Assembly (NCBI GenBank): GCA_009869945.1 | Contig: WIXG01000141.1 | Location: 116,417-180,416 of the forward strand | DNA: 64,000 nt | Direction of reading: 5' to 3' | Source of the DNA: Mesaphorura yosii | Lineage: Eukaryota; Arthropoda; Collembola; Poduromorpha; Tullbergiidae | In this document: one piece after another, positions 1-64,000 of the stretch | Numbering within the stretch: position 1 is the first letter of the stretch | Layout of the letters: each line of letters begins with the position of its first letter | Translations under genes and position numbers: made by a program | The notes under the pieces: generated by a model | Databases searched by the model: none | The model's input: the letters and a program-made list of their open reading frames with translations, nothing else | Told to the model about the DNA's origin: nothing

Positions 1-3000
1 ACTGTTTACATAGCCTTCGACCGTGCCTTCTGCATTTTCATAGTTATTCTGCTAAACGATCGCAACACCTGCCACTCCATTCCCAATCATCGCAAGCGTA
101 TCAACTGGCTCGCTTATGCATGCGCCGTATTATGCGTGTAATCTGACTTCTTATGTTCACGAGAGTTACAAGCAGCCATATTGCTCCAATTGAACAAGAG
201 TTGTCGAAATGAAGATACTGAAGCCAGGCCAGATTGAATAAATTGATTTCAAGGCTATTTCGCTATTGTTTGGAGAATGACTGTGAAATTGAGGTATTTC
301 TTCTCGACTTTGCTTCTGTCTCTGTCAAATTGACACAGAAAGGGTAAAATCGAACTGGCACTAAATGAGTAGGCTGCGCGAACCACAATTATTATTCACA
401 ATTGTGAGTAATAGTTTGAATAGCGACACCACAAAATAGCGTTACTTTGCATGTTTCTCGGATGAACATTCAACCACACTACACATTTACAAGATGAAGT
501 CAGACAGTGAGCGGTTGGCGTAAATAAATATCGCGGCACTGCACACCTCACCTTACCCGTTGCGTTGCATGTGGTAGGTAAACACGAAAGCATACAAGTC
601 AAATCTCTTTAATTCTTTTCCACTACTCTGCGACCGTTCGCTGGTGTGAGTGACAGAAAGTGATATTTTGGACATTTTGCTGTTATGATGTGGAGACAAA
701 GAGGTCCCCGTCAATCACACGAGGAAAACAAAAAGTTTACGGCAATAAAAGCAACCGAATGGAGTATTTTGCAAGAGGCCAGCGAGTGCGATGTCGTGTC
801 CGCGTTGTAATCGTTCTCGTTCCTGCAATCCTAAAAAGTCATTGTTAAATCCTTTCCTGTGCTGCGATATGCCTACCTCTTTCATCCAATTCAATCTACT
901 TCCTGAAACAGCCTTCAACTACGGTTACAATGACTGCCGACCTCTCGCCCGGTCTCGGTCTCGGTGTGCTTAAATGACAATGAACGCACTGGCTTGGAAA
1001 AAGAAGTGGAAACAACAGGATTTGGATTGAGTTTGCAGGCTCTGAGTCGAATTAGTGCTTGTATGCTGCTGCTTAGTCAGTAATTGTTTGGATAACACAT
1101 AAAACTCATATTGCCGAATCACAAACTTTGATAATTTCATGAATTTGTACGGGAGTGAAATGCATTCACACCGGGCACTCTCCCAAGGCAACGAAAACAA
1201 ATGCAAGGTCTCTCACAGATTGCTCAGTGATTGACAGTTGGTTTGAATCTGCATTGAAAGTGTTTCATTATTATCATTATTACGCCTGATTGAACCCAGA
1301 ATAAAATATTTGTAAAAACCTAACCAACTTCAATTTTATCTGGAATACTTTCATTCATTCACGAACCGTGTATTTAACGAATTTAGATTCGAGCCTTTGC
1401 GGATTGACTCCCCTTTGCCTTTATGGGCAAAATCCAGGATACGTAATAGACAGAGGGAAGAAGGGTCTAGAATTTCCAAAGGCGACATTTGACATTCGTG
1501 CTACGAGACGCCGGACGCAGAAGCTTGTATCTTGCATGACATGACACACTTCCTTCTCATTTGTGAATCCTAATGGTTATTTTTCAATTTTACATTCCAT
1601 TCACTCATTCAGTAATTAACACATGACAAGTCGTCGAGGAGGCGACTTCGTGTGTGTGCCGCATAATTTTTTAACGAAACTGGTTAATTTTTGGTGCAGT
1701 GAGGCGATATCAAGCATGAATAATAATTACATCTGCTATCATAGCTGAGACAGGGCTCAATGAAGGAAGCGCAGAAGTGGAAGCAGAAATTAGAAAAGTT
1801 TGAAAGAGTTAATTTGGGAAGAGGGCAAAGACGACCGAAAGTATTAACCCACGAACACGATGACATACACAAAGTCAGAATGCTTCGTGGCAGTCTTATC
1901 GTTGGGCGCCATCGTCCTCATTAAACGCTACCCGTACCAGGCTGGTGGAAAAATCAAGAAAAGTGTCGTTAATTTTCATAGTGATGATGCTAATGTCTTT
2001 ATACTCCTTTCCTTAAATTTTTGCTCCTTCCTCGGCTCAAACTCGAGACAAAAGAGAATCTATGTTATCCTTTTTTTACTTTGTCAACTCGCACTCATCA
2101 GTTAAAATCCAAAGAAGATTGTTCTCTTGATAACCGCAAAGAGACGGCTTTATCCTTATGATGTATGACTACTATGTACTCCTGGTACATATTCAATTAG
2201 GAACAATTTTAGAGAAACTGAGAAGCACACGCTTCGTAGAATAAGTATTATGAATACGAATTATTATGAATGAGTTCCAGTGAACCTGCTCAGAAGGCAA
2301 GTCCACAGATGGAAATTAGCCCACCATCAGTGATGATACGAGGGAAATTTATGTCTTTCTGTGTCAAATTAATGTTGGAAGTTCCGGTCGCCTCGCCACC
2401 ACGATGAGCTGCGCGATGAAAGCAGCTGGTCTTTTCCACAAAATGCTATCAAGTAGTCATACAAATTGCAGACGCATTATGTGACGCTATTATAAATAGA
2501 AATGAGTTCCTGTGAGCTTTGCAATTTTGCCAGACTCATTATTGCCTCTCGCCTCTTCAGCGGGAAGAGTTCGTTCGTATCTCCGTTCGTTCAGGAATGT
2601 GCACCTCAAGAAATTAGTCACGTAGAAATTAGGTACCGCGAGCCATGTATATAATTGCGGTCGCCTCAATGAGTTTATTTTACAAGAAGTATTTTTCTGC
2701 AACTCCGCTCAAAGAGACCGTACCATGATCGTCTCGCATTCTCACCGTTTATGCAAAGAAGTGATGCGAGTAGACACTTCACACGTGCCTCTCGAGAGAC
2801 AGTAAGACGAAGTCATTAATACATTGCATGCACGCGCGGCGCAGTTGACGAATTTGAATGGACGTATACCAGCCGTGTCGTGTTTCTCTGGTCACAAATC
2901 GTAAATAATAATTTTATTAATTTCGATACGACAAAGTGAATGTCATGTGCAACTGGCGCGTAGCGAAACTAAACTACTTTCAAAACAAAACATGCCGAGC

Positions 3001-6000
3001 CGAGGCTGAGTATCTCGCTGCGCTGTGACGCTTTTTCTCGCGAGTTTTTCACAAATTAGAAACTGTTTAAACCTGAAGTGTTACATTTCGTATGGCAAGA
3101 CAGTTGCGAAAATTTCTATTCACGCGACTGTGTAGAGGCTTCGAGGTTAAAGTCCCAACGCCCACCGTGACCCCAGCGCATGGTGGATACATTCCAGCGT
3201 TGATTTCATTGTTGCTCTATCAGAATCGTAACTTTAATTCCCTCGCATCCTCTTGTTACTTTGTTGAAGTTCTTCCAAGCGGTTGTGTTCTTTGCCCGTA
3301 TCTCGCATGACATTTGACCATAAAATTAAATTGGGGCTAAACACATCTGATAATGAGTCGCACATTTAGTCCGGTAGCATCTAATTACGCTGTAACACAA
3401 AAAAGTTAGTCCGAATCATGAGGGTCGTTGAAGTACACCTCAAACAATGAAAAATTATCATTAAAACAGAATTTTATGGTTCGTCATATAATCATTGAAA
3501 GGAATGCAAGAGAGAACGACGAACTGAAACCTCTGCTTGGAAAGGACACAGTTTTCACATACACCACAAATTTTTTAATTCATTCCGTGCTCTTCAGCGC
3601 AATTAAAACGATAAAAGCCTTTTAATTATAGGCCAATTAAACCATTCTCTCATCATGAGCTCTTCATAGCCCCGGTCAGTCTTGACTTTATACTGTTTTC
3701 CAGCCCCTGCCCAGCATTTCGTATCCGTAGCATTGTCACACCGGATTCTGTAATGGCGTGTAGTCACGAGATCAAACCACCAATCCAGACAGTTCCGAAG
3801 GTTGTATGCAGCGCCGTACTGCCTTGCTACTCGATGGAACCTGAGAGTATCAGTGTAGTACGTTTTTAGAAATTAAGCTTAATTCACCTCTGCAGCTCTT
3901 CTCTTTAGTATTTCGCAGAAGAGCTTGCCAAGAATTTCCTTGAACCTAATTACTTGATTGCCTGAATATTTTTGCATATAGGAAAACGAACCCGACCGCA
4001 ATACGGATAATTGCACTCAATTAGCAGCATAACCTTCCCCAAATTATTTGCTACTTGACTCAAATACGTGAGAGTTTCAAATCCTCGGAAGCTCGGAGAA
4101 GTTTAAAGCGTACATCTCGAATAGTCCAAGAAATTCCGCGATTGGCTAATCAGTAGACAGACAAAAATTTATCGTGACAGTGTTGGAGGAAATTCGCAAG
4201 CCATTAGTGTCAAACGTCGTCATTCTTCTTCACGTTGCAAAGCTTTTCCGCGCATGTTAGTAATTAATACCTAGTTCTTTAATTGAGAGCATTGCAAAAT
4301 ATGTTCACTTAATATGTTCAGCGGTTACCCACGTCAGCTATTGTCTGAACATGACGGTCGCTTGTGCTTAAATAATGCACACACTTTTACGCATGATTTA
4401 ATGCAAACCGACATGCAAAGGTTAACGTTTTCCCCAATTAGAGTACGAGCTTTGTCTTGAGATTTTCCTTGCAAAAATTACGAGTTCATTTAGCATAAAC
4501 TTGCCTTTTGCTACAAAATGAAATTCCTGCGACCGCGTACGCCTTGGCGCTTAATGATATGGTAGAAGGGTGAGTGGGTTCTTGTAGCATGACGACAGAA
4601 GACTTAACACTTGAAAAATATTTCACATGCTCATACTAATACAGTGATAATTGTTTGCGTGTCTTCTGAATTTCATGAGCGCAAAACTGAGCGTGCTCAG
4701 TGAAATCAAAACAGGAGCACTTATCGCTGGGTACGGTATTGAGCAACTCACCGTGCAAAAACCAGCAGTAGTCTGTTTTTAATTTAATTAACTTTTTATA
4801 ATAAGCAAAATGACATGATTTATTCATATAAATTATAATTGCTTGCTGGCTGTGGCTGGTTTTTACTACATTCCTATGAATGAAAGACAATTTAATTTTT
4901 AATGAGCTCAAAAGCAATTCTTGCTTCTGCAGCACTTAATTGTTGTGCTGTTCTCTGGCTTTGGTTGCATGGCAAAGTGCTTAAATGCAGAAGCTTGACG
5001 TAGACCTATATTAAACGATTGTTACGCATATTCATGGGAGTGAATGACATGTTATTATTTCTGACCTTTGTTTTCATCTTATTATTTCCATTTGAGCACG
5101 GGTAATAACCACAGCTACATAGTAGCAGAGTGTGATTAGGAAATATTATGCTAGCGTAAGGACAATAATGACCATCGTGTTGGTCAACTGGGTATTACCT
5201 GTACATTTCCCGATCCGCAGTAATTTCTGACCAATTTCAAAATATATTTAATTATCTCCCTCATAGACACTGTTCCTGAGCCTTCGAATGGGATTGGCTG
5301 AAGCACGTCTGGTTCGACGGTCCGATGCGACACCGAAAAACATACTCTCCATTTTTGAAGCTTGTTAGTTGTTTCCAGGAGTCTAGATAAAAGCGAATAA
5401 CTAGAATGAGTTGGAGAAAGTTGCAAATTCATTTCGTGCTTCATGATTTCATCATGCATGTGCTTTTGATGTATTTCTATTTATACTTTGTTCATCTCAA
5501 TATGGTTCGGAGGAGTCAGAGCACGGCGGAGCGCGCACACATGAACGCGCATTATGCGGGTTCTGCCATTGTGCTGTCGAGCTGAAGCGGTAGAATGGTG
5601 CGACGGTGTCGACGATCATGATCATAACGCCGATAAACGCGAATGAATTTGTGTGCCGTGCTATAGAATAGAAATTATCCAACACATAAATAATCGCGAT
5701 CTGGAGCCGGGCGCACAAAAGCCGGGAGTTTTGTATAAGAATAGAGAAATAAATTCATTAGAGATTTGGTTCGAAATGAGTTTTATTGTGTGCGTAGTGT
5801 CGTGTTGTTATTGTGTGATTATGATTACGATGAGAAAACGGTGCACGTCATGTAGGAAAGCGATGAACACAAGGCGACATGAAAAAAGAAACGAAAAATT
5901 GATAAACGATTTGGTTGGTTGCGTGGCTTCTTTTTATAATTTTACGGAATAATAATGTTTATGGCTGACGAGCCGAGAGGAGAGACGGTGGTGTGTAAAG

Positions 6001-8877
6001 ATTAACTTTGTCAGAGATCCCTTCGCAGCAATTCAATTGAGAAGCGATCCTGCCCGCTGCTCTTGTGTGTGAATCGTTTTATTAACAATATAATAATATT
6101 AATGTCATATCACATAATGCCGAAGGGAGAGGGTAACTCGAGAAAGAACACTCAATGGAATGACAATGGCAGTGCATGGCAGGCAAAGAGATGATACGAG
6201 AGGAGTTATTTTAAAAATTCATAATAACAATACGCACAATGCGACGTGTACAATATTATTCGCATTAATACACACAAGCCTATTAAAATCTCTGACCCAA
6301 CGCTATTAATACTCTGTCAACTCAGCATCAGCATCCAGCTATCCAAATCTCTGCCATGCACGAGCATTCAGATGGTTAGACTTAAATGAACTCCAGCAAT
6401 CACAATGCAACAAGGACAAACGGTCGTATACCTTTTTAATAGCCTACACTGCCATTATACGTACACAGTGCAATCGACTTGCTGCACGTCATTGATGTAA
6501 GAGCCCGGTGTCACTCTCTCTGGGCTGCGCTGCCCGTTTCATTTACACCTTGTACCGGTGCACACTTATGTGTTTCGGAAACATTATTATTATTGCCACT
6601 GCAGCCACGATTGGAATCAACTTGAATTCCTGACAAATAGAAAATGTGATACACGTTCGGCTATCACTTTCCAAAAGGTCTCGCCCATTGTATTCTTCCG
6701 AAAAAAGTCAGTCAACGGAACGATGAACTTCGGTAAAGTCATTTTTTTTTCAAATAAAAAGAATTTCGTATTATGTTTAATAAAGAAGGAAGATAAATGA
6801 AGGGACAATTCGCTTTTTACTTTTACGCTTCTGCTGCTCTGAAAGTGCACAATGGCCAAGTGACACATGAAAAGGTTATAAGCCATGTGAGCGAGCGGCA
6901 CGGCTCGCATTATGGAGAAACCGATTTTCTGCAATGTTAAACTGCAAGCCTAATGGCTTTCTCATCATCATTATAATTTCCTAAATGTATCACAGCAACA
7001 GGCAAAAGATGAATCGAAGTCACGAATCAAAGGCAAATTGTTGTAATCGCACTTCAAAGAGAATAAGTCTTTCAAAAAGACAATTCGTTAATTTAATTTT
7101 ATCATCCTTTTCCCCCCTCCGTCCAATGTGTATAATTAAATGAAGATTTGTTGCCGTGCTTTGTATGATCATTTACAAGGATTAATTTATACATTGCGAG
7201 AAAGCAATAGCAAGTACGGAATGGAAAGCAATGCAATATAAAAAAAATCCAAATACGCAACATCTGAAACGAGTAGGCACAGAAGGTAGAGCTTGTGAAG
7301 GTTGAAAGGGTTTACTGCTCTCCATGGCTCACGTTACACTATTCGATTGCAGCACTGCACAACGAGGCACAGAGAGTATTTACTTACCTGTAAATAAATA
7401 AGTTACGAATTTAGAACAGCTGAATAACAAATCTTGCCCTTGAAAATTTTCACGTTGAGGAACATTTTAAGCACTTTTATTGTCCAACAATTAGAAAACA
7501 ATTGCAAAATTTAATTTGATCGTATTTCAGGACACGGCTTTAATTTCTGTGCGCTTCAAAGTTATTTAAATATACAATTGCATGTAACATGATGATTTCT
7601 CTTTATATATCTGGAGCAAAAGATTTCGAATCAAATTCGGGCAGCTGCGTCAGTGCTTCTGTCCGTTGTGTCCCATTTTAACTATCAGTTTCATTTATGA
7701 GACCCAACCAAAGATTACTGTGTACAAATTCCAGAGGTTGACTTTGCCTCGTATCGAGTTTTCCTACTATACGACCAGTACTGTTTGACTAAGGCATTCT
7801 CACGAACTCTGCGACTTTTATCCTAAAAATAGAATTTCATTAAGTTATGCTGAATATATCATCACGTATATTTTTCGTTCAAATGTTTTTATTGTCACTT
7901 CATTTTTCAATTTAAATTTTTCCAGCTTTCAGCCCATAAAACTTGACTTTTCCTCACTTTTCCTTCAATTTGTTTTTATGGGGAATTTTTATATGAAAAA
8001 TGGTAATAAAATTTCAGAAAAATGTAATCAAGACTCGTGGCGCTGGTAATCGAACACGACCTTAATATTTCCCTCGAACTTTGAGAAATACCAGAGCACT
8101 TGCATCTGTACGCAGTACGCTTTCGTAATTGACTGTGAATTCAAAACCAGACTTAAGATAACAAATTAGGAACCCATGAGGCTGCATGCTTCGTGTTTTT
8201 ATGGATACATTAAAATATGTGAATGATTACAGAAATGGCGACGGAAATGGTGTAGGGAACTAATGACTAGCATTCTCTGACGACGCATAAGAGGGGCCCA
8301 TGAAATGATTTCTTCTATCGGCAATCACCGAAACGAGAAAGGAAAGGGAAGGTGGGTTAAATGTTTTGTATTCGAACTCATGCAGAGGCAGGTTAATTCG
8401 CAATAAGTTTCAGAATTCGCCTTTATAACTCAAGAGTCCGACTGAGTTTGAGTATGCGAATCCCGTGGCCCAGCCCAGGCAGAATAAAGTGGTTTAATTT
8501 AATTTGGAGTTAAATGTTACTCAATAGCATATTAAAATAATTATACGGGCTGATGGCAGGATAAAGTAAATAAGCGCTTGGCATTGTGAGCAGCATTCAA
8601 TTGTTGACGAGTAGAAAGGCACCGAAGTGCAGTGTTTCATGTACATCCACGAGGAAGGTTGATGCGAGATGATCATTATATTGTTCATATTAACCATGCA
8701 TGATCGTAACCATCATATTATCCTTATTAATTATAACAATAATAATAATTATTATTATTTATTTATTCTCGGCTCCTACGTACTAAGACATAAGCCGAGC
8801 GACATTCTCACGCCATTTACTTCACATGTGCTTAAAGTTAGAATGAAATTAGACGGCTAAATCTATAAGACGCGCTC
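1..8877. other. gene-poor intergenic DNA upstream of msx
   Basis: I see no supportable gene here. The open frames on both strands are about 100 codons or shorter, lack recognisable domains, and do not join through plausible splice sites. The DNA is AT-rich, with many TAATTA-like homeodomain-type sites and short A/T runs. By position it may hold distal regulatory elements of the msx gene, but nothing in the sequence alone proves an enhancer. Confidence 0.6.
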
Positions 8878-9115
8878 ACCCGGGCACTCGTTGAGTTAAG
8901 AGCCATTCTGTAGCGCAGAGGCGCCCCAACGACGAAGTACCAAACGCTCCGAGAACGGACACCAGACCACAGAGCCAAGCGCCGGGTGCTCGCACCTCAA
9001 TTTTGAAGAATTCTTCACATATATCATTATCATCTTAATGAGGTGCGGACCCCCGGCGCCTGGCACCTCAACCCGATGGCCATGCGCCACCAGACCGCTC
9101 GCGGAGTGCCCGGGT
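8878..9115. repeat. GC-rich nested inverted-repeat (foldback/MITE-like) element
   Basis: The outer ends are a perfect 12-bp inverted repeat (ACCCGGGCACTC at 8878-8889, complement at 9104-9115). An inner pair of 21-bp arms (8979-8999 and 9039-9059) matches at 18 of 21 positions. The centre is AT-rich and holds the perfect palindrome TGAAGAATTCTTCA (9004-9017). The block is visibly GC-richer than its surroundings. No transposase frame and no clear target-site duplication are visible, so it could be a non-autonomous foldback element, a SINE-like insertion or a structured non-coding locus. Confidence 0.55.
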
Positions 9116-12100
9116 CAGACTGTCTCAATTACTACGTGCTGATTTTCAGAAGACAAAAGATTGGAGTTTGCTTACAGTAAACATACGTACATTAATATAA
9201 ACAAAATGAGCTCAGCGAAATAACTTTACGGAATTGAAGATGTAATCATAAGCGTGAGTTCCAATGTTGTCGAATTAAGTGCTGATTTGCAAAGCTGAGT
9301 AGATGAATTGAGATTCAATGAAAGACGGATATGACGTCGACCATTCCATACATTCCTTCGACGAGGAGTGGCAAGACCGTGCTACCATATGGATTCGCTG
9401 CATAAAAAATCCTTATTAATTATAATAAATTCTTGTGTGCCTTACCCTCTGCGTAATGATACTGCCAGCCAGCGAAACCATATCATTTAATAATGTAGAG
9501 ATTAATGTTTATCATGAGTTCAAATTTTTGTGAGAAAACAGAGTTGTTGATGATAAATTTGCGGATGTGTGAAAAATGAGTGGAGCACGCAATGTCTGCC
9601 TCCTTTGTGCTTCAGATTCCTCTTATCGTGACGCTTCACATTCATATTCACCTTTTTGAAGGAGAATTGACGGAAAGCAGTCGTAAAACAGTAAATAATA
9701 ATCATCATAATGACGAGTCCACATGCAATTATTTATCATCATCCTCTAAACCACAATGCTCACTCGTACCATAATTTTTTACGTGTTTCAAAGTGGACGA
9801 GGGAGTAATTGGGGCTGCTCATTACCAGAACCGAAACCAAGTGCATGTACGAGTCTGCGTGGACTGTAATCTGCGCGTAATGACGGCGACAATGATATAA
9901 GCGCATTAATGTGACAATATCATAATTTCAGGGTCTGAAGTCACTCTTCTGAAAAATGCACAAAATTCAGATTTCAGAGAAATGTTGTTCATTGAAGTTT
10001 AATTGACAGAATGAGATCCCCGAGGGTGTTATTATGCGAGTTGAAGTCATAAAACATAATTTATAATCACTTATAAAAATAGGACCAAAAATAAAGTGTT
10101 TCTACTACAGTGAAAAGGATATCGATTTAAGTGGAGTCATCCGTGTGTGCTGTTATTGTTATTTAAAAATATCTCATTTAAAAACTAGTGGAAAAGGGTG
10201 GTCCTGAAAAGAGATAATCAAAACTGAATTCATTATGAATCAGTTAATGAGTAAGACCGGTGGTGGTAATCTGCCGTAATTTAGTAGAAATTTAAGTGCA
10301 CGTGTGACAATTGCTTTAATGAAAATGGTCTGATTTGAGAAAGGGTGAAATTTGAATCTTGGTCTATCTCGCCTATTAATGTACAATGTAATTAATTAGC
10401 AGACTTTGTGAAGTTGGCACGAGCAATAGATTTGGCGGTGATCAACATGACCTCGACCTTTGGCTTGGACTTTCTCCCACAATACAACAGCGTAAAAGGA
10501 ATACACCGAGAACACGACAAATACGGAAGCTACATCCTTCGAATAGCAAGCATTTAGCTTTGCAGGATTCGATCAATTACATACGCCGAGCACTCAGAGG
10601 TTCTTGAAGTTCGGATTCCGGTCCCGTCTCGAGTTGCGATTTCCCTGACCGAGCAATACTTCAGCGAAAGAATAAACAGAGATGAACTTAGCGGAGTATG
10701 TGAAAGAGCAGAGCACAAAGGAAGAGCTGTAGCGTATTATAATAATGCGGCGTTGCAAGCAGAGCAACCTTGTTCCTAGACTCGTACAGAAAATAAAGGG
10801 AAAACCTATACCATTGGTAACGAGTGTGCTCAAACAGGCGGAGAACAAGTTTCCAGGCGGAGTTGTCTCAAAATCTCCCCTCGTTCACAATGCGACTCTC
10901 TGCACTGTCATTGCGAATCCACAATCCACGAGCACGCTGCTTGTGCTTGTGCAGACAGAGACCAAAGTGTGAGACAATAATCATTACGAGAGGAAGATGG
11001 AATTTTGTGTTTGTGTTGTGAAAGAGTCGACAAAACGCACCTTTGTCATAATCAGCATCATGAACGTGAAATTAACACAGCCTAGCCTGAGCGTTTCTTC
11101 TGTGGTACAAATTAATAGCGGCAAACAAGTAGTACAGATTTTTGATAATTGGGAATAATTTGGCAACGATCGAAGAATTTGGGTTTCAGCTGCTAAACGT
11201 AAGCCGCGAGCGCAAATGACGCAGTTTCGAGTTTCCCTAATTGCAATTATTGTTAATGAGTTAAGGAAAAATCGCGAACTTAGATTGTAGCAGTGGCCAT
11301 GCGTGGCTTTAATTCGAAGATGGGCTTAATCGTATCAAAGAGCACAGCGATGAGCAGCAGTGCCAGTGTGAATAGAGGCAGTACGTGAATCGAGAGATGT
11401 GCATTGCCGTGCTGTGTGGGTGGAAGGAGGAGCATCATTAGTCAAGTGAAAAACTGACGACAAGATTAAAAAGGATTAAACAATTTTAAGCGCTACAAAA
11501 TATACACACGTAAACACTCCGCATTAACAAAACGTATTACACGTACGAATTGAATGGAATTATCATCATTATTGCCTGTGTCTGTGCCTGAAACTCCTTC
11601 GTGCTTGCGCGACGGTACGCGGAAAACGGAACCCAGTGAAATTCTGCAACACGAAAAATTCCTCTGCGTGCCTGCCCGCTTTCGGCTAGAGTCTAGTCAC
11701 ACATTCCTCTGACTTGTGAAAAACCATTCACGTCCTGAATGGATCCGAATGAACAACACCAAGGCGCAGTGAGACAGGCAGTATAAGCGTGGAAACATTC
11801 GTGTACAGTGTACAAGGAGACAACCACTTAAGTGTCCTCGTGCAGTACTGTACCCTGCTCCGAATTTTACATTGCGTTCTGGAAATTTTACATAGCGTTT
11901 CGCGTTGTTCACACACAGAAGTACCGTGCACGTAAATTGATTGCTTCTGCTCAATTCACCATCCACTTAGGGCCATTTACTCAAACTTGATTCAATTACC
12001 GTCGCTCCCTGGCCGTACGCACGGTTCATCATCGTCAGTTGTGTCTGCGACTTGTGACTGACCAGAATTGCTTCGGAGCTCGTCACCGAGGCAGCTGCAA

Positions 12101-13611
12101 ACTGGTTCTTGTAATTGTGTTTTGTCTCGCAGAAGAATTTGTCTCAATTTTTCAAATCATTAAAACTCAATTATTTGTTTTGTGCAGTTTCACATGTGAA
12201 TTAAGAGTGCATCGTGAATAGTTTTAATCTTCTGTGCGCTGCAGACATCGCGAACAGAGACTCAAACCGCATTGTTGGATAATCGTTGTGACTGCTGTGA
12301 CAAGTTTTTCTTTACGGTGGGTTTGCGCTGCAATTAAAGCAATCAACCAGAATCGAGTTTTCTGCGCTCTTTGCACGCACACATCAAGTCAAAAGTCTTT
12401 GGTGAAGTGGTGGATTAGACTTGAAAGTGGTAATAAAAATTAGCGGTGGCTGAGTTTCGAGTTTGGCGAATTAAATCATCCACATGCAAGCACAGCCGGC
12501 CGAATCAAATCAATGAATTTGGTGATGCGAACTGTGAGTTCTCACGAGCCAACTTGTCATTCACGAGAAACAAGAAAGACGAGACTGATTAAGTTCAGTG
12601 GTGGTGTGTGTAATAAGAGAACAAGACGCAAAACTAATTGTCATCAAGTTCATCGCAACATTGCCTGATCGTGTCAACTCGCTTGGTCCCGTTGCGTTGC
12701 TGCTGCTCTTTGTGAATCATAAGCATTCTCATAAATTGCTCCATCAAATATTTATTAACAATATTGTCACTGTCATCATTAGCGAACAATTGTTGGGACT
12801 CACATCTTGGGTTCTGTCTCACATTGAGCATTGTTGCGAATTCCTCCACTCGTCATCGCCGCTCCGCATCATCTTTTTTAATTTAAATGAGAAACCAGTT
12901 TCTCGCTCCTTTTTATGATTCAGCTTTTTGTCAATCTCACGCTAGCCCCATCCGTACGCGCACACATGTAAAACTAATTATTTATTTACAAAATCGTAAT
13001 TTGTACTTCTTGTTAATGCGTTGGGTCTGCACACAAGAGCAACAACATAAAAAGAAGATCAAGTCGTAAATCGGAGAAAAATTCTTTGATTGTGGAGGCT
13101 CAAGTGAAAAGAAATTAATTGTGAGACACGACAAAGACAAGGCATTTGACTTTAGTACTTTGTTTTGATTGATTTAGATTGAATTCGTGAATCGTATAAA
13201 TTAACGGGTTAATCAAAAGGTAGGACAATAGTCATTGAGTTTTCGCCCTGTTGAGACTGTCTACCTATAGATTTTGTGAACAGCGAATCAGCCGATTCAA
13301 GTTCAAAGCCTCGGATTAAAGTACACTGCAATAAGTTTTTAGTGAGTGGTGAAACTCGATTGTGTATTACAATAATGATAGTCCAAACCGCAAGAAAAAA
13401 TCCATAGTGTGAACCTACTTTTTTATTCATCAGACTCGTGCCTCGTGCCGTGATCGAAGCATTCTTATAAACTGGACATGGAAAGCAAGCACTGTGCTGG
13501 AGTAAGCACGTAAGAATTTTCTAACCTGCAACTCGCGTGCACCGAATAAATTCCAGAAATCCCGACTTTCACCACCATATCACTGTTTGCCTCTTGTGAA
13601 ATATCGTAATC
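9116..13611. other. msx 5' flanking region
   Basis: No coding exon is supported. The stretch just upstream of the msx start should contain the promoter and 5' UTR, possibly with upstream non-coding exons. No TATA box plus initiator pair stands out enough to place a transcription start. Short open frames around 12.2-13.1 kb have no domain and are probably chance. Confidence 0.5.
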
Positions 13612-16600
13612 ATGTCATCATCCGAGAAAACAATGTCAAAGAAGTTGAGTAGCATGATAGGAGGCAATAATAACATTCACCATCGACTTAATCACCATTT
13701 GCAAAACAGCCACCCAGCTCTACCGCGGAAAAACCACGTCGACCGACATTCAAGCAATCGACTCATCGATGTCGAAGAAGACGGCGACGATGATGTCAGC
13801 GATCACGTTGAGGATGATAACCAACCGATCAAACTGAGTGCTAACAGTAGTACGAGTGTTAACCCTGACGAAGACGATGACGACGAAAACAGTTACGTGG
13901 TCGAGTCATCTGAGGACGAGCGAGAACGCGAACGCGAACGAGTCAAGCGAAGAAAGTCCAGCAAACGCATTTCGGTGGTGGACGACTACGATGGAAATAA
14001 CACGACTGAGGAGGATGAGGAAGAATCGAAGGATCAAGACAATGGTTCAAGTTTTCGATCAAGTCCGGCGAAGAAGGGGAAGAGCAAGAGACCTCTGATT
14101 AGCAGCAGCAGTCGTAGTCGAACCAATCACAGCCATCGATCTGGCAATGACATTGGTTCCAAATTGCACCAGCGGATCAATCAGAGTAGTCGCGGCAGCG
14201 GAAGCAGTATTATTAATCAGCATAAAATGATGTTGCCCGGCGGACAACCAAGCCCCGCTGAAGCCAGTGAACTAGAGATGAGGCAAAAAGTCCACTCGCA
14301 CCATTTCCACCTTCTTAATGGCGGTGGCAATGGCGTGTCCATGAACAGTGGTCCTAACAGCAGCGGCCCTGCCGTCCAAACCCTCGACGGCTCCAGCAGC
14401 AGCCTGAGTCGAGAACAGCAGCTGAATCTCCTAATCCAGCACAACAATAACCAATTGCTGCAATCGGCGCACCAGCGAATGCAGCAGCAGCAAAACAACT
14501 CGATCAACAACAATAACAACATTGAGAGCGACAAAGGGCACCACCACAATATTGATCCGCTGCGTCTCCCACCGGAGAGTCTTAAGACTGAGAAGAAGCT
14601 CTCTTTCAGTGTGGCCTCCCTGTTGGGCCAACGGGAAACCGAACCCGGCGATCCGGAAGATGAAGACGAGGATGAGGATGAGGACAAGGTGAAGGATGAG
14701 GATAACCGGAGTCGGAGCAGCAGCGGTGAGGGCGAGGGTGGTGATAGTGAAGATGACAATGATAGCAATGCCGAAAGAAATTCCTACAGGTAAACACCAG
14801 ATATATACTTTTAGATAAAGTCAGAAGGTAAAAGGTCGGCTCATGCATGCGATGTACTCACATCGCAGTTCAAAGGTTACGTCGGACTGACTCCGCCTGA
14901 CCTTTTCGTCTCGAGTGATTCGAAAATAGAGATTAATCTCTAGCTACAATTCTGCCTCATCTAATTTGATTTATTGACCCCAGACTCTTCTGGGGAAGAG
15001 ACGCGCTTAGTACATTTTCCAGGCAAGAAGTGCCGAGTGCTTCAATCTGAGTTTTATGCAGACTGCCTTCAATTTTTCACTTTAAATCTCGACAGATCGT
15101 TGAATCGAAATAAATTGTTACCGTATTCCTTGATCGAATAAAAATAAGGATCCCTTAAAATTCAACACCAGTTCCGACGAATCAAGAAAGCACGTAGTCA
15201 GAGGATGGAAAGCATTATGTCAAGCGTTCAGATTACAAGCGTATCCAGGAATGGATACGAGAGCACAGCGCAATGCGACAAAGCAGATAACATTACAATC
15301 TCCAAATCTTGTTATGTGTTTGTGAATGTTGACAAGAAAAGGTTGTTGACGGTTAGGAAGACAAGAAGGATTAATGTCAAATGCATATTGTATGTGAATG
15401 GAAATACGTGTCACTCGTACACATTTTAATTTAAGAACTTATCAACTTCAAGTATCTCTCGAAAGGGTACGACGACAATGCGACGAGAAGTGACTCCTCA
15501 GTCGATTTAATAGGCTTAACACCTTTGGAAAGTATATACGCGCAATCCCTCACGGTCGAAAAGTTGCCTTTCTCTTCTTCAAAAACGAGAACGACTTAAA
15601 CTTCTTACGTCGATTATCCTTCCATTCTCCATTAAGCATTTCTTATTCTTGAGCGATTAAAACTCAACTCTGAGTGAATCGGGTTTATGGAATGAATGAA
15701 AGTTGTCGTGAGTTTAAATGACTGATTCACAAGCAAGGACGTCCTAGCGTTTTGTCACATTGCATTGAAAATAATAGACTGACATTTATTGACTGGAAGC
15801 ACTAAAATTACAAGGTCATGTGTACTAATAGCGTGTATCTAGTTCTTTATATATGTTCTGAAATTGCTGTCAAAGTCCAGCGATGAAAATCCTAACTTCA
15901 TAGTAACCATGTTCAGTAATGAGGGCCTGGACCCGGAAACTTGCATTACGCATTAGCTTGTTACTTGTATTACGTGCAGCAATTTTCTTCCGTCTAGTCA
16001 GTCAAATTGTATGTACTTGTCGAATGCACCACCATTGCAAGAATGATCGAGGAACTGAATGATTCAACGAACTTTCTTTCTGTGTTTTTTTCCAGCCAAG
16101 AAGAGAAACTACTGGCGGCGGTACGTCGTGCCAATTCCGCTCTAAGTTCAATGTCTGGTACGCCGCCGGATCACAGTCCCACATCATCGCGCTCCTACTC
16201 CTCGCCGATTTCCCCATTAACACCATCGTGGGCTTTTCCGCTCCTCGGTTGGGGTTACAATTCATCGCCACATAGTAAGTCAATAAACACATCATCATCT
16301 TTAAGTCTCCCGAGACCACGTCGTATCGCAAAGCACACGCAGCCAGGCCAGGCGGTGAATAATCGATTTAGGCACTTGCACTGCGCACTCACTCAGGACG
16401 GAACCAAATACGATTTACGAACCATGCGAAATGCCCTGCTCCTTTCCGCAGTCTATATTTGTTATTGCTTTATTACAGCTTGCATGATTTATTCAAGTAT
16501 AATATTTCGATTTCATTACAGCTTTTACCCCATTTCTTGCCCTGCTTCCGGTTGCTGCTGTTGACGTGAGTCGTGTTGTACTTTCTGGACGCACGCCTGC

Positions 16601-19600
16601 TAATCTTGTGAGCCGTGCGGTGCTGTGCTACTTCTCAATTAATTTTTTATACTCAAATGCTGAAAAAATTATATGCGCAATGGTGTTAAATTAGTCACAA
16701 TTTTTCCCGAATCTCATGAATCAACTTGTTGTGTCGGCAGGGCACATGGCACAAGTGCGTATCTCCGAGCAATCTTTCTCATGTTCTCCGAGGCAGCAAG
16801 GGAATCGTTGGCTAAGAGAGAAATAATAACAGTAATATATTTTAAATGATTAACAACATTTTTGCATTCCATTCGATTGTACGGCACTGGCAAGTTGAGG
16901 GAAATTCCTGACATATTTCTGCCGGACTTTGAGATAAACCGGGCAAATGCAAAGTTGGAAACGGCAGAGAAGGAGCAAAGTCCGTTGAGTACAATATTAT
17001 TATGTAATGTAAACATGACAGCCACGGTCGGCAGTGAAGGTAGGGAGACGAGCTGGCCTCTGGTGAATTGAGACCGTTTAATAAACGAAAATAAAATAAC
17101 TTCAGTTTGGCTGGCCGTATTAAACAAGCAGCGAATTAAGTACATGATTGCATGAAATATTGATTGCATTTCTCTCTCCTTAAACCCATTACCATAAGTA
17201 CTGCTATAATTTAGGACTACATCGAGTCATGCGTTACTCACAGGTGCATGCCTGGCGTGGCCTGGTCTGGGTCTCGTTGCGCAATATGATAATTGCGTCC
17301 GTGCCAACTGAGCGCGCTTCCATTTAGTCATCAACGCAGGCATCACAATATCACGGCACGCCATGGCAAGGCAAGCAGGGGCCTTGTGTGAACAACTGAC
17401 AAAATATGAAGGCGCAACACGGCATAGCATGCCACGGCACGGGAAGTTGTTGCCGCTCGACTAACAAAATGATTCGATTCAAATAATAAAGTTGCGTGAA
17501 CAAATTTTTTGAGGTTTCTCTCGTTCGTGTACTTGTACTTGACATGTGATATGTGAAGAAGTGTAACTAACCCACAGTCCTCTCGACTCAGCATTGTGTC
17601 CGTGGCACCCTTCCTCTCGTCTGAAGTCTGCACCCAGCAAACACAGTCTAAATTACTTAAAATTTGAACAATGGACGCATTACGATTACAACCTCTTTAT
17701 TAAATGAACACATTAAATTGTGAGATTCACGAGATTATCTCAACGTCGCACTCTTTCTATTTTAGACATACCATCACTGCATTGCCGCATTACACTGTAT
17801 TATCCTGAGTTGTTTACGTATATCTGTCGACAACAATTAACATTTCCATTCATACTAAATTACTTTGCAACCGATCTAAAAGTGGCACGCACATGCAAAC
17901 CAACAATAATGAATTGCGTTTCATGCGCTTGTCATCATGAAGCCAGAGTCTTGAGAGCTTTGTTTTGAGGACAAGCAGACTGGCTGAGCGACGAGAGAGC
18001 GGACACAACATGTCACAAAAGCAGGCATTTGTGCGGAGTGGATCTCAATTAAGATAATTATTTGAGTATTTAAGAATGCCGCACACACGCAACTCAATTA
18101 TTGCCGCAAATAACGAATATGACGATTAAATGATTAAACAATTTGGTCGTGGCCGTACAGCGTCTCCATCGCAGCAGTGTTTAATTGACGAGATCGCTTG
18201 ATGCTGATCGGCGATCATGATCATCATGGGACACCGCAGCGGCGGCGGTGATGATGATGGACGTGTGAAATTATTTACGCTGCGAAAGTCCAACAGGCGA
18301 GCTCCATACCTTAGGAAGTATCATTAACGCATGCGCGGAGATGTTGATGTGGTTGATGATGATGAGCATGAACATAATCATCCACCATTTATCGTTCATT
18401 CATTCAAAAAAAATCAGGGAATTTAAAAAGAAATAAATATTTTGAAGTCACGGATAATAATGCAAGGTGATGGCACGTAAACGCGACGAGTACGCTACAC
18501 GCATTAATAAGCTAATTCTTTATGAATTGTTGATGTCTTGATGTTTGCCCATCGCGTCTAAGGCTAATGGCTTAATAGCTGACAGTTTAAAGACCAATAT
18601 TGCGATGATTATGATGTTCCATCTGATCTGCTCGGTTGAGTCTGTACAGCTTTCCACTGTGAGTTGTTGAAGTCTGATTTTTAATGAAGATGATCTTGTG
18701 TGTCATTCACGCTTGCGGTGAGCCAGACGACAGTGAGCTGGCGGCTTATCATGCCAACTTGTTTGACTCCGCATATGTAAGTAAGTGCTTTTAGTATGTA
18801 TGTTGAACCGCTTGATTTCAATCCTGCATCTTGGTCAGTAACCGATAGGAATCGTCATTATTAATACACCACGATCGCGATTGATTTGACGTGTTAATAT
18901 TTAAACCTTTTGATTTGCATTTATATGCGTATATATAAAGTCTGGTCGTCGTCGCAGAGCAGACGGTTAAAGCTAAGAGCGGATAATGCTTAAAACCAAT
19001 TCACATGCGATCATGTCTGCAACCCGCCAACAGCCACACTCATAATCTGTTCTGGTGGTAACAATTTCCACAAATTCGTAATTTATAATTTGAGCACAAA
19101 GAATGCACCCACTTCTCTAGTCAGGGTTGGAAGGAACCCATTTCTCAGTTCCAGACTGTCTCAAGTAAAACAAGTTTATCTTTCTCCGGCCCTACTTGAG
19201 CAGAAGTGTGCACGCGTTATCTTCCAGTCCTTTCCTTTGTTGAGGTCCCGACGACTGGCTGGCGATAATCTTGATCCTGACACGCAAGCCCGGGCTCAGG
19301 CACAGAACGACAGGACAGGGCGCAGTATCTTAAGAGGAAACGAAACATTGTAATCATGATCACCAAAAAGTTCAAAAGTATTCAATGCAATGTGTCTGAT
19401 GATGTGATCTTAATTTGTGGACGAGGAAACTCGTTTCTTCCCCAAAATATTCCCCCGCTTTCTTTTCTGTGGCATCGCAGTCAGTCTGTTTGTTGAATAA
19501 TTCTTATAAAGCATTACTTATAACAAAATGTTTCACCCTTTACTGAAAGAAGATGATATGTTAAGTGCACTGCACATTTCTCAATCGCAGACAACAATAT

Positions 19601-22600
19601 AATTGCGCGTCATGCATGCCATTGCATGGCCTTTCCCAAAGTATTGCAGTCAGCGCACATTGCACATTGTATAGGCATACAGAACACGGCAACAATCCGT
19701 CAAATTTTTATTCGTGGCTGAGGAAACGCACTCCATCGGTCAAGAAAGGCGAAAACAAAGGCCCAGTCTGCATGCTCTGCTCTCTTTCTCTCGTTCTCGT
19801 CCGATGATTATTCATTCATCATTCAAGGAGTCAGAGTAATTATTATTTGATTTATCAGCCACTCCTTCTTCGCCCTGCTCTGCTTTGTGCTCTGCTCGCT
19901 GTGAAGAAATAAAATAATGGCTTGCTTAAATTATATTATTACAAGAATGAGTTTTTGTGCGCGGACAAAAGTGAGAAAAAAGTTACAATGCCAGCATACA
20001 AATAGTTTTCTCTCGGACAACTTATTTGTACGGCAAACCGCTTATTAGTCCAGTTTGTGTACCATACAAGCTGTTGTGAGCCTTGTGATGAATTCTTAAT
20101 ACTCAAACTTGCTCGTACCCGTTCTTTTTTATGCTGGTCCGACTCGTCCACAACGTGTCATATTATTTGAAATTTGCAATATTAATTATTGCGCATAAGA
20201 AACGAGTTTTTCTATCAGCATGAATTGTGAATTTTGACGCGAGTTAATCCTCAACTTGGCTGGCTGCGTGTTTGCAGTTTCTGAGTCTTTAGTGCCTGGT
20301 CTTTACTTAATTCAATAATTACCCTTTATTAAACGTTCCTCGATCAGCCATGACATGGCATGAGAATAAACTCGTTTCTGCATGTGCTGAAATAATTCAT
20401 TTCGCTCTACCAGTGCATACTTGCAATTAGCAATCTAAATTAGTTGACCAATTCCATTGCATTTGCACTGGATTTGATCAGGGGGCCAAAGATACAAGTT
20501 GTTGAATGCTAAGAGCGAATAGATAAGACAGCAGCAACTCGTCGAGGTGGTGAACGTGTAGATGGATTAATATTTGTAGATCCCTGGTAGAGATTGACAA
20601 GGTCAATTAATCTTCACATTAATGGACTTGTTATTTTTTGTACGCGCGGACGCGTACGCGACCGGGCTCTCATTACAACTTAATTTTGGCATCCACGTTA
20701 CTAACAAGCAATGTACACTAACGTGTTGGCTGTAATTGCGCATTTAACCTTCCATTTAATGACTGATGCCTCACTTCTGCGACTTGTGATCCCCATTTGC
20801 CATTAAAGCAACACGATTGCGAACACCAATAAATTAAAGTTGGGTTAATTGCTTATTGTTCTTGTTCTTGCAATCGTGGCGGTTTCGGTTGCATTTTGGA
20901 CAGCAATTACGAGAAAAAAACGTAAATGACACAAGTTGCAAATTATTTATAACCTTAGTTTATTGGTGTCCCTGGCGATTCGCATTAATTAGCTAATTAC
21001 AATCGACCCTTGCGACTAATTATTGCTTATTTATGTAAATCAGTCAAGATATGTAGATATGAACCACAGCCGCTAAACAATTGTCTCTTTCTTTCGTTTG
21101 CTTATGATTCAGAAGATATGCTCTCGTCTCGACTTCCTGGTCCTCCTGTACGCTGTCAGCTCAGAAAGCACAAGCCAAATCGGAAACCACGGACACCGTT
21201 CACTACGCAGCAGCTGCTCGCCTTAGAGAAGAAGTTTCGTGAGAAACAATATCTGTCAATTGCCGAGCGCGCCGAATTCTCCTCTTCACTTAATCTTACA
21301 GAAACACAAGTAAGTCTACGCAATAACTTTTAGTTTGTATCAAATTATGAACACACAAATCTCCTTTGATGTGTGATGCCGATAGCCACGAGCAATCTTA
21401 ATTATCCAAGTTGAAAAGTAATTGATGACGATCTGAAGTATCTTGAGCACATGTCAATAAGCGCACGTTTTGGCTGAACCCAATATCTGAGAAGTCAATC
21501 ATTGATAATATGAGTAGACAAGACAAAAATCAAAGGTAGCCAGCTAAGGGCAGCAGACTTGCGCGCCAGTGCCCAGATCTTATTTACCCCTTGCTGTGAG
21601 CTGCAGCCACACAGGTCTTCATCTGCAGCCTACAGAGCCCGCACGTAATAGTTAAATCGTGTCTATGATGCTGAGCCGACTCTAGCACTTCAGAGCCAAG
21701 TCCACAATGAGTTCGTCTAATGTCATCGGGCATAGCTGATCCACAAAATTTAAACTCTCCTGGACATTTTTCAAATGGGCGATTGTGTGAAAAATATTCT
21801 GTCTTCATCACAATAGAGGGACTCTGATCAAACATCGAGTACATCGTGTACCTAAGCTTGCTCTATTTCTGCATGCAAGTAGAGGTTAAGTAACTATGCA
21901 AGAAATCTTCTTGGGTGAAGCGACCGATTTCGTTCGAAGTATTATCTGTGTAGAATCTTTGATCTAGGCTCATTACTCTTGCACTAATCAAACAAGTTCC
22001 ATATATTTACATACGCAAGGTGTAGAACAAAAACACGCGTCTTTTTTCCTGTCTCACTCGAGGCAACTGCTGCAGGAGCAGCACTTTGTTAACTTCATCC
22101 CAACGCAGATCTTTTGTTTATCGTCTCTGAGGAATGAATGGCTGACTACAACAGCAAGATAGCGAGAGCGAGACAGGAATAGGGAACACAGCGAGAAGAC
22201 GTGAGAAATCAATTACGTTGACAGATTAGGTGACCAAAGCTTTCCACTTGAACACTAGTAGAATTCAGTCATGTACAAATCATGTCGTAATTTATTATAC
22301 TTTATTGCTTTATTGTTATAACCAAATGTGACTGGGCAAAGTGAATCGAGTGAGAAACTCATCCTAATAATAACTGTAACAATGGCTAATGGCAATAGTC
22401 AAATTGATGCGACAGAGTGACGGTTTTACGCGAGTCGTACAGTTGTACATAAAGATAAAGTTGTTCATATCACTGATGGAGTTGACAGATGAGTATTGTC
22501 AAAACTCGCAGTTTTTGTGAGATTACGTGAGTCACTCTTTCAGGCTGAGTAGTCAGAACCAGTCACGGAATACGCCAGACTGATGATTCACTTAACGTAA

Positions 22601-24130
22601 CCAGTGAGTGAACAAATATTTTATATTGGAGTATTATCTTTCAATGTAGTCATGCAATTGCAACAATGTTAAGAGCAAAACATTGTTTTGGACAAAAACT
22701 GTGCGCAAAAATCAACTCTCATAGTCAATCCTTGCGTCTTCTTCCAGTGAAGGCGTTTGTCTTTCAATTACAGCTGGAAGTCAAATCAGCATTTTTCATG
22801 GATAATAACAATACTTATTCACTTTGTGTCCTTTGGTGTTCCTTCAATTCACCTTCTCTCGAGTGCGCCTCGTTTACCATTTTCAACTTGAACATTTTAA
22901 TCCTTCAAATTCCGTTCTCCGTCCAAGTTGATGACTTCTTTTCTTGAGATTAGTTTCCTGCTGGAGAAGAAGCTGTTGGCAATACATAGGAGCGTTCGGA
23001 GCGAATACGAGTATAGCCGTGTCCTTTTCACGTCTCAAGTAAACAAGCTGAAGTTCTTCAACTGCACCCACGACAAGACGTTACAATAATCTCGTAGATA
23101 TTTTTCAATGTTCCAAAAGAAGAAACAAAGTAAAGTACAAGATTTCAATCCTCCTTCTGTTGTTCTTCCGTTCCATTGTCTGCCACTTTTACATGCGGGA
23201 TCACAATTCACAATGCACGCCCAACAACTTTCTGCATGTCTTACTGAACAACATCTCACAATCAATTTCAATTTTATTGAAATAAGCACTTTACATTGTT
23301 TCTGGAAAGGTGGAAAGATTACATTCTGCTGTGGACAAGTTGATTAATTTCGAAAGAAATGAAAAGTGAGCTCAAGCCACCACGCAGAGAATTCAAATGG
23401 GGAATAACTATTCAAGTATCCAGCGTGCATTTTTGTTTTTGTATTTTAATCTGTGAAGTGAAGTATCGTGAAACATGTTCATTAGTCAATTCCTGCTACA
23501 ATCTGCAATAATAATATTATAAATTGTACACTTCAACTCCGATTCCTTTCGTAATAGAGACAATAAATTTTTTGTCTATTTTACCACTTTCAATTCGTTT
23601 AGAAATAAAAACTTGTCTCTTCAGTAATTTTTTCTATAAGCGTAACCGAGAACATCTTCCAACTGTCTGGCTGCCTTGCTGCTATTTAAGGTTGTGCAGC
23701 TTCGGTAGATTGAAATGTTAATTAAAAGCAGTCCTACTTAAACCCTGCATCGCCCATTTAAAAAACAGCTCGAAATCTCGACTTAGCGAACCTGTGTGAT
23801 CATATGCGCTTGTGATCGAGATTTATGTGTTCTTGAGATTCGCCAACTACAGAAAACCGACAAGTTGACATAAATAGTCTTAATTTCTATCTTCGTTTGC
23901 AGGTGAAGATTTGGTTTCAAAATCGCCGAGCGAAAGCCAAGCGACTTCAAGAAGCGGAGATTGAGAAACTTCGTCTGGCAGCTGCACGTCCACTACTTCC
24001 ACCTTCGCTTGGCGGCCTCTTGCCGCCAGGGGTTAGCCCGTTCGGAAACCATCCGCACTCGCTCCTAGCACGGTCAGCTCACATAAATGCAGCGTTTAAT
24101 CTTAATGCTCTTCTTAATCCAAAAATGTAG
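13612..24130 (+). CDS. msx: Msx/Drop-class homeobox transcription factor, four exons
   Basis: Coding exons are 13612-14789, 16096-16274, 21113-21309 and 23903-24130. Intron phases match at every junction (2, 1, 0), giving 593 residues. The homeodomain is residues 475-534, starts [10 protein letters not shown] and contains the recognition helix [16 protein letters not shown]. This motif, with the preceding [13 protein letters not shown] and the trailing EAEIEKL, is diagnostic of the Msx family. An EH1-like repressor motif (LSFSVASLL, residues 330-338) would recruit Groucho/TLE; Msx proteins are mainly nuclear repressors in neural, muscle and appendage patterning. The long N-terminal half is low complexity: acidic runs, Ser/Asn/Gln/His-rich stretches and an RERERERER run near residues 103-111. 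The ATG at 13612 is the first in its frame. The third exon could begin 3 bases later (21116), changing one residue pair. Identification is by family motifs; exact exon edges are inferred from splice consensus. Confidence 0.93.
14599..14625 (+). other. EH1-like Groucho-binding motif in Msx
   Basis: The codons spell LSFSVASLL, which fits the engrailed-homology-1 pattern (F-S-[VI]-x-x-[LI]-[LM]) found N-terminal to the homeodomain in Msx and other NK-related repressors. Its place, about 135 residues before the homeodomain, is typical. The role in corepressor recruitment is family knowledge, not seen here. Confidence 0.8.
14790..16095 (+). other. msx intron 1
   Basis: The donor is CAG|GTAAAC and the acceptor a T-rich tract ending in CCAG; it is a phase 2 intron. 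A 74-codon open frame inside (15205-15429) has no recognisable domain or splice support and is probably chance. Confidence 0.75.
16275..21112 (+). other. msx intron 2, long, possibly regulatory
   Basis: The donor is ATA|GTAAGT and the acceptor GATTCAG. It is a phase 1 intron of about 4.8 kb, the longest in the gene. It contains simple GATGAT and CGG-type short repeats near 18.2-18.4 kb and AT-rich blocks. No nested gene is supported. Length and position make it a reasonable place for tissue enhancers, which is inference only. Confidence 0.7.
21310..23902 (+). other. msx intron 3, splitting the homeobox at codons 44/45
   Basis: The donor is CAA|GTAAGT and the acceptor TTTGCAG|GTG. This phase 0 intron of about 2.6 kb falls exactly between Q44 and V45 of the homeodomain, just before the recognition-helix block VKIWFQNRR. 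An intron at 44/45 recurs in several homeobox classes, for example Distal-less. No nested gene is supported. Confidence 0.8.
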
Positions 24131-24943
24131 TCAATAGCATCAAGCAGGGGTTCCGTTCTGCACATCGTTGTTGTTTTGTTTACTGTTTCTGGGTTTTACT
24201 TTTACGTATGGAGCAATTATTGTCGCTACGAGAGGCAAGAGCACGTTGCAGTGCTTAGTTCGAGTTTCTCATCCAAGTATGCATTAAAACCACAAGTCCA
24301 ACTAAGGGCGCGTTGTTATTCTGCTTGTTAATTGAGCACAAATGATTACCGTTATTATTATATTGCAACTGATTAAGTGCGCAAGGAAACTAAACTTTCA
24401 AATCAAATTAAATTATATACCAAATCCAAGTACCACGGGAGCCCTTCCATTTTAATATTTACGATAGCATATGAGTACGTGCGTGTAAATGTGTTAAGGT
24501 TACAGCGTTCTCTCATGATTATACCAATACCAAATTATAATTAATGTACAATCTAAGTAGTCGAATATGATACGGCATGGTTCATGTGAAACAATTGAAG
24601 GAATTAGACCGAAGTGCGATACAGCAAGTATTCTCAGTTACTGTCATAATTTCTCATTAGAGCTAACAGTATGCGGCAAGTAGCTTGAATATTATGAACT
24701 AAGGATCGTCACAGTAGCGTAATGTAAACTCTCTAATCAACCAAGAAAACGCGTTTAAAGTAAGAGGGCATATGAACTTATGCATTATAAATTACGATGG
24801 ACAGGCACTCAAATTGATTATGAAGCCCAATATTCTATTATGTACGTAATCTATAAACAGATAATAATTTGTTAATGAGTCGGAGTGGAAAAATAGGGCT
24901 AATTTGATCCATGAATAAAATAAACGGAAGAAATAAAATAAAT
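24131..24943 (+). promoter_or_regulatory. msx 3' UTR with clustered poly(A) signals
   Basis: After the TAG stop, the first strong run of AATAAA hexamers lies at 24914-24943, with several overlapping copies. This implies a 3' UTR of about 0.8 kb. The exact cleavage site cannot be seen. Confidence 0.5.
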
Positions 24944-27900
24944 ATCAACCAAAACCAAACCGAGCACTAGCGTCTTTATTTCATGGCGAAACTACCGCCT
25001 TCAAGAAAAAATTGGATCGCAATGTTCACGCGTCCACGACCACAGCCATTAAATATACATGCACGAGCATCGGCAATAGTTTCCATCCTCTCTCCTGCTA
25101 TTATTGCATCCTTGTGAGAGACGAGAGTGGTGTGTCACCGTGAATTTTATGCTTTTTTAACGATTGGGAAACGGTCTGGCCTGACATGCAGTCTTCCCCT
25201 GCGACGAGAAATTGATTAATTAATGGCCCATAACTAAAGTTACAGTCGGAGTCAGTCGATATCTTTGACGACGCTTTCCTGCTCCTAAGTTCTGGAGGAC
25301 TGGCTTAAATATATGCGCCAAGGGCAAGTGCAAGTGCGTATGCACAAGGGAAGGAGTGTTTGTTGCTTGTTAAACTCATTAGTGAGAAGTAAGAGTTCAG
25401 AGGAACTTCATTGATGCATGCGTGGAATATCTTCTGTCACTGCTGCACGTTGGCCACGACTCATTACAACCGTGAGCTACTAAACCTATTCCTTTGCACC
25501 CTAACCGCTTGTGCAATACAAAATTCACTAAACTAAACTCGGGTTCGCGATGGAAGAACTAATTGCAATTTGGTTGGGTTTCCACTACGAACTCCGATTT
25601 TCACGTGGTCACAAAACAAGATGATTATAAAATGAATTCACTTTCGCCATCAAATATTCATCGGCTCGTTCATTGTATTGTCTGTTTATGGCAGCAAGTA
25701 AAACGTCCAATAGATTTATCAGTTTGCAGTCTGCTTCCTTTTTATTAGCACAAATGGCTTCGCTCAATTGACCAAAAACGGACTCGTGCAACGCTGCTGA
25801 TTATGATAATGTAGCAACTACAACATCATTGCGAGTAAAACAATTCTGATGTAAATTCAATAACAGCAACGAGAAAACATTGAAATCATTTTAATTTCTT
25901 TTGAATTAATTAATTGTGGGCTGAAACATGATGAGACATTTACTTAAAAGGCATGATGGGCGAAGGAGGAGGAGGACGGCATATTTTGCAAAACAATTCT
26001 ATATCGCAACCTTTGACCATTTAATTTAATGCATACATGAACTATACCGAACCGCCTTTCAAAGCACAGGCGTAATGGCTTTTTCTTACTTATTAGAACG
26101 AAGCAAAAGCTCCAAAAAAGAATTATTGCCACCTGAATTGAGTTCAAATGCAAATTGCTACTCATCACAAATCCAAAATTTACGAACCACAAGACAAGAC
26201 AAAGCTGTCCCGTATTACAGGTCAACAACGCGCTTAATTGGACGACGACAATTAAACTTCAGCGGCAGCAGCTGGTTTTTGCTTACACAAATAATGATTA
26301 ATTATAAGTTGCCTTGCTTGCTTGTGCGGAATATAATTTATGGGCTTCTTTTGCCAGTTCATGATTCATGATTCGCATGGTGACATAAACTGGCTTAACC
26401 TACAACAATAAAAAAAATTCAATTTGCAAATTTCTATTGAAACTGACAAGTCAACACCTTAATGGTCTTCCTCGTTCATACTCAAGCGCAAACAAGCAAG
26501 CAATTCTTGAATCATGAATCGTGCATCACGAATTTGTGATGCACCACGCTGCACTACGAAACTACGTTGCTTCGGCTTCTTGTTTGTACATTTCTCTTTG
26601 TGTGCCTTGGTTAACTAATTATTTTTCCCATTTAGTAGGTCATTTAAATATTTATTTGCTAATTGACATGTTGAATAATCGTCTTGACATGGCAAGTATG
26701 CAGTTTGGCGTTGTTTCGTGTAGGGCGCCAGCGTTGGTGTTGAATGAAAAGTCAGGCAGAATTAATCAAGTAGAGGCCACAATAAAAAGATTTATCAAGA
26801 ATGCTGAAAGAATTTTATTGAAGAACGGAAAAGATAAAATTGTTGTATGCAAGAAGCCAGAGACGTGGAAAGGCAAAAGAAACTCACTCGACCAGCTCAC
26901 TTTTCGCCCTACAGGATACATGCACGGTGAGTTCAAGTGTTCGGGCCGAAGAGTGGTGACGGCGAAGTTTAGATAAAAGGAAGAATGGAGAAGACAGATT
27001 CGATTGTTGATGACACGAAGAATTTCTTCTTTAACGCCGTCTTTATTTGCCACGCTTGCACAACTGGAAATAAACCTTTGGCAATTTCTTTATGCCGCTG
27101 CATTCCATAAGTTTGCAAATTCTATTTTGCGAGTCGTATTTTACATTTTAAGACCGAGACGCGACGAGAGCCGATGCAAATTGTTTACGAATTGAAAGAT
27201 TGCATGAAAACTGCTCGTAACTAGTCGCTCGAGTGCTGGAATCAAGTTTCAGGCAACATATGTTCGGGTCATCCTGCACTGCCGACAAACCCCACACAGA
27301 ATTTAATTACCGTGTGGACATTGTGTAATAAGAACGTCTTCGCTACAGCGCAACAGCAAATGCACTACAAATACCGGGTTATCATTACAATTAATACGCA
27401 ATGCTGTTAACGTTGCTACCTAATTTGAAGAACCTCAATCGGTGTTACGTGAAGCAGCTCAAGCTAACCTTCTGTCACGCATTCACTTGTGTGAGGTTGC
27501 TTGTTACAAACTTTATAACTCTCGTCCCTCAATTGACACTCAAATCGTAAAGAAACCCATAAACATGACGACAGTAAAACCGGTGCTCAACTTGGAAGCT
27601 GAAGAGCGTTCAGCGCTTAACCGCACCAAATTTTATGACTTGCCAGGAGAAGTTATTACACATTTTTGAAGTCACTCGAGTTCCCCCACCGGCATGAAGG
27701 CCAGAAGCACCAACTTCTTTTGTACGATTTAAAAGCCCTATAAATTTACTGCCAGGGCCTTTGAGCGTCCGTGATATTTTAACCATCATAATTAGATTAT
27801 ATTTTAAGTCTTTCGTGGCGGTAGGTAAATGTATTCCACGGTTATAAAATCTGATTGCAGCGACAAAGCAGAAGAAGCGCACATGAGCTGGAGCTGGGAT

Positions 27901-30900
27901 CGATGGGTGGGAAGTCTGGTTTACCGCAACAGGGTAGACGACAATGTTGAAATTGAACGAATTTATCGGCCTTTGAGTTTGGGTTTATGATTCTGGTACA
28001 CTGGTCCACGCACCGTCTGGAATTTTAGAGTTGCAGTTTGCACGAAGGCAAGTGAATTCCGTTCAGCAGAACGCAAAAATTGTTCACGTCATGCGTATTA
28101 ATAAAAATCGTTTTTAATTAGGGTAACAAAAATCATCGCGTGTTCTTGCTCTGTTTTCATTCTTAAGCGAGCCATTTGTCCATTCCTACTTCAGAATTTT
28201 CCCTTTCCTCTTCCACGTACTTGGTCATTAAGAATTTATTGGTGCTTGTTATTTTTTGTGGTTGAGAGCAGAATTTGCATATTTGTCTGCTTATTAGCGT
28301 GGTTAAGTATTATATGCTTTAAAATTTCTGTTTAATTAATAAAAATGCAGTTACTCAATTCATGTAGCCAACACATGTTGTCATTGCCCGGTCTGTATGC
28401 GTGCGTTGCAATGCAAAACGCCGCCGAAACAGCTCAGCGCACGTAATTATGTTTCAGTTTAATGGCCTGCAGTGGATAGTCTTTCCCTCCGCACTTCACA
28501 TGCACATCGTGTCTGTCAAATGTAAACTGCCAAACATGCAAAATTGTATGAGAATAATAATTAGCACGGGAAGGAAGAAATTTCGAGCGCGTTTAGTTGA
28601 ACGTGTAATTAGCAACAGTTTGCAATCAATGTGCCACCAAACGCAAAAATGCTTAGCGACGCCCAGTCAGTGTGTCCCGGTAATTAATATGCCCATAAAA
28701 CAGTGGCAAGTGGAAATGTGAAAGGAGACTGAACCAAGTAAGTGCTCCTTTATTATTTGTTTCCATTAAATCTTTTTCCCGTGTAATAATTTTAATATCA
28801 ATTGCAATAAAACACGGAATCAAAATCTCGTTTTGCAGCTCGCATGTGGCTACTGGTCTTACTCAGGCTGGGGCTTCTCATTAATGAGAAATATATTTTA
28901 ATAAGACGAATTCCGACTTTTTGCTATATTCATAAATGTTCTTGTAACTTATCTTAGAATTTATTACACCACTCAAGTCAGGTGTAGGACTACTGTGCAA
29001 CGAGGAGCAGATTGCAGGGTGGCTACTTTGTAGCCAAGGAGCAGAGAGCAAGATTGAAATGTTATGTTACAAAAACGAAGTGACTTTTCTTCTTCTGTTG
29101 CTACTTTTGCTCTGACGAGTCTCAAGAGACAAATAATCAGCTTTGATTATTACGTGGCCATTTCGAAGAGCGGTCTCAGCCGGACTACTTTCCTCTCAGT
29201 TGGCTACCGAATAATGGCGTCATAAAAGACGCAAGGACTAATCAATGTGTAAATTGGTTGATAAGAGTTAATTCAACTTCTTTCTTCTTCTTGACTTGTA
29301 CCATTTAGCAATCATTTCCACTTGGCGTTTTATTGCTACGCTCTGGCTCCTGTACTTACGGACGAAGGAATGGGAAGCAGGTAAATTACAATCACGTTGT
29401 TGCAGGGCCAAATTAGCATTTCACAATGAAGATTACAAAGGAAGACTTTGCTGCCAGCAATTTTTGCGATAAGCTTGACAACTAGAAAACGTTGTGTGCA
29501 AAGATGTGGTGCAGGTTCACAAGTGAATGCTGTGAGAATGCGAAAGTTAATCTCGAGCCTGCCAAGCAATCAGGCAATGGAAGACGTAATGAAATTTATT
29601 GTCTTGTTCAATTAAAAATTAGGAATTGGCATTCGTATTCTGTGTGACTTTGAAGAGAATGCAGACAGAAATTTGTGATGTTTTCTCATTTACATGCAGG
29701 ACAAAGCCGTGAGGAAAAAAGATGCTTTTGCTTTTGTCTTTCATTCTGTCTAGTGTGGATCGAGTTTCGTCCTCATCGTCTTAATGATGATTATAACCTT
29801 TGCCAATGCAACGCCGCGACCAGCTAAACACTTTTCGAAATCAAGTTTTGAAAGCATCGTCCGCCGTCAAGTCTCTTTCTCTCATCTCTCAAGCCATGGC
29901 ATCGCATTGTTGATTGTACGAGTGTTGACGGTGTTCTCTGGTTAATATATATTTTATTGTTCAACCTTTTTAGTTTAATTGTTCTCTGTTGGAGCTACTG
30001 GAATTTATCAATCCCTCATTATTTTTATTGCACATGTTTTTGTTTTTGTGCTGTGTCTGCCAAGCCGCGTACAATGTACGTACAATGAGCGGCTAACAAG
30101 TACATTATTCCGAAGGAATCAACAACCCAGCAGCACAGACAGGGTATACCGGCATGGATGGAGAATTCCTGCGTTGAGTCCAATGAAGATTCTTTCTCAT
30201 TAATTTCTTACATTGTTGCTGCTGGTGTTTCGAGAATGTAATTTTCTCGACATGTTTTTAAAATTCCTTTGTTTACGTTGTCGTGCATAAAATTAGTATT
30301 TATTCAAGTCAAATTTACCATTCTGCAATCAGCCTTCCTACCCAATAAACTCTCCTGGAAGGGTCTGACAACGGCCAACAATCGAACTTACTCGCAAATT
30401 CGAGGCTCGGTGAAAATTTATGCGTGAAATGAATGAAAGGCGCATTTTAATCTTCCTGCGGCTGTGTGCTCAAACGACACGCAACTACTTATCAGCTCTC
30501 TTTATTTACACTGCACAGGAGCCAAATGCCTGCAATTTCGCAACCAGAGTCATAATCGTAGACGTGCACATGTGTGAAATTCCGAACGAAGTAAAAATTT
30601 GACAGGTGCACGTAAGACCAAATTCTTTCCTTCGTAGAAGACGTGCACCCTTTGGGCTGGGCGAGTTGCATGTTCGCTGCACTGCGTACATGCGAATGTA
30701 CAAATATCTATAAAAAGTCCAATTAAAAGAAATTAATGGCAAATATTTTGCACGCATGCAACTCACTCCAGGAGCTTGGATCACATCACAGCGCGGCTTG
30801 CCAACGTTGCAGACCAACCGTGCCACTTTGCAAAAGTCGCCGGTTATAAGTTTTGCATGTCTTGCATTCATTTAAGATCCCTTCTTCCTGTAATTAATAC

Positions 30901-33900
30901 AAACAACCGGAAGTTTAGAGTTAATAAAAAACCACAACATTTACTTTGCTCGTTGGTCGTGGTCGATTCGGAAAAGGGCTCATAGAGGAATTTGCTTGAA
31001 GATATTCGTACAAAGCCTGCCTTTGATAAGTCACCGCGAAAGTATACAAAATTCTCCGCCACCATCGTGTCATAAATTAAATGATAAATATTAACACGGC
31101 CCAAAACATGACTTATTGCAATGGCATTTTTGCTCTTTGTCCCCGTTTCATTGCGCACATCCTTTCCTACCCGGCCTTGTCGAGATTAAATGCCCAAAGA
31201 AAGTGAAGGTATATAGCTCGTGTCGTTTGCTGGCTAAATTTGAAGACAACTGCAACGCATGAGTTGACATATTATGGAATCGTGTGCTTTATTACCGGTC
31301 TCTCTTACAGGAGGAAATGAACGAAGAGGCTTATCCATAAATACAGAATTTCGGTTCATAGTAATATACATAAAGCAGCGCATATAAAACGAGAACCTGA
31401 ACTTCTGCATTCACTGACTGAGTTTCCTCGCACGGTGAAAGTGTAAGTCAGTGTTGGGGAGCGGAGTGAAAGTGAAAGAGACACGACGAATAGCATCATT
31501 TGACATGACCATGATTTGAGGGAAGGACGAGGTTCTAAACGATTTCCGATGGTGAGGCGTTTCCAGTTTCTTCTTTACCGGTTCTCGCAATCTTCCTTCT
31601 CGGCAACAGTGCAAGCAGTTGATTCTCACGCAGTTTGATGCTTGTAGCAGGAGCAATAAAGAACATCGAAGGAAGACGGATGCAAGCCGAGTCGTTTGTT
31701 CAATGAATAGAAAAGACATACGAGTCTGGTTTGCTCCCATAATTCAAGCCAGGCTATCAGGCAGTAGGTAATGGTGCTTTAAACTCTTATGAATTTTGGC
31801 TCGTATATTTGATTTTGCTGGCAACAATTCAGTACACGGGCGTTATTGCCTGCCGCCAGAGAGTATCAATAACACTGCACTTGTGAGTAAAGAGTGGCTC
31901 TCGTGCGGGTGCCCTTTTGGAAATAAATAACACGTAATGAAAGGACGGGCACGAGCAGGACGGCTCGCCTCGGTGAGTGTCGTTGTACGACGGCGACGAG
32001 CATGGCAGACAGGATAGGAAAATAAAAAAATAGAGAAGAAGTTGTAAATTGGATATCAAACCCTTGTGACAAGTCGGAAATTGGACTTTTTCCCTGACTT
32101 TGAATTGACTCTTTTCACTTCTACCCGCCTCGACTGCACAGGATTATTATGTGTTGTACGTCCTCAAAAGTCAACAAAATACGCTGCGAAAAGGAAATGA
32201 GCCTGAAACGGGGTTTTAAGCAAATTCTTATCTTTCTTTCCTCCTTTCGCTTATACTTTGGCCCCTCCGCAGCCTGACTCCTCTGCTCTTCTTTACAAGT
32301 CACGACAGCTCGCTGCTTTCTTTTCAGAAAATAAAAAAAATTACGTACGAGAGAAAGCATCTTTCTACTATATACAAAAGAAAGTTCCAACTTTCATATT
32401 AACTACAACTATCGGAGTGTCAGACGCGTTTGCCGTGCCTTGAAAAGAGCTCAGAAAAATTATTTCATACGCCATAGAAACTAGAAACCAAATTTTGCGG
32501 AGCAGCTTGTAAAAATAAAATATTACAAAATGGAAACAACAATATGAACCAATTAAGGAATAATGGAAAGAAGCAGAGTAAAATTGCTGCAATTGTACGT
32601 GGTGGCACAACGACGGTGGCGGCGGTGAAAAGAAAGGAGAAAGTTGTCAAACTGATGACGGCAAATGGAAGAGCGCCGTGCCGGCACGTATGCTCAGCAC
32701 GCTGCAGGAAAGGAAACGGAAGGGAGAGACAGAAAGTTTAAATTACATTGTAAAACCCGTCCCTGTATGAATAATATCTGCTGTCCCTCTTGCCTTGAAT
32801 CATGGAGCAGGCAGGCGCAAAGCATAAGTTCACTGTTTGCGTTAACACGATTAAATGCCGAATCTAATTTTAATCAGATTGTCGGGAATGCGATTATGAA
32901 ACGGGTGATTACGAATGAATTGAATGGGCGTACGGTGTGTGCATCGTGCAGCAGGGCGGCGGTGATTTGGTGGGATTAGATTCAGAATATCAATGCAAAT
33001 GCCCGGCGCACGCCATCGTCGCCGTCGCCGTTCATACATTCAACAGTTAACTCAGGAGACAGGGGAGCGGGGAGAGGGCATAATCTCTTGTAAGCATTGC
33101 GTAACTCCAGCAATGCTCAGTTTAAACGGAAAAAATGATACGCATACAAATTATGAATTTTCGAAATTCAGTTTACAGTGGTGATTTTGTAAAACGACCC
33201 GCTTGCGCCGTTTGCTCTGCTTCCGGTTTTCAAATTATGGAAATTCAATACTTGTGGGTTCGTTCAATGTTCAGTGGTTTCCACTTTTAAATTTGGACCT
33301 ATGACCATTTCCCGTTTTTTCTATACATTAGTATCTTTATTACCAGCGAGAATAGAAACGGTGTTGCTTTTCTGTGTAGATTAAAGCGTTCTCGGTTGGT
33401 GGAAAAGATAAAAGTGCGAGAGCGTGACGAAGTGAGAAGACAGGATAGAAGAATATCACAAGTACGTTCGACTTTGCTGCGGTCGATCTAATCACAATCT
33501 CAAAATCGTCACGCGAAAAAATCTCAACCTCACCACCTACGAAATGGTTCATAATAAAATTATGTCCACTTATTGTTCCGTGGAATATTAACTACTCTTT
33601 TTGTATGAAACCACCGCAGGTGAATGAGGGGCACATGCGACATGAGAGAATGGACAAAATAATAAGTAAACGTAATTAAACTGTCTCATTATTATTTAAT
33701 GCCAACTCTTTTGTTAACTTTAAAAGCTCACTCACCACTCAACCCAAATTTCTGAATAATTTTTACCGGTTCTATTGTTTTAACTTCCTCCCTAATTTTT
33801 AAATGAAAACACGCATAATGGATTTGAAGTCAATTCAAACTCCACTGACTCATGTTTGCATGCGAGAAGTTTGAGTTCGTGCCTTGCTCATGCATTTAGC

Positions 33901-36900
33901 CACAGATTACCGGCTCTCGATAATTAATTCTGCGTGTGCTCATTTCAGTATGAATATGATCCAGTTTGTCTGTCTTTCGTTAATTTCTATTTGAGTATTC
34001 TAGGCTTTGACCCCAACCCGTATCGATCGCAAAGACAAAGCAAGCGTCCAAGCTTATTCAAAATGTGGGCATGAAATTGGCTTTAATTACTTCGATGACC
34101 TCTCTTTCCAAAAAAAACTAAAAGCCCAACAGCAAATACGATACAAGCACAGAAATTCATTTACCTGCATCGCGCTCGAGCAAGCAGGATTTATATTCCA
34201 ATTAATTATACAAGTTAATCGTTTCGTACCCGCGAGGCGGGCATAGATCAAGAAGAAGAAATGCAGCTATGCAGGTACTGAATGGTAGGCTTCCCATAGC
34301 ATCGGCACGAGAATTAAGTCAAAGGCCTCAGAATATAGTATAGACATGAACAAAGCGTTGTGATGTGACGCCGACCGCCTTTGGTCCCACGAGCAGTACA
34401 AATAGCAAAGCAGGGCTGACTTCGTGCAATTGGTTAATTTATGAAAATTAAATGCAAAACATCGAAACCTGGGAACCAACAACAACTTAATTCATTAACT
34501 CATAAACTTTTTTGTTGACTGGCGAAATTAGTGAGACTCGAAAGCTTGTTTTGCTCGATTCAATTTATATGCAAAATTTATTATTTTTGTTTCGAGCGAC
34601 TGCTTCGTGTGCCGCAAAGCCAGTTAATTGTTTTACTCTGAATAATTATGTGCACTTGTTCTAGCTTTGAGGCATTTATGTATGGAGTTCAGAATGGCAA
34701 TCGCATTAAGTGTCTCACAAATCTAATGTGAGCTGTCATAATCACAACAGGGCAGTACGCTAGCAAAATGGGCTCATCAAGAATAATTATTTTGCCCGAC
34801 CACAAACTGTGATTTTTGTTCTATTATTTTCCCCATTTTCGTCGTGAAAACATTAAGTAGTTTGTAGTATTGTGAAATTGATGATGACATAATATCAAAC
34901 AGTCATAATAATCGCATCGGGCAGTCAAGTCAGCAGTGCTGGAGATGGGGACAGCGCAGTCCGGGACTGACAAAATTTAATGGATTTTTACGCAAGAAAG
35001 GCGTACAATAAAAATTGAACCTTAAGTGGATGGCTTTTCTCGTTAATTATTCAGTGCCCATTTACTCACGTGAAATCGGCCAATAAATGCTCCCGTCGTC
35101 CACCGCGACCATAATAAATATTTGTTTTCTGCATTGTGATTATTGCTCGGCTTATTAGCCATGATGGTAACCATTACTCGGGAATTACGATAATTATGAT
35201 TAAGTAATCATAAAGTCCATGGCTCTTCGTGCCACACACTCCTAATAAAAATGACAATCAATACCTGTCCACCGTCGTTCGCCGTCACTGACTTGACAGC
35301 CACTTTATCGTTGTGTGGCTCCGCTTGCACGGTGCGGTGATAGGAAATAAATTCGGTTTTGACTCACGTCTCGTGTTGCGTTCTTCGCTCGTCATTCCGT
35401 ATTGTAATTTTATGATTATGATTACTACGTATTACTTCACCTTGTCATTATGATTACATCAGGCCAGGCCGAGCGCAGTCGTCCAAATTGAGAAAGACGA
35501 GAAAATGAGATGAGTGTAGCACAAGTAACATCAATATTTGGAATATTATATGATGATGCTACATAAAAATCCACTTAGGTGGGCCAGTGAATGAAGTAAC
35601 GAAGGATGTGTTTCCCGACTCGGTTGGCTTAATGTATACATAACCAAAAATAACGATAAATTTCATTAGGCGAAGGAGACGAAGAGCAGAATAGAGAGCT
35701 AAATGAGTTGAAATGGAGGCCCCCCTAAGACACAGTCGGAGTCCTATTATTGCCCAATCAGTCGAACCCCCCGCTGCAACTTCAGAAAAATATATTCATA
35801 CTTTTACAATAATCATAATCCCGTTTAATCTTCTTCCTCACATTGGCTCAACTCGCCCGGCTTTGGCAGAGCACCGAGCACACCGCGGCTTGGTTACTCA
35901 GGCGGCAGTTATGCTGAGGATATTTTAATCTTCCACGTCAACCGCATTGACGAGTGCGAACACGTCTCAATGTCGTTGTGGAATTGCAATTGTCGGTGAA
36001 GAGAGGCACTTTCTTCACGGTACGACCGAGCTCAGGGTCAGAGTGACAAGAAAATAGCAAGAAAAGATTTTGAGTCAATGTGGTTGGGTCATGCATGTGA
36101 CAATGAGTTAGGCGTTAAACAAAATGGGAGACATACAAATAATGCCTGTATTGTGATAACATGCCTTAATAATTACGATATCCAGCCAAAACGTGTAGCA
36201 CCATCCATTGCTCTGGTACCAACATTAAGAAGGAGAAAGAACGAACCAAACACTTGAAATAAAACGTATTTCACACCTGCGTAACTTGCCGCAATACTCA
36301 CACCAATTGTCATCTCATCTCATCACGAATCGCGGAGGAATGAACGAACGATGATGATCATTTCTTCCTTCCTTCCTCTTCTAATCTGATCTCCTCCCAC
36401 TCTTTAACGCCTTCTATTCATAGACACAATCCAAGGCATTAGAATCTTAATTTCGAATGTTCCGCTCCGCCGCCACGTTTGTTGGTTTCGAGAATCGGTC
36501 TCGATTAACACGTCACACTAATTAATGTCAATTCATGAAATCAGACTGAATTAAGCCCAACGCCGGGCGAACGTGAGAGTTGAGCAGCGCCTGGAAGATT
36601 AACTTGTCAGTTTAATAAATGCAGATGGAAATACATTTGTACTTATTGAATGATGATTAAAGTCATTCATCATTCATTCGAATAAACCTGTTTAGTTCTT
36701 CTTGCGCGTTGTACATGCAACTCGCATGCATCCGTCACATTATAATGGATTATTATTGCCAGTTGCCTTTGCTTCTGCCTGGGTTCTTCCCCTGAGCATT
36801 CCGCACATGCAAGCAATGCATGTTGCGCATTTACATGCTCAGTCACATTTAATGAGCGAACGAATATTTATTAATTTACGAAGCTACTGAATGCATTGAA

Positions 36901-39900
36901 ATAAATTATAAATTAATACATGCGTTTTTTGATCGTGTCAATCTGGCTCTGATTAAACTTGTCTGAACGAATTTGATCCAATGAAATGCTGCGCGGTGTA
37001 GCTCAGTTGCAATTAAGATCGATTATACTCGAAATCAATAAGTCGTACATTCTCAGAGAGCGGACCTGCCCGTGTGACACGAATTCGTCTTTTCTTTCGT
37101 CGTCGAATTAACATCATTTATTATCCGTTTTCGTTTCCACTTCTAAGTTCTAAGCTGATCGACCGATTGACATTTGTTTTCAAATTGCAAATCAGAAGGG
37201 TATTCAGTCGAGCTACAGCATTAAGTTCTTTTCAGAATTAGCTCATGCAATGCAATGGTCGCCTACGTGCAGGCCACATTTGTAATGAGTGCACGGAGCG
37301 AATTGATCAATTGCCTCGTTTTGCATTTGCCAATACATTTGCACATTTTATTACTTTTAATTAACGAGACGGCTTCCTCGTTGTAGCATTGGTCAAGTAC
37401 TGCTGCAAAAGTAGTGTTCTCATAAACGGTCAACTCGTAGAGAAAGACAAGACAAGCAGGGAGCCTCTAAACATGATTAATGGTACAATTTATTTCAGTC
37501 CATATCATCCGTTCGTATTATTCATTTTCATATGAGAATTTTGAGAATGTCAGAAAACTCAATTATAAGCGTTTAATATTATGGTGCAACTCTTCTTTTT
37601 GTGATTGCCAATTTATTGCACCTCTTTCCCCACGAATGTCCTCCGCGCATTCATCAATGGAGGAAGCTAAATTTCTGCCGTTCATCCAATTAGATATTTT
37701 GTACCGTCATCCATTCCATGCGCTGGCTCACCTCAGTGCATGTCTTGCACAAAGTGAGAAAGGTTACTGTGAGCCAAGAAATTTCACCATTATAAATATA
37801 CTTCCATCTCGATAAATGTCGTGCCTCGAAACGGGAAGAGTGCTGGAATGAAAAAAGTCATAAAAAGTGCTCGTAAACTGAAATAATTTTCTTGGTAATT
37901 TAGTAATAATGTGAGAATGTCGTTGTTTGTTCGCGCAGTTTGGGACCGCGGTCGTCTTCGCTGGTGATTATCTCTAACCCTTCCGTGGTTATCTAGAAAT
38001 CGGAAAAGGACACTGAAGTAGAGCCAATTATTGACGTTTTGTGCGAGCTTCTCACTTTCTTATTTCTTGAAATACGAGGAAGTTTAAAACGTCCAAACGT
38101 TTGGGTGGGATTCATCTGGACTCGAATTTTAATGTTGCGCATTCCTAATCAGAATCAGAATTCTTGGCCGAAAGAATGCGGGCTATTCGTAATGTAGAAT
38201 ATGTTTTGATGTTCTGGAGAATTAAGATTATAACATAATTGGATGAGGACGACGTGGTACTGTACAGAGGAGAGATTAAGAACAAAGGTGGTTCGGATGA
38301 AATATAAATCTTTTGTGTTTGTGGCGGCTGGCAGCCTAAACAAGACAAGAACAAAAAAGGCTCAAAGGGTTTCACCGACTTTCAAGCCAGGTCTCTCTTT
38401 CATAACAATCATAACATTAACAGCCGCATGAAAAGGATACTCGCGAAGGGTGCAGCAGTCTGTGTTGGGTTCTCGATGAGCTTTTTATTACATATCAACA
38501 TAATTTTAAACCAGCAAGCATTCGACTTAGACCGGAGAGCTCACATTGAGAGCCAACATGAATCTCTTCTCGGCAAAGTAAATCGGCAGAGTTGTGATAA
38601 AGCGATGTCGAGTACAAGACAGAGATGAAGAAAGTGGTTTAATCTAGAGTGAGGATCTTGAAAGGCTGGGCAGGTGTTAAGACCCAATTAGCAGTGAAAT
38701 ATTGCTCTCGATCAGACAGTGACAAAATCGAAAAATGCTACCGGTTTTTCTTCTTCGTTTGTCGTTCCTTTTTTCATTATGCGTTATCTCTTTTATTCGT
38801 GTACGAGTTCATCTCGCCGTCTCTGTTCGCAGCGCAGAACATGCCATTGAAATACATTAAAACTACTTTTATTTTTTCATGATGCGTCCGAACGAAGCCA
38901 GACCATGCCGTGAAGATTGCATAGCGTTTCTAGAGAGTTTCGTGATAACAGACAAATTTTTATTTCTTCAACTTTCAGTCTTGGTAGGAAATTGTATTTT
39001 GTCATTATGTAAACTATTTCACTCCGGCCGTGCATGCATGAAAGGCGAGCATGTATGTGTTTCAAGACGGGTAGGAGCACAGACAGTAGACGACAACGCA
39101 AAGTGGACGGACCTCCAAGACTTCTGAATTGGGTTCTGAATCCAAATTGCTCAATTAAAAAGGATTACGTGTGGCCCTCAAGCTCTGTCATCCAGCACAG
39201 AGTCAATGCAACTGGTTGCAATAATAATAAAATAAATGTGGAAAGGTTAAAAGCTGTGATTTGTGTAGAAGGGTCATGGACGTAAAGTATCAGGGAATGC
39301 ATTCGTGCATGAATCTTCACTTGGCCTGTGTCTGGCGCAACCCACGTGAGAATCAATCTGTCGAAAAATTAAGAACTATTCCACGCAGCGCTCAAGTGCT
39401 TGCAATCTGGGCATTTCAATTTGCGTCCATTTGTTGTCAGACGATTTCGCTGCCTAAATTCTGAGTCCGAAGATCTGAATAAGATAGGGCATAATGAAGG
39501 AAAGAGAAAGATGTGAATTGTTGATCAAAACTGCTTTCAACAACTTGTTCAATTTGACGCTGAAAAATTGTCGACATTTTTACCCAATGCAACGTTTAGT
39601 ATGGATAAGAAGTGATAAGAAAAGATAAATACAAAAATCATGAGAATGCAAAGAGCTCAACAAATGATTCAACCCCTTTTGTATGCTTGCTCGTGGATGG
39701 TGGACATGAACGTAGTGTCTTTCGTCATTCATTAGATGCACCTCATTAGTCAATCATGTCTGGTCCAGGTATTTTCTGATATTCTGGAAGGAGACGTTAA
39801 CGACAAAAGATAAAGTATATACGAAGTGTAGTCGAAGAGCAAGGCATAAAGCAAAGGCACTGAGAGAGATGATGACATTACGTGTTCGTGGCATTAGTCT

Positions 39901-42900
39901 GGACAGGATTGACTGCATGTGTACATTCGCGTTGACATGAGCTTGCCACCGGAGAGACAAAGCTCTAGGCGATTCATTTATTATTTCCTCAACGAGATCA
40001 TGATCAATTTCATGAGATGAAGACGATGTGATGCAGCGCACAACGCACACCACAAACCACAGCATGAGTTGACTTTTCATCTCGTGCATGGCATGAGCAG
40101 AAAAACAAAAGAAGGAGAATTTGCATCGCCTCATTCATTCATCTGCTCAAATTAAACACAGACAACGTTTACTATTATTAACCTCTGTTCAGGCCACGAT
40201 TAACCCCTTCGTTATTAATATCATTATGATTACTCATCATGGCAATATGTCCAAGTCACTCAAGTCAATAATCTCTGGCCACGCAGACGAACCAGGAGAC
40301 AGCAAACCTCCCAACAACAAACGCACAATTATTATTCCACTGATTTATTACGCTACGTGAGCGAGCTTTGTTTTATTTTTGACACGAGCCAGACCACGAG
40401 CAACGAACAAACAATGCTAATAATCGAAATGGGTTTTCAAATTACAAGTAAGGTAATTGTTAATTCTTGCTCACACACACACAACAGTCGACACACGTCG
40501 TGTCCGTTGTGAAGACATTCGAAGGGTCACCGTAAACAACAATTCATTTAATTGCATTGCACGGGGCTGAAAGTAATACTGTGAGTATGACATGCAAAGC
40601 GCTGTGACATCGACTGAGTAAGCTGGACTTTTTTACATGCCTGTGGAGCATGGGCATCCTTTGGCTGGCCGCACAGAACACAGACGAAGACGGTCGGAAT
40701 TAGGAAAACTGAAGTGCACACGGTTCAGACTCAACTCGGCCGACACAGACCAATGGAGGATAATAATAATATTATATTATTATGGATATTTAATTCGAGA
40801 AACTACCTTTACTCCTTTTTTCTTAAAAGAGATTTCCGCGTTGACAGGCCCACCTTCGAGATAACAGCGGGCGCGCAATCCTAAATGCTCGGGACCACGA
40901 AAAAAGAGGTAAAAATATGATGAAAAATTGAGGACCTACAACACTAAGCTAAGCCTGTGTACTGTACACGGTACGTGCGTCCACGAATTCGGCATGCGTA
41001 GATACAGACATCCTAATAAGTATGCGCTTGGACATGGATCGTGATCTCTTGAAGAATTATTATTGCCTGTTACATTGTTATTATTCAATGATATTTAGTC
41101 ACAACCGCGAGAGTGCAGCCATGAATCAAATGCCAAAATAAATTGCCAGCAGAAATCCTCACACGTTTCTGTCCACCTGGTTTATTTTGTGCTCATTCGT
41201 GTAGTTTCCCAATAGACCTCCAATTTCTCCAGAAGATCACTTCGTACTCTTCATATTGTGTGATATGAAAATATAAGTGAATTGTTGCCTGTGTTAACCG
41301 ACGACTCAAGCAGCCCAATTTCTTTCCAGTAAAGTGCGAGGTCCGTACCACACTTCGATCGGGCTACACGCAATAAAAATGTACAAGGAGCAGGAAGCGC
41401 ATGACAAAGGTTTCCGTGCAGAGGCTCAATAGAAAGAAAGAATCTGGATCGCTTGGAAGAAGTAAAGCGGTGGCAAGATACTTGCGCGTGAATGGAGGAC
41501 GGAAAGGAAGAGCAGCTTCATTGCCACCACCATGCCTGCGAAATGCCATATTTGCTTTCTCCTGGCAACTCATATCGTCTTTTCTCCCATCGCTCCGTCT
41601 CACGACCATTTTCGCGCTCGCCGTTCAGGCATGCGATAAAGAAAGTCAAGTGTTCCATTCTTCTCTTTGTAATAACAATCATATAGTAGTTTGTCGGGGC
41701 AAGGCACAAGAAATTGAAATGGCACAGATGATGTTCGAAAATTATGACTCCGGTGCTCGTGGTCCTCTTTAGCACCTACCACGAAGAAAAGTGAACTCTT
41801 CCAAAGTAATCTCACTTGCGGGGCCGGTCTTTGAAGCTTCTGGTGAAACTGCAATTTTGGGTCGCATTTCCTATCTTGCGGGAAAACTTGCCATTTATTG
41901 CGGGCCTGAACTCTTTTCTGCATTAATTTCACCTCTTAATTCCACCTGTTAAAGTCATAATTGGTAATTGGTTCTCTATTCCGCCTAGGACCTAGCAAGC
42001 TGCAAGCATATCGTTATCACACTGTTTGCATGAATGCTTTCTTCATAAGACGTTGACAAAGAGCTGCCAATTTACTAGTACTTATCGCCTCATTTTTGTG
42101 AGGGAAACGTTCGCATCTCTTATTCCTCCACGTCCCCATTATGCAGTGATTCATTTCACTTTATTTTTATCTATCCGACTCCCACATTTTCCTGCCCTCG
42201 TCGTTGCTGGATAGAGTTCAATTACTCCCAAATTTATACTTACACCTTGATTTTCATCATGTTGTAATCCATGTAGCAAATTCATTAATTCCAAGATTGT
42301 GCTTCGCCCGCTGCTCACGTGAAACTATCGCCGATACGATCTACTCATCCTTGAGCCCGGGTGCAGTTCACTCTTCACAGTGTGCATATGCCGTTTCATT
42401 CTAACGAAACTCCTCGAGCCGCCATCACATTTTTGTTGTGAAATACCCCGAATCCTGAAGTACATCGTGATCACGATAAGCGCAACAATATTTTTGCTCC
42501 GAACATGAGTGCATTAACCAATTACGATCGTTTTCTGTAAATTTCTGCATAATTCACCTCTCGACGAACAAATTGAGGTTTTAAAATTTCAATTATACTG
42601 GTCGAGCCATATAATTATCAATTTTTCAGTGCGGCCCTGTGCTCGCTGTGCGTGAACTTCTGGTGCGGTCGTAGCCTGTCCTGCGCTTGTGGCTTGTATG
42701 TTGTGTGTCATGAACCGCATCTTATTTTATGCTGCTTTAAACTTGATTTCTCGTTATCTTGATGATTTATACAAATCATTTCCGTAATGGAATTTCAAGT
42801 TTTTACACAAATTATGCCGTGAGACTAGGAGGCTATGGTTGAGTTCCTCAAGATGCGGATGATGATAGTAATTACAGTTTCATATAAAAAAGTAATTAGT

Positions 42901-45900
42901 AATCTTCTATAAGCTTTGCTTAATGTAACTTACGGGTGGCATGCGGGAATATTACAGTGTGAATGTTGCCCGGCTCTTGCGTGGCAGCAAGAAGGCAAGG
43001 TCCACGCGTTATGAATCATTGCAGTTATTATTTTGACAAGTTTGCTGAAAAAAACACAACAAACTTGAGAAAACAAGCGTTATAGCCGTCTAGCCGTTGA
43101 AATATGACTTGACTTTATGATGGAAACATGCTCGGCTGGACCCAACTCAGAAATTTCTGATCTTGAGACTTCCTGACCTTTCAACTTGACCCGCATTTTG
43201 CATTGCGCTTACTTTGTATGACGAGTAGAATTTGAACTGGAACTGACTTGCTAGGCACTTATGCTATTTTCGGAAGAGTTGTGATGATTTATAGTCGATA
43301 TCTTGTTTATGCTCCGTTGACTATTTTCAGAGCGCATCGGTCTGCATGCCAAGTTCCAGCGTGAGCTCATAGCGCAGTGGTATACAATCAATTACAATAT
43401 CAAAAAGTCAGTTCTCTTTGGCTAAGTTATGACAGGGGTCAGACAAATTTAACTTTTTAAATAAATGACCCGAATAATACAAACCATTACTTTTATTGCT
43501 GCAACTCAACGATAAGTGTGGAAAAACTCATTCATTGCGCAATTTTACATGCCGTGACTTACAAAATCTTGAGAAGCAACAACAAACTATCTGATTTATC
43601 AATTAATTAACTATTCAGAAACTTTGAATTTTATTGACCATGAAAGCCCAATGGCATCAAGATTGACTTTGACTTTGGTTAGAAATACAATACACTCACT
43701 AGAAGTTAAATATGTTGTACAAATTAACTTGTTATTTATTAGTGAGGTATAGAAACGAAACGCGGAGGAAAAAAAGCCTTTCAGCATTATCAAAAGCGCT
43801 GGAGCTGGAAGGCAGGTTGTGGTTGCGGGTTGCCGCACCGGTTCAAATAAAAAGCTCATTGGGTTCAAATTGAGAAAAGGAAAGGAACTCCAACTGTGTT
43901 TGAAATATGATTTTTACACAAGGGAATCAAAATGATGACAAACTAATCTCTTGTCTCCTCTCACACTTTTCTGAATTTTTGAAGGCGAAAAAGAGCTCAA
44001 CGTCCTTTTTGTACTCCGGCAATCATTTTATCATCGCGAGTCGTGAGCATCTCGGCCAGTCGCCTCCTCCCCGAGCGCACGGTTCGAGACTTGCAAAAGG
44101 TTATTAAAATCAACCGCGTAACAATCGCCGATGCAATTACTGCGTGGTGAACAAGATAGCGCACAACAAAGAACTGGAGTTGACACCTCTTTGAATATGA
44201 ATTTGATTTTTCTGAAAAGAATACGAATCTGCTATCAAGTGGAGGAAGGAATTTTCTTTCCTCAACTGCTATTTATTAGCACATCTTATGTGCTTATACA
44301 TCCGCAATTCTGCGTGTGTGTGTCTATCTTTTAAAGAGGTAGCAAGGCTGCTTCACAAATTCTCATTAGAATGTGTTAGTTGTCAAGCGTAGTGTTCTGC
44401 AAGGCAATGGAGCGATGGATGCGATAGTACAGCAGCAACTAGACATACAATTTTCGATGTAATCATGTTGAAATGGCGAAACCTTGGCTTCATCTCGGAA
44501 GCGCCAATTTATAGGCAGCAGCGGAGCAAACCAAATGCATATTGGATTTTCTTGACATCGAGGAGAAAATGTGTTTGATCACGCTTCACTACTTCAATTC
44601 CCACTGATGTTGAAAATGGCAGTATGAAGAACATTTTGAGCTGGCAGCGGAAGAAGCAAAGTGGTGTTGTGTTGACACTTGAGAATTGATCGCTTGTTGT
44701 ATTCCTTTTCAAGGCGTAATTTTGTCGTCAAACCGTTAACTGCAAACTTTCTTCTATAAGCAAAACACAGTGAAGCAGATCTAAAATTGTGACCGAATAC
44801 CCAGATTTAAACGTGTTGAGACGGACTCATGACAATATTTGCCGTTAATTCCTAACCACGGGACGTTGTGGGTATCAAAAGAGGAAGCAAATGACATACA
44901 AGTATGTTGGAACGATTATAAGCCATCCACTAGAATAACTTATAATAGTCATTATGAGTCGGTCATAAGTCGATTATAGTAACATCAAGTTGGTGGATCT
45001 AGTGTCCAACGCCATCATACAGGATTATTTCGATCCATGGTACGGCCGAAACGATTGATTGCCAATTCAGAATCATATGGCATGTGTTTTGATCGGACCG
45101 ATTCTTTAAAATTCTCATTGACCGTGCGGCTTCTTACGTTACGTGTTTCGATGGGGAAAATGACAGATAGAACAACGAAGGATCCTACAAGTTTTCATCG
45201 GGCCGATTTAAAAAAAAGTCAATTGTGTTCAATTCTACTGTTGTAAGATGTGCTCATTTTGCTCATGTTTTACCATTATTATTATTATAAAAAATGAGAG
45301 ATGAGGATGAAAGTTGAACAATGGAGGAGAGAAGACGATGGAAGCAGCGACAGTTTTCCCTGCCCTAAGAAAAGTAGACAAAGATGATGACTAGGTGATG
45401 AGAAATGAATAAAAATTTGAATTTTGAATATTTTTTTTCACTAAGTGGGAAAGAAGAAAGGCAACTGGCTTAGCCCTGACTTTGTGGTCGGGAAACTCCA
45501 AGATTGGAGAAAATGTCTTCAGAATTGTCGTTTCTTCTATTCACAAGAAGTGTAGTATGCAATTACAATCTACTCGCACATAAGAAACTTCCTTCAACAA
45601 ATGCAATAATATGAAAGCTATTTAAACCCCATTAGATAGAATATATATAGAAAATGAAGTCTTTAAAAATGTAATTTATATCTCCATTCATCATTGGTCA
45701 CAAGAGGCGCTTCTCCGGCATGTCCGTGTTAAATTGGTCAGCAAATACTTAAATTAGCGTTTTGAGCTTCATAAATTATAGAGCAGGTTTGTCAAAACCT
45801 GAGGAATTTTCTTCATTGTCTCTCAAAGCAAGTGCCGAGCAAGTCTCACTTATAAGTATTCCTTGAACTCCATATTTAGACTTCCATTTGGTTTCCCGTA

Positions 45901-48900
45901 AATATATAAAATCATCTCTCAACACAACTGTCAACACGTCGCAGTCACACTTTCTGAAAACGAAGACACTGTCATTCCTTTACTGCGACTGAAAAAAAAA
46001 GCAACAGCGACGAGTAAAAAGACTGGAATCGTCTTTTGTCACAAAAATAGAATTCGTGTCACAATAAGATGCATTATCGTCGTTTCTGTCTGGTGTCTCA
46101 CGAAAGAGAAAAACAAAGAAGTCATTAGTCCCACTTTTTAAATTACTTAATCTTAGTCATTATGCTGAAAAATGAGTCTGGGCAATTAGAGCCAACCCAC
46201 ACAGTCGCGCGTGCAGTCTACCAAGACCTGCAAAGTAATTTTCGCCTTTCGCTCTGTGGAATTGAGGATTTTATATACGTTAGAAAATCTCTCTTGCAAA
46301 AGTGTGACTATTTAACAGGCCAGTTCTCAAACATTAACACGCAAGGAAGCAAAAGTCGTAGTGTAATTAATCTTAATTTTTTAGACGTTTGATTGTTTGT
46401 CTTATTTAACTAATCGCGTCCTATTTGATAATAATCGTGCTGCCGGTCGGCCGTCGTCATTGCCCGGCTTTGCATCCGACGGGACGCACTGGAAAATTCT
46501 TGTCATTGCTTCTGACGCTGCTGCAGACAACATGATTTCCCTTACAGAAAAATCAAATCACAATTCTGACTCTGTAAATACCAAACACGGCGCGAGCATA
46601 AACTCAATAATAAAAATGAATCCAACTGCAACTGTGCACGAGCCAACACCCACTGCCTGTCTCATTTATGCTAATAAAATTTGAAGCCGTTGATCGCACA
46701 GGCAGACAATGCAGCAGCCCGTCTGCCGTGCATTGAGAAAGAGAAATTCATGTTATGATTACGATTATGACTTGCCATTTGTTATTGTCAACTATCAAAT
46801 AAATACATCATCCCGTTTCGTATTATACCAAATTAACGTCGTGCATACGCTCTGTGTCTATGCTAGGCCAGACTATGAAGAATGTAGTGCTTCTCGGTCC
46901 GCACGCATTGTTGTTTGTTTTAGGGTTTCATTGCAGCAGCGGCGACTGTCGAGCTTCATAATCTCTTCTGCTCTGCTGCCGAACGCTGCAACTGTGGGAC
47001 GATACATTTATCCTCCCTGTGCGTGTGCTCTTCTGGTTGAGAACACTCAATCAATCAAAATCATAACTAATCGACTTACCCATCAATCCTTTGAACAAAG
47101 GAGGCGAAAGGGTTCAGTGCTGCTTAATAGGATCGGACGGCCAAAAATGGGATAAATACTTGTAACATGGTAATCGGTGTATAAAACAGATTATAAATTT
47201 TACGTGAACAGTTTCATGCGCTTACTCTTGCTTCTGGTCAAAAATTTGAGGCCCCGTTTAAAGTATTAGCCAGTAATGAATTTCCGCATGGCACTAAATG
47301 CTCTTCTTATGATGTCATCGTTAGGCTGTACCTGTGACCTCATTAATTTATTTAAACACTGAAACTCATAATTAATAATTATTAATTTCCTTTAGTGCTT
47401 GGGTTTCACGTCTCCCCAGAAAAATTTCGCGTATGCGTCTGTGACCAAGAGGCTTTGTAAAATTCGACGAGTACATGATTGGATCAAGATCATGAGTAGG
47501 CCACAGCAACCAAATCTGTTGCTGCTGTACAAATTCGTTCTTAAACGTGGAATATGACGATAATTAGCTGCTGCCTCTGCCGCGTTTAGCTTATACCAAG
47601 ATTGGGCACTCTAATAATTTAGTGTAAACTAATTGACACTTCTGCCTACATAAATAATAATAATAGTCATTCATAATGACACTAAATTCAAATTTCAAAC
47701 AGTCGGGTCTGGCAACCCCCAGCCATTGCATCGTTTCAGGCGCGTTCACAACTCTTTTGAAGGCAGCGCAAGACAAGCTGAGGCTGAGCAAAAACTATTT
47801 ACTTAATACTCGTTCCAAATATCGGATTTCAGAGAGGAAAATGAAAAATGAAGGAAAACTAATACAATATATATTTAACAACGGCAATGTTTTTCTAATC
47901 ATTTGACATCTTCTCTTCTTGTCGTCTCATTACTTCGCCGGTATGACATGTGGCTGTGCTGCTAAATGGTTAAATGGGAACGGAAGAAGAGGGATGAGCA
48001 GTTTCATAGTTGAGCGACGAGTACACGCAATTATTTAAGTGTATGTGATTTAAATAGAGTAGTCGGAAGACGTGTTGTGTTTGCCTTCTGTAATCATAAT
48101 GTTATTGCAGGAAGAGAAAAGAGACGCGCAGCGAGCGAAAAGGGTCTAATTGCTTTCTTGTCAAATGATTTCCCGGCCCATGTGAAAAGTGAGACACTTC
48201 AGAAGTGTAAAAGACATTTTTCTATTTCATTTAGTAAAACCAAAGAAGTACAAAATGTATGGAAAAGTCATTAGTACAAATACTTCACATTCCAGGCTAT
48301 TAGTGCTGAGATGAACGAGAATATGAATTCTCAGCCTGAACAAAATTTAAGCCAAATCCACAGAGTATGTATGGACTATTGAAGAGATGAACATTTTGTA
48401 TTTTGCGTTCTGCAACAAATTCTTTACGCTTACACATTCAGCATGGCGTACGAACATGAAATTGTCGAAGAAAGAAGAATGCATAATGAGCCACGACCAG
48501 GGCGATCACTTTTCAATATCCTGTATTGGTTTCATAAAATTCACGTCAGAATTATCAATCTCGAGATATTCATTGAGATCAGTATCTCTCAAATGGAACC
48601 ACGGCGCCCCCTCCAGAACATAGAATGAATCTTATCCAGTTGCACAAATGAAATCATGACGCTTTGCTCGTGTTAAGGGGCTGGGTGAAGGATAGCCATA
48701 TAAAACGAAGTGAACATCACCGTTCGATCGGTTATTTCAACCGCGAATGGAAAGGAAACTCAGGAGCAAGGAACTTGGCTATTTGCTTCCCTGGATCAAT
48801 TGGATGCGGAAATTGCAAATGCAGATTAGAAAGCTTTGAGAGTTTGAGAGTAGAGAGGATGCGCCCTCTCAACGAAATACCCTCATCCGAGACCGTCACT

Positions 48901-49310
48901 GTGTTTGCATTTTGTTATTCGTACATTAAGAGTTGCAAGCGAACATGTAGAGTTCTTGTTCTTTACAGTGATAAGTGAGAATTCTTGGAGCGAGTATCAA
49001 GGGTAATTATCATCTTCATTTCCAGCACGTTACTTGGTGCTGATGATTCATGAATAACTCTTATTCATCTTTACAGAAGCTATCATAACTCTACGCTGAA
49101 CAAAGAGCAATGGGATTTGTTGTCGATTTTAAACAGAGTGGGAGCGCGACAAGATTCTTCCAGTTCGCAACCTGGAAATTCCAGCCTGTCTTTTCGACAT
49201 CTTCTTTAACTCGTTAGTTGTTGCGACAGGTTTGGAATTAAAACAACGAAAATGGTCATTGTCAAATTAAATTTGTAGTTCACGTGATACAGCCACTTTG
49301 TGTTTGAATC
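24944..49310. other. 24-kb gene-poor region between msx and the peroxidase gene
   Basis: I find no convincing coding gene here. The longest open frames, such as the 151-codon frame at 26521-26976, have no recognisable domain, no splice partners and no neighbours. The DNA is AT-rich with scattered trinucleotide (ATT/ATA, CAT) tracts. Non-coding RNAs or msx enhancers could be present but are not visible as structure. Confidence 0.55.
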
Positions 49311-50348
49311 ATGTTATTTATGAACGGTTTTAAGCTGTTCTCAGGTAAGGTCTAATTGGAACATTATCAGGGCGCATAGCCTAGAGCGATATCATTTTGG
49401 GGTATCAATTGTGAATAATGATATATTTAGTAGCACCTGCCAAAAATGCATTTGGCTTTGGCTTTCTAACTTTTGGCGCGGCAGCCGCTGGGGCTAACAC
49501 CTTCATGGTAAGTCAACCGTTAAATCGATCTATTTAGTTTTGGTTAATTGATTGATTGACGAACTACTGTTCATTGTTCATGGGTACAGATTGGTGATGG
49601 ATGGAAGAAAGGCACGTCTGTGTATGATTTTAATTATGTGGATATTGATGGCGCTGAACAGAACATGGCCCGTTTCAAGTATGAATAATTTTAACTCTTC
49701 GCATTCCGCTCAAGTGTAGTATACTAACTTAATTCTTTACTAATGTGCCCAGGGGTCATGTTTTGATTATCGTAAACTTGGCTAGTAACTGAGGAAGGAC
49801 TCCCGTCAACTACACTCAGGTCAGCACAGTTGACAGCATTCAGAGTAGCGAGATTTAGCACCTCGTATGACTAAGCTTTTAATTAGTAATTAATTATAAC
49901 AGTTGACGGAACTCCATAATAAGTATGGGGCATCAAAAGGTCTGCGTATATTGGGCTTCCCGTGTAATCAATTCGGAGGACAGGAACAGGGCACTAATGC
50001 AGAAATTAAGGAGTTCACCAAGAAATACAACGTACGCTGGGATTTGGCGTCTAAAGTTGAGGTTAATGGTGAAACAGCGCATCCGTTGTGGAAATATCTC
50101 AAAACCCATCAAAGCAGTTTGTTGGGAGAATTCATCAAGTGGAACTTCAGCAAGTTCATTATTGATAAGAAAGGCAACGTCGTTAAGCGCTATGCTCCGG
50201 TTACAGATCCGCTGGTAAGTCCCATGCAATTTGCACCTCAATCTTCTATTTGTGTTACTGAAAATCGAATTCTTCGATCTAACGCCGTGTTGCGTTGTTC
50301 TTACAGGATATGGAAAAGGATCTCGTATACTACATGGATCAACATTAG
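49311..50348 (+). CDS. GPX4: selenocysteine glutathione peroxidase, GPX4 (phospholipid hydroperoxide) type
   Basis: Six exons: 49311-49344, 49431-49507, 49590-49678, 49753-49819, 49903-50214 and 50307-50348. All phases agree, giving 206 residues with TGA read as selenocysteine (residue 80). The introns are only 74-92 bp. The enzyme reduces lipid hydroperoxides with thiols. Catalytic residues of the family are present: Sec80 in [15 protein letters not shown], Gln112 in [10 protein letters not shown], and Trp169-Asn170 in IKWNFSKF. The absence of the extra subunit-interface loop and the ending [16 protein letters not shown] fit monomeric GPX4. The N-terminus is a hydrophobic Gly/Ala/Phe-rich leader of about 35 residues, suggesting mitochondrial or secretory targeting. 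Two tandem SECIS-like hairpins follow in the 3' UTR. A start inside intron 1 (49418) or at Met37 (49505) is also possible. Confidence 0.93.
49790..49792 (+). other. in-frame TGA selenocysteine codon
   Basis: The TGA stands in an otherwise open exon at exactly the catalytic Sec/Cys position of GPx enzymes (VNLASN-TGA-G-R-T). The frame continues conserved on both sides, including the next exon, so this is recoding to selenocysteine and not a nonsense mutation. The SECIS-like hairpins downstream support this. Confidence 0.93.
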
Positions 50349-50403
50349 TCAATGCCTCGAGTCAAGATATTTTAGGATTAGTCACGTTAACTTGCAATCT
50401 GTG

Positions 50404-50474
50404 CCTGTGCTGTATGATATTAGTCTTGTAAACTTTTCTTAAAGCCGAGACTGATTGATTTGCTGTAGCTCAGG
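50404..50474 (+). promoter_or_regulatory. SECIS element 1 (form 2) in GPX4 3' UTR
   Basis: The quartet strand ATGA is at 50414-50417 and its partner TGA at 50456-50458. A 10-bp helix pairs 50419-50428 with 50446-50455, with two G-T wobbles. The conserved unpaired AAA (50430-50432) lies 12 nt after ATGA. A ministem CTTT/AAAG (50433-50436 with 50441-50444) makes it a form 2 SECIS. A lower helix pairs 50404-50411 with 50467-50474 (7 of 8). Spacing and motifs match the eukaryotic SECIS consensus bound by SBP2. Confidence 0.88.
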
Positions 50475-50556
50475 GACCGATGTAGTAGGTATAAGGAATT
50501 ATCTCATTTAAGTTCGTTCGCTCTGTACCACAGTATTGTAAGCCAACCATTTGCAA

Positions 50557-50625
50557 ACAAGTTCTATGATATTAATCTTGTAAACTTCTAATGAAGCCGG
50601 GATTTAATTGAAAACGTTATCTTGT
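50557..50625 (+). promoter_or_regulatory. SECIS element 2, tandem copy in the same 3' UTR
   Basis: ATGA is at 50566-50569 and TGA at 50609-50611. Helix 50571-50580 pairs with 50598-50608 with one bulged T (50603). Unpaired AAA is at 50582-50584 and the ministem CTTC/GAAG at 50585-50588 with 50593-50596. The lower helix pairs ACAAG (50557-50561) with CTTGT (50621-50625). It is clearly homologous to the first element, 152 bp upstream. Two stem pairs have changed on both sides (G-C to A-T in the helix, T-A to C-G in the ministem), which argues that both copies were kept under structural selection. Confidence 0.82.
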
Positions 50626-50652
50626 AGCAAATGAAAGGTTTAATTGCGCCCA

Positions 50653-50658
50653 AATAAA
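50653..50658 (+). promoter_or_regulatory. GPX4 poly(A) signal
   Basis: AATAAA lies about 300 bp after the stop and just past the second SECIS, so both hairpins should be in the mature mRNA. No canonical hexamer lies between the two SECIS copies. Confidence 0.7.
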
Positions 50659-50827
50659 GTATAATAAGAGTTGTAAAATGTGACCACTTTCATTCTGAAT
50701 GATTTGCACTGTCTAAAAGAGGTACCATTGTTCTTTTCGCTACTAATATCAAACAATTTGCTCGTCACAACTTTCAAATAGCGCCAAATTGGTGTCATGA
50801 CTGAAAAATAATGAAAATAATATTGGA

Positions 50828-50833
50828 TTTATT
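50828..50833 (-). promoter_or_regulatory. poly(A) signal of the CUB-domain gene
   Basis: TTTATT on the + strand reads AATAAA on the minus strand, about 95 bp past the minus-strand stop. The GPX4 and CUB genes are thus convergent, with 3' ends roughly 150-200 bp apart. Confidence 0.6.
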
Positions 50834-50925
50834 GTGTTCATCAAAATTAAATCACCTATTTAATTCAAAACGCATTGAATTATTTCTCCGAGCTAATGTT
50901 CTACATAGTACCGTAATTCAGCATT

Positions 50926-52789
50926 CTAAAAATCGTACAGGTCGTCATATTCGTCTTGCGAATTGTTGTCAGGGTCTAAATATTCCCACATTTTGTCATC
51001 ATCTGATATATCTAGAGTTTTGTTCCTCAGATTTTGTAGTAATGTTAGATTAGCGTCAGGAGCGACAACAATATTCTTGACGCGCTCGGTTTCATCTTCG
51101 TGCAGCTGCTCGCGAAATAGGAGTGGTATTGGTTGATCATGCTGACTAGGATGCAAGTGATAGGTATGATGAGGTACAGCCTTTAGAATGGGTCGAGCTG
51201 CCAAATCCGTTTCACAATCGTGACAAATTTTTAGCTGCTGATACGAAATCCGGAATCCAAGTGTCGTGTTCATGACTTTCCCAAAAAGTTGCTGCCTTAA
51301 ATGCTGGGCTTCGACCAAGCCGGAGGTTCTCACGAATAACGTAATCAGGTTTGATCGAATTGGGGCTATTAAACGCACGAATACTGATTAAAGACACTCG
51401 TTAAGAAAATCATGATTATCTTTCCTTGTGCAGGGTACCATATATTGGCTGGCTTATACTTTCCCCAGTTCTTGGAGACAGCTTCCCACCACAATAGCGG
51501 TCAAACGTCTGAATTAGCTTGACAACTTTCATAACTGGTGTGGGTGCAGGCGAAGTTGCTGCTGCTGGTTGAGGTGGTGCTGGCGTCGGGGCTGGTCTTC
51601 TGAAAAACATCCTCGCTTCCCTTCTACTGCCAGCCAATGGTACTTCCTGCCCATTGGGGATAAGGAGGTAGTCCATTCCACAAATTGCTGCACCAGTTCC
51701 GGACCTTTGAGAAAATGAATGATTCCAATGAGACATATGAAGACAAATCTTTTGAGTTTGATGAACTACATTTCAGCTATCAAGTTGCATTAATTAACTT
51801 ATAAGTTCACTTACCGTTGAATCACTTCCTTTGATGCTTTCACACTCTTCTTCAACGCAAATTCTCCAGGATTAGTAGAATACCGAATGCCACAAACATT
51901 TTTCCTCGGCCGAATGCAGATTTGATAATTCGCTCCGTTCAGATATCGCTGCCCGTCAAAATTAAAGGACTTCAACGTGCCCTTTTCGCCGAGATAATAT
52001 TGAGTGCAGCCTTCTGGAGCTGAATAGAGAAACATATTTGACTTTGAATCAAACAGACAACAAATGGCGGAAGTATTTTCAAATACCCTTCAGTACGTTC
52101 GACATCGAACAATCAATCTGAGTGAGCCAGACGCCAAAACGATACTTCTCGCTGCTGACGACAGTCGTCACTTTAAAATCAACAACCGTAGCATTCGATG
52201 TCCAATGTTCCAGATGAAGATAAACTAAAATAAGACAGAAAGTTCTGATCATGATGGCGCGAAAAATCAACACCCACGAGAACCGGCTTACAATGTTGGT
52301 CATCAAGTCTTCCACATAAAGGAGGAAGGCCTGTGGGCCACACATCGCCTTCAACTTCGAACTGTTGAGAGAGGCAATCACCACGTATGGGCTTCATCAG
52401 TTCCGTGTCCACAAAGTCCACACGTACCTACGTGGAAGTGGTGGCAGACAAATTTTGCGTCAAAATACTGAGCCTTCGCTTACATTTTTTACATTTTACT
52501 ACCTGACACACAGAAGGATTTGTAATGACCATTCTAAACTTGCACTCATTGCCACCGGTATCATCGTCGGGGTAGTTTTTGTTCACAAAGTTCACAACCA
52601 GATCCTGGCCAGTGTCTCCGCATCTATAAACTGTCAAAGCAAGAGTGTGTGACGTGAAACCTCGTTAATTTGCTTACCTTTTGGATGGCTGAAGGATCGC
52701 GCAACGAACTCCCGACTGAAACAACTTTTAAGCAAGTAGAGCACGACAAGTGGCAAGATGCGGCATCGGAGTGAACTCCATGAAAGCAT
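50926..52789 (-). CDS. secreted CUB-domain protein, seven exons
   Basis: Minus-strand exons, 5' to 3': 52789-52678, 52630-52503, 52427-52292, 52224-52087, 52019-51815, 51704-51439 and 51365-50926. All junction phases agree, giving 474 residues. Residues 1 to about 25 are a signal peptide (LPLVVLYLL core), so the protein should be secreted. A first CUB-like domain runs from about Cys41 to Cys164 and has the arthropod pattern VCQVRVDFVDTEL...GDC...LCG...QHFYL. A second runs from about 176 to 376, with CTQYYLGEKGTLKSFNFDG, ICIR, CGIRYS, CGMDYLLIPNG, RYCGG and GFRISY. A Pro/Ala-rich spacer (residues 277-297) interrupts the second domain, and the last 28 residues are very acidic. CUB domains mediate extracellular protein or sugar binding; the ligand is unknown. 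An in-frame TAG just upstream fixes the start. No protease domain is present. Confidence 0.88.
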
Positions 52790-53384
52790 TATGCACTAAT
52801 ATTGGCCGACCGTGAAAGCTTGGAGCCAGTCCGGATCAAAGGCAATCATCGACTGAACGCTTGAGAGAATTCTTCCGAGCAATTTGAGAAAGCTGCACGA
52901 GAGATTTAGCACGGCGCAGCAATAATTTTCAAGCTCACGACAAAAAGTGAATGAATGCAATTCACGACCGACGCGTGTGTAGTGGACCTGTGCCAATGGC
53001 AAGACTTTCTAAGCAGTAAATGAAAAAAGTACAGGAGATAATTCGAGGCATAGAAATTTCCCACGAGATCCGTTAAGGCTTTTGTGAAGAATGTCAACTG
53101 CCGTCGGAACCATAAAATATCTAATTTTACATTGACTCAAATGATGACGTGCATTCTCCGTTACCCATTGTTGCAGATTTCAATATCATATCGCGAAATT
53201 GTCACCGCAGACGTCAGAAATCAGAATGTGCAGCGGTATCTCAAGTTTAGGGATGAATATGACCATATGTATGTGGTAAAGATAAAATTAAAGATGAAAC
53301 TCTGAGAAATGTCAGATCGCTTGATTTTATTTTTATGTTGAGATGGACGTAAACCTAAAGCGGTCTATTGCATAAGTATCTGAC
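52790..53384. other. spacer between the CUB and K2P genes
   Basis: The two minus-strand genes are about 600 bp apart. The K2P poly(A) signal is at 53326-53331 (TTTATT on +). The rest should hold the promoter of the CUB gene; no core promoter motif stands out. A 73-codon plus-strand frame here has no support. Confidence 0.55.
53326..53331 (-). promoter_or_regulatory. K2P poly(A) signal
   Basis: This is AATAAA on the minus strand, about 55 bp past the K2P stop codon. It fits the compact 3' ends of neighbouring genes. Confidence 0.55.
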
Positions 53385-55963
53385 TCACACGGAGGATTCA
53401 TAAATAATGATTTGTATGAGGCGAGGCTCGCTTGAGTTTTCGTCCCGATCTTCGTACCCGTCTTCGTTTTCCCAAAACTTTTTCCAAATGCTTCCTTCTC
53501 GCATTCTTCCAGAACTCAGAGCAAGTGCCTTCTTCAAGTCCTTCAAATCTTGCAGCACGCTTACGTCCAAGTTCACATTGTTTCCAATACTAACAAAAGT
53601 AAACGAATTACTGACACTTGCAAACCCAAATTCGAAACTGAATTCACTTATTTGACTAGCGTACTTTTTCAGTGTTTCAGCTAGTGGACCAAATCGTGTT
53701 GATAGTTCTCTCATCTTCCTCCAAGAGTCGGCGTACTGGCTTCTGACGAGTTCAATTGACGTAGATGTGATGGCTAATCCAATTAGGATGTACAGGGTAC
53801 AGATTAGCAGCCACTGTTTGTTTTCTGTGGTGGAATACACATTAAAAAACATTAGGATGATTGTTCATTTAAAATGGAATCGTGACGGTTTTACCAGGCA
53901 CAAAGTCGCCAAACCCAATCGTCGTCATTGTGATGAAGCAAAAGTAAAACGACTGGAAGAAACTCCAGTCCTCAATGTACATGTAAAGCGCAGCACCGGC
54001 GGCTATGTAAAATAGCAGAAACCCTATTGCGGCTCCAACTGTTGCGGATTTTCCTAAAACGAAACAGACCACAAACGCACTTGATTAAAGAATTGGCGAC
54101 TCCATAATTACTTTCATTCGTTGTTTTTGTGTTGCATTTATTAAAAGCATAACGGAAGGACCCGGCAAAATTAGTAAATTTAATGGCCCATTTACAGAAG
54201 AATGAGAGACGGCTAATTGGAATTATTTAGTTCGTTGAGCACAACGCTCTAAAAGCCTGCCTGTGTTCACCTTGAGGACGGTACAGTTTTCATTACACCG
54301 CTGGGATGCGCGACTGGGATAATAAAATATTAAATGCGATGCGGATGAGTCCACTTTCCTTGTCACAGATCAAAATTCAAAACAGAGCATGCCATTGCAT
54401 GTGGACATGTCAAAGCTTTGCCACTTTCCCTTTTGGTTAACCAGAGAGATCTTAAAGCATGGAACTCATAAATTAACAATTTCATCTAGAAAACGCCCAC
54501 AAAGTGGTTCAACTTGGCTTTGGCCTTTGGGAGCTGTCCCTGAACCAAATCGTAATTTCCGGATTCCTTCTCCGGTTATTTGCAAAGAAAGTGTTTATGC
54601 AAAATTAATGTACCGCGACAGAAGTGACGAAACTCTCCCCAGGCAGCTCTGTGGCTGTATAATCTTGTATGTGCTTGTACAATTCAAAAAGAGTATTCCT
54701 ACGAGAAATATTTTGTTGAGACTGACGACTTTAATGTGATGCCTATTCCTGTAATGTTATGTAAAATCGAGGCGTTCATGCATTCGCACATCCTCCGAGG
54801 GCAATAAAAGTTTCAATAAAAATGTCAGAATTGATCAAATCTGCTAGAGTTAATTTAGGATATGGTTATAAGCTTACCGAACTTCTTGCCAAGCCGTGAG
54901 CACTTTGTCATTTCACTTCTTGGAAGTTGTTTCTTAAATCGCTTAAAGCACGCTGAGAGCATTGACGCCATCATTTTGCCCAGGTCAGCGATTACCGACA
55001 GAGTCAACGGAATCCCAATCAGGGCGAATAGTATACAAAACACACGTCCCATGTAAGTTGCTGGAGCACTGTTTCCGTATCCTGCAAACATACGTCATTC
55101 ATAATTTTAAAAATAATCTTAGAGCCTCTCGCTCTTAATCGGAAGAGAATTGATTAATGGCCCTTTTAGAACTTCATTTCTGACACGTGTTTGTTTACAC
55201 TTTACAAATGGTCCGAATACGGTAATAGTGTCGGTGTCGGGAAAGTTACAAAGGAAAGTGCTGACGAGAAGGAAATTCTCTTATAATGTTGCTAAACAGA
55301 CATTAAATTACAACAAGAGTTTTCTTGTGTGGAACTTGGCAGAGGTCTAAGCTGAAACTTGAACACGAAACAGCGAAACGGAAATCGAAATGCGATAGTT
55401 CAATTAAACATTGATAAGCTAGAATAAATTGATTTTGATATTAGGAGATATTGGAAAAAACAATTTATTGCGCGGAATCTTTGCTAGTGAGTCCCAAAGT
55501 ATATGCAAACGAACCGTAGAGTAATTGAAAGAATAAGACTGATTTTTTCGCATGGCTAAATTTAGACATGTGCGAATCGTTTAACGAGTTCAGTCATTAA
55601 ACACAAGATTTATTTGTTTTAAAATGATTCGTGCAATAAAATGAGCTCATTTGCTTGCGCTTTCTGTAACAGTAGCTAGCATTAAGGTGGATGAAACCTG
55701 AGATCAATGATCTCATGAAAGAGAAACAGTAAACTCGTTCAATGAGCCACCCGAGTACTGCTCCAAACAACGCCATAATTTGTGATTATTTTATTACCTA
55801 TAGTTGTGAGAACGGTTGAGGCGAAGAAGGCTGAGTGAACGTAGTCCCAGTGCGAATTTATTTCAGTCTCATTATTAAATGCAAGGTTTTGATTCAGGAC
55901 TCCACTGATGACTTTCTCGTAGGTGTTGAGGGCATCACGTACCCCCATTTGCCTCGTCGCCGC
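53385..55963 (-). CDS. two-pore-domain (K2P/TWIK-type) potassium channel, N-terminus not found
   Basis: Minus-strand exons: 55963-55798, 55081-54878, 54053-53895 and 53824-53385. All internal junctions are phase 1, giving 322 residues to the stop. Pore 1 has the filter TTIGYGN (residues 53-59 of this partial chain), followed by M2 ([17 protein letters not shown]). M3 is at 129-151, pore 2 has [11 protein letters not shown] (167-177), and M4 at 181-202 ([22 protein letters not shown]). A cytoplasmic tail of about 120 residues, charged at its end, follows. Two filters per subunit define K2P leak channels, which set resting membrane potential as plasma-membrane dimers. The first exon here starts at the extracellular cap ([13 protein letters not shown]) after an acceptor preceded by an in-frame TAG. 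The exon with M1 must therefore lie upstream (beyond 55.96 kb), and I could not identify it. The subfamily cannot be assigned. Confidence 0.88.
54054..54877 (-). other. K2P intron between M2 and M3 exons
   Basis: Phase 1 intron with donor TTCG|GTAAGC and acceptor GTTTTAG on the minus strand. A plus-strand open frame inside (54389-54739, 116 codons) has no domain or context and is probably chance. Confidence 0.7.
55082..55797 (-). other. K2P intron splitting pore filter 1
   Basis: Phase 1 intron with donor ATAG|GTAATA and acceptor TTTGCAG. It divides the first selectivity filter between TTI-G and YGN. An intron inside the GYG codons is a long-known feature of many K2P genes. Nothing else is seen inside. 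Confidence 0.75.
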
Positions 55964-56571
55964 CTACAATATTGGAATTCAAAATGCTTGAAGTGTTATA
56001 ATATAATTATTCATGTGTTCTCGAGGAAGTGAACCGTGATCGTGAACTATTCTCATTGCCATTGGGGAAAATGAATTCTAGATTCTTCCTGAGCTTGACT
56101 CTGACTTTGATCTCACCACATTTGCTCGCCGTCATGTCGCATGTCAACTGCTTGTGTCGAACTGCTAGAAGACAGTTCCTGAATAAATCATGAGCACAAC
56201 AAAACAGAGAAAGTTCAACAACAGTCAAAAGTCTATTCGTGTATCTGACAGAGAGGGGAATAGCGGGCACAGGGTCAAAGCGGAAGATGCGGGCGAACGA
56301 AGGGAATGGAAGGCAAAGGGGGGAATGGGGGCGACATCGGCAATCAGAAGTCTATTCGTGGATGTCGCTTTAATGATGAGTTGACAAGTCGACAGAGTAA
56401 GAAGTAACTCCGGCTTGTCTGCTTTTGTCGCAATTATTCCGAATCTTTCATGGAAGGAATACGTCACAACAGACCAGGTCAGAGTCCACCACGACGGTCT
56501 TCCCCACAATTCATGATTTATGGTCTTAAAGTTGACATTATGTCGTGCACGGATGACAAGCTTGGCGCTAG
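55964..56571. other. region upstream of the first identified K2P exon
   Basis: On the minus strand no frame here encodes a first transmembrane segment followed by a phase 0 donor. The open frames present have no recognisable domain. It is probably intron of the K2P gene, or spacer before the small candidate gene at 56572-57041. Confidence 0.4.
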
Positions 56572-57041
56572 CTACTTGTTTGTTGACTTTCTCTGGGAAG
56601 AATTTTTACTTTTGCGTTTCATGTTCTGAAAAAGTGTCCCAATAGAAGCATTAAAATATGCTGTCTGCATTGCACTCCATGTCTTGTGTACACTTGGACT
56701 AACAAGGACGACACTACCAGCTAATAATAGTAATGAGCTCGTGTCCATGTCAGGGCTCGACTGTCTTGAAGAGTGCTTTAATATAATTAGATATGTTCTG
56801 CGAAACAGTTGTTGGCTTACGTCTGAAGTCTCCATCGCGAGGATTGCGTCAATGCATTGGGTTCTTCCAGCCAGCAGCCTCTCCCGTTTAGATTTGATAG
56901 TTTGTATTTCATTATGTTGTTCAAGATGTTGGAATACCTACAAAAAATTCCAAAAGCACTCATAAAAATACATTTCTGATTTTATTAAGAGTCGCGCTTG
57001 CTACTTTTGACCTCTGTAGCCTGGCCAATTTGCCGAGACAT
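56572..57041 (-). CDS. unrecognised small protein candidate, one or two exons
   Basis: A minus-strand frame of 121 codons runs from an acceptor at 56937 (TTTTTTGTAG|GTATTCC) to a stop at 56572. An upstream ATG (57041) opens a 30-base exon (MSRQIGQATE) that would join in phase 0 through a weak donor (GAG|GTCAAA). The start of the product looks like a short charged helix (VFQHLEQHNEIQTIKSKRERLL), followed by ILAMETSDVSQQLFRRTYLIIL, a hydrophobic stretch SSLLLLAGSVVLV and a basic end. An in-frame 60-bp segment could also be spliced out (donor GTAAGC, acceptor AGACAG). I do not recognise the family. The coding claim rests on frame length and composition. The segment could alternatively be chance, or sit inside a K2P intron. 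Confidence 0.35.
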
Positions 57042-60000
57042 CTTCACATTATGTAGTACAAAGAGTAAAAACCGATATTAGTGGAAAGGCTACGAGTTTC
57101 GCTGCACATGCTGCACGTCAGGCCTTAAGTGCACGAACTCCAAAGGAAATCCTTGTAAACTTGTGAGCAAGTTGTTAGCAGCTATTTGAAATGATCATGA
57201 TTGCGTGTCTTGGACCTGACTAATATTTTATGGCGATAAAATCAAACCAGGCCAACTTCCTCTTTGCGTCTGAGTGAGCTCGTGTAATGCAATGCTCCGA
57301 ATTCCTGAACGGAAGTTCATTGAAGCAGAGCCGCGTTTGATGAGTTCATACTTTTTATATCATCAACGTTGTCGGGAGTGACGTCGTCGCCGTCGCCGTG
57401 ATGATAATGATGATGGTCCCGTAATAAAACTGGCTTGGGCGCCAGCTTACAAGTGTTAAGCCTCGTGTTTATAACCTTCCTAAACACGACACTGGTGCCG
57501 AAAGTGTGAGAGTAAGATGAAAATATTGTAAACAAAATTACGCATCCACCGAGAAAGTGAGCAAAAGTGCTTGGCGAGGCCCTCCTTTCATATTGTACAA
57601 ATTATAAACTTAAAATCGCTTGTGAGCACATGTATTTGACGCCCGTATCGTAGTCTGGTTGCAGCTTCGGCTTGGGATGATCATGGCCAGAGTTCTCATA
57701 TTAAGTGACCATGGCTTTCATTCATTTTCATGACCACGGTGTAGTCAGGCGAAATCTGAATTGATGAATCATAGCTGCTCCTGGGACGATTGTATGGCAG
57801 CAATTCAGCAAAATAATGTTTCCTTATTTCCTTATTGCCCTATTGCGCCTTAATGCTTCAGAGTAAAAAAGTTATGAAAAGATATGCAGCAATGCGACTC
57901 GAGGTTCTGATATGTGAACTCGCATTGCTCATTCATGACTGTATTATCTGGACCACTGTTTTTAATATTAATTCTAATAGTACTTTGCTCTTTGCCCGGA
58001 GCTTTGTATAGCGTACCCGCGATATTGCTATCCGAATTATTCATGTTTGATGAGTCCTCACGTCGAAAACCGTACTCTTATTCCAATAGAGCCAGTTGGA
58101 CGAGCAAAGTCTTCCTGCAGACAAGCACGATGCAAAATTCAGCACATCTTCACTTTCATGATCTTCATGAAATTGAAAACAGTTCAAGCACAAAGAAGCT
58201 GAAAAACGCGTTCGGGTAATGCTAACGCGAACCAAGTTTGCAGGATTAAAATTCTCTGTCTGACTTTTGTATTCGACTATGCAATGTTGACTTATTAATT
58301 GTGTCCTGATTCATGACTGCTCAATCGCAATTCTCAGTCTCGCACGCTAAAGTACATGCAGTGTTAATAAGAGATTCCTGTAGGAATTGCCAAAGATATC
58401 CACATCGTGTTTGTTCACTAAATCGAAATTGATCCATGTCACAGCTAACACACAGGAAGTCGAGGATGCAACGTGCAGCAGTTGAATTATTCCTCCGAAA
58501 GTGCAGACGAAGAAATGCAGTTATTTCCAACCTTGCGTGAGTTATGTCACCATTTACAATGTGACGCTGATGACTTCATTTCATTTGCGCTGGAATTCGT
58601 CGTCGTAACTTTAGCATGCGGCATCTATACCAATTTATAAATAATATTTCTATTATTTTTATCACTTAACTCCCTTTGCCCGCGATCTCGAGTACCGTCA
58701 TGCTATTCCCAAGTCTCGGTTATGTAAAATGTCTAAAAATACACCCAACGCTAAAATGAACGAGAATTTCTGCAGAACGAATTCCACGTTGGACGCATGC
58801 CATAGCTCTTTGTACCATACTTGTCACGTTGCAGCTCTCACAGAAAAAGCATTCTGTCTTGGTGATGTTTCTGAATACAATGCAGGGCGTACCACACAAA
58901 GACAGACACAATGGAATGAATGCATATATGTCTAGGGAAAAGTGAGATTTGTTTTGCCAGAAAGTGCACGGCACTTTGGTGAGTCTAATTCTTTTTCTGC
59001 ATTTCACCATTTCTGTGTATTTTCTGTTTCCTGAATAAAGAGAGTAATTCAAAATATGAATGGCTTCGGGAAACTCGTTCTGTTGGACACGAATTGTCAT
59101 TTTCTGAACATTCTAATCGAATACCGCTGTTCCTTGTGGATTAATAGACTCCTTTTATTGCTGTCGTACTCCGGGACATAATTGGAGATTTCAGTTTAAA
59201 CATTTCAAACTACTCAGACAACATAAGCCTAGCTCCTAAGCTTCTAAATTGCCAGTTGCTTGATTCAGCTCCGCGAACGAGGATGCTTTCAATGTTTTCT
59301 TCTACACGTTGCCACACTTGCTCAAGAGACGTGCATGTCATTCATGTACCAGCTAGCTTTAGTCTTCAAAAATCCTAGAACCAAAAACTTTACTTTTAAA
59401 AACTGAAATAGTTTATTAACTTTCCGAAATATTTCATTGCTCGAATGATTTCTTTAAAATGTTTCCCATCAAAGCAATCCTAGCATGCCAGTCAATATCA
59501 AATGTCCCAAATTACTTTACAGCCCGGCCATGATTACTCAATCTTGACTCGACTTTAACTTGCAGTCGCAAGGCTCTGACCAGACTTTTACACTTCCATC
59601 CTCAGATTCTTTTTTCTTTAAATGATGGGCGACTTCGCCCAAAGGGCCGACCACTTTATTGGCCATTTACTTGATACAAGAGAATTTGTACGAATTTGTA
59701 ATCGGGTCACTGCGGTATGTGGCTCTGTTTCCGTGTCCGGTGCAGCCCGACAGCGGTTGCAGTTGTGGTGTGTCTCTTCCACATGAACAAAACCGTGTGG
59801 CTTTGATCCCACATTTTAATTTCCAGTTCACGTCTTGAGTAATTCCTTTGGAAGGGGAGCCCTACCTAGACTCAATGCTCACAAGCAAAAGAATTTTTAC
59901 CACCGTCGTCCACGGACTTGGTCTGTAGAAAAGTTCAAAGTATAAAATTAAACTTCCTAAATGAGAAAATGAAGCTCACCAGAGAGACTTTTGGCTCGCG

Positions 60001-61079
60001 ACGAGCAGTCATGATTATTACCACCTTTGTGGACTTAAATATTACGAATGTGAGTATTTTGCTCTTGACTGAGAATGCTTTAGTGAGATGATTAAAATAT
60101 ACATGGCACGCTTCCTCACTTCCTATGAATGCGTGCATTTGCAATACATAAAACTACACGGTACAGCAAGTGTGATCATAACTAGAAAAAATCGAATGAC
60201 GTATAAAATTAAAATATGTAAATGAACGGAAAGTTTGCGCAAAATGTCCTCTAACGCTCCTCATGTTGTGTGGAGCTCGTGTGCTGTTTACTTTCATGCA
60301 GCAACTATCGCATTATCACAATTTCGGTACCGTACTGGAGCTTAAAAGCTGAAAGGATTATGTCGGGCTGATGACATTCCAAACATCTAGACTTAAGCAG
60401 AAGCCAGCTTCAAGCTATATACTGACAGGATCAAATTTTTATTTATGACATTGTTTAAATACAATAAGCTGAGCTGGAGGAAATAAATTCGAATTCGGAT
60501 GAAACAAAGATGAGATTACATCCGAGGTTGCAAAGTAGAGAAACTCAGAGCTGTCAATAATACAATCCCGATTGTATGACAAACAACGCAGGCAGGAGTC
60601 GGAGTTTCTTCTCTTGAACTCTGAACCATGCAAACAATCAAGCATAGTAGCATCTATTCCGGGTGTAAAATCTCAACTCATGTCATGGAGTCATGGGGCT
60701 TCACAGGCAACTGCAACAAGTCAAAATGTTTATAGAAAGAATACAGCGGCCCGACAAGTGAATATGACGCCTTTAGTTTTTAAACTCCAACGTCCTGATT
60801 TCATCGTGATTCTAAGTCAGTATCGTCGTGACATTGCAAAGGTAATGGAATGGGCTCGGAAATCGGAAGCACCCGAAATTCAAAACATAAATTATGTAAG
60901 CCGACGCTGCAAGGATGTACAATAGGGTGAGTTCTTAATGCGAAACTGATCAGAATACAAATTAACTGTTGACAAACTTCGGAGTGGAATGAGTAATATG
61001 CACCGCCGGGCAGCTCAGCAGTCATGAATTTAACATTTGATTAATTTGCTATCACTAAAGGGGCACTCAAGTTGAGAGC
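57042..61079. other. 4-kb region without a supported gene
   Basis: Only short frames are present. Two patches are worth naming. A 64-codon minus-strand frame at 58044-57850 starts MNNSDSNIAGTLYKAPG. Two short minus-strand segments at about 60011-59979 (MTARREPKVSL, then GTGAGC) and 59922-59901 (between a good TTTTCTACAG acceptor and a GTAAAA donor) could be tiny 5' exons of a minus-strand gene. A plus-strand frame of 117 codons at 60572-60925 has no recognisable domain. None reaches the level of an annotated gene. Confidence 0.4.
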
Positions 61080-61765
61080 TTGGCAGTTGAGCACTTGAGC
61101 AGTTTGACAGATCTGCCGACCTGCCAAATCATGTGACCAAAATTAAAGGCAATTGCATCTGTCAAGCCTTGGCAGTTCTGCCAAATCTCATGCGTTTACC
61201 AGTGACCACGTTCGTTCTTCATCGAATTAACCGCAAATTCTTCTGTGTGAAATTAAATTAGTTTTAAATGTTTAAAAATGGAATTTTGTGATTTCTTAAC
61301 TCTGCTAAAATTGATTAGTGCCTTAAAGTTGACCAATTTTACGAACTTCACGTCCAGACGCGATCAAATAGCTTTCAATTCCACAAACGAGCCGAAAACG
61401 CCCAAAATCAGCGCAACTGGAGGAAGAGTGATTAATATTAAAGGGGTTTTGCCTTTAAACTTCTTGATATCAAGCATACCAATTAGAAAGGAGAAAGACT
61501 TCCGGTTGCAATGTTGTAGATTGTGATTTCTTCCAAGATAGCGCCAGCTAGGTCAGCTTCATCTTCTTTCAGAGTTGTTAGATATCCGTGGGAAGGACTT
61601 GGGCGTTAAATTAGGCGAATTTTCAAGATTAAGTTATTCTGACATCCGTGAAGTTTAAAGTGTGCTCAGTTTTCTGCTCAAATTCTTCCTAAATTGAACT
61701 CATGAATTTTGCTTTGGTACTTGCACAGAGAGATCTGCCAAACTGCTCAAGTGCTCAACTGCCAA
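61080..61765. mobile_element. 686-bp inverted-terminal-repeat element (MITE-like)
   Basis: The ends are 35-bp inverted repeats (61080-61114 and 61731-61765) matching at 34 of 35 positions. The core is TTGGCAGTTGAGCACTTGAG. Just inside the left end are more TTGGCAG/CTGCCAA palindromes (about 61115-61190). The only inner frame (61278-61526, 82 codons) has no transposase features, so the element would be non-autonomous. I see no convincing target-site duplication next to the repeats, so the true ends may lie slightly outside. Near-perfect arms suggest a fairly recent insertion or ongoing constraint. Confidence 0.65.
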
Positions 61766-62110
61766 AGACGCCTAATGTATTCTTCACGCTTTGCGCAGCA
61801 CGGAGCAACAGACTAAGAAACTGCAATCGCAGCAATTTATAATTCGTGGACTGTTCTCGCCAAAAAAAATTGCAACGTGCTACTCTAACATTTGAACTGC
61901 TTTTCCTGCTTACTGCTGCATGAGTACTTGGCCTTGCATGAAAACAATCCCTGAGAATTCGTTAAGTTATTATATAATATATGTATGTGAAAGATTTGTA
62001 TCTTCTCTATAATAAATGGATCTGAGGTCTCCAACTTATTCTTGAACAAATACATTCAGTTAGCATGTTCCAATTATGGGTGAGTTGCACTTTTCCGGCA
62101 AACATCAAAT
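61766..62110. other. spacer between the inverted-repeat element and hexamer array
   Basis: AT-rich DNA with no gene or repeat that I can support. Confidence 0.5.
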
Positions 62111-62266
62111 TCAGGCTCAGGCTCGGGCTCACGCTCGTATACATTTGCTTGTTGGGCTCAGGCTCAGGTTCCGGCTCGGGCTCAGGCTCAGGCTCAGGCT
62201 CAGGTTCAGGTTCAGGTTCAGGCTCAGGCTCAGGCTCGGGCTCAGGCTCAGGCTCAGGTTCAGGGA
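62111..62266 (+). repeat. hexanucleotide tandem array (GGCTCA)n with GGTTCA variants
   Basis: A pure block of about 19 units runs from about 62154 to 62266, preceded by diverged units from about 62111. Units vary as GGCTCA, GGTTCA, GGCTCG and GGTTCC. One plus frame reads Gly-Ser repeats and another Leu/Phe-Arg repeats. Both are by-products of the repeat and are not taken as genes. Confidence 0.9.
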
Positions 62267-62409
62267 CAGTCCACAGTGCTTCCCTCTGCTAACGAAGGAC
62301 CGCGATTTAGTGCCGACACACAGGATTATGCTTAAATTTGAACTCTATAATCACGCATTGAGTATAAAGGGAGAGAAAAATCAGATCGTCCACAAGTTGG
62401 ACTCGGAAT

Positions 62410-62947
62410 TGACTAGAGGAGTTAATTGACTAAAAAAAGTAACAAATAAAAACTAAAATTGACTAGAACGTGTAGTGTGCTTGACTAGAAGTGTTGTGAC
62501 CAAATATTGACTAGAAAAAACAAGTGCATGATTGAAACTTCTATGGACTGCCACTTCATTCCAATCATCATTTAAGGCATGAGCCAATTCGACAACAGCA
62601 GCAGCGGTGAGTTACTTTGACTAGAATAGTTTTAAATGACTAGATTTTGGATGACTAGGACTGTTTGTAGACTAGATTAATTAAAATTAATGTTTCATTT
62701 ATTGCAGAAGAAGAAGTCAGGGCAATTCTAAAACCCTCACACACATCACTGTATAGGTTATTCGAGATAAAAAAAACTGCAAGCCTTCCTGAAATTAAGA
62801 AGGCCTTTCACCAGAAGATCAGAGAAGAGCACCCGGACAAATCTGGATCTGCCGAGCTGGTGAGACGGGCGACATTTTAAAGACTGACTAGATGTGTTTA
62901 CAATTGACTAGATTTGTGTAGCAAGTTCACCGGCGCAAGTGACTAGA
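62410..62947. repeat. cluster of TGACTAGA octamers around the 5' part of the J-protein gene
   Basis: Nine exact copies begin at 62410, 62460, 62482, 62508, 62618, 62637, 62885, 62905 and 62940. One-mismatch variants lie at 62427, 62652 and 62669. All are on the same strand and all lie in the upstream region or the first two introns; none is in an exon. Spacers of about 10-25 bp differ in sequence, so it is not a simple tandem repeat. The copies about 30 bp (62940) and about 37 bp (the variant at 62669) before acceptors could serve as branch points (TTGAC/TGAC type), but that does not explain the upstream copies. Confidence 0.85.
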
Positions 62948-64000
62948 TTTATTTTTTTTTACTTTTCAGGCCAAGCGGCTAACGGCGGCCTTCCGAATTT
63001 TAAGTGATCCAGACAGTCGCCGCATTTACAATCTCTTTGGTCGTGTAGAGGCAGGAAAGGTTTTGCAAAGGAAAGAAGAAGCTGAAAAGGAAAAAGAGGA
63101 AAAGGAGAGGAAAAGGGCAGAAGAGGCAAACGAACGGAAAAAGGTAGAGGAGAGAAGGAAGCGAGAGAGTGAAGAAGCCGAGTGGGAGAAAATCCAAGCT
63201 GAAGAAAGAGAAAGAGAAGAACAAGCGGCCGCGCTGAGGAGAAAAGAGAGAATGGAGAAAGCAACCCGTTACAGAGCAGAAATGGAAAGGAGAGCGAAGG
63301 AGGAAGAGGAAGCAAAGGCCAACGAGCGAAGAGAGAAGGCAGCGAAAGAACAGGAAGAGAAAATGAAGAAAAATCAGGCGAATCAGGCCGACGTGGAAAT
63401 GGTTGCTGAGAACGAAGAAACCGGGACAGGACAGAAGACAGAAAAGCAAGGAAAAACGGGCGGAAAGAAGAAGGAGAACAAGCAGCAGAAAAATGAAGCA
63501 AAATCAAAGGTCACGAGGGCCGAGGAGAACAGAAAGCGTAGGCAGGAAGAAAGGCGAGAAGAGGAAATTGAAAACAGAAGAAGGAAGATAGCTACAGAAA
63601 ATAAGAAAGTTTACGTCGTGTCCAGCTCAAGCGAGGAAGAAAGTGAGGAGAAACAAAAGGATAGAGAAAAGATTTGGAAACTGAAGGCGGGAGAAGACAT
63701 TCTGAAGGAAAGGGAAGAAATGAGGTCAGAAACGAGAGAATTTAGAAAAGAAAAAGAGAGATTTTGGAAAGATGAAGGAAGCGTCAAACAGGAGAAAGAA
63801 AAATTGGAAAGTGAAAGAGAAGAACTAGGAAAGGAAAGGCTCGAGCTGAAGAGGGAACGCGAGCAAATGGCGATGGAGCGGGAAAGAATGGTGAAGGAGA
63901 GAGAAGAAATTGGAAAGGAACGAGAAGAAATCGGGAAGGAACGGGAAGAAATCGGGAAGGAACGAGAAGAATTTAGATACGAGAGGGAAGAACTCAGGCG
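62579..64000 (+). CDS. J-domain (DnaJ) protein with long charged helix, 3' end beyond window
   Basis: Exons are 62579-62606, 62708-62859 and 62970 to the window end (open), with matching phases 1 and 0; at least 403 residues. The J domain is at residues 22 to about 85: SLYRLFEIKKTASLPEIKKAF, the HPD motif at 51-53 (EEHPDKSG), and helix III/IV AFRILSDPDSRRIYNLFGR. J domains stimulate Hsp70 ATPase activity. The rest is almost entirely Glu/Lys/Arg, an extended coiled coil or single alpha helix. It includes a Ser/Glu-rich patch (VVSSSSEEESEE, a likely acidic-kinase substrate) and heptad repeats KEREEIG at the end. There is no J-protein zinc finger and no membrane segment in view. This looks like a class C J-protein; the client and compartment are unknown. 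The ATG was chosen because it precedes a good donor (GCG|GTGAGT) and gives correct phase. Confidence 0.85.
63894..63977 (+). repeat. 21-bp tandem repeats coding KEREEIG heptads
   Basis: Four successive 21-base units encode K-E-R-E-E-I-G three times and K-E-R-E-E-F-R once, at the edge of the window. The i to i+4 Glu/Arg-Lys spacing favours a stable single alpha helix. Synonymous differences between units (cga/cgg/aga, att/atc) show they are not newly copied. The array may continue past the window. Confidence 0.8.

Follow-up and report, generated by a model that had tools for sequence, protein, structure and literature searches.

Gene organization at the GPX4a locus

The window (the whole stretch of 64,000 nucleotides analysed here) belongs to a eukaryotic assembly of 93 Mb. 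A GPX4-type gene, labelled GPX4a in this study, was located on its plus strand at 49418-50348. The spliced frame comprises five exons (49418-49507, 49590-49678, 49753-49819, 49903-50214, and 50307-50348) separated by GT-AG introns, encodes 199 residues, and ends with the stop codon TAG (50346-50348); we infer the first exon and the start codon. The product matched the Pfam GSHPx domain (PF00255) with a score of 130.4 bits. Among the 41 relatives of solved structure listed by phmmer, 21 of the top 22 were named GPX4 or phospholipid hydroperoxide GPx or were GPX4-named designs, and the one remaining entry was named glutathione peroxidase. Both this domain and its nearest relatives assign the GPX4a product to GPX4. 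A sole in-frame TGA, the predicted Sec codon, was found at the catalytic site (49790-49792, plus strand), where a paralogue on contig C262 has Cys. The predicted 3′ UTR covers 50349-50675 on the plus strand, from the stop codon to past an AATAAA signal, the 3′ end being approximate.

Further along the window, at 53.4-56 kb, lies a potassium channel gene whose three best relatives, among 120 listed, were springtails (Collembola): Orchesella dallaii (58%), Folsomia candida (59%), and Allacma fusca (56%), with alignments covering 96-99% of the query. Next came another Folsomia channel at 47%; all other listed relatives were at 37-54%. The source of the DNA is accordingly likely a springtail. A search of the assembly for COX1 gave no match. 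Near the end of the window, a repeat tract at 62007-62292 would translate to (Pro-Glu)n from one strand and to (Gly-Ser)n from the opposite one, and a highly charged frame, perhaps a coiled-coil, adjoins this repeat at 62943-63998 and runs off the window.

Two SECIS-type hairpins in the predicted 3′ UTR

Eukaryotic SECIS elements carry a quartet, formed by ATGA on one side and NGAN on the other, with tandem G.A pairs. A preliminary description of this DNA had reported two homologous hairpins with this pattern in the 3′ UTR of a single-Sec GPX4 gene, and both were found in the predicted 3′ UTR of GPX4a, which indeed has one in-frame TGA. They lie on the plus strand with a start-to-start spacing of 152 nt. 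H1, detected by the Rfam model RF00031 and by folding, spans 50404-50474 (core 50414-50459) and is situated 65 nt after the stop codon. H2, detected by RF00031 and by an out-of-sample model (see below), spans 50539-50642 (core 50566-50612) and is situated 217 nt past the stop codon. Measured along the spliced mRNA model, the distances from the Sec codon to the hairpins were 446 nt for H1 and 598 nt for H2.

In H1, the ATGA side of the quartet (50414-50417) is followed by a 10-bp helix (50419-50428/50446-50455), an AAA stretch (50430-50432), and a ministem (50433-50436/50441-50444), and the TGA side is TGAT at 50456-50459. The corresponding parts of H2 are ATGA at 50566-50569, AAA at 50582-50584, a ministem at 50585-50588/50593-50596, and TGAA at 50609-50612. 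A 10-bp helix had been described for both hairpins; ten pairs were present in each, but the helix of H2 carries in addition one bulged U on its 3′ side, among 50603-50605, the exact place being ambiguous. H2 is further extended by a long basal stem, an inverted repeat whose arms are 50539-50554 and 50627-50642, with ACAAG/CUUGU pairing further inward. The features of a form 2 SECIS were thus present in H1 and H2 alike: the quartet, a helix of about 10 bp, an unpaired AAR about 12 nt past ATGA, and a ministem, which is of 4 bp in each hairpin and shows a double change between the copies. Their context is also that of a SECIS: the gene has an in-frame UGA, the hairpins lie in what is predicted to be its 3′ UTR, and the organism decodes Sec.

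Sec decoding and other selenoprotein genes of the genome

A tRNA-Sec(UCA) gene with the anticodon TCA was detected in the genome with 74.6 bits. In-frame TGA codons were also found in genes for SelenoF, with a Pfam Sep15_SelM match and the motif CGUKL, for a protein that we take to be SelenoS from its GGUG end and layout, and for SPS2 and TrxR; two SelenoT-like loci, which may use Sec, were seen as well. SECIS elements were surveyed within 600 nt past the stop codon in six genes with in-frame TGA. Two matches were obtained in GPX4a alone and one each in GPX4b (described below), SelenoF, and SelenoS. SPS2 gave no match at the survey level but did give one when the level was relaxed, and for TrxR none was found at the survey level (600 nt) or at the relaxed level, which was applied to 1000 nt past the stop. 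Since the scan overlooks SECIS elements, as in TrxR and, at the first level, SPS2, a count of one means one found.

The SECIS of TrxR is presumably divergent or located further off. The TrxR protein had 44-48% identity to all 120 matches listed, too even a spread to point to a clade. Its tail (contig C7, locus L038, approximately 2281-2298) reads GAG CAA TGC TGA TCA TAG, i.e., E-Q-C-U-S-stop. This Cys-Sec-Ser ending differs from the Gly-Cys-Sec-Gly tail of animal TrxR.

The sister gene GPX4b

A second Sec GPX4 gene of the same genome, GPX4b, is located on contig C426 (locus L008) and has one TGA at the Sec site. The GPX4a and GPX4b proteins had 67% identity over the alignment. One SECIS was detected in GPX4b; it is of form 2, homologous to H1 and H2, and scored 21.8 bits with RF00031. 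Its helix contains a C-U mismatch, and pair probabilities were 0.06-0.16 in the lower helix and 0.66-0.68 in the upper helix. Two environmental proteins, P0003 and P0005, were 92-94% identical to GPX4b and had W at the Sec site. Because W is what is expected when TGA is read as Trp, GPX4b seems to have been maintained as a Sec gene. GPX4b served as a yardstick for H2, and the Cys GPX4 paralogue on contig C262 served as a negative control, in which model R1, trained on H1, H2, and the GPX4b SECIS, found no such element.

Several side observations were made on related sequences. Of 30 GPx proteins (P0001-P0030), 20, each from a source labelled jgi or lgn, had Trp in place of Sec, as expected where gene prediction translates the Sec TGA as Trp; such data may contain many overlooked Sec GPX4 genes. 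One of these proteins, the environmental P0001, is the closest to GPX4a; it has Trp at the Sec site and the tail NSQHRLRLFFHLNDVNF, its frame apparently running past a TGA stop. The codons for NDVNF in this tail could hold an ATGA about 36 nt after the stop, a hint of a SECIS near the stop like H1. Near the end of contig C426, L008 contains at 44-238 an inverted repeat of about 195 bases, which was matched by several microRNA models below their cut-offs and looks like a short inverted-repeat transposon. Another GPx (locus L010, contig C1052:1706-2044; 33% identity) has a frame free of interruptions; its contig, 11.6 kb long, is possibly derived from a bacterial contaminant or symbiont.

Model scores, motif scans, and folding of H1 and H2

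In a search of 1.4 kb with the Rfam model SECIS_1 (RF00031), H1 scored 35.2 bits and H2 26.3 bits, the gathering score being 35, which is a curated cut-off and not a structural feature. A covariance search had been proposed as a check on both hairpins: H1 scored above the cut-off, and H2 fell below it yet was not rejected outright, scoring higher than the GPX4b SECIS. When RF00031 was run over the whole window at the gathering level with default filters, 0 matches were obtained, so that H1 and H2 were missed as well. Genome-wide, with 133 of 1771 candidates scored, the same model gave no match at E 0.001; at E 10 it gave two places, neither of them H1 nor H2. One of the two was above the cut-off and is located downstream of SelenoS, and the other (22.8 bits) was not matched again when its locus was rescanned at E up to 1.

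A covariance model built from two sequences, H1 and the SECIS of GPX4b, with H2 excluded, detected H2 with 48.4 bits and an E-value of 1.1e-9 in 64 kb, the E-values of this search being rough. A motif scan of both strands of the window gave two matches, H1 and H2, at a level chosen post hoc and just met by H2. Among 3000 single-base shuffles of the 3′ UTR, 0.5% had a motif match and none had two. A laxer scan of the window gave 11 matches, among them H1 and H2. When up to 3 mismatches were allowed, the GPX4-type core was matched at 14 places; those with 0, 1, and 2 mismatches were H1, H2, and the GPX4b SECIS, respectively, and the other 11 all had 3 mismatches, while a reversed-pattern control gave 10 places. 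A 20-base SECIS pattern was also matched once in viral contigs (L013), at a place with no SECIS match at E up to 1, and this was regarded as a chance match.

On folding, H1 had -20.0 kcal/mol with a z-score of -3.00 against shuffles. The short 71-nt piece of H2 was no better than shuffles (z -0.94), and with the basal stem included (50536-50645) the z-score was -2.61. The helix and the ministem were present in the minimum-energy folds of H1 alone, H2 alone, and the whole 3′ UTR, and H1 and H2 still folded with three exons attached to the 3′ UTR. Within the whole 3′ UTR, pair probabilities were 0.87-1.00 for the ten helix pairs of H1 and 0.67-0.97 for 8 of the 10 helix pairs of H2, those independent of the bulge. 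The stability of the 3′ UTR as a whole was not in excess of shuffles (z -0.15).

From these data it can be judged whether H2 might be no SECIS at all, being either a chance hairpin or a look-alike with some other function. The score of H2 under the Rfam gathering level would fit such a case. Against it, H2 is homologous in sequence and structure to H1 and the GPX4b SECIS, is recognized out of sample, and has the quartet, helix, AAA, and ministem all in place. A chance hairpin was rejected on the out-of-sample E-value and the shuffle-controlled motif scan, and we consider it highly improbable that H2 is anything other than a SECIS. H2 also exceeded the GPX4b SECIS in Rfam score, fold energy, and pair probability; the two scored equal in the motif scan, and with model R1 the GPX4b SECIS had 78.6 versus 73.6 for H2. 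Since H2 outdoes the sole SECIS detected in GPX4b by Rfam and by folding, its low Rfam score is no mark of decay.

Conservation of pairing and age of the doubling

Between H1 and H2, 6 substitutions were counted in 28 stem positions, and all 14 pairs were kept. As described previously for these hairpins, two stem pairs were changed on both sides and wobble changes elsewhere left the pairing intact; one of the changed pairs, given as 50575-50604, may equally be 50575-50603 because the place of the bulge in H2 is ambiguous. In simulations, random placement of 6 changes kept 14 pairs in 0.7% of runs (P 0.007), which supports the earlier proposal that pairing was preserved by compensatory change, a sign of selection on both structures. 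With the GPX4b SECIS included, 41 of 42 cells were paired (97.6%) and three pairs were changed on both sides; of 500 shuffles, 9 and 19 reached the observed values. When the partners were shifted by one column, at most 60% of the cells were paired. Resting on two or three sequences, this test suggests selection with modest strength.

The cores of H1 and H2 were identical at 37 of 46 positions, the bulged base of H2 being left out. They differ by 9 substitutions and one indel, compared with 10 substitutions between H1 and the GPX4b SECIS and 11 plus one indel between H2 and the GPX4b SECIS, a divergence pattern that is nearly star-like. In none of the three pairwise comparisons were the flanks, taken as 60 nt on each side, more alike than shuffles. 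The doubling looks old because homology ends at the SECIS core and because H1 and H2 have diverged from each other about as much as from the GPX4b SECIS. The simplest reading is that the doubling may be about as old as the split of GPX4a and GPX4b, with the core alone held since. The flanks were perhaps never copied, so their dissimilarity is no proof of age, and the core, being under constraint, is a crude clock. A stretch present in GPX4a and GPX4b, TGTAGCTCAG, looked promising as a marker of positional homology; assigning the GPX4b SECIS to H1 or H2 through the flanks was rejected, as masked flanks scored no better than shuffles.

These comparisons bear on whether H1 alone works and H2 is a tolerated, slowly decaying remnant of a duplicated SECIS. 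H1 surpasses H2 in Rfam score (35.2 versus 26.3) and in fold, and the bulge is in H2, as might be expected of a leftover. On the other hand, the 14 pairs, the quartet, and the AAA have been kept over an age comparable to that of the GPX4a/GPX4b split, and H2 possesses its own long basal stem and surpasses the only SECIS found in GPX4b by Rfam score and pair probability. Taken together with the published cases given below, we regard a decaying H2 as rather unlikely, and as the main rival to two working elements.

Poly(A) signals

Nine poly(A) signal variants were scanned. The sole AATAAA in 50349-50800 lies at 50653-50658 on the plus strand, downstream of both hairpins, and none of the nine variants was found between H1 and H2. 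Because the sole AATAAA follows H2 and no variant separates the hairpins, the mRNA is predicted to contain H1 as well as H2. The possibility raised before, that a poly(A) site between the hairpins removes H2, thus found no signal at that place; the weak variant AATGAA does occur at 50590, inside H2, and at 50630, and use of the copy at 50590 would truncate the mRNA inside H2 or immediately past it.

Alternative 3′ ends are one way in which H1 and H2 could work in turn; others are differing responses to selenium or to a different SECIS-binding protein, as inferred for the two SECIS elements of SelP. Passages of PMC5133445 report that human SELENOP has a poly(A) site between its SECIS elements, 10-25% of the mRNAs being without SECIS 2, and that deleting either SELENOP SECIS in mice has different effects. 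H1 and H2 are likewise unlike each other in helix stability and basal stem, and the weak variant inside H2 would also fit use in turn. The lack of any signal variant between the hairpins speaks against use in turn, and with one UGA there can be no division of labour among Sec codons. Use of H1 and H2 in turn therefore seems improbable to us.

Comparison with known genes carrying two SECIS elements

The preliminary description had treated selenoprotein P as the well-known two-SECIS case, and this overstated the novelty of the arrangement, as genes outside SelP with two SECIS elements are already in print. According to passages of PMC2874816, SelW1 of Ciona intestinalis has one Sec codon and two form 2 SECIS elements in its 3′ UTR; it resembles GPX4a in these respects and differs in protein family. 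In passages of PMC3473315, amphioxus DI_b is described with one TGA and two strong SECIS elements downstream, for which nonreciprocal recombination was proposed; like GPX4a, it combines one TGA with two SECIS elements, but it is a deiodinase gene in a gene cluster. The same source reports Nematostella vectensis Gpx_a as a GPx gene with two SECIS elements, as in GPX4a. Nematostella belongs to another phylum and an independent origin of the doubling is likely. Since genes with one Sec codon and two SECIS elements have been published, the arrangement in GPX4a is rare and not unprecedented.

Selenoprotein P shares with GPX4a the presence of two SECIS elements in one 3′ UTR, which passages of PMC5133445 and PMC9337670 describe as inferred to do different jobs. 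It is unlike GPX4a in having many Sec codons versus one UGA, and the human gene has one SECIS of each type (passages of PMC3737529), while both are form 2 in GPX4a. With its one in-frame TGA, GPX4a lacks the several Sec codons of a SelP-type two-SECIS gene. Within the same genome, GPX4b is the closest counterpart, a Sec GPX4 gene with a homologous form 2 SECIS, of which one was detected versus two in GPX4a. In another springtail genome, four SECIS elements were counted, the genes being unnamed in the passages of PMC5644144 consulted, and no springtail GPX4 with two SECIS elements was mentioned in the titles and abstract openings of open papers among the matches listed.

Some of these reports favor a leftover H2. 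SECIS 1 of Ciona SelW1 was suspected by its authors to be idle, and the same passages of PMC2874816 quote, for the two potential SECIS elements of human Sep15, a reading in which one is non-functional; the extra SECIS of amphioxus DI_b is thought to have no current function (passages of PMC3473315). The role of a second SECIS at a single Sec codon is thus the point on which GPX4a bears, one copy in SelW1 and in DI_b having been considered probably idle by the authors. What is new in GPX4a are the signs of selection on both copies and the presence in the same genome of a sister gene with one SECIS found.

Possible role of the second SECIS

On balance, we think it probable that GPX4a carries two homologous SECIS elements that are both likely to work for one UGA and have been held by selection since an old doubling. 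A SECIS binds SBP2, by which eEFSec and Sec-tRNA are brought to the UGA (passages of PMC8704476 and PMC2500217). If both hairpins are in the mature mRNA and both bind SBP2, H1 and H2 would each recruit SBP2 and eEFSec for this one UGA, and the mRNA would have doubled docking sites for it. The second SECIS would then raise or safeguard UGA recoding, for example when selenium is scarce, and such an increase or insurance of recoding seems its most likely role. The doubling would have originated in local copying of the SECIS at about the time when GPX4a and GPX4b split, and both copies appear to have been held by selection since, because the functional core alone is still alike.

A more specific and doubtful proposal is that the tandem SECIS acts as a dosage device, by which the GPX4a mRNA would gain priority for Sec-tRNA over GPX4b and the other selenoprotein mRNAs at low selenium. 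If this is true, SECIS number itself would set the rank of a gene in the selenoprotein hierarchy. GPX4a and GPX4b offer a natural two-versus-one comparison in a single selenoprotein background, and SECIS number would become directly testable as a control on recoding.
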